Below the pieces are notes generated by a model. It was not told where the DNA came from. It saw nothing but the letters and a program-made list of their open reading frames with translations, and ran no database searches. A stretch of DNA of 64,000 nucleotides from Rhizobium sp. NXC14 (GTDB taxonomy: Bacteria > Pseudomonadota > Alphaproteobacteria > Rhizobiales > Rhizobiaceae), in NCBI RefSeq assembly GCF_002117485.1, contig NZ_CP021030.1:2111001-2175000 (forward strand), read 5' to 3'. Shown here piece by piece: positions 1 to 64,000 of this stretch. Position 1 is the stretch's first letter; each line of letters begins with the position of its first letter. The position numbers were made by a program, and so were the translations under genes.

Positions 1-751
1 CGAAGCGCACTGGATGGCGGAAGCGGCGAAGATCGCGGCCGACCATGGCGCCGACATCATCGACATCAACATGGGCTGTCCGGCAAAGAAGGTGATCGGC
101 GGTTATTCTGGCTCGGCGCTGATGCGCGATCCCGATCACGCGCTCAGCCTGATCGAGGCGACGGTCCAGGCCGTGGACATTCCGGTGACGCTGAAGATGC
201 GCCTCGGCTGGGATGAGAATTCCATCAACGCGCCGGACATTGCCCGCGGGGCCGAGGCGGCCGGCATCCAGCTCGTGACCATCCACGGCCGCACCCGCAT
301 GCAATTTTATGAAGGTCGCGCCAATTGGAATGCGATCCGCGCCGTCCGCGAGGTGATCTCCGTTCCGCTGGTCGCCAATGGCGATGTCGAGACTGCTGAT
401 GACGCGCAGGAAATCCTGCGCCGCTCCGGCGCCGATGCCGTCATGATCGGCCGGGGCTGCCAGGGCAGGCCGTGGCATGCCGGCGTGCTCGCCGGAGCGG
501 CAGAACCGCGAGGCGAAGAGATTGCCGATATCGCCGTCGAACATTACCGGATGATGCTCGATTTCTATGGTGAAGCGGTGGCGATCCGTCATGCCCGCAA
601 GCATCTCGGCTGGTATCTTGAGCGGTTTGCTCCCGCGCTTGCCGGTTGCGAGAAGGCAGACATCATGACCTCGCGTGACCCGCGTGAGGTGGCCGCGCGC
701 CTTTATGACGCATTGGCCGCGGGTGCGCTCGACAGTCGGGAGGCGGCATGA
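1..751 (+). CDS. dusB: tRNA-dihydrouridine synthase DusB/NifR3 (5' end outside window)
   Basis: Flavoenzyme that reduces uridine to dihydrouridine in the D-loop of tRNA; in rhizobia it is the first gene of the ntr operon (historic name nifR3). The reading frame is already open at base 2, so the N-terminal FMN-barrel part is missing from the window; 249 residues are visible. The segment [11 protein letters not shown] carries the family's catalytic-cysteine neighbourhood, followed by [21 protein letters not shown] and VANGDVE, and the FMN-phosphate site [16 protein letters not shown]. The C-terminal helical domain ([11 protein letters not shown]...[10 protein letters not shown]) is typical. The stop overlaps the start of ntrB by four bases (ATGA), which implies translational coupling. 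Identification is secure. Confidence 0.96.
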
Positions 752-1902
752 CGAAGGATACGACATCTCCGCTCGACTACGCCGGCGGAACCGTTGCCAT
801 GGCCGTGCTGAACGCCATCCAGAACCCAGTGGTGATGGTCGATGAATCCGGTTTCGTCGCCTTCGCCAATTGGGAGGCGGAAGCATTCTTTGGCGCGAGC
901 GCCTCGCATCTGGCGCGTTATCGGATTTCGACCTTCATTCCCTTCGGCAGTCCGCTGCTCGCCCTGATCGACCAGGTGCGTGAGCGCAAGGCGCCTGTCA
1001 ACGAATACCGTGTCGACCTGAGTTCCCCGCGCCTCGGCCAGGACAAGCTCGTCGATCTCTATGTCGCTCCGGTGCTGAGCGAACCCGGCGCCGTCGTCAT
1101 CGTCTTCCAGGAACGCTCGATGGCCGACAAGATCGATCGGCAGCTGACGCATCGCGCTGCCGCCCGTTCCGTGACCGGACTTGCCTCCATGCTGGCGCAT
1201 GAGATCAAGAACCCGCTCTCCGGCATCCGGGGTGCTGCCCAGTTGCTCGAACAATCGGTGATCGACGACGACCGGGCGCTGACCCGGCTGATCTGCGACG
1301 AGACCGACCGCATCGTCTCGCTGGTCGACCGCATGGAGGTCTTTTCCGACGAACGCCCGGTCGACCGCATGCCGGTCAATATCCATTCCGTGCTCGATCA
1401 CGTGAAGGCGGTCGCCAAGGCTGGCTTTGCGCGCAACATCCGCATCACCGAGAGTTACGACCCGTCGCTGCCGGCGGTCTATGCCAATCGCGACCAGCTC
1501 GTCCAGGTTTTCCTCAACCTGGTGAAAAACGCCGCGGAAGCGGTGGGTGATCGGCCGGATGGCGAGATCATGCTGACGACGGCCTATCGCCCCGGCATCC
1601 GTCTTTCGGTCGCCGGCACGCGTGAAAAGATCTCGCTGCCGCTGGAGTTCTGCGTCCACGACAACGGCCCCGGTGTGCCCGCCGATCTGTTGCCGCATCT
1701 GTTCGATCCCTTCATCACCACCAAGACGAATGGCAGCGGCCTCGGCCTGGCGCTGGTCGCCAAGATCATCGGCGATCACGGCGGCATCATCGAATGCGAC
1801 AGCCAGAACAGCCGCACGACTTTCCGCGTTCTCATGCCGGCGTCGAAGGACGCCTCGCTCGAGGATGCCTCTTCAGTAAGCTCGACAGGACCTTCTCGAT
1901 GA
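748..1902 (+). CDS. ntrB: Nitrogen regulation sensor histidine kinase NtrB
   Basis: Cytoplasmic kinase/phosphatase of the NtrB-NtrC system, which senses nitrogen status through PII protein and phosphorylates NtrC. The 384-residue protein has an N-terminal PAS domain (about 20-125), then a HisKA helix with the phospho-accepting His at about residue 151 in [14 protein letters not shown]. An HATPase_c domain follows, with N box [12 protein letters not shown]1 box DNGPGVP and G2 box [10 protein letters not shown]. No transmembrane segment is seen, as expected for the family. It overlaps dusB upstream and ntrC downstream by four bases each (ATGA), so the three genes are one operon. Confidence 0.97.
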
Positions 1903-3350
1903 CAGCCACGATCCTCGTTGCAGATGATGATGCCGCCATACGCACCGTGCTCAACCAGGCTTTGAGCCGCGCCGGTTATGACGTTCGCATCACCTCCAAC
2001 GCCGCAACGCTGTGGCGCTGGATTTCGGCGGGCGAGGGCGATCTTGTCGTCACCGACGTGGTGATGCCCGACGAGAACGCATTCGACCTTTTGCCGCGTA
2101 TCAAGAAGGCCCGTCCCGATCTGCCGGTCCTCGTCATGAGCGCCCAGAACACCTTCATGACCGCCATCAAGGCGTCCGAGAAGGGCGCCTATGATTATCT
2201 GCCGAAGCCCTTCGACCTGACAGAACTCATCGGCATTATCGGCCGGGCTCTGGCCGAGCCGAAGCGCAAGCCCGCCAAGCTCGAGGAGGACATGCAGGAC
2301 GGCATGCCGCTGGTCGGCCGCTCGGCGGCGATGCAGGAAATCTATCGCGTGCTCGCTCGGCTGATGCAGACCGATCTGACGCTGATGATCACCGGCGAAT
2401 CCGGCACCGGCAAGGAGCTTGTCGCCCGCGCCCTGCACGATTACGGCAAGCGCCGCAACGGCCCCTTCGTGGCGATCAACATGGCGGCGATCCCGCGCGA
2501 CCTGATCGAATCGGAACTCTTCGGTCACGAGAAGGGCGCCTTCACCGGCGCCCAGACCCGCTCGACCGGCCGATTCGAGCAGGCCGAAGGCGGCACGCTC
2601 TTCCTCGATGAAATCGGCGACATGCCGATGGACGCCCAGACCCGGCTTCTGCGCGTGCTGCAGCAGGGTGAATATACCACCGTTGGCGGCCGCACGCCGA
2701 TCCGCACCGATGTGCGCATCGTTGCCGCCACCAACAAGGACCTGAAGCAGGCGATCAACCAGGGCCTGTTCCGCGAGGATCTCTATTATCGCCTCAACGT
2801 CGTGCCGCTGCGCCTGCCGCCGCTGCGCGACCGCGCCGAGGACATTCCCGATCTCGTGCGCCATTTCATTCAGCAAGCGGAAAAGGAGGGCCTCGGCTCC
2901 AAACGCTTCGATCAGGAAGCGTTGGAACTGATGAAGGCATACGCCTGGCCGGGCAACGTCCGCGAGCTGGAAAATCTGATCCGCCGCCTGATGGCGCTCT
3001 ATCCGCAGGATGTCATCACCCGCGAGATCATCGATGCCGAGCTGCGCTCTGACGTGCCCGACAGCCCGATCGACAAGGGGCCGATCCGCAATGGTTCGAT
3101 GACGATCGCTCAGGCGGTCGAGGAGAACATGCGCACCTATTTCGCCAGCTTCGGCGACAACCTGCCGCCGCCCGGCCTCTATGACCGCGTGCTGACCGAA
3201 ATGGAATATCCGCTGATTCTCGCCGCGCTCACGGCAACCCGCGGCAATCAGATCAAGGCGGCCGATCTTCTCGGGCTCAACCGCAACACCCTGCGCAAGA
3301 AAATCAGAGAACTCGGCGTCTCTGTCTACAGAAGCTCCCGCACCGCCTGA
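1899..3350 (+). CDS. ntrC: Sigma-54-dependent nitrogen response regulator NtrC
   Basis: Enhancer-binding activator of nitrogen-assimilation promoters. The 483 residues comprise a receiver domain with acidic pocket DDD (9-11), phospho-acceptor Asp at about 53 (VVTDVVMPD) and Lys at about 103. The AAA+ domain has Walker A GESGTGKE (166-173), an intact sigma-54-contacting GAFTGA loop (213-218) and Walker [11 protein letters not shown]-terminal Fis-type HTH ([16 protein letters not shown]) ends the protein. The start at 1899 is chosen because ATGA overlaps the ntrB stop and the receiver begins at once; an in-frame extension upstream would lie inside ntrB. A perfect 10-bp hairpin follows the stop. 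Confidence 0.97.
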
Positions 3351-3356
3351 AGAAAA

Positions 3357-3385
3357 GGCGGTGGGCTCCTCGTCTGCCCACCGCC
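3357..3385. terminator. Perfect 10-bp hairpin after ntrC
   Basis: GGCGGTGGGC (3357-3366) pairs perfectly with GCCCACCGCC (3376-3385) around a 9-nt loop, starting six bases after the ntrC stop. No T-run follows, so this is a stable 3'-end hairpin rather than a canonical intrinsic terminator. It may stop or stabilise the dusB-ntrBC transcript. Confidence 0.6.
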
Positions 3386-3569
3386 ACTCCTCCCCAGTAT
3401 CCGCCGCCACGGTCGGGAACAAAACTTAATCTATCCAAGCTCGGTCGCGATTTGTATCTGCACCGGCAAACAAAAGCGCAGTGTCATCCGGCGGTCACAT
3501 AGTATTTGCGAGCTATTGTTTGCCATCATGCAATGTCATTGAAGTTGCTACGGTCATCGGCGCCGCGCC

Positions 3570-3589
3570 TGTGGATAAGCTGTGGATAA
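3570..3589 (+). promoter_or_regulatory. Two tandem perfect DnaA-box sequences
   Basis: TGTGGATAA, the exact complement of the consensus DnaA box TTATCCACA, occurs at 3570-3578 and again at 3581-3589, 11 bp start to start, about one helical turn and on the same face. They lie in the 574-bp gap between ntrC and the aldo/keto reductase gene, where no convincing protein gene is present. DnaA binding is inferred from sequence only; there is no AT-rich unwinding region or replication gene beside it. Confidence 0.45.
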
Positions 3590-3591
3590 CT

Positions 3592-3764
3592 GGTGGACGA
3601 CACGGCTCGATCAGCGGGCGGCAGCATTCCATAATCCGCTCACATGTTGCCTATCCGTTCCGAATCTCGTCATCTGCCGCCGCTGCTGTTCGACTTCCGC
3701 CGCAACTGTCGTCGCCAGCATGCCATGGGCGCTCCGGCTGATGTCGTGGAGCGCCCTTTTCTTT
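3592..3764 (+). ncRNA. Candidate small RNA ending at an orphan terminator
   Basis: The gap between ntrC and 3925 contains a good intrinsic terminator (3727-3764) that cannot belong to ntrC, whose stop is almost 380 bases upstream, nor to the following gene. The simplest reading is an independent short plus-strand transcript ending here. The 5' end is not defined; I place it arbitrarily just after the tandem DnaA-like boxes. Short open frames crossing this stretch on both strands show no recognisable domain or good ribosome-binding site. No known rhizobial sRNA family was recognised with confidence. Confidence 0.3.
3727..3764 (+). terminator. Intrinsic terminator
   Basis: GGGCGCTCC (3727-3735) pairs perfectly with GGAGCGCCC (3748-3756) across a 12-nt loop and is followed directly by TTTTCTTT (3757-3764). 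This is a textbook rho-independent terminator for plus-strand transcription, with no protein gene directly upstream. Confidence 0.75.
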
Positions 3765-3924
3765 GCGGCCGAAGCTGCGGCATCCGTGTTGGCGACCAAT
3801 TTGGCGGCTGCGGCTCGTATATGCTTGCGGACGCCATAGATTATGCGGATCGGTCGCCGATCGATCGTGTGATGCCGGCCTCGGTTAACGGTCGGCCCAT
3901 GTTCTAACCCGCGGGAGCTGCGTG

Positions 3925-4914
3925 ATGGAATATCGTCGTTTGGGAAAATCGGGCTTGAAGGTGAGCGAGTTCTCCTTCGGCTCATGGGTCACTTTCGGCA
4001 AGCAGGTGAATGGCGGCGACGCCGTCGACCTCATGCGGCTTGCCTACGACAATGGGGTGAACTTCTTCGACAATGCCGAAGGCTATGAAAGCGGCAAGTC
4101 GGAGATCGTCATGGGCGAGGCGCTCAAGTCGCTTGGCTGGAGCCGGGACAGCTTTATCGTCTCGAGCAAGGTCTTCTGGGGAGGCGAGAAGCCGACGCAG
4201 CGCGGCCTGTCGCGCAAGCATGTGACCGATGCCTGCCATGCGGCACTCAAGCGGCTTCAGGTCGATTACCTCGACCTCTATTTCTGCCACCGCCCTGATA
4301 TCGACACGCCGATCGAGGAAACGGTCCGGGCCATGCACGATCTCGTCGCCCAGGGCAAGGTGCTCTATTGGGGAACGTCGGAATGGTCCGCCCAGCAGTT
4401 GACCGAAGCCTACGCCGTTGCCCGGGACCTGCGCATCACGCCCCCCACCATGGAGCAGCCGCAATACAACATCTTCGAACGCCAGAAGGTCGAGGCCGAT
4501 TATCTCCCGCTCTACGACCTGATCGGCCTCGGCACCACCATCTGGTCGCCGCTCGCCTCCGGCGTCCTCACCGGCAAATACAATAACGGCGTGCCGGCCG
4601 ACAGCCGCATGAATCTGCCCGGCTATGAATGGCTGAAGGAGAAATGGTCGAGCGATGCCGGCCGCGCTCAGCTCCGACAGGTCGGCGAACTCGCAAAACT
4701 CGCCGACGAAATCGGCTTGTCGATCACCCATCTCGCGCTTTTGTGGTGCCTCGCCAATCCCCACGTTTCGACCGTTATTCTCGGGGCCTCGCGGGCCAGC
4801 CAGCTGCAGGACAATCTCGCGGCGCTTTCGCACAGGCACAAGCTCACGGCCGATGTGTTGGAGCGCATCGATGCGATTGCCGGAAACAAACCCGAGGGGC
4901 CGCGTCGCTTCTAG
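3925..4914 (+). CDS. Aldo/keto reductase (Kv-beta / YghZ type)
   Basis: NAD(P)H-dependent oxidoreductase of the aldo/keto reductase superfamily; the true substrate is unknown. The 329-residue TIM barrel starts MEYRRLGKSGLKVSEFSFGS. The catalytic tetrad is visible as Asp (NFFDNAEGY), Tyr (EGY), Lys (VSSKVFW) and His (FCHRPD). The C-terminal NADP-binding part has VILGASRASQLQDNL, close to the potassium-channel beta-subunit subgroup. An ATG at 3925 is preferred to the adjacent GTG at 3922 because GGGAG ends about 7 bases before it. The gene stands between ntrC and ntrY and looks monocistronic. Confidence 0.9.
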   Translation: MEYRRLGKSGLKVSEFSFGSWVTFGKQVNGGDAVDLMRLAYDNGVNFFDNAEGYESGKSEIVMGEALKSLGWSRDSFIVSSKVFWGGEKPTQRGLSRKHVTDACHAALKRLQVDYLDLYFCHRPDIDTPIEETVRAMHDLVAQGKVLYWGTSEWSAQQLTEAYAVARDLRITPPTMEQPQYNIFERQKVEADYLPLYDLIGLGTTIWSPLASGVLTGKYNNGVPADSRMNLPGYEWLKEKWSSDAGRAQLRQVGELAKLADEIGLSITHLALLWCLANPHVSTVILGASRASQLQDNLAALSHRHKLTADVLERIDAIAGNKPEGPRRF

Positions 4915-5129
4915 GTGAGTCGCCAAAACTGTGACGCTGCGGGTGCCTTGCCTTGACAACGTGACAAGCCGCGTTGCATTTTCGCCACAATGCGTTGCTT
5001 AAAGGTCACGCAAGGGTTTTGGACATTTCGCTCCCGATCAAGTCTTTCCGACGCTGGCTCTGCCGAGCCGGCGTTCTTTGGTTTCGATCGGGTAGCGGGA
5101 CGGCGGGGTGCCGTCTGAAGAGAGGCCGA

Positions 5130-7400
5130 ATGACGCAGGATGGGGTAGCGCCGGCGGCGGCGGGCGAGACGGTGACGACGGTGACCGATCGCCGCGCCCT
5201 TTTCGCCGTGCCTGGCCTCGTGCTCGCCGGCGGCGCGCTGCTCTGCGCCACGATCACACTCTTCATACTGCTCGGCCTGACGCCGATCGCGCCGACCTCT
5301 CATGTCGTGGTCACTTCGGTGATCGTCAATTCCTTCTTCGTCCTGACGCTGCTGGCGCTGATCGCCCGCGAGGTGGCAAGGCTGCTCAAGGCGCGCACAC
5401 GGGGCCGGGCGGCCGCGCGCCTGCACATCCGCATCGTCGTGCTCTTCTCGATCGTCGCGATCACGCCCGCGATTCTCGTCGCCATCTTCGCCAGCATCAC
5501 GCTCAATGCCGGCCTCGATCGCTGGTTTGCGCTGCGCACCCAGTCGATCGTCAGCTCGTCGCGCAATATCGGCCAGGCCTATATGATGGAGAACGCCAGC
5601 TACCTGCAGGGGCAGACGGTCTCCATGGCCAACGACCTGGAGCGCAACCGCGCTCTCTACAGTCTCGACAGGACGGGATTCGCCGAACTGATGACGCGCC
5701 AGGCAAGGGGCCGCGGCCTGCTCGGCGCCTTCCTCGTCGAAAGCGACGGTTCGGTGGTCGTCCAGGCTGATATCGCCACGGAAAAGCCTTTGCCAGCCAT
5801 TCCGCAGGACGCGTTGCAAAAGGCGGCGGCCGGGCAGCCGACGCTGATTCCGCCCGGCGTCACCAACCTCGTCGGCGCCATCATCAAGCTCGATGCCATC
5901 CAGGGCACGTTTCTCTATACGGTGCGCGCGGTCGATCCCAAGGTCATGGGCGCCATGCGCATGATGGAGGAAAATGCCACCGAATATCGCTCGATGGAGG
6001 CCAACCGCTTCTCGCTGCAGATCGCCTTCGCCGTGCTCTATATCGGCTTCGCGCTGATCGTGCTGCTTGCGGCGATCTGGACGGCAATTGCCGTCGCCGA
6101 CCGCATCGTCCGGCCGATCCGCCTGCTGATCACCGCGGCCGACAGCGTTGCATCGGGCAATATGGATATCGTCGTGCCGGTGCATGCCGTCGATGGCGAC
6201 GTCGCCAATCTGTCGCGCACCTTCAACAAGATGATCTCGGAAATCCGTACCCAGCGCGACGAGATCCTCGAGGCCAAGGACGAGGTCGACGACCGCCGGC
6301 GCTTCATCGAAGCGGTTTTGTCCGGCGTTACCGCCGCCGTCATCGGCGTCGAACAGGATCGCCGCATCGCCATCGTCAACAGCTCGGCCGAAACGCTGAT
6401 GGCGCTGTCGGCCGAAGAGATGCTCGGCAAGCAGCTGGCGGACATCGCGCCCGAGGTCGATCAGGTGCTGACCGAGGCGGCGGTGCGCCATCGCGGCGAT
6501 TTCCGCAAGCAGATCGCCCTGGTGCGCGGCGGCACGGTTAGAACGCTGAGCGTGCAGGTCACCCGCGAGGAAGTGCGCGATATGAGCGAATCCTACGTGA
6601 TCACGCTCGACGATATCACCGATCTCGTCATCGCCCAGCGCTCGACGGCCTGGGGCGACGTGGCGAGGCGCATCGCCCACGAGATCAAGAATCCGCTGAC
6701 GCCTATCCAGCTGTCCGCCGAGCGCATCCAGCGCCGCTACGGCAAGCAGATCAACCAGGACGACCGCACCGTCTTCGATCAGTGCACCGATACGATCATC
6801 CGCCAGGTCGGCGATATCGGCCGTATGGTCGACGAATTCTCCGCTTTCGCCCGCATGCCGAAGCCGACCAAGGAGCCGAGCGACCTGCGCGAAATCCTGC
6901 GCGACGCGATCTTCCTGCGCGAGATGGGCAATCATCACGTCACCTTCCTGTCGGAGTTCGGCGATAAGCCGCTGGAGGGCCTGTTCGACAGTCGCATGCT
7001 CGGCCAGGCTTTCGGAAACCTCATCAAGAATGCCGTGGAATCGCTGGAAGCCGTTCCGAGCGAGGAGCGCGACGAGCGCAAGGTCCTCGTGCGCGCCGCG
7101 CTCGATGCGGCCCGCGACCGTTTCACCGTCGACGTCATCGACAATGGCCGCGGCCTGCCGGTGGAAAACCGTCACAGCATCCTGGAACCCTATATGACGA
7201 TGCGCGAGAAGGGCACCGGGCTCGGCCTCGCCATCGTCAAGAAGATCATCGAGGAACATGGCGGGCAGCTCGAGCTGCACGATGCGCCCGCCGATTTTGA
7301 CCGGGGAAGAGGGGCCATGATCCGCGTGCATCTGCCACGCCTGGAGCCAGCGCCCGCCGCTCCCGCAGCCAATGACAAGGAAAGCGCTTATGGCCTCTGA
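5130..7400 (+). CDS. ntrY: Nitrogen regulation membrane sensor kinase NtrY
   Basis: Membrane-bound histidine kinase partnered with NtrX, linked in alphaproteobacteria to nitrogen metabolism, redox and envelope functions. The 756 residues show three hydrophobic segments near the N-terminus (about 24-48, 58-80, 100-125) and a periplasmic sensor region to about 295. A fourth membrane segment (IAFAVLYIGFALIVLLAAIW) follows, then HAMP, PAS, HisKA with [18 protein letters not shown], and HATPase (DNGRGLPVE, MREKGTGLGL). The start at 5130 follows AAGAGAGG at good distance; the longer in-frame start at 4974 lacks such a site. It overlaps ntrX by 11 bases. Confidence 0.96.
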   Translation: MTQDGVAPAAAGETVTTVTDRRALFAVPGLVLAGGALLCATITLFILLGLTPIAPTSHVVVTSVIVNSFFVLTLLALIAREVARLLKARTRGRAAARLHIRIVVLFSIVAITPAILVAIFASITLNAGLDRWFALRTQSIVSSSRNIGQAYMMENASYLQGQTVSMANDLERNRALYSLDRTGFAELMTRQARGRGLLGAFLVESDGSVVVQADIATEKPLPAIPQDALQKAAAGQPTLIPPGVTNLVGAIIKLDAIQGTFLYTVRAVDPKVMGAMRMMEENATEYRSMEANRFSLQIAFAVLYIGFALIVLLAAIWTAIAVADRIVRPIRLLITAADSVASGNMDIVVPVHAVDGDVANLSRTFNKMISEIRTQRDEILEAKDEVDDRRRFIEAVLSGVTAAVIGVEQDRRIAIVNSSAETLMALSAEEMLGKQLADIAPEVDQVLTEAAVRHRGDFRKQIALVRGGTVRTLSVQVTREEVRDMSESYVITLDDITDLVIAQRSTAWGDVARRIAHEIKNPLTPIQLSAERIQRRYGKQINQDDRTVFDQCTDTIIRQVGDIGRMVDEFSAFARMPKPTKEPSDLREILRDAIFLREMGNHHVTFLSEFGDKPLEGLFDSRMLGQAFGNLIKNAVESLEAVPSEERDERKVLVRAALDAARDRFTVDVIDNGRGLPVENRHSILEPYMTMREKGTGLGLAIVKKIIEEHGGQLELHDAPADFDRGRGAMIRVHLPRLEPAPAAPAANDKESAYGL

Positions 7401-8754
7401 TATTCTCGTCGTCGATGACGAGCACGATATTCGCGAGATCGTTTCCGGCATTCTCTCCGACGAGGGCCATGAGACACGCACGGCCCATGACAGCGACAGC
7501 GCACTGGCGGCGATATCAGATCGCGTGCCGCGGCTGATCTTCCTCGATATCTGGATGCAGGGCAGCAAGCTGGACGGCCTATCGCTGCTCGACGAGATAA
7601 AGACCCGTCATCCCGATCTCCCCGTCGTGATGATCTCAGGCCACGGCAACATCGAAACCGCGGTCTCGGCAATCAAGCGCGGTGCTTTCGATTTCATCGA
7701 AAAGCCCTTCAAGGCCGACCGGCTGATCCTGATCGCCGAACGCGCTCTGGAAAATTCGAAGCTCAAGCGCGAGGTTTCCGAGCTGAAGCGGCGCACCGGC
7801 GACGCCCTGGAGCTGATCGGCACCTCGGTCGCCGTCTCGCAGCTGCGCCAGACGATCGAGAAAGTGTCGCCGACCAACAGCCGCATCATGATCCTCGGCG
7901 CGTCCGGTTCCGGCAAGGAGCTGGTAGCGCGAATGATCCACAAAAAGTCGGCCCGCGCCAACGGCCCGTTTGTCGCGCTCAACGCCGCCAACATCACGCC
8001 CGATCGCATGGAAGTGGCGCTCTTCGGCACCGAGGGCACGCCCGGCCAGGCGCGCAAGATCGGCGCACTCGAGGAAGCCCATCGCGGCATCCTCTATCTC
8101 GACGAGGTCGGCGAGATGCCGCGCGAGACCCAGAACAAGATCCTGCGTGTGCTTGTCGATCAGCAGTTCGAGCGGGTCGGCGGATCCAAGCGCGTCAAGG
8201 TCGACGTCCGCATCATTTCCTCGACCGCCTATAATCTCGAAAGCCGCATTGCTGAAGGCTGGTTCCGCGAGGATCTCTATCATCGCCTGGCCGTCGTGCC
8301 GGTGCGCGTACCGCAGCTTGCCGAGCGGCGCGAGGACATTCCCTTCCTCGTCGATCAGCTGATGCGCCAGATTTCCGAGCAGGCCGGCATTCGTCCGCGC
8401 CGCATCGGCGACGATGCCATGGCGGTGCTGCAGGCGCATGACTGGCCGGGCAACATCCGCCAGTTGCGCAACAATATCGAGCGGCTGATGATCCTTGCCC
8501 GCACCGACGGCCCCGATACGCCGATCACCGCCGACATGCTGCCGACCGACCTCGGCGACATGCTGCCCAAGGTTTCGGCCAAGAACGATTATCACATCAT
8601 GACGCTGCCGCTGCGCGAAGCCCGCGAGATGTTCGAGAAGGATTATCTGATCGCCCAGATCAACCGCTTCGGCGGCAATATCTCGCGCACCGCCGAGTTC
8701 GTCGGCATGGAGCGCTCCGCGCTGCACCGCAAGCTGAAATCGCTTGGTGTCTAG
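7390..8754 (+). CDS. ntrX: Nitrogen response regulator NtrX (lacks GAFTGA loop)
   Basis: Response regulator partner of NtrY. The 454 residues comprise a receiver (VDDEHDIRE; phospho-acceptor in IFLDIWMQ; Lys in EKPFKAD), an AAA+ domain with Walker A GASGSGKE and Walker B LYLDEVGE, and a Fis-type HTH (RTAEFVGMERSALHRKLKSL). Where NtrC has GAFTGA, this protein reads FGTEGTPGQARKIGALE, so the sigma-54 contact loop is absent. NtrX of many alphaproteobacteria is known to lack it and is probably sigma-54 independent. The start at 7390 lies inside the ntrY end, with AAGGAAAG just before it. A REP-like palindrome follows directly. Confidence 0.95.
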   Translation: MASDILVVDDEHDIREIVSGILSDEGHETRTAHDSDSALAAISDRVPRLIFLDIWMQGSKLDGLSLLDEIKTRHPDLPVVMISGHGNIETAVSAIKRGAFDFIEKPFKADRLILIAERALENSKLKREVSELKRRTGDALELIGTSVAVSQLRQTIEKVSPTNSRIMILGASGSGKELVARMIHKKSARANGPFVALNAANITPDRMEVALFGTEGTPGQARKIGALEEAHRGILYLDEVGEMPRETQNKILRVLVDQQFERVGGSKRVKVDVRIISSTAYNLESRIAEGWFREDLYHRLAVVPVRVPQLAERREDIPFLVDQLMRQISEQAGIRPRRIGDDAMAVLQAHDWPGNIRQLRNNIERLMILARTDGPDTPITADMLPTDLGDMLPKVSAKNDYHIMTLPLREAREMFEKDYLIAQINRFGGNISRTAEFVGMERSALHRKLKSLGV

Positions 8755-8801
8755 AGCACGATGCCGAAAAGTGTCAGCGGTTTTCGGGTAACATCATGCT
8801 C
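8754..8801. repeat. REP-like palindromic element
   Basis: GAGCACGATG (8754-8763) pairs with CATCATGCTC (8792-8801), nine of ten positions, and inside it CGAAAA pairs with TTTTCG. Elements of this shape (gagca-gatgccgaaaa ... ttttcg-catcatgctc) are recalled as common intergenic repeats in Rhizobium chromosomes. It starts in the ntrX stop region and may act as a 3'-end hairpin. Confidence 0.7.
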
Positions 8802-8874
8802 GACTATTTGATCTAGCAGGCGCGGCAGAGGCCGCGCCGTATCCCTCTATCGCTTCCCAGAAGATCAGTTTCCC

Positions 8875-9738
8875 ATGCCGAGAATCGCTTATGTGAATGG
8901 CCGTTACGTCAAGCATTCCGATGCGAGCGTGCATATCGAGGACCGCGGCTATCAATTCGCCGACGGCGTCTATGAGGTCTGCGAGATCCGCCACGGCTAT
9001 ATCGTCGACCTTACCCGCCATCTGAACCGTCTCGACCGTTCGCTCGGGGAACTCAGCATCGCCTGGCCGATGAGCCGGGCGGCGCTGACGCAGGTTATTC
9101 GCGAGACGCTGCGCCGCAACCATGTCCGCAACGGGCTCTTCTACCTGCAGGTGACGCGCGGTGTCGCCCGCCGCGACCATGTCTTCCCGGCCGAGGGCAC
9201 GCCGCCCTCGCTCGTCATCACCGCAAAGAGCACCGATCCGAAGATCATCGCCGCCAAGAATGCCAACGGCATCAAGGCGATCACTGTCACCGACAACCGC
9301 TGGGACCGCGTTGACATCAAATCCGTCGGCCTGCTGCCGAATGCCATGGCCCGCCAGCAGGCCAAGGAAGCCGGCGCTCAGGAGGCGATCTATGTCGACG
9401 GCGACGGCATGGTAAAAGAAGGGGCGGCGACCAATGTCTGGATGGTCGATTCGGATGGAACGCTGATAACTCGGCCGGCCGAACACGGCATCCTGCGGGG
9501 CATCACCCGCACCACTTTGATCGATGTCGCGGCCAAGCTCGGATTGCCGATCGCAGAGCGGAATTTCTCTGTTTCCGAAATGCTCGCGGCCCGCGAGGTC
9601 TTCCTCACTGCAGCCACAAGCATCTGTTTTCCGGTCGTTTCCGTCGATGGCCTGCCTATTGCCAACGGCCATCCGGGCAGTGTCTCGCAGAAAATCCGCG
9701 AAGCCTTTTTCGACGTTGCGGAAAAGATTGCGATTTGA
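8875..9738 (+). CDS. dat: D-amino-acid aminotransferase (class IV PLP enzyme)
   Basis: Fold-type IV pyridoxal-phosphate transaminase that interconverts D-amino acids and 2-oxo acids, for example supplying D-glutamate or D-alanine for peptidoglycan. The 287 residues start with the family hallmark YVNGRYV...IEDRGYQFADGVYEV. The PLP lysine is in DIKSVGLLPNAMARQQAKE, and KEGAATNVWMV and HGILRGITR match the cofactor phosphate-binding loops. Length is normal for the family. Branched-chain aminotransferase is an alternative but is usually longer. It lies in the conserved order ntrX-dat-hfq and appears to have its own start region after the REP-like element. Confidence 0.9.
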   Translation: MPRIAYVNGRYVKHSDASVHIEDRGYQFADGVYEVCEIRHGYIVDLTRHLNRLDRSLGELSIAWPMSRAALTQVIRETLRRNHVRNGLFYLQVTRGVARRDHVFPAEGTPPSLVITAKSTDPKIIAAKNANGIKAITVTDNRWDRVDIKSVGLLPNAMARQQAKEAGAQEAIYVDGDGMVKEGAATNVWMVDSDGTLITRPAEHGILRGITRTTLIDVAAKLGLPIAERNFSVSEMLAAREVFLTAATSICFPVVSVDGLPIANGHPGSVSQKIREAFFDVAEKIAI

Positions 9739-9849
9739 TACCAAGATTTGCTGGACTGGCGGAACGAGGGTGCTGCCGGTCTTGCATGGAGAGGTTGATT
9801 GATATTCTACCGGCCAACTCGGGTCGGCAATAAAGAAAGAAGCGGCGCG

Positions 9850-10092
9850 ATGGCGGAACGTTCTCAGAATCTGCAGGACTTATTTCTCAATACTGTTCGC
9901 AAGCAAAAGATTTCCCTGACAATCTTTCTGATCAACGGCGTGAAACTCACCGGCGTTGTTACTTCCTTCGATAATTTCTGTGTTCTGCTTCGCCGTGACG
10001 GCCACTCGCAGCTCGTGTATAAACATGCGATCTCGACGATCATGCCCGGTCAGCCGATGCAGATGTTCGAGAGTGAAGAAGCCGCGTCCTAA
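9850..10092 (+). CDS. hfq: RNA chaperone Hfq
   Basis: Hexameric Sm-like RNA-binding protein that mediates pairing of small RNAs with mRNAs and controls nif, transport and stress genes in rhizobia. The 80 residues start [20 protein letters not shown]. They contain both Sm motifs: [20 protein letters not shown] and the Hfq-specific [10 protein letters not shown]. The short acidic tail (FESEEAAS) is typical of alphaproteobacterial Hfq. The ATG at 9850 is chosen because the Sm core starts immediately and AAAGAAAGAAG precedes it; the in-frame extension from 9799 is unlikely. hflX follows closely, as in many proteobacteria. Confidence 0.98.
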
Positions 10093-10169
10093 CAGGATCA
10101 GCCGTCATTTCGACACGCGATACCAAGAACGATTCGATCATCCCTGAGGCCGCCAAGCACAGGGACGAT

Positions 10170-11495
10170 ATGCGCGCGACCGTCGTCGTGCCGGTTCTGA
10201 AATCGCGCAACCGCGGCGGCCAGACCGAATCGGCCTCGACCCGCACCCCGGAAAGCCGGCTGGAAGAGGCGACGGGCCTTGCCCAAGCGATCGACCTCGA
10301 CGTCGTCAACGGATCTATCGTTCCGGTCAACGATCCGAGACCGGCGACGCTGCTCGGCACCGGCAAGATCGAGGAGATCAAGGCGCTGCTGGATGAGCGC
10401 GATTCCGGTCTCGTCATCGTCGATCATCCGCTGACGCCGGTACAGCAGCGCAATCTTGAAAAGGAATGGAACGCCAAGGTTATCGACCGCACGGGCCTGA
10501 TCCTCGAAATCTTCGGGCGCCGCGCCTCCACCAAGGAAGGCACGCTGCAGGTCGATCTGGCCCATCTGAATTACCAGAAGGGCCGGCTGGTCCGCAGCTG
10601 GACCCACCTCGAACGCCAGCGCGGCGGTGGCGGTTTCATGGGTGGCCCCGGCGAAACCCAGATCGAAGCCGACCGGCGGCTGCTGCAGGACCGCATCATC
10701 AAGCTCGAACGCGAGCTGGAGCAGGTCGTGCGCACCCGCCAGCTGCACAGGGCGAAGCGACGCAAGGTGCCGCATCCGATCGTGGCGCTCGTCGGTTACA
10801 CCAATGCCGGCAAATCGACTCTCTTCAACCGCATTACCGGCGCGGGCGTGCTGGCCGAAGACATGCTCTTTGCCACGCTCGACCCGACGCTGCGCCGCAT
10901 GAAGCTGCCGCATGGCCGCACCGTCATTCTGTCCGACACAGTCGGTTTCATCTCGGACCTGCCGACCCATCTCGTCGCCGCCTTCCGTGCCACCCTGGAA
11001 GAGGTGCTGGAAGCCGACCTCATCCTGCACGTCCGCGACATGTCCGATCCCGACAACCAGGCGCAGAGCTCCGATGTGATGCGCATTCTCGGCGACCTCG
11101 GCATTGACGAGGCCGAAGCGGAGAAGCGGCTGATCGAGGTGTGGAACAAGATCGACCGGCTGGAGCCTGAGGTTCACGACGCCATGGTGCAGAGGGCGGC
11201 CGGCGCCAGTAACGTCATCGCCGCTTCGGCCGTCAGCGGCGAGGGCGTCGACACGCTGATGGAAGAGATCAGCCGTAGGCTCTCCGGCGTGATGACCGAA
11301 ACCACGATCCGCCTTCCCGTCGACAAGCTGGCGCTGCTGCCCTGGCTCTACGACCACGCGATCGTCGACGGCCGCGAGGACAATGAGGACGGCTCGATCA
11401 CGCTCGATCTGCGCCTGTCCGAAACCGAGGCCGCGGAGCTCGAGCGACGCATCGGCAACGGCCCGAAGCCTGCTAAAGAGGATTGGGAGCGGTAA
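10170..11495 (+). CDS. hflX: Ribosome-associated GTPase HflX
   Basis: GTPase that binds and splits stalled or stressed 70S ribosomes. The 441 residues have the N-terminal HflX domain (DPRPATLLGTGKIEEIK; QRNLEKEWNAKVIDRTGLILEIF), then a glycine-rich hinge (ERQRGGGGFMGGPGETQIE). The G domain carries GYTNAGKST (G1), LSDTVGFISDLP (G3) and VWNKIDRLE (G4). The first ATG is 10170, preceded by AGGGA. The same frame is open and protein-like for a short way upstream (...NDSIIPEAAKHRDD), so a rare non-ATG start nearer the hfq stop is possible. The gene sits 77 bases after hfq and is likely co-transcribed. Confidence 0.95.
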   Translation: MRATVVVPVLKSRNRGGQTESASTRTPESRLEEATGLAQAIDLDVVNGSIVPVNDPRPATLLGTGKIEEIKALLDERDSGLVIVDHPLTPVQQRNLEKEWNAKVIDRTGLILEIFGRRASTKEGTLQVDLAHLNYQKGRLVRSWTHLERQRGGGGFMGGPGETQIEADRRLLQDRIIKLERELEQVVRTRQLHRAKRRKVPHPIVALVGYTNAGKSTLFNRITGAGVLAEDMLFATLDPTLRRMKLPHGRTVILSDTVGFISDLPTHLVAAFRATLEEVLEADLILHVRDMSDPDNQAQSSDVMRILGDLGIDEAEAEKRLIEVWNKIDRLEPEVHDAMVQRAAGASNVIAASAVSGEGVDTLMEEISRRLSGVMTETTIRLPVDKLALLPWLYDHAIVDGREDNEDGSITLDLRLSETEAAELERRIGNGPKPAKEDWER

Positions 11496-11499
11496 GGCG

Positions 11500-11717
11500 G
11501 GCTTTTTCCCTTTTCCCCAGCGGGGGTCCGAAGGACGGGTCGAGACCCGCGGCTCGACCCCAGGCGGTGGCCCGAAGGGTCGGATGAGGGGGCCGCACAG
11601 CAGAGCATCCATTGTTGCCCTTCGCTTGCGCTCAGTGCCTCGCTCCTATCGTCGCTCGCCCTCATCTGCCTGTCGGCATCTTCTCAGCGCTGTGGAGAAG
11701 GGACTCGTGGCAATGCC
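11500..11717. repeat. GC-rich intergenic repeat between convergent hflX and mazG
   Basis: This gap holds no gene. It contains short hairpins such as CCCCAGCGGGG, and phrases (cccgaagggtcggatgagggggcc; ccctcatctgcctgtcggcatcttctc) of a kind I recall as dispersed intergenic repeats of Rhizobium. Related hairpin-rich repeats occur here near 47.6 and 57.6 kb. The exact limits are uncertain. Confidence 0.4.
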
Positions 11718-12563
11718 TCACCCACCCCCAGCCGTCACAGCCCGCTCGATCGCCTTGGCCGCCTGCCAGATTTCCTCCATCCGCTCAAGCGTCGCATCCT
11801 CAAGCGTTTCGCCTTCCGCTTCAAGAACCTGTTCTATATGATTGAAGCGACGACGGAATTTGGTGTTCGTACCGCGCAACGCCTGTTCCGGGTCAGTCTT
11901 GACATGCCGGCCGATATTGACGACCGCGAAGATAAGGTCGCCGAGTTCGTCGCTAACCTTGGCGCGGTCGCCGTCGCGAAGTGCCGCCCTTAATTCTCCG
12001 ATCTCTTCCTCGATCTTGTCGAGGATCGGCTCGGGGGCCGACCAGTCGAAGCCGACTTTGGCGGCGCGTTCCTGCAGCTTCAGCGCCTCGGTCAGAGCCG
12101 GAAAACTGCGCTGCACCGAGCCAAGGAAGCCACCCTTGAAATCCTCGGTGATGCCGCGCCTGGCCCGGCGCTCGGCGCGCTCGCGTTTTTCGGCCTGTTT
12201 GATTTCGTCCCATTGGATCTTCACTGCATCAGGTGTATCGGCGGCCGAGCGGGCAAAGACGTGCGGGTGGCGGCGGATCATTTTGGTGGTGATGGCGTTG
12301 ACCACGTCGCCGAAGGAAAATTCGCCGGCTTCCTCGGCCATGCGGGCGTGGAAGACCACCTGCAGCAACAGGTCGCCGAGTTCATCGCAAAGATCGTCCA
12401 TATCGCCGCGCTCGATCGCGTCGGAGACCTCATAGGCTTCCTCGATCGTATAGGGCTTGATCGTTTCGAAGGTCTGCTCGATGTCCCAGGGGCAACCGGT
12501 CTCGGGATGGCGCAGCGCCGCCATGATATCGATCAGTCGCGAAATATCTTTCGAAGGTTCCAT
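11718..12563 (-). CDS. mazG: Nucleoside triphosphate pyrophosphohydrolase MazG
   Basis: House-cleaning enzyme that hydrolyses (d)NTPs to NMP and pyrophosphate. The 281 residues contain two MazG domains. The first has the Mg-binding EExxE-like helices in IEEAYEVSDAIERGD and DELGDLLLQVVFHARMAEE. The second has EEIGELRAALRDGD and DELGDLIFAVVNIGRH. The length matches the two-domain E. coli type. The N-terminus LIDIMAALRHPETGCPWD is characteristic. It is convergent with hflX and followed on the same strand, 19 bases upstream of its start, by the deaminase gene, so the two may share a transcript. Confidence 0.95.
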   Translation of the reverse strand: MEPSKDISRLIDIMAALRHPETGCPWDIEQTFETIKPYTIEEAYEVSDAIERGDMDDLCDELGDLLLQVVFHARMAEEAGEFSFGDVVNAITTKMIRRHPHVFARSAADTPDAVKIQWDEIKQAEKRERAERRARRGITEDFKGGFLGSVQRSFPALTEALKLQERAAKVGFDWSAPEPILDKIEEEIGELRAALRDGDRAKVSDELGDLIFAVVNIGRHVKTDPEQALRGTNTKFRRRFNHIEQVLEAEGETLEDATLERMEEIWQAAKAIERAVTAGGG

Positions 12564-12582
12564 GTTGCCTCGGTTGGCGGCC

Positions 12583-13170
12583 TCAGTTCAGGGGAATGTC
12601 GTTGTCGCTCTTCGACGATTGATAGGTGGAAGACAGCGTGTCGTAGCGCGCCTTGATGCGGGCGGTCTGCGCCTTCAGCGCCGTTTTCCGAGAAACCTCC
12701 TCGGTCTCGACCAGATCGGCGATTGCAAAACTGTTCCAGAAGGCGTTCTGCCTGCGATAGCCGCCGGGTTCAAGCCCGAAGACTTCCTTCAGGATCTTGA
12801 GATCATGCGGAATGGCGAAGGCGTCGCGCGAGTCCTCGTGGCTGAAGAAATAGTAGAAATTGTCGAACCCCGCCCAGGTGATCGCCGACATGCACATGGT
12901 GCAGGGTTCGTGCGTCGACAGGAAGATCAGCTCCTTGGTCGCCGGCTTGTCGCCAAGCTCGTAGAAGCGCTTCAGCGTATGCACCTCACCATGCCAGAGC
13001 GGATTGTCGAGCTCGTTGTTGGTCTCGGCGACGACGAGCGATAGATCGGATTTGCGCAGGATTGCCGCGCCGAACACCTTGTTGCCCAAGGAGACGCCGC
13101 GCTCGGTCAGCGGCAGGATATCCTCCTCGATGACCGAAAGCAGGCGGGCGGCGATGGTCTTGTCAGCCAT
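12583..13170 (-). CDS. Nucleoside/CMP-dCMP-family deaminase
   Basis: Zinc-dependent deaminase-fold protein of 195 residues. The catalytic motif is WHGEVHTL, with Gly in place of the usual Ala of the HAE motif, and the paired zinc cysteines are in STHEPCTMCMSAITWAGFD. It is distinct from the smaller second deaminase at 25757. The substrate cannot be told; relatives are annotated as tRNA-adenosine, guanine or cytidine deaminases. The ATG at 13170 is chosen because GGAGACACC precedes it and the conserved region starts soon after; the longer in-frame start at 13269 adds a Cys/Arg-rich tail that looks non-coding. It lies directly upstream of mazG. Confidence 0.85.
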   Translation of the reverse strand: MADKTIAARLLSVIEEDILPLTERGVSLGNKVFGAAILRKSDLSLVVAETNNELDNPLWHGEVHTLKRFYELGDKPATKELIFLSTHEPCTMCMSAITWAGFDNFYYFFSHEDSRDAFAIPHDLKILKEVFGLEPGGYRRQNAFWNSFAIADLVETEEVSRKTALKAQTARIKARYDTLSSTYQSSKSDNDIPLN

Positions 13171-13438
13171 TGGTGTCTCCGGTTTTTCTTTCAGTCTATC
13201 GTCTTGGCGGCACGAGCGAAATGCGGCAAACGCCGCTGGACGTCGTTTGTCACAGGCTTTACACTGCAATGCAACAAAGAGAGTGGGAACAGGTGGTTGT
13301 CGTCAGCACGGTTGACTTTTCTCAAATCCCCGATGAGGCGAGCAAAAGAATACGCGCTTGCCGGGGCTTTCGGATTTCTGTTCCTTCAATCGCTTGTCGA
13401 TCACGGGCATATTCTGGCAACTTCGAAGTGGATTGGTA

Positions 13439-14875
13439 ATGTCTCCCAAGACTGAGCAGCTTTCGGTATTTCCAGCCTTCTTTCGCGTGGAAGGCCAGAA
13501 GACGGCTGTCTTCGGCAATGGCGACGAGGCTTTCGCCAAGGTGCGGCTGCTCTTGAACACGAGGGCAAGGATCGTCGCCTATACCGACCGGCCGCAAGCC
13601 GATTATCATGCTTTCCTGATCGCCAATCGCATCGAGACGGTGCGCGCCGGCTTTTCCGCCGGCCAGGTCGAGGGTGCGGCCCTGGTCTTTGCCGCCACCG
13701 GCGATGAGGCCCAAGATCGCCGCATCGTCGACGCCGCGCGTGCCGCGAAGATCCCGGCCAATGCCGTCGATCAGCCCGATTACTGCGATTTCTTCACGCC
13801 GGCGCTCGTCAATCGCGCTCCGGTCGCCGTTGCGATCGGAACTGAAGGGGCAGGGCCGGTGCTGGCGCAGATGATCCGCGCCCAGATCGACCAGCTTCTC
13901 TCTCCTTCGCTCGGGCGCCTGGCCGCGCTGGCGACGAGCTATCGCAAATCGGTCGAACAGATCGTTCCGCGTGGCGTCTCCCGCCGGGTGTTCTGGCGCC
14001 GGTTCTTCTCCGGCCCTGTTGCCGACGCAGTCACCAACGGCAACCTGCCGCAGGCCCGCCACGCTGCCGACCGGCTGCTGGGTTCAGTGGACAAGGTCGC
14101 CGGCCATGTATGGCTTGTCGGCGCCGGTCCGGGGGCTGAAGATCTGCTGACGCTGCGCGCCCAACGCGTGATGATGGAAGCCGATGTCATCGTCTACGAT
14201 GCGCTCGTGCCGCAGACAATCGTCGATATGGGCCGCCGCGATGCCGAGCGGCTTTCCGTCGGGAAACGCAAGGGCTGCCATTCGAAGTCCCAGGAAGAGA
14301 TCAACGAGCTTCTCGTCGAACTAGGCCGTCAGGGCAAGCGCGTCGTCCGCTTGAAATCGGGCGATCCGCTGGTCTATGGCCGGGCAGGGGAAGAAATGGC
14401 GGCGTTGCGCGCCGCCGGCGTCACCTATGAGGTCGTGCCCGGCATCACCTCGGCCTTCGCTGCCGCTGCCGATTTCGAGCTGCCGCTGACGCTCCGCGGC
14501 GTCGCCTCCTCGCTCGTCTTCACGACAGGCCATGATCTCACCGGCGACGTGCTGCCCGATTGGGCAAGCCTTGCCGTCTCGGGCGCGACGATCGCCGTTT
14601 ACATGGGCCGCACGGTTGCCGCCTCGGTCGCCGAGCGGCTGATGCAGGCCGGCATTCCCGCGGAGACCACGGTTGCCGTCATCGAGAATGCCAGCCGCAC
14701 CGAGCGCCGGCTGCTGCACGGCACCCTTGCCGATCTGCCCGATCTGCAGCACCGCGACGAGCTGACTGGCCCTGTGATGGTCATTATCGGCGATGCGGTC
14801 GCCGGCGCCAATTTCGAACTGTCCGAGCCGCTGATGCGCGAGAACGCCCGGCTTGAGGAACTTGCGAGGAGCTGA
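13439..14875 (+). CDS. cysG: Siroheme synthase CysG
   Basis: Makes siroheme, the cofactor of the sulfite reductase encoded two genes downstream. The 478-residue fusion has an N-terminal precorrin-2 dehydrogenase/ferrochelatase part (about 1-200: FRVEGQKTAVFGNGDEAFAKV; NAVDQPDYCDFFTPA). The C-terminal uroporphyrinogen-III methyltransferase (about 215-460) has VWLVGAGPGAEDLLTLRA, LKSGDPLVYGRAGEE and YEVVPGITSAFAAAA. The start at 13439 fits the domain limit, though the ribosome-binding site (GTGGA) is weak. A possible -35 TTGACT occurs near 13312. Three genes follow with short spacers, forming an assimilatory sulfite-reduction operon. Confidence 0.95.
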   Translation: MSPKTEQLSVFPAFFRVEGQKTAVFGNGDEAFAKVRLLLNTRARIVAYTDRPQADYHAFLIANRIETVRAGFSAGQVEGAALVFAATGDEAQDRRIVDAARAAKIPANAVDQPDYCDFFTPALVNRAPVAVAIGTEGAGPVLAQMIRAQIDQLLSPSLGRLAALATSYRKSVEQIVPRGVSRRVFWRRFFSGPVADAVTNGNLPQARHAADRLLGSVDKVAGHVWLVGAGPGAEDLLTLRAQRVMMEADVIVYDALVPQTIVDMGRRDAERLSVGKRKGCHSKSQEEINELLVELGRQGKRVVRLKSGDPLVYGRAGEEMAALRAAGVTYEVVPGITSAFAAAADFELPLTLRGVASSLVFTTGHDLTGDVLPDWASLAVSGATIAVYMGRTVAASVAERLMQAGIPAETTVAVIENASRTERRLLHGTLADLPDLQHRDELTGPVMVIIGDAVAGANFELSEPLMRENARLEELARS

Positions 14876-14877
14876 AT

Positions 14878-15192
14878 ATGGGTGACAAGGTCCTGACCGC
14901 CAACCGGCTGACGGACGGCATTGCCGTCTGGCTGGATGCCAACGGCAAATGGTCGACCTCGCTGCAGGAGGCGCTTGTCGCCCGTCACAACGAAGCCGTC
15001 GAAGCATTGGAAGCGATTGGCAAAAAGTCCTATGCCGATAATGAGGTCGTTGACGTGGCCGTCGTCGACGTTCAGGAAACCAATGGCATTCTGTGGCCGC
15101 TTCGCCTTCGCGAGCGCATCCGCGCGCAAGGGCCGACCATGGAATACGCACCGGGCTACGCTCCTGCCGATCCCGAATTCATTGCAGTCTGA
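14878..15192 (+). CDS. DUF2849 domain protein of the sulfite-reduction operon
   Basis: A 104-residue protein of unknown biochemical role matching the DUF2849 family by its features (VLTANRLTDGIAVWLDANGKW ... RERIRAQGPTMEYAP). The family is regularly found beside cysI/cysG in alphaproteobacteria, so a role in sulfite reduction or siroheme handling is inferred. No signal peptide or membrane segment is seen. The start follows GAGGAGC at good distance, two bases after the cysG stop, and the gene ends 8 bases before cysI, so it is clearly in the operon. Confidence 0.88.
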   Translation: MGDKVLTANRLTDGIAVWLDANGKWSTSLQEALVARHNEAVEALEAIGKKSYADNEVVDVAVVDVQETNGILWPLRLRERIRAQGPTMEYAPGYAPADPEFIAV

Positions 15193-15200
15193 GGAAGACG

Positions 15201-16871
15201 ATGTACCGTTACGACGAATTTGATCATGCCTTTGTCAGCGAGCGCGTCGAGCAGTTCCGCGACCAGGTTCAGCGCCGCCTTTCCGGCGAGCTGGCCGAGG
15301 ATGCGTTCAAGCCGCTGCGCCTGATGAACGGCGTCTATCTGCAGCTTCATGCCTATATGCTGCGCATCGCCATTCCCTACGGCACGCTGAGCGCGCGCCA
15401 GCTGCGCATGCTCGCCCATATCGCCCGCACCTATGACCGTGGCTATGGCCACTTCACCACGCGCCAGAACCTGCAGTTCAACTGGCCGAAGCTGTCGGAC
15501 ATTCCCGATGCGCTGGCCGATCTGGCAAGCGTCGAGATGCATGCTCTGCAGACCTCGGGCAACTGCATCAGAAACGTTACCGCCGACCACTTCGCCGGGG
15601 CTGCCGCCGACGAGATCGCAGATCCCAGGCCCTATGCGGAAATCCTGCGCCAGTGGTCGTCCGTTCATCCGGAATTCTCCTTCCTGCCGCGCAAGTTCAA
15701 GATCGCCGTGACCGGCGCCGAGCGCGACCGCGCCGCCATTCAGGTCCATGATATCGGCCTGCACCTGAAGAAGAACGACAAGGGCGAGATCGGCTTTGCC
15801 GTCTATGTTGGCGGTGGCCAGGGCCGCACGCCGATGATCGCCAAGCTGATCCGCGACTTCCTGCCCGAGGAAGACCTGCTCTCCTACACCACGGCGATCG
15901 TACGCGTTTACAATCTGCACGGAAGGCGCGACAACAAGTACAAGGCTCGCATCAAGATCCTCGTGCATGAGACCGGAACCGAGGAGCTGACGCGCCAGAT
16001 TGAAGCCGAATTCGCCTCGCTGAAGGATACGGAGCTCAAGCTGCCGGAAAAGGATGTCGAGGCAATCGCCGCCTATTTCGCGCTGCCTGATCTGCCCGAG
16101 CGCGCCGAAGGCTGGGAAAACCTCGCCCGCTGGAAGAAGGCCGATCCGGCTTTCGCCCGCTGGGTGCAGCAGAATGTGCAGCCGCACAAGAACCCCGATT
16201 ACGGCATGGTGACGATCTCGCTGAAGCCGATCGGCGGCATCCCGGGCGATGCCACCGACGCGCAGATGGATGCGGTCGCCGATCTTGCCGAGGAATATGC
16301 CTTCGACGAAATCCGCGTCAGCCATGAGCAGAACCTGATCCTGCCGCATGTGGCGCTGGCCGATCTCGAAGCCGTCTATCGCGGCCTCGTCGCCATCAAA
16401 CTGGCCGAAGCCAATGCCGGCCTGATCACTGATATCATTGCCTGTCCGGGGCTGGATTACTGCGCGCTCGCCAATGCGCGCTCCATTCCGGTGGCGCAGG
16501 AAATCTCCCGCCGTTTCGGCAGTCCCGAGCGCCAGGCAGAGATCGGCGAGCTGAAAATCAAGATCTCCGGCTGCATCAATGCCTGCGGCCATCACCATGT
16601 CGGCCATATCGGCCTGCTCGGTGTCGAGAAGAAGGGCGCAGAACTCTACCAGATCACGCTTGGCGGTTCGGGCGACGAACATACCTCGATCGGCGAAATC
16701 ATCGGCCGCGGCTTCGAGCCGGACCGGGTGACGGATGCGATCGAGACGATCGTCGACACCTATCTCGGCCTGCGGCTTGATCCGTCCGAAACCTTCCTCG
16801 CCGCCTATCGCCGCGTCGGGCCGCAGCCTTTCAAGGATGCGCTCTACGGCTCGGCCGCCGAAGCGGCATAA
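15201..16871 (+). CDS. cysI: Sulfite/nitrite reductase hemoprotein (CysI-type)
   Basis: Siroheme-[4Fe-4S] enzyme reducing sulfite to sulfide for cysteine synthesis. The 556 residues show the duplicated ferredoxin-like and siroheme-binding halves. HFTTRQNLQFNWPKL and TSGNCIRNVTADHFAG lie in the first. The cluster ligands are in CPGLDYCALANARS and SGCINACGHHHVGHIG (CX5C...CX3C). The operon with cysG points to sulfite rather than nitrite. The ATG at 15201 follows GAGGAAG; a longer frame reaching into the DUF2849 gene is not used. The stop is 10 bases before the DUF934 gene. Confidence 0.95.
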   Translation: MYRYDEFDHAFVSERVEQFRDQVQRRLSGELAEDAFKPLRLMNGVYLQLHAYMLRIAIPYGTLSARQLRMLAHIARTYDRGYGHFTTRQNLQFNWPKLSDIPDALADLASVEMHALQTSGNCIRNVTADHFAGAAADEIADPRPYAEILRQWSSVHPEFSFLPRKFKIAVTGAERDRAAIQVHDIGLHLKKNDKGEIGFAVYVGGGQGRTPMIAKLIRDFLPEEDLLSYTTAIVRVYNLHGRRDNKYKARIKILVHETGTEELTRQIEAEFASLKDTELKLPEKDVEAIAAYFALPDLPERAEGWENLARWKKADPAFARWVQQNVQPHKNPDYGMVTISLKPIGGIPGDATDAQMDAVADLAEEYAFDEIRVSHEQNLILPHVALADLEAVYRGLVAIKLAEANAGLITDIIACPGLDYCALANARSIPVAQEISRRFGSPERQAEIGELKIKISGCINACGHHHVGHIGLLGVEKKGAELYQITLGGSGDEHTSIGEIIGRGFEPDRVTDAIETIVDTYLGLRLDPSETFLAAYRRVGPQPFKDALYGSAAEAA

Positions 16872-16881
16872 GGAGGGGATG

Positions 16882-17394
16882 ATGACGAAGATCTGGAGAG
16901 AAACCGGTTTTGTCGACAACGATCCTTGGGTGATCGAAACCGATGAGGTGAAGGCAACAGGCGAGCAGAAGCCGCTGCTCGGCCTCGACGAGCTTATCGC
17001 CAGGGCCGACGAGAGCAACGATGTCGGCCTCGGCGTGCTGATCAAGCCGGCAGACGACGTGCGCCGGCTCGAGCCCTACCTCGACCGCCTTGCAATCGTG
17101 GCGGTCGCCTTTCCCGCCTTCAACGACGGCCGCGCCTTCAGCCATGCCTCGCTGCTGCGCCAGCGTCTGGGTTACGGCAACGAGCTGCGCGCCGTCGGCG
17201 ACGTGCTGATCGATCAGGTGCCGCTGATGCTGCGTGTTGGCATCGACAGCTTTGCCGTCACCAACGCCACGGCGCTGAAGCGGCTCGCCGAAAATCGTCT
17301 GCCCGCCATTCCCCATCATTATCAGCCGGCGGTGCGTGACGCCGAAGCCGGCAAGGGCTATAGTTGGCGCCGTCAGGCGAAGCCGGCCGCATAA
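16882..17394 (+). CDS. DUF934 domain protein (sulfite-reduction operon)
   Basis: A 170-residue protein of the DUF934 family, found almost always next to sulfite reductase genes and thought to assist it; its exact role is not established. Visible features are an N-terminal IWRETGFVDNDPW and the central VAVAFPAFNDGRAFSHASLLRQRLGYGNELRAVGDVLIDQ region (split here: VAVAFPAFNDGRAFSHA, then LLRQRLGYGNELRAVGD). Two ATGs (16879, 16882) follow AAGGAGGG; the second gives the better spacing. The gene ends the cysG operon, and a hydroxylase gene begins 37 bases later. Confidence 0.88.
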   Translation: MTKIWRETGFVDNDPWVIETDEVKATGEQKPLLGLDELIARADESNDVGLGVLIKPADDVRRLEPYLDRLAIVAVAFPAFNDGRAFSHASLLRQRLGYGNELRAVGDVLIDQVPLMLRVGIDSFAVTNATALKRLAENRLPAIPHHYQPAVRDAEAGKGYSWRRQAKPAA

Positions 17395-17431
17395 GCGACG
17401 GGTCCGCCGTTTTACGATGGCGGAATATAGC

Positions 17432-18643
17432 ATGAAGACATTCGAAATCGCGGTGATCGGTGGCGGGCTCGCCGGCATGATCGCCGCCATTGCGCTTGGC
17501 CGCGGCGGCCGCAGCGTGGCTCTGGTGGCTCCTGTTGCGGCAAAGGAGGACCAGCGCACCACGGCGTTGATGGATCAGTCGATCCGCTTCCTCGATCGCC
17601 TGACGCTCTGGGAAAAACTGAGGTCGGCGGCAGCCCCGCTGACCAGCATGCGAATCATCGACGGCACCGACCGGCTGCTGCGCGCGCCAACGACCACCTT
17701 CCGCGCCGCCGAGGTCGGTCTTGATGCCTTCGGCTATAATTTCCCCAACAAGGTGCTGACCGATATCCTCGAAGCGGCCACGGCCGGCGAGGGCAATATC
17801 ACCCGCTTCACCGATATGGCCGAGTCGATCGACATCTCCGCCGAGCGAGTGTCGCTCACGCTTGCCGGCGGCGAGGTGCTGACGGCCGATTTTGCCGTTG
17901 GCGCCGACGGCCGGGGCTCGAAGCTGCGCGAGGCGGCAGGTATCGGCGTGCGCAACTGGTCCTACCCGCAATCGGCGATGGTGCTGAACTTCGCCCATTC
18001 GCTGCCGCACCAAAATATCTCCAGTGAATTCCACACCAAACACGGCCCTTTCACCCAGGTGCCGCTGCCCGGTAGCCGCTCCAGCCTTGTCTGGGTGCAG
18101 GATCCCGCCGATGCGGCCGCCCGCATGGAGTTGCCGCTGGCCGAACTGGGCTCTCTCGTCGAGACCCAGATGCAGTCCATGCTGGGCAAGGTGAGCGTTG
18201 AGGAAGGTGTGCAGGTCTGGCCGCTCTCTGGCATGATGGCTCATCGTTTCGGCAAAGGGCGCATCGCGCTGATCGGCGAGGCCGCCCATGTTTTCCCGCC
18301 GATCGGGGCGCAGGGGCTGAACCTCAGCCTGCGCGATATCATGGCTCTCACCGATATCCTCTGCGACCGGGCGGAATTGCCGCTGCCGGCCGATGCCGGC
18401 GAAAGCTTCGACCGCCGTCGCCGCGCCGACATCATGACGCGCACGGCGAGCGTCGATCTGCTCAACCGCTCGCTGCTCTCGGATTTCCTCCCCGTTCAGA
18501 TGCTGCGCGCTGCCGGCCTGCATATCCTCTCGGCCATTCCGCCGCTGCGCAACCTCCTGATGCGCGAGGGCATCGAGCCCGGCCGGGGCTTCCGCGATAT
18601 TCCCGATAGCTTAAAGGAAAAGCTGAAGCGGAAGAAGGCCTGA
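17432..18643 (+). CDS. UbiH/UbiF/COQ6-family FAD hydroxylase
   Basis: Class A flavoprotein monooxygenase of about 403 residues, probably hydroxylating a ubiquinone-biosynthesis ring intermediate. Motifs are an N-terminal dinucleotide fold (FEIAVIGGGLAGMIAAIALG), the DG motif (VGADGRGSKLREAAG) and the GD-like motif LIGEAAHVFPPIGAQGLNLS. Gly-Glu replaces Gly-Asp in the last of these, as in several UbiH-family members. Starts at 17417 and 17432 are both possible; 17432 puts the flavin fold right at the N-terminus and has GCGGA before it. The 3' end overlaps the convergent transporter gene by 33 bases. Confidence 0.88.
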   Translation: MKTFEIAVIGGGLAGMIAAIALGRGGRSVALVAPVAAKEDQRTTALMDQSIRFLDRLTLWEKLRSAAAPLTSMRIIDGTDRLLRAPTTTFRAAEVGLDAFGYNFPNKVLTDILEAATAGEGNITRFTDMAESIDISAERVSLTLAGGEVLTADFAVGADGRGSKLREAAGIGVRNWSYPQSAMVLNFAHSLPHQNISSEFHTKHGPFTQVPLPGSRSSLVWVQDPADAAARMELPLAELGSLVETQMQSMLGKVSVEEGVQVWPLSGMMAHRFGKGRIALIGEAAHVFPPIGAQGLNLSLRDIMALTDILCDRAELPLPADAGESFDRRRRADIMTRTASVDLLNRSLLSDFLPVQMLRAAGLHILSAIPPLRNLLMREGIEPGRGFRDIPDSLKEKLKRKKA

Positions 18644-19573
18644 GCGGATCGCGATCAGCCAGAGCGAAACGCTGGCCACCGAAAGCACTGTCGTGATCAG
18701 GATCGTCGCCGAGGCGCGTTCCTGCCAGACGCCATATTGCTGGCCGATGACGAAGACATTGGTCGCCGTCGGCAGGCAGGCGAGCAGCACGGCCGCTTGG
18801 ATCCAGACCGGCTCGAAACCGCCGATAATAGTCAGCGCCAGGAAAACCGCGATCGGGTGCAGGATCAGCTTCGCCGGTACGATATAGGAGATTTCTGCCG
18901 GAATCCGCTTCAGCGGCCTCAGAGCCAGCGTCACGCCCATGGCGAAGAGGGCGCAGGGTGCGGCAGCCTGGGCGAGATAGTCGACAAGCCGCTGGAACGC
19001 CAGCGGTTGATCGATGTGGAAGGCGGCGACCGCAAAGCCTGCCGCCGTCGACAGGATGAAGGGATGCAGCGCCACCTTGCGGGCAATGTCGGCGGCAAGC
19101 CGGCCAGCCGAACGCTTGTCGTCGCCTGCGGCTGCCATCAGTGCCGGCGCCACGATGAAATGCAGCGCGTTCTCGAAGCAGATGATCAGCGCCACCGGCA
19201 CTGCAGCGCCTTCGCCGAGCGCCAGCAGCGCCAGCCCCGGCCCCATATAACCGATATTGCCATAGGCGCCGGCAAAGGACTGGATGGTGCATTCATCAAG
19301 CGGATTGCCACGCACGAAACGGCCGATAACAAAGAGCAGGATGAAGACCGCATAGGTCGCGGCGATATCGGTGACGATGAAATCGATCCGCGTCAGTTCT
19401 TCGATCGGCGTGCGCGAGACGAGCTTGAAGAACAAAGCGGGCAGGGCGGCATAAATGATGAAGGTGTTCAGCCAGCCGAGCGCCTCGGCCGGCTGCTTCG
19501 TCGCCTTGGCGGCGGCATAACCGATCAGGATCAGGCCGAAGAACGGCAGCAGCAGGCTGATGATGTCGGCCAA
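18611..19573 (-). CDS. AEC-family (auxin efflux carrier-like) transporter
   Basis: Inner-membrane carrier of 320 residues with about ten hydrophobic segments in two groups, as in the bile/arsenite/riboflavin transporter superfamily. Motifs include LLPFFGLILIGYAAAK at the N-terminus, FAGAYGNIGYMGPGLALLALG in the middle (family hallmark of helix 4; split GNIGYMGPGLAL) and LLACLPTATNVFVIG near the C-terminus. Substrates of bacterial members include malonate and other small acids; none can be assigned here. It overlaps the ubiH-like gene tail to tail by 33 bases. The ccdA gene lies 45 bases upstream on the same strand. Confidence 0.9.
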   Translation of the reverse strand: MADIISLLLPFFGLILIGYAAAKATKQPAEALGWLNTFIIYAALPALFFKLVSRTPIEELTRIDFIVTDIAATYAVFILLFVIGRFVRGNPLDECTIQSFAGAYGNIGYMGPGLALLALGEGAAVPVALIICFENALHFIVAPALMAAAGDDKRSAGRLAADIARKVALHPFILSTAAGFAVAAFHIDQPLAFQRLVDYLAQAAAPCALFAMGVTLALRPLKRIPAEISYIVPAKLILHPIAVFLALTIIGGFEPVWIQAAVLLACLPTATNVFVIGQQYGVWQERASATILITTVLSVASVSLWLIAIRSGLLPLQLFL

Positions 19574-19618
19574 GGAAAAGTCCGGTTGCGCGGGATGGTT
19601 GGCGGGGAAGAATCTCTT

Positions 19619-20368
19619 CTAGCCGATTTGCATCAGGATCGGAAAGGTCTGCTGGAACCAGATCGCCACATCGCTGACCCAGCCGAACAGGAAGGCGAGG
19701 CCGGTGAGGATGAGGAAGCCGCCCATCACCTTTTCCACCGTGCTGAGATGGCGGCGGAAGCGTGACAGGAAGCGCATGAAGGCGCCGGAAAAGCCGGCGG
19801 CGATCCAGAAGGGGATAGCAAGACCCAGCGAATAGATGGCAAGCAGCCCGGCGCCGGAGACGACCGTCTCGCGCGAGGCGGCGACGCCGAGGATGGCGCC
19901 GAGCACCGGACCGATGCAGGGCGTCCAGCCGAAGGCGAAGGCGAGGCCCATGACATAGGCGCCCGTCAGCGTCGCCGGCTTGCCGCCGCCCTGGAAGCGC
20001 GCCTCCCGGGCAAGCAGGCCGATTCGGAAGAGACCGAGGAAATTCAGCCCCATGACGATGATAACAAGCCCGCCGACCTTGGAGAGCAGGTCGAGATGCT
20101 GGCGAAGCGCCATGCCGATGCTCGACGCACCGGCGCCGAGCGCCACGAAGACGGTGGCAAAGCCGAGCGTGAAGAGCAGCGCCGAAAACAGCACGCCGCG
20201 CCTGATATCAGGCGAGACTGCCACCGCGCCGCCGCCGCGGAACTGTTCGACCGATATGCCGGCCATGTAACAGAGATAGGGAGGGACGAGGGGAAGCACG
20301 CAGGGCGAAAGAAAGGAAAGCGCCCCTGCCAACAACGCGCTCCACAGGGAAATATCGGCAATCGACAC
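19619..20368 (-). CDS. ccdA: Cytochrome c biogenesis membrane thiol transporter CcdA
   Basis: Six-helix inner-membrane protein that passes reducing equivalents from cytoplasmic thioredoxin to periplasmic apocytochrome or thiol partners. The 249 residues contain the paired redox cysteines in FLSPCVLPLVPPYLCYMAG and FAFGWTPCIGPVLGAIL, both family hallmarks. Length and helix number are normal for CcdA and shorter than DsbD, with no periplasmic domains. The gene stands alone upstream of the AEC transporter on the minus strand, with its start about 210 bases from the divergent tRNA-Lys gene. Confidence 0.93.
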   Translation of the reverse strand: MSIADISLWSALLAGALSFLSPCVLPLVPPYLCYMAGISVEQFRGGGAVAVSPDIRRGVLFSALLFTLGFATVFVALGAGASSIGMALRQHLDLLSKVGGLVIIVMGLNFLGLFRIGLLAREARFQGGGKPATLTGAYVMGLAFAFGWTPCIGPVLGAILGVAASRETVVSGAGLLAIYSLGLAIPFWIAAGFSGAFMRFLSRFRRHLSTVEKVMGGFLILTGLAFLFGWVSDVAIWFQQTFPILMQIG

Positions 20369-20578
20369 GCATTCTCTCCGGCTGCAATACGCGTCCCGTT
20401 CCTAGCGTCGCAGGCGCGGGATTGCCAATCACCTTTTTGCGTGGGCGAGAAATCTGCCTTTGCGCGCCAGAGAAATGTGCCCTACCTTTGCAAAAAGCCG
20501 AATTTTTCGGTTGACCGCAATGGGTCACCTGCCTATGTTCCGCCCACTTCCCGCCGGGGTGCCTCACCCGCGGAGAGG

Positions 20579-20654
20579 GAGAGCGTAGCTCAGCCGGTAG
20601 AGCAACTGACTTTTAATCAGTAGGTCTCGGGTTCGAACCCCGACGCTCTCACCA
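20579..20654 (+). tRNA. tRNA-Lys (anticodon UUU), CCA encoded
   Basis: The acceptor stem GAGAGCG (20579-20585) pairs with CGCTCTC (20644-20650). The D-arm GCTCAGCCGGTAGAGC, anticodon stem ACTGA/TCAGT with loop CTTTTAA (anticodon TTT), and T-arm with GGTTCGAACC are all present. Discriminator A and CCA end at 20654. All four arms pair. The DNA downstream looks like decayed accessory sequence, consistent with use of this tRNA as an integration site, although no flanking att repeat was found in the window. Confidence 0.97.
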
Positions 20655-20933
20655 AAAAACTCCAAGAAAAATAAGCGGCTACGGCGGCCGGAAAAACTGT
20701 CGGTCCAAAGGTCGAAGGCACCGTTACAAATTGGAACGCTGCGACCGCCGCCGACATCGGTTTCAATGACGCCCGCATACTCCGGCTTGCCGCCCACGGG
20801 GCCGTCAGCGCGTTCATCGGCAAGGCCGGGAATATGCTCCGTGCCGAACTTCGCGCGTGTGGGGTCGCCCGGTAGGTTCCGCGCTGCTGCACCTTCAGTT
20901 GAAACGATCTTCGGCCCCGCGAAGTTTATTTGC
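20655..20933 (+). pseudogene. Gene-like remnant downstream of tRNA-Lys
   Basis: Directly after the tRNA a plus-strand frame starting just after an in-frame TAA near 20672 and ending at a TAG near 20874 reads like protein (for example AATAADIGFNDARILRLAAHG and SAFIGKAGNMLRAEL). It has no usable start codon. I read it as the tail of a truncated gene, perhaps phage- or island-derived. No family was recognised, and the open frame could be chance in this GC-rich DNA. Nothing else is seen in this interval. Confidence 0.25.
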
Positions 20934-21122
20934 ATGACCAAAGAGGAATTCTGCGAACGGTTCTTTCAACGCATAAGGTTCCACTGCCGTTCGGGCCGCA
21001 GGCCGTTCGGGCTGGATCCCAAGACCTACTGCGACAAGATCGCTCCAATCTACTGGCGCGAGTTGGGGAATGAATTGAGCCCGGAGGAATGCGCCGATCA
21101 GGACGTTGCCTATTGGCCCTGA
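20934..21122 (+). CDS. Small hypothetical protein (62 aa)
   Basis: Starts MTKEEFCERFFQRIRFHC and ends EECADQDVAYWP. The composition (charged and aromatic, Cys-containing, with a PKTYCDKIAPIYWRELG segment) looks like a real small protein. It is not recognised, has no membrane segment, and the upstream ribosome-binding site is poor. The 195-base stretch that follows up to 21317 contains another gene-like tail (AAAKRRLADETDAAQERAR, ending in TAG) with a stop codon just upstream, so the surroundings appear decayed. Confidence 0.4.
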   Translation: MTKEEFCERFFQRIRFHCRSGRRPFGLDPKTYCDKIAPIYWRELGNELSPEECADQDVAYWP

Positions 21123-21317
21123 CCAGCCGCTCAAATATGAAACGGGAGCCCCTCGGCCGCCGATCGACTTAGATCGAGGCCGCCGCCAAGCGCCGCCTCG
21201 CGGATGAAACTGACGCGGCCCAGGAGCGGGCGAGATAGCAACGGACGGACGGCGCAAAACCGTTCCAGACGCAATCGGTATTCCCTTGAAGATCAACTGA
21301 TAATTGGGATAGCGGCG

Positions 21318-21575
21318 CTATCGATCTCTGTTTCGATGCGCGATCTGGGGTATCGCCGCATCGATATGAACTTCGGCAGCCAGTTGACCATGGGCGTCCC
21401 GAATCTCGATCGCCTGCGGGAGTTCTTTCTGATTGGATAGGATGGCCCTGCCAACGAGCTCTCTGAGAGCTTCACCGGCCTCTTCTCTTGCTGCTTCCAA
21501 GTCCAGGAATGTCTCACCGTCTGGATCAGTCACGACGTGATCAGCGTGTTGGATATAAAAATAGTAGGTCGGCAA
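21318..21575 (-). CDS. DUF6894-like small protein
   Basis: A protein of about 85 residues starting LPTYYFYIQHADHVVTDPDG, followed by ETFLDLEAAREEAGEALREL. This is the pattern of the small DUF6894 family common in rhizobia and bradyrhizobia, whose function is unknown. There is no ATG; a TTG at 21575 with GGGGAG upstream puts the start right at the conserved YYFYI motif, while another TTG at 21617 would add 14 residues. It is divergent from the Crp/Fnr gene. The 242-base spacer between them is AT-richer and probably holds both promoters. Confidence 0.7.
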   Translation of the reverse strand: MPTYYFYIQHADHVVTDPDGETFLDLEAAREEAGEALRELVGRAILSNQKELPQAIEIRDAHGQLAAEVHIDAAIPQIAHRNRDR

Positions 21576-21817
21576 CGGCCTGCACTCCCCATCTCCAGCC
21601 GCTCCCGCGTCTGGCAATCACCTGCAAATTGGCGACTGAGAACGAGGCATTTTCCAGGCCTGGCTACACAGGTGGCATCCCCTGCAGTTGTCGCCAAACC
21701 AAGTTTTCACATGCAAGTTCCGCTGGGTGGAGCATATTAGCAATTTGAATTACAACCGTATCGATTTCCTCGCTCGTGCGTTTAGGAGGGCGAATGGCCT
21801 GAATCGGCAAAGGACGT

Positions 21818-22633
21818 ATGCCAACGCAGTCACACGGAGGCGACGCTGTGACAAAAATTGCGCAAAAAGATACCAGGAACAAGTTGCTGCGAAGGCTTCC
21901 AGAGGAGGCCTTTGATCTTATCGCATCAGACCTGAAGCGTGTTGATCTTCCAGTCCGTCGCACGCTTGTTGAACCCAATCGACCAATTGAGCAAGTTTGT
22001 TTTATCGAGAGCGGCCTGGCTTCAATGGTAGCCGCGGCTTCGAACGGAATAGGCATCGAGGTAGGTCAGATTGGATACGAGGGGATGAGCGGATATCCGG
22101 TGGTGCTCGGCGTCGATCGGATGCCAAACCGCGCTTTCATGCAGATTTCAGGGGTAGGGCTGGAACTGCCCACCAGCCGCTTCCTGCCCCTCTTGCGCGA
22201 CGAACCAACTCGTCTAATGTTTCTCCGCTATGTCCACACGCGGGAGCTGCAACTGGCTTACTCGGCTTTGGCGGCGGGCCGATACAACATGCACCAGCGT
22301 CTCGCGAGATGGCTGCTTATGTGCCATGACCGTCTTCTCGTGGACGATATGCCTGTTACTCACGAGTTTTTGGCGTTGATGCTTGGCGTCAGGCGGTCTG
22401 GTGTAACCGACCATCTGCATATCCTCGAGGGCATGCGCGCCATCAAGTCGACGCGAGGGAACGTCAAGATTTTGGACCGCCAGATTCTGCTCGATGTTGC
22501 AGATGGTTGTTACGGCGCTCCGGAAGCCGAGTATGAACGGCTTCTCGGATTTCCATCGCCAGACGATGCAAGGCCGGCAAGATTAAAGGGGGCGTGGAGT
22601 ACGTGGTCCGGATCTACGATCGAACATCGATAA
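21818..22633 (+). CDS. Crp/Fnr-family transcriptional regulator
   Basis: A 271-residue regulator with an N-terminal cyclic-nucleotide-binding-type beta-barrel (VDLPVRRTLVEPNRPIEQVC; FIESGLASMVA; EVGQIGYEGMSGYPVVLG). It ends in a winged HTH (THEFLALMLGVRRSGVTDH). The Fnr cysteine cluster is absent, so it does not bind an Fe-S cluster in the Fnr manner; its ligand is unknown. Two starts are plausible: ATG 21818 after AAAGGAC and GTG 21848 after GGAGG. Its 3' end overlaps the next minus-strand gene by 20 bases. Confidence 0.88.
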   Translation: MPTQSHGGDAVTKIAQKDTRNKLLRRLPEEAFDLIASDLKRVDLPVRRTLVEPNRPIEQVCFIESGLASMVAAASNGIGIEVGQIGYEGMSGYPVVLGVDRMPNRAFMQISGVGLELPTSRFLPLLRDEPTRLMFLRYVHTRELQLAYSALAAGRYNMHQRLARWLLMCHDRLLVDDMPVTHEFLALMLGVRRSGVTDHLHILEGMRAIKSTRGNVKILDRQILLDVADGCYGAPEAEYERLLGFPSPDDARPARLKGAWSTWSGSTIEHR

Positions 22634-22826
22634 GCAGGCTCAACAAACTGTCCTCATCCTTCACGCCATGTTGATACGACTGGATAATCCGACAGGCGAG
22701 GTCCTGGCGCTGCGGATCCGAGGTGATCTGCTTCACCGATACGACGTGATCGAAGACCCGCTGGCAACGGGCCACTTCGGCGTGATTCAGCACGTTCTGC
22801 GCCTGTGCTATTGGCGATGGGATCAT
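22614..22826 (-). CDS. Small conserved-looking hypothetical protein (70 aa)
   Basis: Starts MIPSPIAQAQNVLNHAEVAR and continues with a helical segment (CQRVFDHVVSVKQITSDPQR; RIIQSYQHGVKDEDSLLSLL). It resembles short cytosolic proteins widespread in rhizobia whose function is unknown; no domain name can be given. The frame is also open upstream, but that part is the tail of the thermonuclease pseudogene. The stop overlaps the convergent crp/fnr gene by 20 bases. Confidence 0.55.
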   Translation of the reverse strand: MIPSPIAQAQNVLNHAEVARCQRVFDHVVSVKQITSDPQRQDLACRIIQSYQHGVKDEDSLLSLLIDVRS

Positions 22827-22911
22827 GACAGCCTCATTTGCCTGGCAAGCGAAGGGTAGGGCTGAATCGCGCCTGATCAAGCAGGATCGCAAACACGAAG
22901 TATTTCGTGGA

Positions 22912-23290
22912 TTAATCACACCAATCGTTTCGTTGAGCGGGCTCCATGTCCGAGCGAATCCCTTCCGGAGCATCTTGGCTCCGATCTCTTCCCCACTCAG
23001 TCGATAGATGTTGACGAGCGGTCGGTGCGATGGCGTCCGGTCCACCGCGCCGCTGAAGACGACGCGCAATCCCTTTTAGCCAAAAGTTCTTTCAGCCTTC
23101 CCTTGGCAATCAACGCCAGCTTCCGTTCCTTGAGACACTTTGCGTGGCTCCCGATTTCCGGCGTGTCGATGCCGCTGACGAATGGAACGCCTTCCCCCAG
23201 CAATCGCATGTTTTGCCCATCGCGCTTGGCGTGTCGCCGTCGATGGCCGTCAGCGTGGCGCAGGCGCTGAGTTCAGCGAGGATCCAGCGT
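22912..23290 (-). pseudogene. Thermonuclease (SNase-family) pseudogene with three frameshifts
   Basis: Pieces of one SNase-like protein are found in successive minus-strand frames. They are CATLTAIDGDT (about 23265-23230), then RDGQNMRLLGE...SGIDTPEIGSHAKCLKERKL (to about 23070), then RVVFSGAVDRTPSHRPLVNI and GEEIGAKMLRKGFARTW (to about 22945), and finally RNDWCD with a stop at 22912-22914. The order and content match a secreted nuclease of roughly 120-130 residues, with DGDT and the IDTPEI calcium-site region preserved. Frameshifts fall near 23225, 23068 and 22940, and no intact start or signal peptide is left. The gene is dead unless these are sequencing errors. Confidence 0.75.
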
Positions 23291-23562
23291 GACCCGACAC
23301 AACATCAACTTACCCTACATCCCTATGCTAACGCGCATCGAACCGTACATAGCCTTTTGTTCCCGTCTTGATAGTTCTTTATTATGAGCCTTTCGGCCAG
23401 TTGAAATTTTTCGCAGTGCTCCTCTACCCTCTTGCATGCCTCCGGGACTGCACCTCCACCACTGGTAATACATAAAAAGGACGCCCCGATCGTCCTTTGA
23501 GCAATCTGCCAAAAGCGCATCGTCAGGACTAAGCTGTACGGGTTCGTGTTTGGAGCAGTGCC
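23291..23562. other. Intergenic, no supported gene
   Basis: AT-richer spacer between the nuclease pseudogene and the hydroxylase gene. A minus-strand open frame (23323-23589) contains a protein-like piece (VPEACKRVEEHCEKFQLAER) but overlaps the start of the hydroxylase gene, matches nothing I recognise and is not called. Promoters for the hydroxylase gene may lie here, but no clear -35/-10 pair was identified. Confidence 0.4.
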
Positions 23563-24525
23563 ATGGTGCTGGTCGAATACTGCCTGCACAAGCTTGGAAG
23601 CTTTTTTTACAATACTTATTATCTGAATGGTAAGGCAATGGCGCTCAGCTTCGCCATTTCCATTGGCCTGGTTCTGACGGTTTTCGCGGTGGAACTCACC
23701 TATGTGGGGTTCGGCAATTCCGGGTTCCGTCGGGTTTTCTTCGAACGCAGCAAATCCACAATCACCGACATCGTCTATTTCGTCCTTCAGGCGACGGGAA
23801 TGATTACACTATTCGCAGCGCTCGCATCTTTTGGTCTGTCCTATGCCATCACCCGCGCGGCTCAGGATGCCCCCCACCTGGACCTTGGCCGGAGGTTGCC
23901 AGGCTGGGCACATGTCCTCTTGTTCCTAGTGCTGACAGACTTCTTGAGCTATTGGCAGCATAGGTTGATGCACCGGCTGCCCGTGCTATGGCGGCTGCAC
24001 GAATTTCACCACGCAGCGGAAGAGTTCAACGGGCTGACTTCGTCGCGGGAGCATCCGCTGGAGAAGGCCATAAACATGGCCATTATGGTCGTTCCGGCGC
24101 TGCTTATTGGCCTGCCAACGGCCGAGTTCGCCGTCGTGACCATCACCTTTAACGCCATTGGTCTGGTCAAGCACAGTGCCATTCCCTGGCATGGCTGGTT
24201 TGGCAAATACGTGATCCAGTCACCACGCGACCACTTCGTCCATCACTCCCGAGTGCGGGAACATCACGACAAGAATTTCGCCAATTATTTCCCGATCTGG
24301 GATCATTTGTTCGGCACCTATTACAAGGGCGATGCAGACGGTGCAAAGCTCGGTCTGGACCGCGACTACTTCAACCAAACCGATCCGTTCCGCGAAACCA
24401 TCGCCACAGAAATCCGTTTCTTCCAACGCGTGTGGCAAGCTGCCAAGGCCAGGTGCGGCATGAGCCCCATAAGCGGAAAACCTGCCTCGCCGCAGGGGCT
24501 GTCGGGCTCGGAACAGCGCCGGTAG
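23563..24525 (+). CDS. Sterol desaturase / fatty acid hydroxylase family membrane enzyme
   Basis: Di-iron membrane hydroxylase of 320 residues. The histidine boxes are HRLMH, HEFHHAAEEFN and HFVHHSRVREHHDKNFAN, with a lone H in VKHSAIPWHG. About four to five hydrophobic segments precede and surround them. The fold acts on lipid acyl chains, sterols or hopanoids, and the substrate cannot be told from sequence. The C-terminal 40 residues are variable. The gene lies alone in the accessory stretch after tRNA-Lys, beside degraded genes. Confidence 0.88.
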   Translation: MVLVEYCLHKLGSFFYNTYYLNGKAMALSFAISIGLVLTVFAVELTYVGFGNSGFRRVFFERSKSTITDIVYFVLQATGMITLFAALASFGLSYAITRAAQDAPHLDLGRRLPGWAHVLLFLVLTDFLSYWQHRLMHRLPVLWRLHEFHHAAEEFNGLTSSREHPLEKAINMAIMVVPALLIGLPTAEFAVVTITFNAIGLVKHSAIPWHGWFGKYVIQSPRDHFVHHSRVREHHDKNFANYFPIWDHLFGTYYKGDADGAKLGLDRDYFNQTDPFRETIATEIRFFQRVWQAAKARCGMSPISGKPASPQGLSGSEQRR

Positions 24526-24829
24526 CGAAGCTGGCATCGCTCTGTTGTGATAAGCGGCAGCTTTCTGGAATCCACGAACTAACTCCGATTGACAGAAATG
24601 GGTCGATTCCAGCCGCCGCTTCCTCCAACAAAGCCGGGTTTAATGCGTTGATGCGGAGCCGATCGCAAAGCCGTTAGGGTGAGGGTGTGGTGCCGCCGGC
24701 GGTGAAGAGGCGATCCGTTTATCCGAGGAGATCGAGGCGGATGGCGAAACGCTTCTGCGCATCGCTTGAGAGCATGAACTTGAGTGCATCGCCTAGGTTC
24801 CAGTACGGTGTTGGATAAAGGGCATTCGA
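24526..24829. other. Intergenic, one small gene-like remnant
   Basis: Between the hydroxylase and the convergent L,D-transpeptidase gene no intact gene is seen. A short plus-strand frame near 24700-24770 reads EEAIRLSEEIEADGETLLRI before a TGA, with a stop a few codons upstream. It looks like a fragment of a lost gene but is too short to name. Confidence 0.3.
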
Positions 24830-25441
24830 TCACCGCTGAACGATCACTCGGGTCCCCGGCTGGATCATGTCGTAAAGCTCCTCCACATCCTCGCGGTACA
24901 TCCGAAAGCATCCGCTTGATGCGTTGGTGCCGATGGAGGACGGATCGTTGGTGCCATGGATGCGCAGCAGTCCGTCGGCAAGGTAGATCGCCCGCGTTCC
25001 AAGCGGGTTTGCGGGCCCGGGCTTCACTACTGCCGGCAGCCTTGGATTCTTCTGGCGCATGCTGGCGGTTGGCCGCCATTCGGGATGCAGTCGTTTCGAC
25101 ACCACCCGCGTTGTCCCATACCATTGTTTGCCTTCGCGGCCGACGGCGATGGGGTAGGCAAACTGCTCACCCGCTGACGTCGTGTAGATTAGGGTGTGCT
25201 CACGCGTGGCGATGACGATGGTTCCTCTTCCAACGCGCGTCGATGGCTCCCGACGTTCTTGAAAGGGTTCCCGATAGCCAGGTTCTGGCTCGTACTCGGG
25301 AGGAGGAGGATAGGGGCTGTAAGGATCATCCAGGCCATAGCCGTCGTATTCATCGTATCCGTCATACGGCGCGTAAACTTGGGCTTGGGCATGCACCACT
25401 GTCAGGAACAGCGCCGCAGCAAGGAGAAGCATCAATCTCAT
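24830..25441 (-). CDS. L,D-transpeptidase (YkuD domain), secreted
   Basis: Periplasmic peptidoglycan cross-linking enzyme of about 203 residues. The N-terminus (MRLMLLLAAALFLTVVHAQA) is a signal peptide, followed by a low-complexity Tyr/Pro/Glu/Asp-rich linker (about 22-70). The YkuD catalytic domain ends with the active-site signature HGTNDPSSIGTNASSGCFRM (His, Ser, Gly and Cys all present). Starts at 25450 and 25465 (TTG) are also in frame; 25441 has AGGCGG at a sensible distance. It likely makes 3-3 cross-links or anchors proteins. Confidence 0.9.
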   Translation of the reverse strand: MRLMLLLAAALFLTVVHAQAQVYAPYDGYDEYDGYGLDDPYSPYPPPPEYEPEPGYREPFQERREPSTRVGRGTIVIATREHTLIYTTSAGEQFAYPIAVGREGKQWYGTTRVVSKRLHPEWRPTASMRQKNPRLPAVVKPGPANPLGTRAIYLADGLLRIHGTNDPSSIGTNASSGCFRMYREDVEELYDMIQPGTRVIVQR

Positions 25442-25756
25442 TCTTCGCATCCGCCTGTTATACAATGATGATTGGGCCGAATTCTATGGCGGCACTGTGG
25501 CGGGGTGGATCTCCGTTTGGCGGTGATCTTTCGCCGCTCCCGTTCTCCTGACTTCGCTCATCGAGCCCACGAACCCCGACGCTCCCTCCCAAAGGAGGCT
25601 GCGATCGGTGATGTGTTTTTGCTGAGCGAGCCTTTGCAACGGTCAAGGACGGGCGTCGGCTTGCCACCCGCCAGAACAGATGCGCCCACATCTTCTTTTC
25701 GGCCAAATGAATCGCAGCCGCCGTCATCTTCCGGCGCAAATCAATGAGCCCTGGGC
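25442..25756. other. Intergenic, nothing recognised
   Basis: The stretch between the L,D-transpeptidase start and the stop of the next minus-strand deaminase gene shows no convincing gene, RNA or repeat. A Pro/Arg-rich minus-strand open frame across it has no ribosome-binding site and no recognisable features. The L,D-transpeptidase promoter must lie within it. Confidence 0.4.
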
Positions 25757-26230
25757 CTAAACCTTGCCCAGATGTTTCGGCCAGAATTCCTGGTGGACTT
25801 CAGCGGCTTCGTCTTCGAGGTTAGTCGGGCCAACCACCGTGACGGAACGCGCTCCGGTCTGCAACACCGCCCGGCTGGGTACATTCAACCCGATCCCGGC
25901 AATCTCGCCGAGCCGCGTTTCCGAGCACGCAAACACCATGCGGCCGATGCCCGACCAGTAGATCGCCCCGGAGCACATCGCACAGGGCTCAGTGCTTGTA
26001 TAGAGCGTGCAGTCGGCGAGAAAAGCAGGGTCGTGGTGCCGCGCCGCCAGTTTAACCAGATTCATCTCGGCGTGGTTTGTCATATCGTGGCCGGTGAAGA
26101 CACTGTTTTCGGTGCGCAGGATGACTTCGCCGTCCTTTACAAGGACGGAGCCAAACGGTTCATCGCCGTTTGCCATCGCGGATTTCGAGAGCGCAATCGC
26201 TTCTCGCAGAAACGGCTCGTGATTTTCCAT
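25757..26230 (-). CDS. Nucleoside deaminase (tRNA-adenosine/guanine deaminase-like)
   Basis: Zinc deaminase of 157 residues with the complete catalytic motifs NHAEMNLVKLA and STEPCAMCSGAIYWSGIGRM. The N-terminus MENHEPFLREAIALSKSAMANG and GDEPFGSVLV fit the guanine deaminase / TadA-like group. It is a different paralogue from the gene at 12583. The ATG at 26230 is chosen, as the in-frame TTG at 26242 only adds four residues. It is isolated in the accessory region, so TadA function is unlikely; free nucleobase or nucleoside deamination is more probable. Confidence 0.88.
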   Translation of the reverse strand: MENHEPFLREAIALSKSAMANGDEPFGSVLVKDGEVILRTENSVFTGHDMTNHAEMNLVKLAARHHDPAFLADCTLYTSTEPCAMCSGAIYWSGIGRMVFACSETRLGEIAGIGLNVPSRAVLQTGARSVTVVGPTNLEDEAAEVHQEFWPKHLGKV

Positions 26231-26424
26231 GAGAACCCCCAAGGTTAGCGCGGGATGATCTTCCCTCGGATCGGAAGGATTTCCAAGCGCTGCAAATCAA
26301 AATCGAGATTGGTGATCTGCATCGCCTTCCGTGCAAATGCAGACGGGCCGCCCCAGACTTTCATTCTCGGAACCAAAAGCACCCGCATCGACTTTGACCC
26401 TGATCTATCTTGGAGGTCCCCCTG

Positions 26425-26595
26425 ATGGACAGAACACCGAAAACGGCCATCCGCGGAATGATGTCGTATGTGCTCGCTCTTCTCGTCCTCGGCATCCTGG
26501 CGGGCGCCGTTTACACGCTCTATGGCCATCCCGCCGATCCGTCCGAGCGACCGGCGACCGAGACCATTCCGCAAAAGGCGACAGCTCCGCAGTGA
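26425..26595 (+). CDS. Small single-pass membrane protein (56 aa)
   Basis: Starts MDRTPKTAIRGMMSYVLALL, with one clear hydrophobic helix (about residues 13-33) and a short polar C-terminal tail rich in Pro and Thr (PSERPATETIPQKATAPQ). A perfect GGAGG at 26412-26416 lies 8 bases before the ATG, which is strong support for translation. No family was recognised. The orientation Arg/Lys-in suggests the tail faces the periplasm. Confidence 0.6.
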   Translation: MDRTPKTAIRGMMSYVLALLVLGILAGAVYTLYGHPADPSERPATETIPQKATAPQ

Positions 26596-26937
26596 GAGGC
26601 GTCACGACATCTTTTTGATCGGTCGTCCTCCGGAACGAATGGTGAAAGAAGGGCGCTCTGTCGGATCCGGCGCCTACCCGGTCCGGTCGTGTTTCAACGC
26701 CCGCGCTCCACCGCGAAACAGCGCGCAAGCGGCAACCAACAGGGCTTTGGAAGCAAGGCAGAAATTCTGTCGCAAGTCCTTCCCACCATTAGAGAGCTTA
26801 TATTTATAGGGGGAACAACCTGCGACAGGGGAAATCGGCACCCGATCCGGGATCACGAAATCGGGGAAGGTCAACGCGCCGGGTCGGCCCGCTATGGCGG
26901 ATTTTGCGCTCGGAAGTGTGAACAGAGGAGTTCACGG
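26596..26937. other. Intergenic, presumed promoter region of the FAD monooxygenase gene
   Basis: No supported gene. An AT-rich patch (TTAGAGAGCTTATATTTATA, around 26790-26809) stands out from the GC-rich surroundings and could hold promoter elements for the monooxygenase gene at 26938. Open frames on both strands here lack ribosome-binding sites and recognisable features. Confidence 0.35.
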
Positions 26938-28431
26938 ATGAAAGAACATGCGGTCGTGATATCGGGAGGAGGGCCGACGGGGCTGATGCTGGCGGGTGAA
27001 CTGGCCCTGGCGGGTGTCGATGTCGCCGTCGTCGAGCGGCGCGAGAACCAGGAGATCGTCGGTTCGCGTGCCGGCGGTCTGAGTTCGCGCACGCTCGAGG
27101 TTCTCGACCAGCGCGGCATCATCGATCGGTTCCTGGCGGAAGGCCAGATCGCCCAGGTCACTGGCTTTGCGGTCACGCGGCTCGATATCAGCGATTTCCC
27201 GACGCGGCACAATTATGGGCTGGCGCTGCGGCAGAAGCATATCGAGCGCATCCTCGCCGGCTGGGTCGGCGAGTTGCCGGTGACGATCTATCGCGGCCGC
27301 GAACTGACTGATTTCGAGCAGGACGACACCGGCGTCACCCTCGAACTCTCCGATGGTACGTCACTGCGGGCGGGCTATCTCGTCGGCTGCGATGGCGGCC
27401 GCAGCCTGGTTCGCAAGCTGGCGGGCATTGCCTTTCCGGGATGGGACGCGACGACCAGCAATATTCTCGCCGAGGCCGAGATGGAGGAGGAGCCGCCGCT
27501 CGGCGTCCATCGCACGGCGCTCGGCATGCATGCCTTCGGCCGCGAGGAATATGAAATCCGCGACGGCAAGGTGGTCTTCGCCAGCGAAGGTCCGATCAAT
27601 GTCATGGTTACGGAAAAGACTGCCGGGGGCACAGGCGAGCCGACGCTTGACGATCTCAAGCAAGCGCTGATCGCCGCCTGCGGAACCGATTATGGGATCC
27701 ACGGCCTGAAGTGGATATCAAGGTTCACCGATATGTCGCGCCAGGCGGAGGTCTACCGCAAGGGCAGGGCGCTGCTGGCGGGTGACGCCGCGCATGTGCA
27801 TTCGCCGGTCGGCGGGCAGGGCCTCAATACCGGTGTGCAGGATGCCGTCAATCTCGGCTGGAAGCTTGCCCAGGTGGTGAAGGGCATATCGCCCGAAGCC
27901 CTGCTCGACACCTATCACGCGGAGCGCCATCCGGTCGCCGCCCGCGTGCTGCGCACGACGATGGCCCAGGTCGCGCTGCAACGGACCGATGATCGCACCG
28001 AGGCTCTCAGAGAGGTCGTGCTGGAACTGCTTGGGCTGGAGGAGGCGCGCAAGAAGATCGCTGCCGAAATGTCCGGACTTGGCATCCGATACGACTTCGG
28101 CGAGGGGCATCCGCTGCTCGGCCGCCGAATGCCTGATCTCGATCTGGTCACGCCGGACGGCCCCTTTCGTCTCTTCACCCTGTTGAGAGAGGCGAGGCCG
28201 GTGCTGTTGAACCTCGCCTCGCGCGGCAGCCTCGACACCGGGCCATGGTCAGGCCGCGTGCCTCTGGTCGAGGCCAGCTATGATGGGCTGTGGGAGCTGC
28301 CGGCGCTGGGGGCGGTTGCGGCGCCGACTGCGGTGCTGATCCGGCCTGACGGATACGTCGCATGGGTAGGCGAGGGATCCGGGAATGGCCTCGACGCAGC
28401 GATGAGCACCTGGTTCGGGCCGCCTCGCTAA
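26938..28431 (+). CDS. FAD-dependent aromatic monooxygenase (PheA/TfdB family)
   Basis: Class A flavin monooxygenase of 497 residues. It has the N-terminal FAD fold (AVVISGGGPTGLMLAGELAL), the DG motif (YLVGCDGGRSLVRKLAGI), the GD motif (ALLAGDAAHVHSPVGGQGLN) and a C-terminal thioredoxin-like domain (LDLVTPDGPFRLFTLLREAR). This architecture is shared by phenol-type hydroxylases and by rifampicin/tetracycline-inactivating enzymes, so the substrate is open. The ATG follows AGAGGAG by 7 bases. A longer in-frame extension to 26689 is rejected because the FAD fold starts at once from 26938. Confidence 0.9.
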   Translation: MKEHAVVISGGGPTGLMLAGELALAGVDVAVVERRENQEIVGSRAGGLSSRTLEVLDQRGIIDRFLAEGQIAQVTGFAVTRLDISDFPTRHNYGLALRQKHIERILAGWVGELPVTIYRGRELTDFEQDDTGVTLELSDGTSLRAGYLVGCDGGRSLVRKLAGIAFPGWDATTSNILAEAEMEEEPPLGVHRTALGMHAFGREEYEIRDGKVVFASEGPINVMVTEKTAGGTGEPTLDDLKQALIAACGTDYGIHGLKWISRFTDMSRQAEVYRKGRALLAGDAAHVHSPVGGQGLNTGVQDAVNLGWKLAQVVKGISPEALLDTYHAERHPVAARVLRTTMAQVALQRTDDRTEALREVVLELLGLEEARKKIAAEMSGLGIRYDFGEGHPLLGRRMPDLDLVTPDGPFRLFTLLREARPVLLNLASRGSLDTGPWSGRVPLVEASYDGLWELPALGAVAAPTAVLIRPDGYVAWVGEGSGNGLDAAMSTWFGPPR

Positions 28432-28450
28432 TAGGGGAACAGCCGCAGCG

Positions 28451-29182
28451 CTAAGCGGCCAGCGAAATCGGCGCGCCGTCTGGCATTGGCTCCGGCATCG
28501 GTTTGCCGCGGCGCTCCCAGGTGCGGCGGCTGATGCCGAAGGCCTCCCAAGGGCGGGCTGCACTGAGGGAATTGCCGAGATATTCGGCCCTGGAAACGGC
28601 GCCGGCGGCCCGCCGCTGCTCTTCCTTTCGGCTTCGTTCGCGTTGGCGCCGCTTTTCCTTCTGCAGTTTTGCTCTTTTCGCCTTCGGCACGTCGAAGGCG
28701 CCGATGGTGCGAATGTCGAGCGCGCTGCGTTCGGCGTAGCTGAGATGCAAGGCGTGACCGAGCGCATCGGCGGTCAGGGCAGCAAAGCGCACTCTCGTCC
28801 GCTCGTAGATGATTTCCTCGATTGCGGCTTTCCCGGCCCAGGGCAGCCATCGCGCCGCCCAGCCGAGAACCACCTCGACAAACCCTTCCTTGAATTCGAC
28901 AAAGGCGAGGCCGGCGATTACCTCGGCATAGATCAAGGCGTCATCCGCCTCCGGCACAATCTCGCCATGTCGATGCCTGATCAATTTTTCGATCTCGCGC
29001 GTCCGCCCACGGAAATGGTTCCAGCGGCCGCCTCGCATGCGCCGCTGCACGGCCTTGTAGCCCAATAGACAGTCGCCGATCGTGATCGCGGTTATATCCC
29101 GCGTAAGACCCTCCGCAAGACCGGCCTCGTCGACCCGACCTGCCGATCGAGCCCCTTCATCCGCGCCGATGAGACGATCCAT
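28451..29182 (-). CDS. Hypothetical protein with C-terminal HTH-like segment
   Basis: Unrecognised 243-residue protein. The middle is rich in aromatic and charged residues (GWAARWLPWAGKAAIEEII). Residues about 165-205 are a long Lys/Arg/Glu helix (KRAKLQKEKRRQRERSRKEE). The C-terminus ends in a helix-turn-helix-like PWEAFGISRRTWERRGKPMP, which suggests nucleic-acid binding. The ATG at 29182 follows AAGGAGAAACG; in-frame upstream extension lacks a good site. It converges on the FAD monooxygenase gene and diverges from the cyclase gene. Similar HTH endings are recalled from plasmid- and phage-borne rhizobial proteins. Confidence 0.6.
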   Translation of the reverse strand: MDRLIGADEGARSAGRVDEAGLAEGLTRDITAITIGDCLLGYKAVQRRMRGGRWNHFRGRTREIEKLIRHRHGEIVPEADDALIYAEVIAGLAFVEFKEGFVEVVLGWAARWLPWAGKAAIEEIIYERTRVRFAALTADALGHALHLSYAERSALDIRTIGAFDVPKAKRAKLQKEKRRQRERSRKEEQRRAAGAVSRAEYLGNSLSAARPWEAFGISRRTWERRGKPMPEPMPDGAPISLAA

Positions 29183-29460
29183 CGTTTCTCCTTTGCGACC
29201 AGGCCCGAGAGGCCGAAACGAGTGACTGTAGCGGAAGCGGGGGCGGTGAAGCTCGCTTTTTGTGCGCGAGATCCACCGATTTTCGCGGGTGGTGGCGCAA
29301 CTGCAAAACGGACGATCCCGTCCGGTTTTCGGGCGGCGGCGCCGGATCCGGGCGATGGGGGACGAGCTCATCCGGCCGGTCGATTTCTATTGAGAATGGC
29401 CCGTGTTATCATCCCTGGACTGACGTCATCAGCCGTATTGTCAGCACAGAGACTTGTTCG

Positions 29461-30867
29461 ATGAGCGAAATGGACGTGCTTTTTGCCAGCCTGCGACAGG
29501 CGGCTGACCCTGAGACGGTCGAGTGCATCGAAAATGTCGTCAAGCACGGCGCCGATCGCGATCTCAATCGCATCAATGCGCTCGCCTTTGCCGATAAGCA
29601 TCATCTCGATGCAGAAAAAACCATCGCCGCCTTTCTGCATGCAGCCCGGATCGGCGCATTCGAGATGACCTGGAACGTGCTTTGCCCGGGATGCGGCGGC
29701 GTGCTGGACAGCGGCGCAACCCTCAAGGGGGTCAACCAGGAAACCTATCATTGTGCACTCTGCGCCGCCGGATACGAACCGACCCTCGACGAAATGGTCG
29801 AGGTCACCTTCACGGTCAGCCCGCGCGTGCGCAGGATTGCCGCCCACGAGCCCGACCGGCTGCCGCCGCTCGAATATTACCGGCAGATTTTCTTCAGCTC
29901 CGGCGTCGACCTGCCGGAGGATCTGGAAGCGAAGTTCGACCGCATTCTGCTGGAGATGATCGAGCTGGCGCCGGGCGAGAAAGCCTTCGTTTCGCTGCAG
30001 CTGCCGGCGCAATTTGTCATCATCTTCGATGCGGTGACCCATTCGGCGCAGTTCATCGATGTGCAGGGCGAGCCGACCGACGAGCGCCAGAATCTTTCCA
30101 TGGTCATCAGCCGCGGGCATGCGCTGAATGAAACGGTGACGCTGCGCCCCGGCTTGCTGCGGCTCACCCTCGAGAACCACACCGATCGCCGGGTGGTGCC
30201 GAATGTCTGTATTGCCGGCGATGAGCTGCACGAACTCCTCGGCCGCAGGCGGGCGTTCCTGACGGCCAAGCGGCTGCTGACGAACCAGAGCTTTCGCGAC
30301 ATCTACCGGACCGATACGCTCGACGTCGACCAGCGCCTGAAGATTACCAGCCTGACCTTCCTCTTCACCGATCTCAGGGGCTCGACCGCGCTTTACGAAC
30401 GTGTCGGCGATCTGGCCGCTTTCGATCTGGTGCGGGCGCATTTTCGCGTCCTTCACGAGATCGTCGCCACCGAGGCCGGAGCGGTCGTCAAGACGATCGG
30501 CGATGCCGTGATGGCGACCTTTCCGAGCCCGGACCGGGCGGTTGCGGCGGCGCTGAGGATGCGCGAGGCGATGCGCCGGCTGAATACCGAACACGGCAGC
30601 GAAGACCTGCTGCTGAAGATCGGCATCCACGAGGGACCATGCCTCGCCGTCAACCTGAACGACAGGCAGGACTACTTCGGCCAGACGGTCAATATCGCCT
30701 CCCGCGTCCAGGGCCTTGCCGACCCGAACGTGATCATGACGACCGAGGCGATCGTCGAAGATGCCACTGTGTCGGAGATCCTGCGCGACAGCGGCGTCAC
30801 ATCGGCCTCACGAATGGCCGAGCTTCAGGGCATCGGCAGGGAGGTCAGGATCTTCGCCCTGTCGTGA
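29461..30867 (+). CDS. Class III adenylate cyclase with N-terminal DUF5939-like domain
   Basis: Predicted soluble adenylate cyclase of 468 residues. The N-terminal half resembles DUF5939 and carries a zinc-ribbon-like pair of CXXC motifs (CPGC at 75-78, CALC at 98-101). The C-terminal cyclase domain (about 295-468) keeps the key residues: metal Asp304 (FTDLRGST), purine-selecting Lys344, metal Asp348 (KTIGDAVM), Asp404 in DYFGQ, Asn411 and Arg415 (VNIASR). The Lys/Asp pair predicts ATP as substrate. A 278-base divergent spacer separates it from the upstream minus-strand gene. Confidence 0.88.
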   Translation: MSEMDVLFASLRQAADPETVECIENVVKHGADRDLNRINALAFADKHHLDAEKTIAAFLHAARIGAFEMTWNVLCPGCGGVLDSGATLKGVNQETYHCALCAAGYEPTLDEMVEVTFTVSPRVRRIAAHEPDRLPPLEYYRQIFFSSGVDLPEDLEAKFDRILLEMIELAPGEKAFVSLQLPAQFVIIFDAVTHSAQFIDVQGEPTDERQNLSMVISRGHALNETVTLRPGLLRLTLENHTDRRVVPNVCIAGDELHELLGRRRAFLTAKRLLTNQSFRDIYRTDTLDVDQRLKITSLTFLFTDLRGSTALYERVGDLAAFDLVRAHFRVLHEIVATEAGAVVKTIGDAVMATFPSPDRAVAAALRMREAMRRLNTEHGSEDLLLKIGIHEGPCLAVNLNDRQDYFGQTVNIASRVQGLADPNVIMTTEAIVEDATVSEILRDSGVTSASRMAELQGIGREVRIFALS

Positions 30868-31014
30868 GCCGCATCCGCTGATCCCGCCTATTATCTCTGC
30901 TACCCAGCAGACGGTAGAACTCGCCCACATTCGAGGTGATCGCAGAAGCGATCCGCCAATCCTGATGCCTATGCAGGAGAAGAAACGCCAGAGCCGCCGC
31001 CCCGGCGTTTCGAT

Positions 31015-32802
31015 TCAAGCCACCAGCCCCTTGGTCAGTTCCAGCGCCTGGCGTTCGAATAGCCGGCGATAGATGCCGCCATTGAGCCGGATCAGCGCCT
31101 GGTGGTCGCCCTCTTCGACGATCTTGCCCTTGTCGAACACCAGCAGCCGGTCCAGCGCCCGCACGGTGGACAGCCGATGGGCGATGACAAGCGTCGTGCG
31201 GCCGTCCATCAGGCGTTCCATGGCTTGCTGGATCTGCACTTCGCTTTCGCTGTCGAGGCTCGACGTCGCCTCGTCGAGGATCAGGATCGGGGCATCGGCC
31301 AGGAAGGCGCGGGCGATGGCGACACGCTGCCGTTCGCCGCCCGACAGCTTGACGCCGCGTTCGCCGACCATCGTCTCATAGCCCTTGGGCAGGTCCATGA
31401 TGAAGCCGTGGGCATTGGCCTGTTTCGCCGCCTGCTCGATCTCGCGCCGCGAGGCGTTCGGCCTGGAATAGGCGATATTCTCCGCCAGCGTGCGGTGGAA
31501 CAGGATCGGCTCCTGCTGCACGATGGCGATCTGGCCGCGCAGGCTCGATTGTGTGACCGCGGCGATATCCTGCCCGTCGATGCGAATGGCGCCCGAGTTC
31601 ACGTCATAGAGGCGCTGGATGAGCTTGACGAAAGTCGTCTTGCCCGAGCCCGAATGCCCGACCAGGCCGACGCGCTCACCAGATTTGATGGTGACCGAAA
31701 AATCGCGGTAAAGCGGGTCGGGGTGCGCCCCATACTGGAAAGTGACCCGATCGAAGACGATCTCGCCCGCGCCGATCGCAATCGAGTTGGCGTTCGGCCT
31801 GTCCTCGATGCCGAGCGGCATCCTGTCGAGCAGCACCAGCTCCTCCATGTCGTTGACGGCACGCTGCAGGTTGCGGATGTCCTGGCCGACATTGCGCAGA
31901 TAACCTTGTAGGACGAAGAACATCGCCAGCACGAAGGTGATGTCGCCGGCGCTCGCCAGCCCCTGCCGCCACATGATCAGGCCCGTCCCCAGAATGCCGG
32001 CCTGCATGGATACCATCATGATGCCCTGGATCGTGCCGCTCAAGGTGCCGCGCTTCCATGTCCGTCGCGTGCGGCTGTCCCATTTGCCCAGCACGTGGCG
32101 CAAGCGGGCTTCTTCGCGGTTTTCAGCCCCGAAGGCCTTGACCACCGAATTGCAGCTGATGGCATCCGCAAGCGCGCCGCCGAGCTTGGTGTCCCAGGCA
32201 TTGGCAAGCCTCGCCGCCGGCGACACGAAGCCCATGGAAAGCGCTACAGTCACGCCGATATAGACAAGCGACCCTGCAGCCACGATCAGGCCCATGACCG
32301 GCCAGTAGCTGCCGAGCACCATACTGGCGCCGACCAGCATTACGATAGACGGCAGCAGCGCGACCAGCAGCACGTCGTTGAGCAAGTCGAGCGCCCACAT
32401 CCCGCGAGTGATCTTACGCACCGTCGAACCCGCAAAGCTGTTGGCGTGCCAGTCGGTCGAGAAACGCTGCACCTTGTGGAAACCGTCATTGGCCACATCG
32501 GCCATGATGCGCAGCGTCAGCCGGATGATGCCGTTGAAAATGAACCAGCGCAGCACGACACTGGTGAGGCCGAGCACCACGACGACGAAGGCGCTGAGCG
32601 CACCGTCGGCGGCGTGACCGCCGGCAATGGTATCGACGATCTGGCCCGAAAACACCGGCACCATGACCTCGGCAAGCGTGCTGGCCGCAACCAACACAAT
32701 GATAACGCCCACCAGAACAGCACGGTGGCGCCAATGATGAAAAACAAAGCCGAGCACGTGACGATAGGCGTCGGCGCGGAAATCGAGCTTCTTGCGAGTC
32801 AT
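31015..32802 (-). CDS. ABC exporter, fused membrane and ATP-binding domains (MsbA type)
   Basis: Half-transporter of 595 residues. About six hydrophobic segments fill the first 320 residues (VLVGVIIVLVAASTLAEVMV; VLLVALLPSIVMLVGASMVL), followed by an ATPase domain. That domain has Walker A VGHSGSGKTTF, Q-loop VQQEPILFH, signature KLSGGERQRVAIARAFL, Walker B PILILDEATSSLD and switch His (IAHRLSTV). It should work as a homodimer exporting a lipid, peptide or drug. The substrate is unknown. No partner gene lies beside it; a 147-base gap separates it from the cyclase gene. Confidence 0.92.
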   Translation of the reverse strand: MTRKKLDFRADAYRHVLGFVFHHWRHRAVLVGVIIVLVAASTLAEVMVPVFSGQIVDTIAGGHAADGALSAFVVVVLGLTSVVLRWFIFNGIIRLTLRIMADVANDGFHKVQRFSTDWHANSFAGSTVRKITRGMWALDLLNDVLLVALLPSIVMLVGASMVLGSYWPVMGLIVAAGSLVYIGVTVALSMGFVSPAARLANAWDTKLGGALADAISCNSVVKAFGAENREEARLRHVLGKWDSRTRRTWKRGTLSGTIQGIMMVSMQAGILGTGLIMWRQGLASAGDITFVLAMFFVLQGYLRNVGQDIRNLQRAVNDMEELVLLDRMPLGIEDRPNANSIAIGAGEIVFDRVTFQYGAHPDPLYRDFSVTIKSGERVGLVGHSGSGKTTFVKLIQRLYDVNSGAIRIDGQDIAAVTQSSLRGQIAIVQQEPILFHRTLAENIAYSRPNASRREIEQAAKQANAHGFIMDLPKGYETMVGERGVKLSGGERQRVAIARAFLADAPILILDEATSSLDSESEVQIQQAMERLMDGRTTLVIAHRLSTVRALDRLLVFDKGKIVEEGDHQALIRLNGGIYRRLFERQALELTKGLVA

Positions 32803-33248
32803 TTTAACCAGCCCGGCCGGTATCGGAAACCGGTCCTCAAAATCGAGAGTTAAAAGGCAGCCACGCGGAAGACGAAGTGATCCCGTCAGATCAATCGGGC
32901 TGTGAAGGGAGAAAAAACCGCTTATCGCGCGCGCTAGGGGCGAGCCGCGAATGGATATGACCTAGCGTCGGGACATACCGCACGGGAAGGCTTCGATGAT
33001 TGCTGATGTCATTCAACGCCTCCCTTATGTTCGATCTGAAGCGGTAGCGTTTTGTAGCGAAGCAATTCGCCCTTGCCAAGAGGGAATTTACAACCCTACG
33101 GAAAGTGATGCGAAAACGACACAATTCGAAGACTGGGAAAATTCGTGCGCGCTGAGGGTCGCGAGCCGGATCACGTCGAGGCGCAACGCCCGATCGTCAA
33201 GATGTCGCCCTCCTGATGCGCCAAACCCCTGAACGGCGAACCGGTCTT
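32803..33248. other. Intergenic, at most a gene remnant
   Basis: No intact gene is supported. A plus-strand frame ending at a TGA near 33215 reads FVRAEGREPDHVEAQRPIVK without a good start and with a stop about 50 codons or fewer upstream, so it may be the tail of a lost gene. The ABC exporter promoter should lie near 32803-32900. Nothing else is seen. Confidence 0.35.
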
Positions 33249-33434
33249 TCAATAGCTGCACGAGCGAGCATTGCTGGGCCTGAAGCCGCCCGCGCAGGCC
33301 GGGTTCCTCGAAGTATCCCGCTGATACTGAAAATCCTCCCGGTCCTGCCTCGATGGCGAGGTGTTACAGGAAGACATGAGCGTGGACAAACCGATCATCG
33401 CGCCGGTTGCGACCATTGTGAGGAATCGGGTCAT
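33249..33434 (-). CDS. Small predicted lipoprotein (61 aa)
   Basis: Starts MTRFLTMVATGAMIGLSTLM and continues SSCNTSPSRQDREDF. This is a short positively charged start, a hydrophobic helix, and a lipobox-like LMSSC with Cys at about residue 23. The mature part is only about 38 residues with two more cysteines. AGGAGAAG lies 5-12 bases before the ATG, supporting translation. No family is recognised. It is likely an outer- or inner-membrane-anchored small lipoprotein. Confidence 0.55.
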   Translation of the reverse strand: MTRFLTMVATGAMIGLSTLMSSCNTSPSRQDREDFQYQRDTSRNPACAGGFRPSNARSCSY

Positions 33435-33651
33435 CTAAGCTTCTCCTGAGGTTTGTCTCGGCAATCTATCATGCCGATACAACCAGATGCGAGGACCGGC
33501 GAGAGTGATCACGCTGATCTGATAGGAAATGGCTTCGATCATCGAGCGATCGTCCCTCGTGATCCTGCAATCCCGATAATCTGCTCGAGCTATTCTGCGA
33601 TTATGGAAGGAAGTTCATAGTGTTCTCTAGCGAACTAATCGCGATTTCGCC

Positions 33652-33680
33652 TTGAACAAATCGGTGATTTTCAGTAATAT
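33652..33680 (+). promoter_or_regulatory. Predicted sigma-70 promoter for the DUF982 gene
   Basis: TTGAAC (33652-33657) and TAATAT (33675-33680) are separated by 17 bp, 36 bases before the ATG at 33717. The surrounding sequence is unusually AT-rich for the window. It is predicted from consensus only. Confidence 0.5.
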
Positions 33681-33716
33681 TGTTCCATAAAAAAGTAATA
33701 TAAATGGGAGGTTACT

Positions 33717-33998
33717 ATGTCGGAAGCTCGGTTCGAGCCGGTTTTTCTTCATCGTCAGCATTTCGTCGCCGAGATCAAAAGTCTTGACGAAATCTTCGAT
33801 TTTCTGGATGAGTGGCCGCAGGACAAGCGAGGTCTGGCATATGACACTCTGCTGAAGGCGTGCAGGGATACCGCCAAGGGGGCATTTCCTCTCAGCGCCG
33901 CGCGCGAGAATTTCCGCCGTTTTCTGAAGATGTCGGGCATGCTCGACAGCGGCCCCAAATTCGAGGGGATGGGCGATCGAAACGTCGGCAATGCTTGA
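33717..33998 (+). CDS. DUF982 domain protein
   Basis: Small 93-residue protein of the DUF982 family, which is greatly expanded in Rhizobiaceae and of unknown function. Family pattern: FEPVFLHRQHFVAEIKSLDE, then IFDFLDEWPQDKRGLAYDTL with the conserved WP, then ACRDTAKGAFPLSAARENFR. GGGAGG lies 5 bases before the ATG, and a good promoter is predicted at 33652-33680. A second DUF982 gene lies at 35380. Confidence 0.85.
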   Translation: MSEARFEPVFLHRQHFVAEIKSLDEIFDFLDEWPQDKRGLAYDTLLKACRDTAKGAFPLSAARENFRRFLKMSGMLDSGPKFEGMGDRNVGNA

Positions 33999-34159
33999 AG
34001 AGCCACGTCTGTTCGCGACGATCTGAGCTGGCGTGCTGCCACGTCATAAGCGGCGCGTCCCGAATCTCCGGTCATAACCGACCGCGGCGCCGCGGAATGC
34101 CGCAACAGTCTCAGCGGATTTCACCGGCTCTATGCGCGTCGCCCCCGTCGCGACGCGCT

Positions 34160-34987
34160 TTAGCCAAGGCTGGCACCCGCCCAATCGCAGCGGAAGACCA
34201 GCACGGGCTTCGAAAATCCCTTGATGCGCCGGCGCGTCGCGTGGGCAAAGAGGTCGCCGGCGCCAAATTCCCGGAATATATTCTCCGACACGAGGATCTG
34301 GTCACTGGCTGCGGCCGCGCAGAGGCGGGCTGCGAGCTGCACGGTGGAGCCGAAGAGGTCGTTGCTGTCCTCGACCGGCTCGCCGCAATCGAGCCCGATG
34401 CGAACATGGATCGGCTCGGCCTTGCTGCCGTTGTAATGCTGGAATTCCTGCTGGATCGCCATGGCGCATTCGACGGCTGCGGTCGTCTCCGCGAAGGCGG
34501 CCATGATGCCGTCGCCGGTGTGCTTCACTTCGCGGCCGGAATTTTTGCCGAGGCACCGGCGCACGATCGCGTCATGCGCCCTGACCAGCTCCGTCCCCAT
34601 GCGGTCGCCGAGGCGCGCCGTCATCTCGGTCGAGCCGACAATATCGGTAAACAGGATCGCCCGGTGGCCAGGATCCATCCGCGGCGCGGATTGGCCCGGC
34701 GCCGGATCGGGGTCATTGATGCGACCGAGAAAGGCCTCGACAGCCGACAGAGCCACCTCGACGACCTCATTGGCGACGAAACCGTGCGCTTCGCGATGTA
34801 CGCAGTGGACGGTTTCGACATCGGGCGCATCCACCAGACAGAAGGCCGTACCGCGCCGCTCGTCGAACCAATAAGTCAGAAACTTGACGCCGTATCGATC
34901 CTGAATGTCGATATCCATGCGATGCGCCTGGGCAACCTCGGCGGCTGACGTTCCTTCGAGGTAGTGCCGGTCCATGAAGATAGGCAT
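34160..34987 (-). CDS. DUF4242 - class III nucleotide cyclase fusion
   Basis: A 275-residue fusion. Residues 1-80 match the small DUF4242 family (IFMDRHYLEGTSAAEVAQAH; VKFLTYWFDERRGTAFCLVD). Residues about 105-265 are a cyclase domain with metal Asp115 (LFTDIVGST), Lys155 and Asp159 (VKHTGDGIMAAF), Asp210 (NDLFGS) and Arg221. The transition-state Asn is replaced by Gln217 (STVQLAARLC), so activity may be low or altered. DUF4242 proteins are related to nickel-binding SCO4226. No membrane segment is seen; GGGAGG precedes the start. Confidence 0.85.
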   Translation of the reverse strand: MPIFMDRHYLEGTSAAEVAQAHRMDIDIQDRYGVKFLTYWFDERRGTAFCLVDAPDVETVHCVHREAHGFVANEVVEVALSAVEAFLGRINDPDPAPGQSAPRMDPGHRAILFTDIVGSTEMTARLGDRMGTELVRAHDAIVRRCLGKNSGREVKHTGDGIMAAFAETTAAVECAMAIQQEFQHYNGSKAEPIHVRIGLDCGEPVEDSNDLFGSTVQLAARLCAAAASDQILVSENIFREFGAGDLFAHATRRRIKGFSKPVLVFRCDWAGASLG

Positions 34988-35379
34988 CGCGCGTCCTCCC
35001 AGATCCGCCGCGTGCGAGAGATGGCATTGTACGATCTGGATTCATTCCCGTCCACCTTCGGGACAATCAATGCCTGATCGTTGCCAGGCGTTGCTTCCGA
35101 GAAGGCAACGCGTTGCTGCACGCCCGATAGAATATGCATGGATATTGGTGATTTTAATGAGTGGGTGTAATGAGTTCAGTCTGATATTTACCATAATCGG
35201 TCGTTTAATGCTGATAGCGAGAGTTCCGGAACCCCTCGAGAAGCTTCAGACGTTTCCCGTTTCAAGCGTCGCCTGCCGGATCCCGCCGGGAGAGACGTGT
35301 CTTTCACGGTCATGGTGCCAAGGATCGAAGGCCGCTGCCAACGGCATGCTAATTGCAAAGTATCGGTTAGCTCGCCGAA
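34988..35379. other. Intergenic, no supported gene
   Basis: Between the divergent cyclase and the DUF982 gene. The middle (about 35135-35220) is AT-rich and probably holds promoters for both. Open frames on either strand lack ribosome-binding sites or recognisable features. No repeat or RNA was identified. Confidence 0.4.
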
Positions 35380-35658
35380 ATGAGGAAAAGCTGTAGCAAA
35401 GTGAGACAGACGGCAAATTTTCGACCGGTAGGCCTGGCCTCCATGGGGCTCGGCCATTATGCCGTTATCAACTCAGTGTGGGATGCCGCGCGAACGCTGC
35501 TCCGTGACTGGCCGGTGGATGACGGCGAAGAATATTTCGAAGCGGTCAAGGCCTGCCTGGATGCGATTACCGGCGATCTCTCGCCGGATCATGTGCGCGC
35601 CGTCTTCATCAGGGCCGCGCAGGAGGCGGGCATCGCCGTCATAGAAGCCGCCGACTGA
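35380..35658 (+). CDS. DUF982 domain protein
   Basis: Second DUF982-family protein, up to 92 residues: FRPVGLASMGLGHYAVINSV, then WDAARTLLRDWPVDDGEEYF with the conserved WP, then FIRAAQEAGIAVIEAAD. Function unknown. The start is uncertain: ATG 35380 has no good ribosome-binding site, and GTG 35401 gives a protein beginning at RQTANFRPV, closer to family length. It is not adjacent to a recognisable partner; the LexA-box operon begins about 100 bases downstream. Confidence 0.8.
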   Translation: MRKSCSKVRQTANFRPVGLASMGLGHYAVINSVWDAARTLLRDWPVDDGEEYFEAVKACLDAITGDLSPDHVRAVFIRAAQEAGIAVIEAAD

Positions 35659-35725
35659 CCAGCGGCCGCATTCTGACCAGCGGCGCATCCTAGTTCCTGT
35701 TTCAAAGACACACTCGTGGTCGCGC

Positions 35726-35769
35726 TTGACTTTTTCAGCTAAAAGTCTAAATTAGAACAAAACAGGAAC
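35726..35769 (+). promoter_or_regulatory. Promoter with LexA (SOS) box
   Basis: TTGACT (35726-35731) and TAAATT (35748-35753) with a 16-bp spacer form a good sigma-70 promoter. Right after it, GAAC (35755-35758), seven bases, and GAAC (35766-35769) make a GAAC-N7-GAAC direct repeat, the exact form of the LexA operator established in alphaproteobacteria including Rhizobium. It ends 13 bases before the ATG at 35783, so LexA bound here would block transcription initiation. Confidence 0.7.
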
Positions 35770-35782
35770 ATTGGAGATGGTC

Positions 35783-35953
35783 ATGACACATACGGAACAG
35801 GTGATCGCCAACGCCCTTGCCCTCGTCGAAGCCTCTCGCGCCGCCCGCGAGCGGGATCAGCAGCGCCGCGCCGCCTGGCAGAAAAAGGTGGAACTCAGCC
35901 GTCCGCTGCCGCCTCTGCCGCGCCCGGTCCAATTGCCGCTGGCGCTGAACTGA
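35783..35953 (+). CDS. Small protein, first gene of a predicted SOS mini-operon (56 aa)
   Basis: Starts MTHTEQVIANALALVEASRA, is strongly helical and Arg/Glu-rich to about residue 40, and ends in a proline-rich tail (SRPLPPLPRPVQLPLALN). No family is recognised. The ATG at 35783 is 7 bases after GGAG; an ATG at 35777 is also in frame. Expression is expected to be induced by DNA damage because the promoter carries a LexA box. The stop overlaps the start of the next gene (TGATG), so the two are translationally coupled. The Pro-Leu tail ending is reminiscent of a protein-docking peptide, but that is speculation. Confidence 0.65.
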   Translation: MTHTEQVIANALALVEASRAARERDQQRRAAWQKKVELSRPLPPLPRPVQLPLALN

Positions 35954-36183
35954 TGCGGCCGGTTTTGAAATCCCGTCAGGCCAAGCCTGATCAGTTGGAA
36001 CCCGATGATGCTTGGGAAGTGGAAGCCGTGCTCGCCTGGCATGACGATGATGCCAAGGCGGCGATCCGTTCGCTGCTCGACGACTGCAAGCATCTGCGCC
36101 GGCAACTGGCGCTGGCCGAACGAGTGATGAGCCGCGGCATGGCGCGCGGCTGGACGCCGCGTTACGAGCGCGACGCGCTCTGA
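35953..36183 (+). CDS. Small protein, second gene of a predicted SOS mini-operon (76 aa)
   Basis: Starts MRPVLKSRQAKPDQLEPDDA and has an acidic centre (VEAVLAWHDDDAKAAIRSLL). A coiled-coil-like helix follows (DDCKHLRRQLALAERVMSRG), then a basic aromatic end (WTPRYERD). Not recognised. Its ATG overlaps the stop of the preceding gene by one base, so it depends on that gene's translation and on the same LexA-box promoter. No other DNA-repair gene is adjacent; the next gene is convergent. Confidence 0.65.
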   Translation: MRPVLKSRQAKPDQLEPDDAWEVEAVLAWHDDDAKAAIRSLLDDCKHLRRQLALAERVMSRGMARGWTPRYERDAL

Positions 36184-36365
36184 TGAAGTCTTCAGCCGCC
36201 CTCTGCCGCGCGGCGGCTTTGGCCGGACCCGTATAGGCTCTGGCCGTGAACTGGCGGCACCGAGGCTGACGAGGTGAAAACCGGAAGCGTTAGCCGCCGG
36301 TCCGACCGCTCGGATGGCCCCCCTGCGGCTCGCTCAGCAGGTTTCAGCATCGTGACGTTCCGCAG

Positions 36366-37862
36366 TCATGCCGCGAGGCCGACCTTGGCGAAATAGGCTT
36401 CCAGCGCTGAAGCGGCGCCGGATGCGACTATGGCACCTATATAGCCATCCGGACGCACGAGCACATGGTCGCCCGGCGTCAGGGCATAGACGCTGCGGAA
36501 ATGCCCGCTTTCATCCAGGAGGTCGCCGCTCCGGCCGACCCTGTGGATGTGCAAACCCTTGCGCGGCGGCACGACTGTCTGGTCGACCTCGTAGCAGAGT
36601 AGAGTCCAATGGGCGCCCCTGAACATGTCGAACAGCCGCCTTGGCTGACCGGCCGCACCGGCGAGCGCGGCATCCGGCGCGCGATCGCCGGCAAGCAGAC
36701 CGCAGCGGCGTTCCGGCTTTTCCAGCGCGACGGAGGATTCGGGATAGCCGATATCGAGCTGATGAACCTCGCGGCCACGTCTGACGTCACCGCGCTTCAG
36801 CGCATCGAGAAGTTTGGTCGCAAGGCCAAGCATCGCCGCGGCAATCGGGCGGCGCTCTTCCTCGTAGCTGTCGAGCAACTGATCGGGGGCTCCGGCGACG
36901 ACCGCAGCCAGTTTCCATCCGAGATTATAGGCATCCTGGACGCTGGTATTGAGGCCCTGGCCGCCGGTCGGCGGATGCGTATGCGCGGCATCGCCGACGA
37001 GAAAGATGCGGCCGAGCCGGTAGCGGTCGGAAAGCCGGGCGTTCATGGTGTAGGCCGAGGCCCAGGAGACCGACTGGACGTCAACATTCTCGCGGCCGGT
37101 GCGTTCCCTCACCAAGGCGGTCAGACCCGCTGCGGATAGGTCGATCTCGCCTTCGAGAGGGATCGGTCCCTGGATCTGGAACAGATCGGTTCCCGCCAGC
37201 GGGCAAAGGGCCAGCTGCCGCTGCATGTCGCCTTCGCCAAAGCGATGCCAGGCGTCGCGATCTAGCCCCGTCAGCGCGACATCGGCGACGATGGCGCGCA
37301 CGCCGAGCGTCTTGCCGGGAAAGCCGATATCCAGCGCGTGGCGTACAACGCTGCGGCCGCCATCGGCGCCAACCAGCCATCGGACGCGAATGGTCTCGTC
37401 ACCGGATTGGCTATTGAGTTGCGCCGTCACGCCCGCCTCGTCCTGTTCGAAACCGATAAGCTCGCAGCCGAATTCCGGCCGGTGTCCCAGCTCGATGAGG
37501 CGCTCGCGCATCACCCTCTCGGTCAGAAACTGCGGCACCATCAGCGGAAGATGATAGGGCTCGGCAGGCGTCGCCTCCTCGCGCACCATGGCGTCGGAGT
37601 CGATAAAGCTTCCGTCGTTGCGATATTCCCGCTGCTTGGGATAGGCGCCGCCGAGCGCGACGATCCGGTCGAGGATACCCATATCCTCGAAGACCTCCTG
37701 CGTTCGCGGCTGAATGCCCTTGCCGCGCGAGCCGCGGAAAGGGTCGTTTAGCTTTTCGATCAGGCGAAAAGATATACCACGGCGCGCCAGCTCGATCGCC
37801 AGCGTCAGCCCGGCTGCGCCGGCCCCTGATATCAGCACGTCGATTGTCGAATTCTGTGTCAT
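36366..37862 (-). CDS. FAD-dependent aromatic monooxygenase under MarR control
   Basis: Class A flavin monooxygenase of 498 residues, similar in build to the gene at 26938. It has the FAD fold (DVLISGAGAAGLTLAIELAR), the DG motif (WLVGADGGRSVVRHALDI), the GD motif (FLVGDAAHTHPPTGGQGLNT) and a C-terminal thioredoxin-like part ending in HVLVRPDGYIGAIVASG. It is likely a ring hydroxylase for a phenolic compound. The ATG at 37862 follows GGAGAAGAC; the in-frame GTG at 37889 is less likely since it lies in the operator. It is divergent from a marR gene with palindromic operators between them. Confidence 0.9.
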   Translation of the reverse strand: MTQNSTIDVLISGAGAAGLTLAIELARRGISFRLIEKLNDPFRGSRGKGIQPRTQEVFEDMGILDRIVALGGAYPKQREYRNDGSFIDSDAMVREEATPAEPYHLPLMVPQFLTERVMRERLIELGHRPEFGCELIGFEQDEAGVTAQLNSQSGDETIRVRWLVGADGGRSVVRHALDIGFPGKTLGVRAIVADVALTGLDRDAWHRFGEGDMQRQLALCPLAGTDLFQIQGPIPLEGEIDLSAAGLTALVRERTGRENVDVQSVSWASAYTMNARLSDRYRLGRIFLVGDAAHTHPPTGGQGLNTSVQDAYNLGWKLAAVVAGAPDQLLDSYEEERRPIAAAMLGLATKLLDALKRGDVRRGREVHQLDIGYPESSVALEKPERRCGLLAGDRAPDAALAGAAGQPRRLFDMFRGAHWTLLCYEVDQTVVPPRKGLHIHRVGRSGDLLDESGHFRSVYALTPGDHVLVRPDGYIGAIVASGAASALEAYFAKVGLAA

Positions 37863-37875
37863 TGTCTTCTCCATA

Positions 37876-37939
37876 TGTGTATTATGCACATAATAGGAGA
37901 ACTCGAAATGCCGTCAACAATAAATGTGCAAAATACACA
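37876..37939. promoter_or_regulatory. Two copies of a MarR-type operator
   Basis: TGTGTATTATGCACA (37876-37890) and TGTGCAAAATACACA (37925-37939) are 15-bp imperfect palindromes of the same pattern, TGTG-Y-A-NNN-T-R-CACA, 49 bp start to start. The first lies between the divergent monooxygenase and marR genes. The second lies inside the first codons of marR. Such TGTG/CACA dyads fit MarR-family operators and predict co-repression of the hydroxylase plus autorepression. Confidence 0.65.
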
Positions 37940-38408
37940 TATATCGGAAAAGCTGCGCGAACTGCATGGGGCTTTGATCGAAATCGTCAGCGTGATGAAC
38001 CGGCCCCAGCGAGACGAGCAGATGGTGCGCGAAGCAGGTATTTCGCTCGATCGCGCCCTGTTTCCGCTGCTGGTGACGGTGGAACGCCTCGGCCCGATCG
38101 GCGTTGTCGAACTCGCCGACCGCGCCGGGCGCGACTACACCACTGTCAGTAGACAGGTCGCCAAGCTGGAGAGCCTGGAGCTGGTCGAGCGTCGGGAAAG
38201 TGCCGCCGACCGTCGCGTGCGCGAGGCTGTCATCAGTCCGAAAGGCAAAGCGATGACGGACCGCATCGACGCCGCGCGCGAGCGGATGGGCCGCGCGATC
38301 TTCGCAAGCTGGGACGAGCACGATTTCAATGAGCTGGTGCGGCTTATGCGAAAATTTGCCAGCGATATCGGCGATAGCGCTGAGGAGCCTCGTGGAGAGG
38401 GCGGCTGA
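37908..38408 (+). CDS. MarR-family transcriptional repressor
   Basis: A 166-residue winged-helix regulator: dimer helices at the ends, HTH in GVVELADRAGRDYTTVSRQV and wing ERRESAADRRVREAVISPKG, both characteristic of MarR. It probably represses the divergent FAD monooxygenase and is relieved by a phenolic ligand. The ATG at 37908 follows AGGAGAA at good spacing. The upstream in-frame ATG at 37875 would start inside the first operator and is not preferred. Confidence 0.9.
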   Translation: MPSTINVQNTHISEKLRELHGALIEIVSVMNRPQRDEQMVREAGISLDRALFPLLVTVERLGPIGVVELADRAGRDYTTVSRQVAKLESLELVERRESAADRRVREAVISPKGKAMTDRIDAARERMGRAIFASWDEHDFNELVRLMRKFASDIGDSAEEPRGEGG

Positions 38409-38436
38409 CGCGGGCGCTCCCACAGGGCCTGCTTCA

Positions 38437-38826
38437 TCAGAATACTTTGGCGGCCGTCACTTCGACTTCCACTAGAAAGTCAGGCCGGGTGAAGCCGCTG
38501 ACGATGATCAGCGTTGAGGCCGGCTTCGGATCCAAGGTATAGCGATCCCGCACCGCCATATAGGCCGGGAAATCGTCGCGTTTCGTCACAAAGGCGGAAA
38601 TGCGGATGACGTCGGCAAAGCTCATCTCGGCCTCGGCGAGAATTGCCTTGATTGCCTCGAAGCAGAGTTCCGCCTGCGCACCGATATCCTCCGGCACGAT
38701 CTCGTCGGGGCCGATGCCGAGCTGACCCGAGGTGACGAGCAGCGAGGCGCCCGGTGGCACCAATAGGCCGTGATTGTAGTGTCCGAACGGCCGGCGGACG
38801 GATGAGGGATTGAAAACCTTCTTCAT
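38437..38826 (-). CDS. RidA/YjgF/Rut-C family protein
   Basis: A 129-residue protein of the RidA superfamily, whose members hydrolyse reactive enamine/imine intermediates or aminoacrylate-like products. Visible are FGHYNHGLLVPPGASLLVTSG, with LGIGPDEIVPEDIGAQ, and the C-terminal STLIIVSGFTRPDFLVEVEV. The usual Arg of the RidA active site appears in the segment FTRPDF. ATG 38826 is used (GGGA 7 bases upstream); 38832 is also possible. It is the last gene of the minus-strand catabolic operon, 46 bases after the flavodoxin-fold gene, and likely detoxifies an imine made in that pathway. Confidence 0.88.
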   Translation of the reverse strand: MKKVFNPSSVRRPFGHYNHGLLVPPGASLLVTSGQLGIGPDEIVPEDIGAQAELCFEAIKAILAEAEMSFADVIRISAFVTKRDDFPAYMAVRDRYTLDPKPASTLIIVSGFTRPDFLVEVEVTAAKVF

Positions 38827-38872
38827 CGGCATTCCCTACTTGGACGAGGATGTCATTGTCGCGGCCGGAGGT

Positions 38873-39454
38873 TCAGTAGCGCTCCATGGCGTTTTTCACC
38901 TTCTCCAGAAACCGCGTCCGGGTTTCCTCAGTGCAGTTGTTCATGTCGTAGTGGGCAAGAAAGGAGACCGGCCGTAGCGGGTTGATCTGGGCTCGCAGCA
39001 CACGCTTGACGATCTTCTTCGGCGGGTTGCCGGCCACGAAGGCACGGAACGGCGTTGCGCCATAAGTCAGAACGGCGGCAAGCTTCCTGATATGGCGCAG
39101 CCGCGATTCCACCTTGCCGTCGACCAGTTCGAACGAGACGCCGGGAAGCCAGACGCGATCAAAATAGCCCTTCAATATTGCCGGGAAGCCAAAATTCCAG
39201 ATCGGCGTGACCAGCACCAGCCCTTCGGCCCGCTTCAGCCGCTCAACATAGGATTTCACCAGCGCGATATTGTCGGGGTAGTCGTGATAGGCGAGCCGGT
39301 CATGCCGGGAGAGAACGGGATCGAAATTCTCGGCGTAGAGATCGCATCCGTCCACGTCATGGCCGGCTTTGCGCAGGCTTTCCAGCGTCTGCTTATAGAG
39401 CGCTTTGCCGTAGCTTTCCTCCACCGGATGCGAATGCAGCACGAGCACCCTCAT
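38873..39454 (-). CDS. Flavodoxin-fold NAD(P)H-dependent oxidoreductase
   Basis: FMN-binding quinone/oxidoreductase-like protein of 193 residues (MdaB/KefF group). It has the phosphate-binding N-terminus VLVLHSHPVEESYGKALYKQ, the central GLVLVTPIWNFGFPAILKGY motif that contacts FMN, and FDRVWLPGVSFELVDGKVES. It overlaps the FAD-oxidase gene by four bases (ATGA), so it is part of the catabolic operon and may supply reduced flavin or recycle NAD(P)H there. The exact reaction is unknown. Confidence 0.88.
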   Translation of the reverse strand: MRVLVLHSHPVEESYGKALYKQTLESLRKAGHDVDGCDLYAENFDPVLSRHDRLAYHDYPDNIALVKSYVERLKRAEGLVLVTPIWNFGFPAILKGYFDRVWLPGVSFELVDGKVESRLRHIRKLAAVLTYGATPFRAFVAGNPPKKIVKRVLRAQINPLRPVSFLAHYDMNNCTEETRTRFLEKVKNAMERY

Positions 39455-40860
39455 GAGGCCTCCATAAGGCCCGCAAGGCCGGGGAAGAGATAGTTCTTGC
39501 CGGCATTGAAATCGAAGTCCGGGTTCTCCCAGGCGATCATCTTGCCGGGATTCAGAAGCCCTTTCGGATCGGTTTCGTGCTTGAAGGCAAGCTGTACCTT
39601 GTCGGTGCGCTTCATGCCGCCTTCCTCGAGCGTGTAGCGGTGCGGGTTGAAGATCGGGCAGCCGTGATCCTGGTGGATCCGGATGATTTCTTCAAGGCGC
39701 TCTTCCGTGGTATAGCGCACCAGCGGAAGGCCGGAGCACTGGATCTGCCCGTCGAATTTGATGAATTCGAGATGGCCGGGAACCTCGTCGCCGAAGATCT
39801 CCACCATCTTGGCAACCTTGGCCACGTGATCCGGCCCGGGGTACTGAACCTGCAGATAGGTGAACCCAGGATCGACCTTCAGCGCCCGCAGCGTCGTGTG
39901 GTTCCAGGCAAGTTCATAGGCATGCGGGATGCCCTTCATGCTCTCGACCTTGTCGGAGCGGAAGATCACTTCGCCCTTATGGGCCGAGGTGAAGGCCAGG
40001 AAGGCGTCCATCGCATGCGGCGCGATCATCAGCACCACCACCGACTGCCCCTTGCGGATATAGGGCTTGTGGCGGGTGAAATAGTCGTACGGGATCGGCG
40101 CGGCGATCGGGGCGATCTCCTTGACGAGGATGCCGTTGCATTTGGCAAGCGCATCGGAGAAGCGCACGGCAGCCATGAAGTCGTCATAGCCGACGAGAAC
40201 GTCCACCCAATCATAGGCAGGCGCCAGCGGCATTTCGATCTCGGTGATGACGCCGTTGGTGCCATAAGCGTGACTGACCTTCTGCAGGTCCCAGCCGGTG
40301 AGATCGAGCACGCGCGGCTCGGCCTCCATGGTGACGACGCGCAGGCGCAGAATATTGCCGAGATCGCGCAAGCCGCCCCAGGTGATCGAGCCGACGCCGC
40401 CGGAGCCGCCGGCGATGAAGCCGCCGACCGTCGCCATCTGCGCCGTCGAGGGATGGAACCGCAGTTCCTGGCCGGAATGAGCTTTGGTCTGCTTGTCGAG
40501 CTGGGCGATGATGATGCCCGGCTCGCAGATCACCCGGCCGGGATGAATTTCCTTGATCTTGTCCATGGCGGCAAGGTTCAGCACGATCCCGCCGGAAAGC
40601 GGCATCGCCTGGCCGTAATTGCCGGTGCCGCCGCCGCGCGGCGTGACCGGCACGCCATGCGCGAAGGCGACCTTCAGCGTCCGGATGACCTCTTCTTCGT
40701 TTTTCGGCGTGACGACGAGATCGGCCGTCACATTGTCAAGCTGCGCCTTCAGGATCGGCGAATACCAGTAGAAGTCACGGCTCTTCTGGCGCACCAGCGC
40801 CGGATTGTCTTCTATGGCGATGCCTTCGAGTTCCTTTTTGATCGTCTGATAATCCGGCAT
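39451..40860 (-). CDS. FAD-linked oxidase (glycolate/D-lactate oxidase GlcD-like)
   Basis: A 469-residue flavoprotein with FAD_binding_4 (TADLVVTPKNEEEVIRTLKV; TPRGGGTGNYGQAMPLSGGI; MATVGGFIAGGSGGVGSITW) and a C-terminal FAD-oxidase C domain ending in HETDPKGLLNPGKMIAWENP. Members oxidise 2-hydroxy acids or similar substrates. ATG 40860 with GGAG upstream starts one base after the amidohydrolase stop (TGA-C-ATG), giving tight coupling; the GTG at 40890 is less likely. The operon context suggests it oxidises a product of the ring-opening amidohydrolase. Confidence 0.88.
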   Translation of the reverse strand: MPDYQTIKKELEGIAIEDNPALVRQKSRDFYWYSPILKAQLDNVTADLVVTPKNEEEVIRTLKVAFAHGVPVTPRGGGTGNYGQAMPLSGGIVLNLAAMDKIKEIHPGRVICEPGIIIAQLDKQTKAHSGQELRFHPSTAQMATVGGFIAGGSGGVGSITWGGLRDLGNILRLRVVTMEAEPRVLDLTGWDLQKVSHAYGTNGVITEIEMPLAPAYDWVDVLVGYDDFMAAVRFSDALAKCNGILVKEIAPIAAPIPYDYFTRHKPYIRKGQSVVVLMIAPHAMDAFLAFTSAHKGEVIFRSDKVESMKGIPHAYELAWNHTTLRALKVDPGFTYLQVQYPGPDHVAKVAKMVEIFGDEVPGHLEFIKFDGQIQCSGLPLVRYTTEERLEEIIRIHQDHGCPIFNPHRYTLEEGGMKRTDKVQLAFKHETDPKGLLNPGKMIAWENPDFDFNAGKNYLFPGLAGLMEAS

Positions 40861-40861
40861 G

Positions 40862-42175
40862 TCAGGCTCCAACGACGCTGTCGAGTTCACGATAGTCCGG
40901 CAGGCTGCGGTCGATCACCTTGCCGCGTCGAAGGACGACGCGGTCGGACTGCGGACGGGAAAGAAATTCGCTCCAGCGCCTGGCGCTGAAGAGCACGAGA
41001 TCAGCTGCAGTGCCGACGGCGATGCGCCCCATATCCGGTCGGCCGAGAATATCGGCGGGCGAGGTGGTGACAACCCGTGCGGCCTTATCCAGCGGATGGT
41101 CGAGATGCAGGATGCGGACCGCCTCGCGGAACACTTCCACCGGGTCGAGATCGCCATAGGCATAAAACGGGTCGCGGGTATTGTCGGAGGCGACCGCCGT
41201 TGCGACGCCGGCTGCCGCCAGTTCGTGGAAAAGTGTGACGCCGCGCCAGCGCGGAGTGCGGCCGGAATAGCGGTCCTGCAGATACGTGTTGCACATCGGC
41301 AGCGAGACGATGGCGAGACGGGCCTCTGCGACGAGATCGACCGTGCGTTTTGCCGTCTCCTCGTCCTGGCGGGCGAGCGAGCAGCAATGGCCGGCCGTCA
41401 CCTTGCCGCCGAAGCGGTTGCGCAGCACGGCTTGCGCGATCGCCTTCAGGGTTTCCGCAGCCGGATCGTCGGTCTCGTCGACATGAAGGTCGACATCGAG
41501 GCCATTATCAGCCGCAACCCTGAACAACATGTCGAGCTGGCTGTCGAGATCGCCGCTCATCCGGGTGACGCCGCCGATCAGCCCGCCCTTTTCGCGGACC
41601 ACAGTGACGAGATCGGCGAAATAGGCGGCGTCCGCCATGTTTTCCATCGGAAACAGCGCCACCGCCTGTAAGGCGATCCTGTCCTTCCAGACATCGCGCA
41701 TTTCGGCAAAGACCTCGAATGAAATGCGGTGCTGCGGCGCAAGCGAATCGAGATGGGTTCGAATGAGGCTGGTGCCGTGTGCGTAGGCGCAGCGCAGCGA
41801 GAACTCCATGCGCTTCTTGACGTCGGCGGCCGACCAGTTTGCCTCGCGGTCTGCGCGCACGGCCTCCAATGCCCCCGGGAACGTGCCGTCCGGATTGGCG
41901 TTGCGCGGCCAGATGTGGCCCTTGTCGAGATGCGTATGCATGTCGGCGAAGCAGGGCCAGACCATGCCTTCCTTGAGGTCGGATTTCGCAATTTCGGCGG
42001 GCGCTCCGCCGGGCGGCAACAGGGCGGAAATCACACCGTCGGCGATGACGATATCGGCCCGCACGAGCCCCTCGACGGCAGGTGCGTCATAACCGGTGAC
42101 GGCAGCTGCAGGCAGAGTCGCATTGCTCAGCACGAAGCGGCCGGCATTGGGCGGTGAGATGAAGGAATAGGTCAT
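40862..42175 (-). CDS. Cytosine-deaminase-like metal-dependent amidohydrolase
   Basis: A 437-residue amidohydrolase-superfamily enzyme close to cytosine/isoguanine deaminases. Metal ligands are in FADMHTHLDKGHIWPR, in HVDETDD and GHCCSLARQ (His), and in ASDNTRDPFYAYGDLDP (Asp). These are the hallmarks of the CodA group, whose members deaminate cytosine, creatinine or triazine-type rings. The start overlaps the permease stop by four bases (ATGA). Together with the transporter it suggests uptake and deamination of an N-heterocycle; the substrate is not determined. Confidence 0.9.
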   Translation of the reverse strand: MTYSFISPPNAGRFVLSNATLPAAAVTGYDAPAVEGLVRADIVIADGVISALLPPGGAPAEIAKSDLKEGMVWPCFADMHTHLDKGHIWPRNANPDGTFPGALEAVRADREANWSAADVKKRMEFSLRCAYAHGTSLIRTHLDSLAPQHRISFEVFAEMRDVWKDRIALQAVALFPMENMADAAYFADLVTVVREKGGLIGGVTRMSGDLDSQLDMLFRVAADNGLDVDLHVDETDDPAAETLKAIAQAVLRNRFGGKVTAGHCCSLARQDEETAKRTVDLVAEARLAIVSLPMCNTYLQDRYSGRTPRWRGVTLFHELAAAGVATAVASDNTRDPFYAYGDLDPVEVFREAVRILHLDHPLDKAARVVTTSPADILGRPDMGRIAVGTAADLVLFSARRWSEFLSRPQSDRVVLRRGKVIDRSLPDYRELDSVVGA

Positions 42176-43017
42176 CAGTTTTCCCGTTTCAGGCTGCTCT
42201 CGTGCCAGCGGTGCAGGGCAAGCCACGAAATGAAGGAGGTGACGGCGAAGATCGCCACGCCGAGCAGCGAGAGCATCAGCAGCGCCGCAAAGAGGCGCGG
42301 AATATTGAGCCGGTATTGCGCTTCGAGGAGCCGGAAGGCGAGGCCAGAGCCGGCGCCCGCCGAGCCCGCGGCAAACTCGGCGACGACGGCTGCAATCAAC
42401 GCCAGGCCGCCGCCGATCCTGAGACCGGTCATGAAATAGGGTTGGGCGGCCGGCAGCTTGAGAAAGAGCAGCGTCTGCCAGCGTGAGGCGCCGTAGAGCT
42501 CGAACAGGTTGATGAGATTATGGTCGACGCTTTTCAGCCCCTGCACCATATTCGAAAGGATCGGGAAAAAGGCAACGAGAAAGGCGCAGATGAGAAGCGC
42601 CACCTGCGTCGACGGCGCATAGATCAGGATCAGCGGCGAGATCGCCACGATCGGGGTGACTTGAAGAATGACCGCGAGCGGATAGAAGGCGAGTTCTATC
42701 CAGCGCGATTGCACGAGGAAGATCGCAAAGCCGACGCCGCCGACGAGCGCCAGCATCAGCGATACCAGCGTGATCTTGGTGGTGACCCAGAGGGCAGGGG
42801 CAAGCGTGCCCCAATCGGTCACGAAGGCATTTGCGACCGCGGCCGGGCCCGGCAGGATATAGGGCGGCACGCCGGACAGTCTGACATAGGCAGACCAGAT
42901 CAGGATCAGCGCCGCGATCACCAGCAGGGGGATCAAGATGCGCAACGCCAGATCGCGGCTCCGGGCGTTTGCAGTGGTTTTGACAAGCAGCGGCGCTGCG
43001 GCCGGTTCGTCACTCAT
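42175..43017 (-). CDS. ABC transporter permease (NitT/TauT type)
   Basis: Inner-membrane permease of 280 residues with about six hydrophobic segments and the cytoplasmic EAA-like loop ELYGASRWQTLLFLKLPAAQPYFM (split here: ELYGASRWQTLLFLKL). It pairs with the ATPase encoded just upstream on the same strand (ATGA overlap at 43014-43017) and with the substrate-binding protein at 43910. The ATG at 43017 follows GGTGGAGGACC. The family imports nitrate, taurine, pyrimidine precursors and similar small N or S compounds. Confidence 0.92.
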   Translation of the reverse strand: MSDEPAAAPLLVKTTANARSRDLALRILIPLLVIAALILIWSAYVRLSGVPPYILPGPAAVANAFVTDWGTLAPALWVTTKITLVSLMLALVGGVGFAIFLVQSRWIELAFYPLAVILQVTPIVAISPLILIYAPSTQVALLICAFLVAFFPILSNMVQGLKSVDHNLINLFELYGASRWQTLLFLKLPAAQPYFMTGLRIGGGLALIAAVVAEFAAGSAGAGSGLAFRLLEAQYRLNIPRLFAALLMLSLLGVAIFAVTSFISWLALHRWHESSLKREN

Positions 43018-43841
43018 CGATGGTCCTCCACCGCGTTGATCGCCCCGATCAGCGAATGCGAGACCGTCTCGCAAGCTCTGCGGTATTCTTCCGAAGTGCG
43101 GTAATGGGCATCGCGTTCCAGGCTCGTCGTCAGCGGCAGGTCGGCATGAACGCGCCCGGGCCTTGCCTTCATCACGACGATGCGGTTCGAGAGATAGGCG
43201 GATTCGAAGACCGAATGGGTGACGAAGATGACGGTGATGCCGGTCACCTTCCAGAGGCGCAGCACGTCGTCGTTCAGCCTCTGGCGGGTGATCTCATCAA
43301 GTGCTGCGAAGGGCTCATCCATCAACAGGAGCTTCGGCCTGGTCACGAGCGCCCGAGCGATCGACACACGCATCTTCATGCCGCCGGAGAGTTCGCGCGG
43401 ATAGGCGCTGGCGAAATCCTGAAGCCCGACGGTGCTCAACGTCTCCAGGATCCGATCGTGCGCCGCAGCCTTCGAAACATGTTTCAGCTTCAGCGGCAGA
43501 TGGACGTTATCGAAGACGGTCTTCCAGGGCATCAGCGTCGGCTCCTGAAAGACGAAGCTGATATCGCCCTCAGGGAGACCCTTGGAGTTGATGCGCGAAC
43601 TCGGCCAGTCGATCGCGCCCGAGGTCACATTGCCGAGGCCGGCAATGATGCGCAGCGCGGTGGATTTGCCGCAGCCGGACGGACCGAGCAGACTGATGAA
43701 CTCACCGCTTTCCACGGTCAGCGACATGTTCGAAAGGGCTACGGTTCCGCTGGAGAAGACTTTCGAAACCGATTGCATGACGACCAGCGGCCGCTTGCGC
43801 ATCTCTTTCGGTGATAGGGCCTGAGCTTCTGCTGGGGGCAT
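43014..43841 (-). CDS. ABC transporter ATP-binding protein (NitT/TauT type)
   Basis: Cytoplasmic ATPase of 275 residues: Walker [20 protein letters not shown]-loop FVFQEPTLMPWKTV, signature ELSGGMKMRVSIARALV, Walker B LLLMDEPFAALDEITR, switch VTHSVFESAYLSNR. These are typical of SsuB/TauB/ThiZ-like proteins. It is coupled to the permease gene by an ATGA overlap and lies 68 bases after the substrate-binding protein gene. It drives import of the cluster's unknown substrate. Confidence 0.93.
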   Translation of the reverse strand: MPPAEAQALSPKEMRKRPLVVMQSVSKVFSSGTVALSNMSLTVESGEFISLLGPSGCGKSTALRIIAGLGNVTSGAIDWPSSRINSKGLPEGDISFVFQEPTLMPWKTVFDNVHLPLKLKHVSKAAAHDRILETLSTVGLQDFASAYPRELSGGMKMRVSIARALVTRPKLLLMDEPFAALDEITRQRLNDDVLRLWKVTGITVIFVTHSVFESAYLSNRIVVMKARPGRVHADLPLTTSLERDAHYRTSEEYRRACETVSHSLIGAINAVEDHR

Positions 43842-43909
43842 TGCCTGTCTCGTTCATGCAGGGGAATGATCCGCCGTGTCGGCGGCGGATCGCAAGCGGC
43901 GTCTGCGGC

Positions 43910-44923
43910 TTACTTCTTCATCGCCATTCCCGTGCCTTTGCAGACGAATTTCGTCGTGAAGGCCTTGGTGTAATCCGTCTCCGGCTTGAACACCTTGATC
44001 GCTACCATTTCGTCGAAGAAGGCCTTGTAATGCGCCTCGGTCAGGCAGCCGATGCCCTTGTCGAGGCTGTCGCCGGATTCAATGATGCCGTATTCCTTCA
44101 TCTTGGCGATGGAGTAGGCGATCTGACCATCCGTCATTTCGGGATTGTCCTTCTTGATCAGCTCATTGGCCTTTGCATTGTCGCCATAGAGATAGTGGTA
44201 CCAGCCTTCGATCGAGGCATCGACGAAGCGCTGGACGAGATCCGGCTTACTGTCGATCATCGCTTGCGTGGTGGTGATCATCGTCGAATAGGGAGAGTAG
44301 CCGTTGTCTGCGAGCAGGAAGACTTTCGGTTCGAATCCGGCCTGCTTCTGGATCTCGTAGGGTTCCGAGGTAAGGTAGCCCTGCTGCGCCGAATCCTTGT
44401 CGGCAAGGAAGGGCGCCGGGCTGAAATTGTAGGGCTTGTACTGCTCGTCCCTGAAGCCTTTGAAGTTCGCCTTCATCCACTCGAAATAGGTGAGATAGCC
44501 GTCCTTGCCGAGGAACAGAGTCTTGAGCTTCGCGAGATCTTCAAACTTCTCGATGCCGGCATCGGGATGTGCAATCAGCACCTGCGGATCCTTCTGGAAG
44601 ATTGCCGCGACATCGACGAGCGGAATACCCTGCTCGACGGCCGAGATCTCGCCCTGCGGCCCACCCATGTAGAAATCGATCTTGCCGGAGATCAGAAGCG
44701 CGCTGTTGGCGGCGTTCGGACCGCCCTGCACGATGGTGACGTCGAGGCCGTATTTGGCATAGGTGCCATCGGCCACGGCCTGGTAGAAGCCGCCATGCTC
44801 GGCCTGCGCCAGCCAGTTGGTGCCGTAGCTTACCTTGTCGGCGCCATGGGCCGAGACGGCGGCGGCGAACATGCCGCCAAGGCCGATGAGTGCGGAAACC
44901 GTATTCTTCAGTACATTGGGCAT
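43910..44923 (-). CDS. ABC transporter substrate-binding protein (NMT1/THI5-like)
   Basis: Periplasmic binding protein of 337 residues with a signal peptide (NTVSALIGLGGMFAAAVSAHG). The NMT1/THI5 fold follows: KVSYGTNWLAQAEHGGFYQA, YGLDVTIVQGGPNAANSALL, DFYMGGPQGEISAVEQGIPL. This group includes pyrimidine (HMP-type), riboflavin and taurine binders, and it sits here with a cytosine-deaminase-like enzyme. ATG 44923 follows GGGGAACG; the upstream in-frame start at 44980 adds an Arg-rich stretch and is rejected. It is the first gene of the catabolic operon, with a LysR-type element about 80 bases upstream. Confidence 0.92.
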   Translation of the reverse strand: MPNVLKNTVSALIGLGGMFAAAVSAHGADKVSYGTNWLAQAEHGGFYQAVADGTYAKYGLDVTIVQGGPNAANSALLISGKIDFYMGGPQGEISAVEQGIPLVDVAAIFQKDPQVLIAHPDAGIEKFEDLAKLKTLFLGKDGYLTYFEWMKANFKGFRDEQYKPYNFSPAPFLADKDSAQQGYLTSEPYEIQKQAGFEPKVFLLADNGYSPYSTMITTTQAMIDSKPDLVQRFVDASIEGWYHYLYGDNAKANELIKKDNPEMTDGQIAYSIAKMKEYGIIESGDSLDKGIGCLTEAHYKAFFDEMVAIKVFKPETDYTKAFTTKFVCKGTGMAMKK

Positions 44924-45003
44924 GATCAGCGTTCCCCTTCGGAGTTCTCGGCGTCTGCGATGACGTCGGATTTTCTTCATAGGAGCGGTTGCTTTGCTCT
45001 TTG

Positions 45004-45038
45004 AAAAGCATCAAATTTCGTGCGCAACGATGCCTTTT
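45004..45038. promoter_or_regulatory. Putative LysR operator, copy 1
   Basis: A 35-bp partly palindromic element with half-sites AAAAGCATC (45004-45012) and GATGCCTTTT (45029-45038) and core TGCGCA. It lies between the divergent substrate-binding protein gene and lysR. A copy of the same length with the same half-sites lies at 46921-46955 upstream of the creatininase gene; I count about 29 to 30 of 35 identical positions. Binding by the adjacent LysR protein is inferred. Confidence 0.6.
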
Positions 45039-45105
45039 CGGCATCTCACCCAAAGCCTGTGCCTATTTTGCGCTGCGTGCTTAATTTTTGTGCAACGAGG
45101 TCCTG

Positions 45106-46056
45106 ATGCTGCACTCCAGAAAGCTTCTCTATATCAACGAGATCGCGCGATCGGGCTCGATCCGCAAGGCAGCGGCACGGCTGAATGTGGCGTCTTCGGC
45201 GATCAACCGGCAAATTCTCGCACTTGAGGAGGAAATGGGCGCGCCGCTGTTCGAGCGCCTGCCGCGCGGGCTGCGCCTGACCGCCGCCGGCGAGCTCTGC
45301 ATCGAACATATCCGCGAGGTGCTGAAGAATTACGAGCGGCTGGAGGGGCGCATTCGCAGCCTGAAGATGCAGCAGGCGGGCAAGGTGCGGCTGGTGACGA
45401 CGGTCGGCCTTGCGGCCGGGCCGCTGCCTGAGATCATCGCGCGGTTCCAGTCGGAACATCCGCGCGTCTTCATGCAATTGCGCAACGACGCCGGCACGAT
45501 GACGGTCAACCCGGTGCTTTCAGGCGAGGTCGATATCGGTCTCGGCTTCAATATCCCGGCAACGCCCGGCATCCGCACTCTCGGCAATTTCGACATACCG
45601 ATCGGCGTGGTCCTGCCGCCCGGCCATCATCTGATCGGCCCCGGTCCGATCAACCTTGCCGATATCGTCCAGGAGCGCCTGGTGCTGGCGCAGCAGGGGA
45701 CCAGCCTGCGCGACGTGATCAATCTGGCCCTGGCGCGCCTCGACGTGCATGTCGAACCGGTGCTCGAAACCAATGCCTCGGAGATGCTGAAGAAACTGGT
45801 CAAATCGGGGGCGGGGCTGACGATCCTGAACCCGCTCGACGTCATCACCGAATGCCGGCAGGGCGAACTGGTCTTCCGGCCGATCGCTGAGCCGCATGCG
45901 CGCCATCAGCCGATGAAGCTTTTTGCCCGCGCCCGCGCGCCGCTCGATTCCGCCACCAGCCTGTTTGTTGAGTACCTCTTGGCCGAACTGGCCGGCCTGG
46001 TGCAGGAGCTGCAGGCCAAGGGTCACATCGCGGCCTATGCTTCCGCGGCGATGTGA
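45106..46056 (+). CDS. LysR-family transcriptional regulator
   Basis: A 316-residue LTTR with N-terminal HTH (LLYINEIARSGSIRKAAARL; VASSAINRQILALEEEMGAP) and a type-2 periplasmic-binding effector domain (KVRLVTTVGLAAGPLPEII; SGEVDIGLGFNIPATPGIRT). It probably activates the divergent transporter/catabolic operon and the creatininase gene, since both have the same 35-bp element. The ATG at 45106 has GAGG 6 bases upstream; an in-frame TTG at 45088 is less likely. The stop is 9 bases from the convergent creatininase stop. Confidence 0.92.
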   Translation: MLHSRKLLYINEIARSGSIRKAAARLNVASSAINRQILALEEEMGAPLFERLPRGLRLTAAGELCIEHIREVLKNYERLEGRIRSLKMQQAGKVRLVTTVGLAAGPLPEIIARFQSEHPRVFMQLRNDAGTMTVNPVLSGEVDIGLGFNIPATPGIRTLGNFDIPIGVVLPPGHHLIGPGPINLADIVQERLVLAQQGTSLRDVINLALARLDVHVEPVLETNASEMLKKLVKSGAGLTILNPLDVITECRQGELVFRPIAEPHARHQPMKLFARARAPLDSATSLFVEYLLAELAGLVQELQAKGHIAAYASAAM

Positions 46057-46065
46057 GCCACCGCC

Positions 46066-46863
46066 TTACTTCGAGTAGAGATTGGAAAGCTGGTAACGCT
46101 TCAGGTCATAGAGGAGCTCTATGAAGCCGCTGACCTGATGGCGGCAGATGGCTTCGCCCTTTTCTGACGTCCCGAGCGAGGCGTCGCCGACGACGCCGTT
46201 GGGATTGAGATCGTGCGCGATCCAGGCGAGCGAATGCGGCGGCAGCGGCTGAAGGTATTTCGATTGCCCGCGCATCCATTCCGCCTTGGAGCTGAAATTC
46301 TGCGCCTTCTCCATCCGCACCAGATCAGGCCGGAAATGCAGCATCAGCGAAGTTTCCACCTCGCCGCCATGGATGCCGTATTTCAGCTCATGCTCGCCGA
46401 TCATGCCGTCCGGATGGCCGAAGCGGCCCCATTGCGTGGAGACGACGGCCATGGCGTAGCGCACGCGCAGCTCGCGCGCCACGATGCTCATGATATCGAC
46501 ATTGCCGCCATGCGAATTGACGATCACCATTTTGCGGATGCCTGCTTCGGCAACCTTTGCGCCGATCGCGGTCCAGACCGGAATGAGCAGTTCGGCGCCA
46601 AGCGACAAGGTTCCCGGCCCGTAAATATGTTCATTGGCCTTGCCGATTTCCTGCGTCGGCAGCACCAGGCAATCGAGATCGGCGGGCTTCTGCTTCCGCA
46701 ACTCGGCAAGCATGCCGGTTGCGATCGCGACGTCGGTAGCAACAGGTAGATGCGGCCCGTGCTGCTCGGTCGAGGCGATCGGCAGGATGGCGATCGTGGT
46801 GTCCGCAGACAATCCCGCGAAGTCGTCGCTGACCAGTTCGTTCCAGTAAAATGGCACTGTCAT
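46066..46863 (-). CDS. Creatininase-family amidohydrolase
   Basis: A 265-residue protein of the creatininase/Fdc-MftE family, which hydrolyse C-N bonds in cyclic amides or related compounds. Metal-binding and catalytic motifs present: LPIASTEQHGPHLPVATDVA, ANEHIYGPGTLSLGAE, VIVNSHGGNVD and GIHGGEVETSLML. It has its own upstream region carrying copy 2 of the putative LysR operator, so it should be co-regulated with the operon at 38437-44923. The substrate may be a lactam or hydantoin-like intermediate; this is inference. Confidence 0.9.
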   Translation of the reverse strand: MTVPFYWNELVSDDFAGLSADTTIAILPIASTEQHGPHLPVATDVAIATGMLAELRKQKPADLDCLVLPTQEIGKANEHIYGPGTLSLGAELLIPVWTAIGAKVAEAGIRKMVIVNSHGGNVDIMSIVARELRVRYAMAVVSTQWGRFGHPDGMIGEHELKYGIHGGEVETSLMLHFRPDLVRMEKAQNFSSKAEWMRGQSKYLQPLPPHSLAWIAHDLNPNGVVGDASLGTSEKGEAICRHQVSGFIELLYDLKRYQLSNLYSK

Positions 46864-46920
46864 TGCCGTTCGCCTCTCATTAGCGCTCGAGACAGTGAGT
46901 AGGGAATAACGCTACCTGCG

Positions 46921-46955
46921 AAAAGCATCAATTTGCGGCCGCACCGATGCCTTTT
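46921..46955. promoter_or_regulatory. Putative LysR operator, copy 2
   Basis: A 35-bp element with half-sites AAAAGCATC (46921-46929) and GATGCCTTTT (46946-46955) and core GCGGCCGC, upstream of the creatininase gene. The outer arms form the imperfect dyad AAAAGCATC / GATGCCTTTT. The length and half-sites match copy 1 at 45004-45038. Confidence 0.6.
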
Positions 46956-47095
46956 TGCGGATGATGGAGCAGCTGCCCCATCGACGGCGCCTCTTGGCCG
47001 CAATGTCTCGGCGAATGTCATGCCGAAACCATTGCGCAAGCGCCTCTGCAATGGTTCTCTGGCGCCTCTATCAAAACGCTCTCCGGTGATTCCCG

Positions 47096-47575
47096 ATGTT
47101 CGATATTTTATGGCGCGGTCTGGCGATCGGCGCCGGCGCAACCATCCTCATGGACCTCTGGGCAATTGTGCTTGCCAAGTTCTTCGGTCAGCCGCCCGCC
47201 AATTGGGCGCCGGTCGGCCGCTGGTTCTGGCATCTCGGCCGCGGCAAGGTCTTTCATGACAGCATTGCCGATGCTGCGCCTTACGCGAATGAACTCGCTC
47301 TCGGCTGGATCAGCCATTACGTCGTCGGCATCCTCTATGGGGTGATCTTTGCGCTCATCATCGGTGAGGGATGGTTCGCCGCACCGACATTTCTTCCCGC
47401 CTGGATCTTCGGCATCGTCACCGTCGGGGCAGGGTGGTTCCTGCTGCAGCCGGGCCTCGGCCTAGGCTGGGCTGCTTCGAAACATCCAAAGCCGATGAAG
47501 GTGCGGTGTTTCAATCTGCTGGCGCATACGGTTTTTGCATTAGGACTTTATGGTACGGCGTTGATTTTGCGCTGA
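47096..47575 (+). CDS. DUF2938 membrane protein
   Basis: A 159-residue integral membrane protein with four predicted helices, matching DUF2938: WRGLAIGAGATILMDLWAIV, then FGQPPANWAPVGRWFWHL, then GWISHYVVGILYGVIFALII, ending in LLAHTVFALGLYGTALILR. Function unknown. No strong ribosome-binding site precedes the ATG at 47096. It stands alone between the creatininase regulatory region and a repeat/IS region. Confidence 0.85.
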   Translation: MFDILWRGLAIGAGATILMDLWAIVLAKFFGQPPANWAPVGRWFWHLGRGKVFHDSIADAAPYANELALGWISHYVVGILYGVIFALIIGEGWFAAPTFLPAWIFGIVTVGAGWFLLQPGLGLGWAASKHPKPMKVRCFNLLAHTVFALGLYGTALILR

Positions 47576-47579
47576 GATC

Positions 47580-47695
47580 GCCGCTTGCCCCTCACCCTAG
47601 CCCTCTCCCCGTAAACGGGGCGAGGGGACCTGCCTCGCGAGAGGTCGGAGAGGTTGCGGCATGGTCCCTTCGCCCCGCAAGCGGGGAGCAACCAT
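47580..47695. repeat. Dispersed Rhizobium-type intergenic repeat, copy A
   Basis: Hairpin-rich stretch with TAAACGGGGCGAGGGGAC and CCCCGCAAGCGGGG. The phrase TAAACGGGGCGAGGGGAC recurs exactly near 57583-57600, and GCGGCAT follows in both. The element directly precedes the first IS110 transposase end, so it may have been the insertion target. Confidence 0.6.
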
Positions 47696-47697
47696 GT

Positions 47698-48647
47698 TTA
47701 ATTCTTGCGGTGTTGTGGCGTCCATTCGGTCTTGCGAAAGAGGATTGTGTTGGCGAGAACGATGAGTTTTCGGGCGACGGCTATAACGGCGCACAGGTGC
47801 TCCTTTCCGCTCTGACGCAAGCGCGTGTAGAAAGCGGCGAGATCCGGATTGTGCCGGGTTGCCGTGAATGCGCACATGAACAGGCTCTTTCGCAGGCGTT
47901 CGCGACCACCCTGGATGCGGCGTCTGCCGTGATATTTTCCGCTATCGTCGTCATAGGGTGCGACGCCGGCAAGGGCGGCGATCTCGGCGCGGCTGGCATG
48001 GCCGAGTTCGGGCAGCCGAATGATCAGGCACAGGGCGCTGCGCAGCCCGATCCCCTTGATGGAGATCAGCAGATCGAGCCGTTGCGCCAGGTCGCAATCG
48101 TCGCGAACCGTCTTTTCGAGCCGCAGCAGATGGGCCTTGCGGCAGGTTTCGAGGCGGGCGACCTCGCGCAGGTGGCGGCGTTTGATCGCCTCCGACAAGG
48201 CGGTCTCGGCAAAGGTCTTGACCAGCGCGATCTGCTGCTCGATCTGTTCCAGATAGGTCAGTTCGGCGGCCAACTTGTCGAAGCGTGCGTCCGGCAGCGC
48301 CGGCAACTGCTCGAGACTTGCCGTGAACAACGCAATCAGCACGGCATCGAGCCGATCGTTCTTGGCCCGCTTGAGCCGGCTCTTGGCAAAGAAGCGCAAC
48401 TGCGCCGGCTGCAGACGCGCCGCCGGCCGCTTGCCGGCCCGCAGATGCGCCAGCAGCCGCCATTCACAGCCGCCGGAGGCTTCGAAGCCGATGCGGCTGA
48501 CGTCATGCTCTCGAAGAAAGGCGTCAAGCGCCTTCAGGCCAGCGGTGTCGTACGTGACCCTCAGCCTTGCCTTACCGGGATGGAGGCAATGTCGAGATGG
48601 CTTTTGCCGACATCGATTCCGGCACAAATCATGCTATTATCGGTCAT
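47698..48647 (-). pseudogene. IS110-family transposase, frameshifted
   Basis: The DEDD N-terminus (MTDNSMICAGIDVGKSHLDI, from 48647) and the rest of the protein (KARLRVTYDTAGLKALDAFL ... SIKGIGLRSALCLIIRLPEL ... KLIVLANTILFRKTEW, ending at 47698) lie in different minus-strand frames. The break is near 48575, where one missing base would explain it. The C-terminal Transposase_20 part (LAGVAPYDDDSGKYHGRRRI) is intact. IS110 transposases are normally one frame, so this copy is probably inactive, unless a ribosomal frameshift restores it. Confidence 0.85.
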
Positions 48648-48803
48648 CTTCGTCGTCCCTGTCTTGGATACGAACCCCAAGGTTCCTGCAACCACACGGG
48701 CCAGATGAAGAGCCGGTTGCGATCCTGCTCCCCACAGCCCAAAACGGCTAAGAAGGTGACGATCCGACAACCAGCTGCCGGGCGGGCGGCCACCCGCCCG
48801 GCA
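48648..48803 (-). ncRNA. Structured leader of IS110 element A, candidate bridge RNA
   Basis: Non-coding region upstream of transposase A. It ends in a 28-bp near-perfect palindrome at 48776-48803 (TGCCGGGCGGG ... CCCGCCCGGCA), 129-156 bases before the start codon. A second stem, GCAACC (48688-48693) with GGTTGC (48715-48720), lies inside. IS110-family elements are known to encode a bridge RNA in the non-coding end upstream of the recombinase. The identification here is by position and structure only. Confidence 0.35.
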
Positions 48804-48872
48804 AGCATCAATATCCTACATTTTTTTCATCCAAGAAGGTGGCGGCAGCCGGATGAGGATCTGTGTTGGCTG

Positions 48873-49811
48873 TCAAGGCGGATTTGGTGTCCAGAGACGG
48901 TTCTGAGATAGAAGGCAGTTTGCCAGCACGAGCAGCTTTCGCATGATGGCGACAAGGATGACCTTGGCTGGTTTTCCTGTGGCTTTGAGCGTGTCTGCGA
49001 AACGAGCAAGCGCGGGATTGTAGCGACATGCCGACAAGGCGGCCATGTAGAGCGCGCGCCGGGGTGCGGGCCTGCCGGCGCGGATGGAACGACGTCCGGT
49101 TCGTGCACCGCTGTCGTTCGCGATTGGGGCAAGCCCTGCCAGCATGGCGGCCTGTTTGCCCGAACATGTCCCCAACTCGTCCATGCCGGCCATCAAGGCC
49201 AGGGCCGTGACGCGGCCGATGCCGGGAATGGAGGTGAGGATCTCGCCCTTGCGGCAGAGCTGCGGATCCTCGCCGACACATCGTTCGATCTCTTTGTCGA
49301 GACGTTCGACATGCTGTTCCAGCCGTCGCACAAGGCGGTTGAGTTCGCCGCGCAGAAAGGCAGTGGTGGCAGCCTTGCTGCGATTCTGCAGGGCGGTGAT
49401 GTCGCATTTGGCTGCCGATCGTGCATTGACCAGCTCCTGCAAGGCCTCGATGTGAGGACTTGGCGGCGTGTCGGCCGGCGGGCGCAGGCTCTCGGCCAAG
49501 AGCGCCAGGAAACGGGCATCTAGCCGATCGGTCTTGGCGAGATAGCCGCAGGCGCGGGCAAACATGCGCGCGCGCAACGGATCGACCACGGCGACGGCAA
49601 AGCCATCGAGCCAAAGCGAGTGATGGGCGGGGCGATGGAACTTACCGGTTGCCTCCATCACGATGCTTTTGGGCCGATGCCTGGCCAGCAGCCGTTTCAG
49701 CTGGTCGATGCCGGTCTTGTCATTGCTAAACCGCCGGCTTTCGCCCAGCGGATGCAGATGAACATCAAGCCACTCTTTACTCACGTCCACACCGGCATAA
49801 ACTACCGGCAT
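48873..49811 (-). CDS. IS110-family transposase (intact)
   Basis: DEDD site-specific recombinase of 312 residues. N-terminal RuvC-like domain: VVYAGVDVSKEWLDVHLHPL, IVMEATGKFHRPA, and TDRLDARFLALLAESLRP. C-terminal Transposase_20 domain: TSIPGIGRVTALALMAGM and AAMLAGLAPIANDSGARTGR with the conserved serine region. It differs clearly from transposase A, so it is a different IS. ATG 49811 is chosen at the start of the RuvC fold; an in-frame extension to 49865 is possible. The frame is complete, so the element may still be mobile. Confidence 0.92.
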   Translation of the reverse strand: MPVVYAGVDVSKEWLDVHLHPLGESRRFSNDKTGIDQLKRLLARHRPKSIVMEATGKFHRPAHHSLWLDGFAVAVVDPLRARMFARACGYLAKTDRLDARFLALLAESLRPPADTPPSPHIEALQELVNARSAAKCDITALQNRSKAATTAFLRGELNRLVRRLEQHVERLDKEIERCVGEDPQLCRKGEILTSIPGIGRVTALALMAGMDELGTCSGKQAAMLAGLAPIANDSGARTGRRSIRAGRPAPRRALYMAALSACRYNPALARFADTLKATGKPAKVILVAIMRKLLVLANCLLSQNRLWTPNPP

Positions 49812-49977
49812 CGCGTCTTCTTGGAACGAAACCTTGCCTTGCATGCGGGACTTGCTCCCCATCATCTGTTCAGGACAAACGCGAGGACGGCCGGACCAAT
49901 CTCATCCCCGGTTCAAGCCAAGGGGCCTGCGGTCCCGGCCGTCCGCACTCCGGCGGATGGCCATCCGCCGGAGTGCG
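49812..49977 (-). ncRNA. Structured leader of IS110 element B, candidate bridge RNA
   Basis: Non-coding region upstream of transposase B. A perfect 34-bp palindrome lies at 49944-49977 (arms CGCACTCCGGCGGAT and its complement around GGCC), 133-166 bases before the start codon. A second strong stem pairs GGACGGCCGGACC (49885-49897) with GGTCCCGGCCGTCC (49931-49944), with one bulged base. Position and structure match those of element A. This is the place where IS110 bridge RNAs are known to be encoded; the RNA itself is inferred. Confidence 0.4.
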
Positions 49978-50048
49978 CACCGATCATCAATCAGCGCGAA
50001 TTGAACATGCAAGGGGCAGGGCAAACCCACGAACCGAACAGCCCTATC

Positions 50049-50690
<642 letters not shown>

Positions 50691-50706
50691 TCTCATTCCT
50701 CCTGAA

Positions 50707-51807
50707 TTATTTCGTCAGCCGTCCGTCGACGATGGATTCCGACAAGGGGGCAGGGCGCTCCACTGCGGTGGTGATCGTCACCGTCCGGCCAGTCTCGGAC
50801 GCTGTATGGAAGGCTTCCATGACTTCGAGCACGTGCAGCGCCAGGTCGCCATTGGCGCGGTGCGGCCGGTTCGAGCGGATCGCATGCGCCATATCGGCGA
50901 CGCCGAGCGAGCGGAAGTTGCCTTCGGCATAGGGCGCGGTGACCGGCTGGTCCTCGAAGGCGCCGCCCTTCTTCAGATATTCGACAGGACCGCCGAATTT
51001 GTTGGGATCCGGGACGATAAGCGTGCCCTCGGTTCCGTAGACTTCGAGCGGCACATGCTTGTGGCCGGCGACATCGAAGCTCATGACGACCTGTACGACC
51101 GCGCCGTTGGCAAAAGCCATCATGCCGGCGACATGGGTCGGCACGTGCACGGGAATACGCTCGCCGTTGCGCGGCTCGCTGGTAACAAGCCGCTCGGTTT
51201 GTGGCGTCGTCGCAAAACCGGCGACCTGTGAAACCGGGCCGAGAAGGTTGACCAGATCGGTGATGTAGTAAGGCCCCATATCGAGCATCGGCCCGCCGCC
51301 CACCTCGTAATAGAAGGCCGGGTTCGGATGCCAGCGCTCGTGGCCCGGGCACATGAAGGTGGCCGAGCCGCCGACCAGCTGGCCGATGACACCCTGGTCG
51401 ATCAGGGCGCGCGCCGTCTGGTGGCCGCCGCCGAGGAAGGTGTCGGGGGCGGCGCCGATCCGCAGATTGCGGGCGCGCGCGACCTCCGCCAATTTATTCC
51501 CTTCCGCGAAATTAATCCCGAGCGGCTTTTCCGAATAGGTATGCTTGCCGGCCTCGAGCGCCTGCAAGGCGACGGCGACATGGGCCTTCGGGATCGTCAG
51601 ATTGACGATGATCTCGACCTTCGCGTCGGCGAAAAGCTCCTCGACTGTCTTGGCAGGAACGTTGAACTCACGCGCCTTGGCCTCGGCAAGATCCGGGTTC
51701 AGATCGGCGACGCCGCGGATGTCGAGAATGGGAAAGGATGCCATCGCCGTGAGATAGGCGCCCGAAATATTGCCGCATCCGATGATGCCGATACCGACCT
51801 TTTCCAT
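50707..51807 (-). CDS. Gfo/Idh/MocA-family sugar dehydrogenase
   Basis: NAD(P)-dependent oxidoreductase of 366 residues with the Rossmann fold at the N-terminus (KVGIGIIGCGNISGAYLTAM) and the family signature EKPLGINFAEGNKL (Lys of the EKP motif). The C-terminal sheet domain has GGGPMLDMGPYYITDLVNLL, with the catalytic-His-type position in MGPYYITD. It likely oxidises a sugar or glycoside (ThuB-like role). ATG 51807 follows GGAGGAATTC. It lies 16 bases upstream of the thuA-like gene in the same operon and 35 bases after the ROK regulator gene. Confidence 0.9.
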   Translation of the reverse strand: MEKVGIGIIGCGNISGAYLTAMASFPILDIRGVADLNPDLAEAKAREFNVPAKTVEELFADAKVEIIVNLTIPKAHVAVALQALEAGKHTYSEKPLGINFAEGNKLAEVARARNLRIGAAPDTFLGGGHQTARALIDQGVIGQLVGGSATFMCPGHERWHPNPAFYYEVGGGPMLDMGPYYITDLVNLLGPVSQVAGFATTPQTERLVTSEPRNGERIPVHVPTHVAGMMAFANGAVVQVVMSFDVAGHKHVPLEVYGTEGTLIVPDPNKFGGPVEYLKKGGAFEDQPVTAPYAEGNFRSLGVADMAHAIRSNRPHRANGDLALHVLEVMEAFHTASETGRTVTITTAVERPAPLSESIVDGRLTK

Positions 51808-51842
51808 GAATTCCTCCATATCTATCTTGATTGTGTCGCCCG

Positions 51843-53042
51843 TCAGAGCGCCGGCCCGGTGGTGCTCCAGGGCGATTCGTAGAGCTCGTAGAGCGCCACC
51901 GCTGCCGCGCCCTGTGCCCAGAAATCATCGCTCGAATCGTCGAAGACGAGTTCGCTCACCCCGCGCAGCGAAGGCGGAATGGCAAGCGCATAGGCGTCGC
52001 GCAGGCTGTTCAAGAAGGGTTCGCCGAGCGCCAGGCTGGAGCCGACCAGGATGACGCGGGGCGGCGCAAACAGCGTGACGATATTGGCGATGGTCAATCC
52101 CACCGCCTCGCCGGCGCGGATGGCGGCGCCGATCAGCCGGTCGTCGTCGGCCTTGATAAGCGCCTGTGCATGCGTCATGCCGCGCCCGAGACGGATCGCT
52201 TCGGCAAAACGCCCATCGGCCTGCTGTTCGCCGAGGATGGCGCTTTCGCCTGCCTGGCTGAAGAGCCGCACCACGCCCTGCGGTCCCATGCCGAGCACGA
52301 GGTCGCCGAGATTGTGGCTGAGGCCGCCGGCGCCGCGGAAGAGGCGGTTGCCGTGCAGGACGCCGAGCCCCAGCGTTTGTTCCAGCGAAATCAGTACCAT
52401 ATCCTCGAGGTCGCGGGCCTTTCCGAACCAGTGATGACCGAGCGTAATGGCATGGGCGTCGCTTTCGACGATGGTCGGCGTTGCAAGCCGCGCCGACATC
52501 TCCGCGGCGAAATCGACATTGATGTCGCGAAAGATCGGGCTGCTTCTGACATAGCCGGTGCGGTGTTCGATGACGCCGGGAAAGCCGAGGCAGATGCTGT
52601 CGACATCCTCCAGCGAAAGCCCGGCATCGACGACGCAACGCCTCACGCCGTCCTCGACCAGATCGGCGATCACCCCGATCGGCTGCCGGTCGATGCGGAT
52701 CGGCAGGGCGAGCTTCGACAGCACGTCGCCGCGGAAATTGGTGACGACGAAGACCATCCGGTTGGCGGCGATCTTGCCGCCGACCACGCGGGCGGCATCC
52801 GGATTGAGTTCCAGCGCCACGCGCGGCCGTCCACGCACCGCCTCATTGCGGATATCGCCTTCGTGGCGCGGCAGGATCAGCCCGTCGTCGAGCAGCGAGG
52901 CGGTGATGGCGGACACGGTGGTGGTGGAAAGTTCCGTCCGCTCGCTGATCTCGATGCGCGAGATCGGGCCATGGCGCCTGATGGTATCGAGCACGTTCAA
53001 GCGGTTGATCGCGCGCATCAATTCTGGATCTGCAGTCTTCAT
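51843..53042 (-). CDS. ROK-family transcriptional regulator
   Basis: A 399-residue NagC/XylR-type repressor. It has an N-terminal winged HTH (GPISRIEISERTELSTTTVS) and a ROK sugar-kinase-like domain (RVVGGKIAANRMVFVVTNFR; GFPGVIEHRTGYVR; LGVLHGNRLFRGAGGLSHNL). The zinc-binding cysteine cluster usual in ROK proteins (CXCGXXGCXE) is absent; the equivalent region reads GDLVLGMGPQGVVRL. It is divergent from the sugar ABC operon and upstream of the dehydrogenase and thuA-like genes, so it probably controls both directions in response to a sugar. Confidence 0.9.
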   Translation of the reverse strand: MKTADPELMRAINRLNVLDTIRRHGPISRIEISERTELSTTTVSAITASLLDDGLILPRHEGDIRNEAVRGRPRVALELNPDAARVVGGKIAANRMVFVVTNFRGDVLSKLALPIRIDRQPIGVIADLVEDGVRRCVVDAGLSLEDVDSICLGFPGVIEHRTGYVRSSPIFRDINVDFAAEMSARLATPTIVESDAHAITLGHHWFGKARDLEDMVLISLEQTLGLGVLHGNRLFRGAGGLSHNLGDLVLGMGPQGVVRLFSQAGESAILGEQQADGRFAEAIRLGRGMTHAQALIKADDDRLIGAAIRAGEAVGLTIANIVTLFAPPRVILVGSSLALGEPFLNSLRDAYALAIPPSLRGVSELVFDDSSDDFWAQGAAAVALYELYESPWSTTGPAL

Positions 53043-53147
53043 GAAAATGTGCCGGCAGTCGTTTGGTTGGCTGAAGCCAATATTTATAACGGGCTACGAA
53101 TTAAATAGCGGGCAATTCCACGGAGCTGTCAAGCGAATTTGGCAAAA

Positions 53148-53204
53148 ATTAATGCATTGGGTTGACATCCGGCACAAGGTCCGCTGAATTAATCCGCATT
53201 GGGG
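53148..53204 (+). promoter_or_regulatory. Promoter flanked by direct repeats, upstream of the sugar ABC operon
   Basis: TTGACA (53162-53167) and TGAATT (53185-53190), 17 bp apart, form a sigma-70-like promoter 51 bases before the substrate-binding protein start. A direct repeat brackets it: ATTAATGCATTGGG (53148-53161) and ATTAATCCGCATTGGGG (53188-53204), 40 bp apart, four turns of the helix. This is a likely binding site for the divergent ROK regulator. Confidence 0.5.
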
Positions 53205-53240
53205 AAAAATTGTGAGGATAGGTCCGCTGGGAGGAAAATC

Positions 53241-54545
53241 ATGAATTTTATGCTGAAGAACGCCGCTTTCGGCGGCAGGCGCATCGCATCCATGGCCGCG
53301 GCAGCCGGCATGTTGCTGGTCGGAGCAGGAGCTGCCTCGGCGACGACGGTGGTCAAGTGGCTGCATCTCGAAACCGATCCGAAGAACGTCGCCGCCTGGG
53401 AAGACATCGTCAAGAAATACGAAGACCGGCATCCCGACGTCGACATCCAGATGCAGTTTCTCGAAAACGAGGCCTTCAAGGCCAAGCTTCCCACGCTGCT
53501 GCAGTCTGACGACGTGCCGGATTTCTTTTTCAGCTGGGGCGGCGGCGTCCTGAAGCAGCAGTCCGAGACCGGCGCGCTGCAGGATGTGACGGCAGCACTC
53601 GATGCCGATGGCGGCAAGCTGCGCAAGGCCTACACGCCCGCCTCGGTCGACGGCCTGACCTTCGACGGCAAGACCTGGGCGATCCCCTACAAGGTCGGCC
53701 TGGTGAGCTTCTTCTATAACAAGGCGCTGTTTGCCAAGGCAGGCGTCAAGGCCGAGGACATCAAGACCTGGACGGATTTTCTTGAGGCGGTGAAGAAGAT
53801 CAAGGCGGCCGGTATCGTGCCGATCGCCGGCGGCGGCGGCGAGAAATGGCCGATCCACTTCTACTGGAGCTATCTCGTCATGCGCGAAGGCGGCCAGAAG
53901 GTCTTTGACGCGGCCAAGAAGGGCGAGGGCGAAGGCTTCCTCGATCCGGCCATCATCAAGGCCGGCGAAGATCTCGCCGAGCTCGGCAAGCTCGAACCTT
54001 TCCAGCCCGGCTATCTCGGCGCAACCTGGCCGCAGACGCTCGGCGTTTTCGGCGACGGCAAGGCGGCGATGATCCTCGGCTTCGAGGCGACCGAGGCCAA
54101 CCAGCGCAAGAATGCCGGCGACGGCAAGGGGCTTTCGCCCGACAATATCGGCCGTTTCGTCTTCCCGACGGTTGAAGGCGGCGCCGGAAAGCCCACTGAT
54201 ACACTTGGTGGCCTGAACGGCTGGGCGCTCACCAAGAAGGCCTCCAAGGAAGCGATCGATTTCCTCGCTTTCCTGACGAATGCGGACAACGAGCGGGCAA
54301 TGGCCAAGGCCGGGATGCTCCTGCCTGTTGCCGTCGGCGCTGATGACGGCGTCGTCAACCCGCTGCTCGCCGAATCGGCCAAACAGCTTGCGGGTTCGAC
54401 CTGGCATCAGAACTTCTTCGACCAGGATCTCGGTGCGGCCGTCGGCCGTGTCGTCAACGACGTCTCGGTGGAAATCGTCTCCGGACAGATGAACTCCAAG
54501 GACGGCGCCCAGATGATCCAGGACGCTTTCGAACTGGAACAATAA
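53241..54545 (+). CDS. Sugar ABC transporter substrate-binding protein (CUT1 type)
   Basis: Periplasmic sugar-binding protein of 434 residues with a signal peptide (SMAAAAGMLLVGAGAASATT) and the SBP_bac_1 fold: VVKWLHLETDPKNVAAWEDI, NEAFKAKLPTLLQSDDVPDF, FDGKTWAIPYKVGLVSFFYN. It receives a mono- or oligosaccharide in the periplasm. ATG 53241 follows GGAGGAAAATC. It is the first gene of a four-gene ABC operon (binding protein, two permeases, ATPase), divergent from the ROK regulator. The sugar is not determined; the neighbours suggest a disaccharide or polyol. Confidence 0.93.
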   Translation: MNFMLKNAAFGGRRIASMAAAAGMLLVGAGAASATTVVKWLHLETDPKNVAAWEDIVKKYEDRHPDVDIQMQFLENEAFKAKLPTLLQSDDVPDFFFSWGGGVLKQQSETGALQDVTAALDADGGKLRKAYTPASVDGLTFDGKTWAIPYKVGLVSFFYNKALFAKAGVKAEDIKTWTDFLEAVKKIKAAGIVPIAGGGGEKWPIHFYWSYLVMREGGQKVFDAAKKGEGEGFLDPAIIKAGEDLAELGKLEPFQPGYLGATWPQTLGVFGDGKAAMILGFEATEANQRKNAGDGKGLSPDNIGRFVFPTVEGGAGKPTDTLGGLNGWALTKKASKEAIDFLAFLTNADNERAMAKAGMLLPVAVGADDGVVNPLLAESAKQLAGSTWHQNFFDQDLGAAVGRVVNDVSVEIVSGQMNSKDGAQMIQDAFELEQ

Positions 54546-54626
54546 CCAGCGCCCGCAGAACCTTCCGGCGCTCCTGCCAATCGGGAGCGCCGGTACCGCT
54601 GCCGACGAGATGCGAAAGCAGGAACC

Positions 54627-55565
54627 ATGGCCAATATCTCAGTCCTATCGACACCGAGCGCCGCAAGGCCGGCAAGACGAGTCGCAAACCGGAAGAGCTT
54701 GGTCGCCCACGACCGCCTGACCGTGCTGTTGCTGTTTCTGCCACCGGCGCTGCTGCTCTTCACGCTCTTCGTCATCATGCCGATGGGCGAGGCGGCCTGG
54801 TACAGCCTCTATAAGTGGAACGGTTACGGCACGCCGACAGAGTTCATCGCCCTCCGCAATTTCCAGGTACTGTTCCGCAACGCGGCGTTTACCCAGGCGC
54901 TTGTCAATAACGGCCTGATCATCGTCATCTCGATCTGCATCCAGGTGCCGCTCGCCATCTGGCTGGCCACCATGCTGGCCCACCGCATTCCCGGTGTCGT
55001 CGCTTACCGCCTGATCTTCTTCCTGCCCTATGTGCTGGCCGACGTTGCCGCAGGCCTTATCTGGCGCTTTGTCTATGATGGCGACTACGGCCTGTTTGCC
55101 GCCATTTCCAACTTCTTCGGTTTCGCCAATCCTTATGTGCTCGCCGACAAGGATGTGGCGATCTATGCCATCCTCGGGGTCATCGTCTGGAAATATTTCG
55201 GCTTCCACATGATGCTGTTCATCGCCGGCCTGCAATCGGTCGACAAGAGCGTGCTGGAGGCGGCCGAGATCGACGGCGCTACCGGCTGGCAGAAATTCCG
55301 CTACGTCACGCTGCCGCTCCTCGGCTCCACCCTGCGCCTGTCGATCTTCTTCGCCGTCGTCGGCTCCCTGCAGCTCTTCGACATGATCATGCCGCTGACC
55401 GGCGGCGGGCCGTCGAACTCGACGCAGACGATGGTCACCTTCCTCTATACCTACGGTGTCATGCGCATGCAGGTGGGTCTGGGCAGCGCCGTCGGCGTGG
55501 TGCTCTTCATCATCTGCGTGACACTCGCCTTCGGTTACAAAAGGATCTTCATGCGCCATGACTGA
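54627..55565 (+). CDS. Sugar ABC transporter permease 1 (CUT1, MalF-like)
   Basis: Inner-membrane permease of 312 residues with six hydrophobic segments, beginning VLLLFLPPALLLFTLFVIMP. The EAA loop that docks with the ATPase is EAAEIDGATGWQKFRYVTLP. It belongs to the MalF/UgpA group without a large periplasmic loop. The gene overlaps the second permease gene by 8 bases, and the ATPase gene follows. Confidence 0.93.
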   Translation: MANISVLSTPSAARPARRVANRKSLVAHDRLTVLLLFLPPALLLFTLFVIMPMGEAAWYSLYKWNGYGTPTEFIALRNFQVLFRNAAFTQALVNNGLIIVISICIQVPLAIWLATMLAHRIPGVVAYRLIFFLPYVLADVAAGLIWRFVYDGDYGLFAAISNFFGFANPYVLADKDVAIYAILGVIVWKYFGFHMMLFIAGLQSVDKSVLEAAEIDGATGWQKFRYVTLPLLGSTLRLSIFFAVVGSLQLFDMIMPLTGGGPSNSTQTMVTFLYTYGVMRMQVGLGSAVGVVLFIICVTLAFGYKRIFMRHD

Positions 55566-56406
55566 TATGAGCTCTTCCATCCGCATGAGGACATCCACCC
55601 GCATCTATCTCTACGTGTCGCTGAGTCTGATCGCGGCGATCGTGCTGGTGCCGCTGCTGACGACGGCGCTCGGCGGCTTCAAGACCCTGGGCGACCTGCG
55701 CACCAATCCCTTCGGCCTGCCGACGGAATGGCAATGGGCGAATTACACTGACATTCTCTTGGGTGAGCGCTACTGGCTGCAGATCGGCAATTCGCTTGTC
55801 ATCGCAGCACTGACCGTGCTCTTGACGCTGATCGTCTCCTCGATGGCGGCCTTCGCCTTTGCCCATGTGCGCTTCTTCGGATCGTCCTTCCTGCTCAACT
55901 ATTTCCTGCTCGGGCTGATGTTTCCGGCCGCGACCGCGATCCTGCCGCTGTTCATCCGCATCCGCGACCTCGGCCTGCTGAACACCTACTGGGGCGTGGT
56001 TCTGCCGCAGGTCGCCTTCGGCCTCGGCATGAGCATCCTTCTGTTCAGGAACTATTTCCGCAACCTTCCGGAGGAGTTGTTCCAGGCGGCCTTTGTCGAC
56101 GGCTGCGGTTATATGAGGTTCTTCTGGCATATCTCGCTGCCGCTCTCCCGTCCGATCGTCGCCACCGTCAGCATTATCTCCTTCGTCGGCAGCTGGAACA
56201 GCTACATCCTGCCGCTGATCATGCTGAACTCGGAATCCAAATATCCCTGGCCGCTCGGCATCATGGTCTATCGCGGTGAATTCGGCACGGAGTGGCAGCT
56301 GGTGCTGGCCTTCATCACCCTCACGATCCTTCCCACGATCATCGTTTTCTTTGTCGCCCAGAGACATATCATCGCCGGATTGACTGCCGGCGCCGTGAAG
56401 TCCTGA
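55558..56406 (+). CDS. Sugar ABC transporter permease 2 (CUT1, MalG-like)
   Basis: Second inner-membrane permease of 282 residues with six hydrophobic segments. The EAA-like loop [20 protein letters not shown] has Gln-Ala-Ala in place of the usual Glu-Ala-Ala. The C-terminus ([16 protein letters not shown]) is typical of MalG proteins (ending ..[15 protein letters not shown]). It partners the permease encoded by the overlapping upstream gene and ends 23 bases before the ATPase gene. Confidence 0.93.
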
Positions 56407-56429
56407 GCCGAACCGTTGGAGTTGCATCA

Positions 56430-57503
<1,074 letters not shown>

Positions 57504-57544
57504 GCGAGGGCGGTTAGGGCGGCAATATTTTCAGCCCAGGAGAT

Positions 57545-57690
57545 TTGCCGAGATCAGCCCCTTATCCTAGCTTTCTGCAGTAAACGGGGCGAGGGGACGT
57601 GCGCAAACGTGACGATGAACGGAGAGGGCGCGGCACAATCTCTTCTCCCCAGCGGGGAGAAGAGGGAATCGAGAGGCTGCGGCATACCCT
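57545..57690. repeat. Dispersed Rhizobium-type intergenic repeat, copy B
   Basis: Contains TAAACGGGGCGAGGGGAC (57583-57600) as in copy A at 47.6 kb, plus a hairpin TCTTCTCCCC/GGGGAGAAGA (about 57641-57663). It lies between the end of the sugar ABC operon and the convergent kdgD gene, where it may also serve as a bidirectional terminator. Confidence 0.6.
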
Positions 57691-57734
57691 TTCCCAAGCC
57701 TCGGGTCCAGAATACGCCCTCAAGCACCAACCTA

Positions 57735-58667
<933 letters not shown>

Positions 58668-58697
58668 CTATTCCTTGGGTGTTGAAAATCGATGGTG

Positions 58698-59672
58698 TCA
58701 GGCGCTCTCGAGCACTTGAAGAAGTGCCGCGATGTAGCCGTAACAAAAGGCAAATGCAGTGGCGGACGGGTCCTTGCCGCTAACGGTCGGCACGTGGTCT
58801 GGCATCAGCATGTATTTGTAGCCGACTTCCTTGTAGATCCTGGCCGAGCGGACCATGTCCATGTCGCCCTCGTCGGGGAAGGTCTCCATGAACGACAGCT
58901 TGCCGCCGCGAATATTGCGGAAATGGACGTTGAAAATCTTGTTGCGCTCTCCGAACCAGCGAATGATGTCGTCGATCTCTTCGCGCGGATTTTCGAGCAT
59001 CTCGCCAACCGAGCCCTGGCAGAAATTGAGGCCGTGATAGGGGTTTTCGCGCATCTGCACAAATTTCTTCAGCCCTTCCACCGTGCCGAGCACGCGTGTG
59101 ACGCCGCGATAGCCGGGCGGTGTATAGGGATCGTGCGGATGGCAGGCGAGCCGGACGCGATTGCTCTCGGCGACCGGCACGACGCGTTCGAGGAAATAAT
59201 CGATCCGTTCCCAGTTTTCGTCTTCGGAGAGTACGCCGGCAAGGCCGGGCGCAGCCTGCTGGTCGGTCTTCTCCCAGCGAAAGCTCGCATTCATCGACCC
59301 GCCGCGTCCCGGTTCATCCGGCGTGCGCGGAATGCCGATCAGGTTGAGATTGTATTTGACCGCCGGAATGCCGGCCGCCGCGACATCCTCGATCATCTGG
59401 CAGACCGCATCGATCTGCCGGTCGCGCTCAGGCCCGGCAAGCAGGATGTCGGGATAGGAAGCCTTCTCGATCGGCTGCGAGGGCAGGGGCAGCTGGATCA
59501 TGTCGAGGATCAGACCGAAGCTCTCGACCTTGTCGCGATGGCGTTCAATATCGGCAAGCGTCCAGCTGCTCGGCTGTCCCGGCGGATCGGCGCTGATATG
59601 CTTCACCCCCAATTGCGCGAAGATCCGATAATCGTCATCGTCGCGCGCCGCCACCTGTGTTCCAAGATACAT
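58698..59672 (-). CDS. uxuA: Mannonate dehydratase UxuA-type
   Basis: Converts D-mannonate to 2-keto-3-deoxygluconate in hexuronate catabolism. The 324-residue xylose-isomerase-like barrel contains GIPAVKYNLNLIGIPRTPDE, RLACHPHDPYTPPGYRGVTR (metal His and substrate residues), LNFCQGSVGEMLENPREEID, NVHFRNIRGGKLSFMETFPD and DGKD-like HVPTVSGKDPSATAFAFCYG. These are family hallmarks. ATG 59672 follows GGAGAGGTC. It heads the minus-strand uxuA-kdgD operon, just downstream of an operator-like palindrome and divergent DNA from the GntR gene region. Confidence 0.92.
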   Translation of the reverse strand: MYLGTQVAARDDDDYRIFAQLGVKHISADPPGQPSSWTLADIERHRDKVESFGLILDMIQLPLPSQPIEKASYPDILLAGPERDRQIDAVCQMIEDVAAAGIPAVKYNLNLIGIPRTPDEPGRGGSMNASFRWEKTDQQAAPGLAGVLSEDENWERIDYFLERVVPVAESNRVRLACHPHDPYTPPGYRGVTRVLGTVEGLKKFVQMRENPYHGLNFCQGSVGEMLENPREEIDDIIRWFGERNKIFNVHFRNIRGGKLSFMETFPDEGDMDMVRSARIYKEVGYKYMLMPDHVPTVSGKDPSATAFAFCYGYIAALLQVLESA

Positions 59673-59696
59673 CAGAGACCTCTCCAAAACCAACAA

Positions 59697-59715
59697 TGTC
59701 ATATGACATAATATG
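59697..59715. promoter_or_regulatory. Putative GntR operator upstream of uxuA
   Basis: TGTCATATGACA (59697-59708) is a perfect 12-bp palindrome, overlapping GACATAATATG (59705-59715). The same 11-mer occurs at 60539-60549 upstream of the dipeptide-type transporter operon. The site sits 25 bases before the uxuA start codon, between uxuA and the end of the GntR gene. Confidence 0.55.
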
Positions 59716-59736
59716 AATCTCGGAGAGTGTCGAGCC

Positions 59737-60447
59737 CTATTGCTGTTCGGCGAGCATCCGATAACGCCGTTGGCTCGCCATTAAATGCGCGCGCATCGTC
59801 TGGCGCGCGCGGTCGGGATCCTGATCGGCGATGGCCGACAGGATTTCCACATGTTCGGCATGGACCTTCTGCAGATACTCGCGGTCATTGGCTTCCGGCA
59901 GCGTCGGAAACTGCCCGCGGGGGATGGCGCGCGGGCCGAAATGACGCAACACGTCGACATAGAATCGATTGTTGGTGGCGGCCGCGATCGCCATGTGAAA
60001 GGCATAATCGGCCTCGACCGTCTGCTGTCCGCTTTCGATCATTTGCGCCATCCGGCGGTTGGCTTCGCGGATCGCCGCTTCCTGCTCGGCGGTGCGGCGA
60101 TAGGCGGCAATCGCGGCCGCTTCACCCTCGGTAGCCATGCGGAACTCCAGCAATTCCAGGGTTTCCGGAATGCTTTTGATTTCCACCGGCGTCAGCGACA
60201 TGACCGAATGAACTTTCGGATCGGCGACGAACACGCCCTTGCCCTGGATCGGCCGGACGAAACCCGCAGCCCTCAAATCCGCGATAGCCTCGCGCACGAC
60301 GGTGCGGCTGACGCCGAAGGTCGATTCGAGCTGCGGCTCGGTCGGCAGCTGGTCGCCGACGCGCAATTTCCCTGTCTCGATTTGCGTTCGCAGCTGATCG
60401 ATGACCTGCTGCGCCAGTCTTTGCCGACCACGGCCAAGTGTCGTCAT
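59737..60447 (-). CDS. GntR-family (FadR/FCD) transcriptional regulator
   Basis: A 236-residue repressor with N-terminal winged HTH (KLRVGDQLPTEPQLESTFGV; SRTVVREAIADLRAAGFV). The C-terminal FCD effector domain has metal-binding type residues (EFRMATEGEAAAIAAYR; DYAFHMAIAAATNNRFYVDV; EHVEILSAIADQDPDRARQT). FCD regulators of this type (UxuR/ExuR, LldR) respond to sugar acids, matching the uxuA-kdgD genes next to it. It lies upstream of uxuA on the same strand and is divergent from the transporter operon at 60580. Confidence 0.92.
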   Translation of the reverse strand: MTTLGRGRQRLAQQVIDQLRTQIETGKLRVGDQLPTEPQLESTFGVSRTVVREAIADLRAAGFVRPIQGKGVFVADPKVHSVMSLTPVEIKSIPETLELLEFRMATEGEAAAIAAYRRTAEQEAAIREANRRMAQMIESGQQTVEADYAFHMAIAAATNNRFYVDVLRHFGPRAIPRGQFPTLPEANDREYLQKVHAEHVEILSAIADQDPDRARQTMRAHLMASQRRYRMLAEQQ

Positions 60448-60538
60448 TCTCGTTTCCCCATTTCCCTTGCCTCACGTCTTCCGCACGGGTCTTGCAAATC
60501 AAATTGGACTTCGATAAATCATAATACGACAGACGGAC

Positions 60539-60551
60539 GACATAATATGTC
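60539..60551. promoter_or_regulatory. Putative GntR operator upstream of the transporter operon
   Basis: GACATA-A-TATGTC (60539-60551) is a perfect palindrome with 6-bp arms and one central base, 28 bases before the ATG of the binding-protein gene and between it and the divergent GntR gene. It shares GACATAATATG with the uxuA-side site at 59705-59715. Confidence 0.6.
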
Positions 60552-60579
60552 CCTTATAGTAATCTAGGGAGGAGTTACA

Positions 60580-62175
60580 ATGAAGCATTTTTCGAAAGGC
60601 CCGTTCGTCGGCGCCGTCATCGGCGCCTTGACGATCGCTGCGCCGCTCTCGCACGCCGCCACGCCTAGGGATCAGCTGGTGATCGGGACATCACTGGCGC
60701 AGGTCCTGTCCCTCGATCCGCATCAGGCGACCGAAGGCAAGGCGGTCGAGATCATGTCGAACCTCTACGACCGTCTGGTCAACAGCACACCGGATGGCAA
60801 GATCGTGCCGCAGCTGGCCGAAAGCTGGAAGGTCGACGACAGGAGCATCACCTTCACGCTGCGTCAAGCCAATTTCGCGTCCGGCAATCCGGTGACGGCG
60901 AAGGACGTCGTCTATTCGCTGGGCCGGCTCCTGAAACTCGACCAGGCCGCCGCCGCCAACCTCAAACGCGTCGGCTACGACAAGACCAATGTCGACAAGC
61001 TCGTCACGGCAGTCGACGACAAGACGGTGCGCATCGATTTTTCCGGCCAGGTGACCGCCGAAATGCTGCTCTACCGGCTGACGACGTCGACCACCAGCGT
61101 CGTCGACAGCGTCGAAGTCGAGAAGCACGTCGCCGACAATGATTATGGCAATGCCTGGATGCGCACGCATTCGGCTGGTTCCGGCCCATTCACCCTGAAC
61201 CGCTGGTCTCCGAACGAACTCGTGATCCTCGACGCCAACAAGGATTATGTCACCGGCGCTCCGAAGATGAAGCGCGTCATCGTCCGCCATGTCCCGGAAA
61301 GCCAGGTCGAGCGGCTGATGCTCGAGCGCGGCGATATCGATATCGCCAGCGCCATGACCGCCGCCGACCTCGCGACCTTCAAGGACAAGCAGGGCTTTAC
61401 CATCCAGCGCATTCCGACAGGCGGCTTCTACGTGCTGTCGATGAATGCCGGCAATCAGTACCTGTCCAATCCGAAGGTGCGCGAGGCGATTGCTTATGGC
61501 ATCGACTATAAGGGCATCGAGAAGACGATCATGGGTCCCTACGGGCGGGCGAGAAACGTTCCGGTTCCGGAGAATTTCGAATCTGCGATCCCGAACCCCG
61601 ATTGGCATCTCGATGTCGAAAAGTCCAAGCAGCTGTTGGCCGAAGCAGGGTTCAAGGACGGCTTCTCGCTAACGCTGAAGACGATCGCGCAGACGCCGCG
61701 CATCGACCTTGCCACCGCCATCCAGGCGTCGCTTGCCCAGGTCGGCATCAAGATCGACATCCAGCAGGGCAACGGCTCGGAAATCATCGCCGCCCATCGC
61801 GCCAGGGATTTCGATCTGCTGATCCCGCAGACCAGCGCCTATATGCCGAACGTGCTCGGCTCGATGGAGCAGTTCTCCTCCAATCCCGACAACTCGAAGG
61901 AAGCCAACAATGCCGGCAACTTCGTCTGGCGCTCGGCCTGGGACATTCCCGAACTCACGGCTCTGACGGCGAAGGCATCGATGGAGCCGGACGCCAAGAA
62001 GCGCGGCGAGCTCTATGTCGAGATGCAGAAGATGTTCGTCGAACAAAAGCCGGCGGTGCTGCCGATGTTCGAACGCTTCGAGCCGATTGTCCTGTCGAGC
62101 AAGGTGCAAGGATATGTGGGGCATCCGACCCAGCTGACGCGTCTCGAGAACGTCACGAAGTCTGAAGCCCAGTAA
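60580..62175 (+). CDS. Dipeptide/oligopeptide-type ABC substrate-binding protein
   Basis: Periplasmic SBP_bac_5 protein of 531 residues with signal peptide (FVGAVIGALTIAAPLSHAAT). The fold shows LVIGTSLAQVLSLDPHQATE, VPQLAESWKVDDRSITFTLR, HSAGSGPFTLNRWSPNELVI, NPKVREAIAYGIDYKGIEKT. This family binds peptides, nickel or glycosides including oligosaccharides. The regulatory site shared with uxuA suggests a sugar-acid-containing ligand here. GGGAGG precedes the ATG at good spacing. The two permease genes follow; the ATPases must lie beyond the window. Confidence 0.9.
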   Translation: MKHFSKGPFVGAVIGALTIAAPLSHAATPRDQLVIGTSLAQVLSLDPHQATEGKAVEIMSNLYDRLVNSTPDGKIVPQLAESWKVDDRSITFTLRQANFASGNPVTAKDVVYSLGRLLKLDQAAAANLKRVGYDKTNVDKLVTAVDDKTVRIDFSGQVTAEMLLYRLTTSTTSVVDSVEVEKHVADNDYGNAWMRTHSAGSGPFTLNRWSPNELVILDANKDYVTGAPKMKRVIVRHVPESQVERLMLERGDIDIASAMTAADLATFKDKQGFTIQRIPTGGFYVLSMNAGNQYLSNPKVREAIAYGIDYKGIEKTIMGPYGRARNVPVPENFESAIPNPDWHLDVEKSKQLLAEAGFKDGFSLTLKTIAQTPRIDLATAIQASLAQVGIKIDIQQGNGSEIIAAHRARDFDLLIPQTSAYMPNVLGSMEQFSSNPDNSKEANNAGNFVWRSAWDIPELTALTAKASMEPDAKKRGELYVEMQKMFVEQKPAVLPMFERFEPIVLSSKVQGYVGHPTQLTRLENVTKSEAQ

Positions 62176-62195
62176 TCCTCCTGAGGCAGCCGATC

Positions 62196-63224
62196 ATGAA
62201 GGAACTTTCTGTAGCCGAATTTGGCCGACGCCTGGCGCATTTGCTCGTCAGCCTGTTCATCCTCCTCTGTGTGACCTTCGTGATCGGCCGCGTCCTGCCT
62301 GCGGATCCCGTCGGCGCGATCGTCGGCGAACTCGCTGATCCCGCCGCCTATGCGGCGATGCGGACGCGGCTGGGGCTCGATCTGCCGATCTATCAGCAGT
62401 TCTTCCTCTATCTGAACGGGCTCGCCCATGGTAATTTCGGCACGGCCGTGCTGACCGGCAATCCCGTCTCTTCGGACCTCGCCCAGGCCTTTCCGGCGAC
62501 ATTCGAACTGGCCACACTTGCCGTGATCATCTCGACCTTCGTCGGTGTCCCGCTCGGCCTGGTCGCGGCGCTGTTTCGCGACAGTGTGATCGACAAGGTA
62601 GCGCGCGTGGTCGCCCTCGTCGGTCATTCGATCCCGGTCTTCTGGTTCGGCATCGTCGGCCTCATCATCTTCTATGCCGGCCTGAACTGGGTCGGCGGGC
62701 CAGGCAGGATCGATGTGTTTTACGAAGGTCTCGTCACGCCGCAGACCGGGCTGCTGTTGGTCGACAGCCTCCTGCAGGGCGAGACGGAAATCTTCTGGAA
62801 TGCCCTCGGCCATATCATCCTTCCGGCCATCATTCTCGCCTATGCCGCGATGGCCTACATCACGCGCATGACCCGCAGCTTCACGCTCGAGCAGTTGAGC
62901 CAGGATTACGTCATTGCGGCCCGCGCCAAGGGTGTGAGCCCCCTCGGCACGATCTGGCGCCATGTCCTGCCGAACATCGCCGTGCAGCTGATCACCATCC
63001 TGGCCATTTCCTACGGCGGATTGCTCGAGGGCGCCGTCGTGACGGAGATCGTCTTTTCCTGGCCGGGCATCGGCCAATACATGACGAATGCGCTGATGAT
63101 CGGCGACATGAACGCCATCGTGGCCGGCACCATCATCGTGGGATTCATTTTCATGCTGTTGAACTTCCTCGCCGACGTCGCATACGCCATATTTGATCCG
63201 CGCATGCGGGAGGCGGCGCGATGA
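62196..63224 (+). CDS. Dipeptide-type ABC permease (DppB-like)
   Basis: Inner-membrane permease of 342 residues with six hydrophobic segments. N-terminal LVSLFILLCVTFVIGRVLPA, followed by GDPVG-like PADPVGAIVGE and LGLDLPIYQQFFLYLNGLAH, is typical of DppB/OppB. The EAA-like loop is VIAARAKGVSPLGTIWRHVL. It overlaps the next permease gene by four bases (ATGA). Confidence 0.93.
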   Translation: MKELSVAEFGRRLAHLLVSLFILLCVTFVIGRVLPADPVGAIVGELADPAAYAAMRTRLGLDLPIYQQFFLYLNGLAHGNFGTAVLTGNPVSSDLAQAFPATFELATLAVIISTFVGVPLGLVAALFRDSVIDKVARVVALVGHSIPVFWFGIVGLIIFYAGLNWVGGPGRIDVFYEGLVTPQTGLLLVDSLLQGETEIFWNALGHIILPAIILAYAAMAYITRMTRSFTLEQLSQDYVIAARAKGVSPLGTIWRHVLPNIAVQLITILAISYGGLLEGAVVTEIVFSWPGIGQYMTNALMIGDMNAIVAGTIIVGFIFMLLNFLADVAYAIFDPRMREAAR

Positions 63225-64000
63225 GCCCCAGCCCGATGAGCAATGTTATCGGCAGCGAGATCCGGATTCGTCCTCCAAGCGTTCCGAGCCGCATGGCGGC
63301 GTCGTTTGCGCGGGCCGGCCGCAAACTGGCTGCCGAGCCGCTTGGCCTTGCCGGTTTCGTCATCCTCGGCCTGCTTTGCCTGATAGCGATCTTCGCGCCG
63401 CTATTGGCGCCTTACGACCCGGTCATCCAATCGCTCGGTGACGCCCTGCAGCCGCCGAGCCTGGCGCATCCGGCCGGCACGGACGAGTTCGGTCGCGACA
63501 TTCTGAGCCGCCTGATCTTCGGCACGCGCATCACCATCCAGACGGTGTTGTCGGTATCCCTGATCGTTGGGCCGATCGGACTGCTGATCGGCGTTGTCGC
63601 CGGATTCTTCGGCGGCAATACCGATGCGTTCCTGATGCGCGCCACCGATATCGTGCTGTCCTTCCCCTCGCTGATTCTGGCGCTCGCCTTTGCCGCCGCG
63701 CTGGGCGCTGGCCTGGGGACGGCAATCATCGCCATCTCGCTCACCGCCTGGCCGCCGATCGCAAGGCTTGCTCGCGCCGAGGCGCTTGTCGTCAGAAATG
63801 CCGATTACGTGGTGGCCGCCCGCCTTTACGGCGCTTCGCCGATGCGCATCCTGCTTCTCTATATCGCGCCCATGTGCATTCCATCGGTGATCGTTCGCCT
63901 GACCCTCAACATGGCGGGCATCATTCTGACGGCGGCGTCGCTCGGATTTCTCGGGCTTGGCGCCCAGCCGCCGGCGCCGGAATGGGGCGCGATGATTTCC
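63221..64000 (+). CDS. Dipeptide-type ABC permease (DppC-like), 3' end outside window
   Basis: Frame open to the window end; 260 residues are visible. The N-terminal segment (PLGLAGFVILGLLCLIAIFA), then APYDPVIQSLGDALQPPSLA and HPAGTDEFGRDILSRLIFGT, are DppC/OppC hallmarks. The EAA-like loop VVAARLYGASPMRILLLYIA lies near residue 200. The start ATGA overlaps the DppB-like stop. One more transmembrane segment and the C-terminus are expected beyond the window. Confidence 0.92.
   Translation, partial: MSPSPMSNVIGSEIRIRPPSVPSRMAASFARAGRKLAAEPLGLAGFVILGLLCLIAIFAPLLAPYDPVIQSLGDALQPPSLAHPAGTDEFGRDILSRLIFGTRITIQTVLSVSLIVGPIGLLIGVVAGFFGGNTDAFLMRATDIVLSFPSLILALAFAAALGAGLGTAIIAISLTAWPPIARLARAEALVVRNADYVVAARLYGASPMRILLLYIAPMCIPSVIVRLTLNMAGIILTAASLGFLGLGAQPPAPEWGAMIS

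Follow-up and report, generated by a model that had tools for sequence, protein, structure and literature searches.

We describe a two-gene operon in Rhizobium sp. NXC14 that, judging from its sequence and those of its relatives, is very likely repressed by LexA and induced by DNA damage, and whose first product, the microprotein ORF1, likely binds the beta sliding clamp through its C-terminal tail. On balance, we lean toward an interpretation in which ORF1 would compete for the clamp cleft after damage, with the second product, ORF2, as an accessory. The operon lies in a window of 64,000 nucleotides (C1:2111001-2175000), the whole stretch of DNA that was analyzed, in a genome of 6.69 Mb and four contigs.

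The initial annotation had placed a promoter, an exact GAAC-N7-GAAC box and two overlapping genes for proteins of 56 and 76 residues here, and its coordinates were confirmed (Table 1). The ORF1 stop and ORF2 start share one base (TGATG), a single promoter and box serve both genes, and that promoter is the only promoter-like site between 35600 and 36420 (mean of 0.1 in shuffles). The closest named locus is that of Rhizobium aethiopicum SEMIA 4074 (ORF2, 92%; DNA identity, 94% over 33210-39190), and the pair keeps the same surroundings in this species, R. johnstonii 3841 and R. hidalgonense. Neighbors of the operon in the window encode an SCO4226-like domain fused to an adenylate/guanylate cyclase domain (34160-34987, minus strand) and a DUF982 protein (35380-35658, plus strand).

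Table 1. Features of the ORF1-ORF2 operon, in window positions
Feature	Position	Strand	Basis or remark
-35 element TTGACT	35726-35731	+	part of promoter TTGACT-16-TAAATT (35726-35753)
-10-like element TAAATT	35748-35753	+	16-base spacer after -35
LexA (SOS) box GAACAAAACAGGAAC, exact GAAC-N7-GAAC	35755-35769	+	pattern and conservation at ORF1 loci
GGAG, likely ribosome-binding site of ORF1	35773-35776	+	read from sequence
ORF1, 56 aa, predicted clamp-binding microprotein	35783-35953	+	homologs, model, dN/dS
ORF1 predicted helix, residues 3-38	35789-35896	+	AlphaFold2 model
QLPLAL, ORF1 residues 50-55, putative hexameric beta-clamp-binding motif	35930-35947	+	homolog conservation; PMC11139829, PMC4564189 (both in part)
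ORF2, 76 aa, multicopy SOS-box-associated family with C-terminal GxTRGWxP motif	35953-36183	+	
ORF2 residues 62-69, GMARGWTP, most conserved stretch of the family	36136-36159	+	47 sequences

The alphaproteobacterial LexA operator is given as GAAC-N7-GAAC (GTTC-N7-GTTC) in the accessible parts of PMC3323433 and PMC9578287, and regulon members carry it at the promoter, conserved upstream of orthologs, as is the case here. A box precedes 26 of 29 ORF1 loci, 28 to 49 bases before the match, with no reversed motif at any of the 29; the boxless loci, L140, L144 and L145, match only weakly or in part. One of them, L144 (G071:C4:152974-153198), has adjacent ORF1 and ORF2 matches, both partial and boxless, and a tail changed to QLSLKW, and is apparently a decayed copy. 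Among ORF2 loci of the Rhizobiaceae, 39/50 have an exact box within 350 bp upstream (reversed motif, 0/50). Eight of the 11 others have an AT-core box 356 to 1583 bp upstream, two have less than 400 bp of flank and L047 has no AT-core box in 1500 bp upstream. The box also stands upstream at 16 of 25 order-wide ORF2 loci (within 400 bp; reversed, 0/25; 30 loci returned, minus five Rhizobiaceae repeats), at 68/80 named loci (the best 80 of 111; reversed, 1/80) and on all 26 viral contigs with enough flank (reversed, 0/26; two of 28 skipped). A near box is missing at 12 named loci; in 10 of these, an AT-core box lies no more than 1 kb away, and the other two have short flanks.

The promoter around the box is conserved as well. 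TTGAC occurs no more than 45 bases upstream of the box at 24/26 boxed ORF1 loci versus 0/26 in an equal downstream stretch, and the -35 element stands at nearly fixed distances from the box. At ORF2 loci, TTGAC lies upstream of the box in 32/39 cases in the Rhizobiaceae and in only 5/14 distant ones, and in none of the equal downstream stretches; in 21 of the 39 ORF2 promoters, a -10-like CATAAT or CAAAAT sits inside the box itself. An SOS-type promoter is thus conserved across genera. The proposal that LexA controls this small gene pair, for which absence of the box upstream of orthologous pairs had been named as counterevidence, is strongly supported by the conserved box and the surrounding promoter geometry.

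Taken by itself, the plain box pattern carries little weight: GAAC-N7-GAAC occurs five times in the window versus 1.65 expected (a count that 4 of 100 shuffles attain) and 183 times in the genome versus 149 for the reversed pattern. A narrower AT-rich pattern, GAACAWWNNDRGAAC, picked after the boxes of relatives had been seen, has 16 sites in the genome, the box of this operon among them, versus 0 reversed. The genes at these sites include uvrA and ssb (with one box common to both), those for an MGMT-type methyltransferase, a comM-type Mg-chelatase protein, a UvrD-like helicase and a radical SAM protein, a Pol III alpha gene (preceded by two boxes), an ATP-dependent DNA ligase gene (its box shared with an ORF2 relative), two genes in imuA position adjoining IMS genes, the ORF1-ORF2 operon and three other ORF2 relatives. 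At three sites (C1:823934, C1:3028001 and C4:723402), no known SOS gene was recognized. In Caulobacter, comM and dnaE are reported to be SOS-regulated (PMC3323433, in part).

Several of these sites have features of their own. The two SOS-like boxes upstream of the Pol III alpha gene lie at C1:1742105 and C1:1742317 (L147 and L148). At C1:3865017-3866733 (L153 and L061), the ORF2 relative stands 1.5 kb from the SOS box with a transposase-like gene between them, and the box also serves the divergent ligase gene. The MGMT-type methyltransferase (L010:1564-2154; box at C1:285635) ends in AQQSLGF and the radical SAM protein (L028:275-1429; box at C1:924861) in VQLSLL, and both ends resemble clamp-binding tails.

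ORF1 is a protein-coding gene under strong purifying selection. Across 27 equal-length orthologs, pS is 0.296 and pN 0.009 (dN/dS about 0.024); a narrower set of 11 sequences gives 0.016, residues 41-56 in the 27 orthologs give 0.006, and codons 50-55 show synonymous changes only (pS 0.354), all dN/dS figures being pairwise sums and mutually non-independent. This codon pattern rules out a non-coding leader. ORF1 matches were found in 24 of 199 Rhizobiaceae genomes and 12 of 109 genera, one of the 24 (G057) matching only in part and lacking both box and motif, and in 5/297 genomes of an order-wide sample, all of them Rhizobiaceae; genome presence counts are lower bounds, as only first-look candidates were scored. 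ORF1 is therefore dispensable for most of these bacteria.

As the initial annotation had it, the two proteins belong to no known family: neither has a match above the cut-off in Pfam or NCBIfam or any match in PADLOC, where the NCBIfam search covered both window proteins and 17 rows of the ORF1 alignment and the PADLOC search the two window proteins. Profile searches of the PDB gave no significant match, and no known partner domain was found for ORF1. A sub-threshold Imm63 match to ORF1 (E about 0.04-0.05) was judged to be chance.

The hydrophobic cleft of the beta clamp (DnaN) is the site used by Pol III alpha, by Pol IV and by Hda, an AAA+ protein. ORF1 ends in QLPLAL-N, which fits the hexameric clamp motif QLxLxL. 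A profile search found 180 homologs, and among the 120 listed, 110 have Q[LM]xLxL within the last 16 residues, with a single residue following it in 75, whereas shuffled versions of the same tails yield 1.9 matches on average and 8 at most (1000 rounds). The published definition is Q-aliphatic-x-[L/M]-[F/L] or Q-aliphatic-x-[L/M]-x-[F/L] (PMC11139829, in part), and three of the ten non-matching homologs still fit it: P0113 (QLSLDF), P0166 (QLKMDL) and P0148 (QLSLLL, further in); the remaining seven are diverged or truncated. Q[LM]xLx[LF] is present at 26/26 boxed genomic ORF1 loci and absent from the three boxless ones. Across an alignment of 60 sequences, Q50 never changes and L53 and L55 hardly do; position 51 holds L or M, and 52 and 54 are free to vary. 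The motif is kept while identity to the window ORF1 drops to 38%. A clamp ligand is expected to carry Q-aliphatic-x-[L/M]-x-[F/L], conserved, in a flexible region, which is what residues 50-55 of ORF1 present.

Known ligands give this motif a precedent. In the portions of the sources consulted, the Hda peptide PAQLSLPLYL binds the clamp at 0.38 uM (PMC11139829) and the C-terminal QLVLGL of Escherichia coli Pol IV sits in the clamp cleft (PMC4564189). The Pol IV of the Rhizobium genome (C4:721858) ends in QLRLAL; the second DinB-type gene (C1:1748293) lacks an end of this kind. A single DnaN was found in the genome; among solved clamps it most resembles 6deg, 5wce and 6izo, and it keeps TDGHRLA and MPMR, which we take to be segments of the cleft. 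Clamp-like tails follow 39 of 198 SOS boxes versus 2 in controls (one of them a Pol IV tail), a count that is biased and no independent proof because many loci were fetched through ORF1. The Pro/Leu-rich tail had been suggested to be an interaction element, which fits a strongly selected clamp motif, and we consider clamp binding by ORF1 likely from these sequence patterns.

ORF1 would be more than a bare competitor peptide, since its helix is conserved too. The AlphaFold2 model has this one helix followed by an extended tail (mean pLDDT 90.4), and the 60-sequence alignment keeps V7, I8, A11, V15, R22-E23-R24 and R28-R29.

The multicopy family of ORF2 extends across Hyphomicrobiales, plasmids and phages. 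It occurs in 37/199 Rhizobiaceae genomes and 21/109 genera, in some genomes in several copies, and its profile matches 53/297 genomes of the order; relatives are present in 113 plasmid records, of which 59 are typed as conjugative, in the two phages phi2LM21 and Rivra and in 28 IMG/VR contigs. An alignment of 47 of 50 loci (leaving out L060 and L067, which have short open frames, and one duplicate) has G62 invariant and R65, G66 and W67 at 90% or more, and the family consensus ends VLAxHxGDARAAIxTLLxDxxHLRxQLALAxxAMSxGxTRGWxP. A crude dN/dS over the last 60 codons is 0.25 (29 sequences, stop-aligned, at least one distant relative included, gaps untreated). The predicted structure is a helical hairpin (residues 19-29 and 34-58; mean pLDDT 81.4), in line with the coiled-coil-like helix noted earlier, and a Foldseek search of this model against the PDB gave no match. 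Sub-threshold hits of ORF2 to ISN1 (E 0.15) and of 3/47 members each to GTA_holin and PHROG holin 3427 were judged to be chance. UBA/CUE profiles likewise fell below the cut-off (UBA_HYPK, 4/47, best E 0.0076; UBA_HOIP, 4/47, 0.0035; CUE, 1/47, 0.066), and the window ORF2 itself matched none of them.

In a minority of cases, an ORF2 relative is visibly the first gene of a damage-tolerance operon. Among 101 same-strand proteins downstream of ORF2 relatives (99 of the 179 listed, from 47 hand-picked loci, plus two zinc-ribbon-like genes), we found 14 SRAP, nine SNase, one S24 and one IMS protein. A start pattern for SRAP, revised after a first version that was unfit for these SRAPs had matched 0/110, occurs on the same strand downstream in 12/110 cases, and in none on the same strand upstream or on the other strand. 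SRAP genes follow ORF2 relatives in a phage and a plasmid (L111 and L114) and on the viral contigs L250, L252, L258, L260, L261 and L271, and at L237:3001-4947 an ORF2 relative heads umuD- and umuC-like genes (S24 and IMS), with an SOS box 404 bp upstream. Small Cys-rich, zinc-ribbon-like proteins stand directly after ORF2 relatives at L146:1735-2082, L035, L037, L044, L066 and L076, and also at L026:951-1271; the two examples scanned had no Pfam name among those listed.

ORF1 and ORF2 share genomes more than they share loci. An ORF2 match is present in 21/24 genomes with an ORF1 match (Fisher p 1.6e-15, uncorrected for relatedness), but an ORF2 relative stands directly downstream of ORF1 at only 9/26 boxed loci (eight by script and L119), a pattern easier to reconcile with a shared pathway than with an obligate toxin-antitoxin pair. 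What ties ORF2 to the clamp is solely the shared operon.

ORF1 could alternatively be a recruiter and not a competitor, its helix binding a partner (ORF2, a translesion or repair protein, or DNA) that the tail would bridge to the clamp at damage. We regard this as possible though somewhat unlikely: the helix keeps its conserved residues separate from the tail, co-occurrence with ORF2 is high and relatives of ORF2 adjoin SRAP, nuclease and umuDC-like genes, but 17/26 boxed ORF1 loci have no ORF2 relative directly downstream and the searches found no known partner domain. It is improbable that ORF1 is a clamp-poisoning toxin, blocking replication like SocB, with ORF2 as its antitoxin. Clamp-targeting toxins exist, SocB and RipA in the consulted text of PMC12795458 among them, and these are two small overlapping genes. 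Yet a toxin and its antitoxin should be kept together, and the pairing here is not obligate: besides the ORF1 loci just mentioned, 43/80 named and 24/26 viral ORF2 relatives have no ORF1-like gene just upstream. One promoter and box for both genes also speaks against this arrangement.

An SOS division inhibitor of the SidA/YneA kind is more improbable still. Small SOS genes elsewhere have such a role, as with SidA, a small inner membrane protein described as acting on FtsW (PMC9578287, in part), but no hydrophobic membrane span is seen on reading the sequences of ORF1 and ORF2, and the feature under selection is the clamp motif. Among the roles that the initial annotation had listed for SOS-controlled tiny genes, that of a cofactor of the replication or repair machinery is therefore favored by the clamp motif, and that of a division inhibitor less so. 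A chance box before spurious reading frames, with no functional SOS operon, is already contradicted. In its favor are the frequency of the plain box and the choice of the narrower pattern after family boxes had been seen, but conservation of the box upstream of relatives makes it untenable, and the conserved box-promoter spacing, the low dN/dS of ORF1 and synteny in three Rhizobium species also speak against it.

Known systems resemble parts of this operon. Pol IV (DinB) shares the hexameric QLxLxL at the extreme C-terminus but is a polymerase, whereas ORF1 has 56 residues, no enzyme domain and one residue after the motif. Hda has a high-affinity hexameric motif (QLSLPL) in a flexible terminus (PMC11139829, in part), N-terminal where that of ORF1 is C-terminal; a PF00308 search of the Rhizobium genome, which returned one DnaA and four IS-type ATPase-like copies, did not find the Hda motif. 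The nearest printed parallels, in the parts of the literature available, are SocB of Caulobacter and RipA of Streptococcus pneumoniae, set beside ORF1 by description only: both are described as targeting the clamp's hydrophobic pocket, as we propose for ORF1, but are toxins with antitoxin partners (PMC12795458), and the available text describes SocB as inducing SOS and not as being LexA-controlled. SidA and YneA (PMC9578287, in part) are tiny SOS-controlled genes like ORF1 and ORF2, as are SosA and DinQ, but the accessible descriptions present these four as division inhibitors or membrane peptides, whereas ORF1 and ORF2 look soluble. A PMC search, with most subscription papers and all supplements out of reach, retrieved no LexA-controlled free-standing clamp-binding microprotein and no description of either family. 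The SOS box and the clamp motif are of known kinds, and what appears new is the two protein families and the combination of box and motif in a putative free-standing clamp-binding microprotein under LexA control.

Returning to ORF1 as a competitor, we infer the following course of events. RecA would inactivate LexA, whose cleavage would induce the operon, and ORF1 would accumulate. Its flexible tail would dock in the hydrophobic cleft of the clamp and compete for it. This would weaken the hold of the replicative polymerase on clamps at damaged forks, and either the fork would slow or clamps would become available to translesion synthesis and repair. Dimerization or the binding of a second partner may be the role of the conserved helix, and ORF2, on the same mRNA but from a separate, widespread family of SOS small proteins, is probably an accessory in the same response. 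On this view, the operon may provide damaged replication forks with a built-in brake or a hand-over switch.

In eukaryotes, p21 (CDKN1A) is a damage-induced small protein with a C-terminal clamp-binding peptide (PIP box) that acts on PCNA. The bacterial clamp-binding motif (CBM) and the PIP box are described as parallel motifs (PMC11139829, in part). Although p21 is unrelated to ORF1, so that the likeness is one of logic only and not of ancestry, we tentatively suggest that the operon could be a Rhizobiaceae counterpart of it, in which an SOS-induced free-standing microprotein evicts the replicative polymerase from the clamp, co-expressed with ORF2 from a mobile family.

SOS genes without an assigned function are a long-standing gap outside model species, and comparative evidence here ties two undescribed families to LexA. 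For ORF1, the prediction is specific and can be probed by mutation: its hexapeptide is expected to bind the replication clamp. If this is true, bacteria would govern access to the clamp after DNA damage by a dedicated induced peptide, beyond competition between polymerases, which would bear on damage-induced mutagenesis in nitrogen-fixing symbionts.
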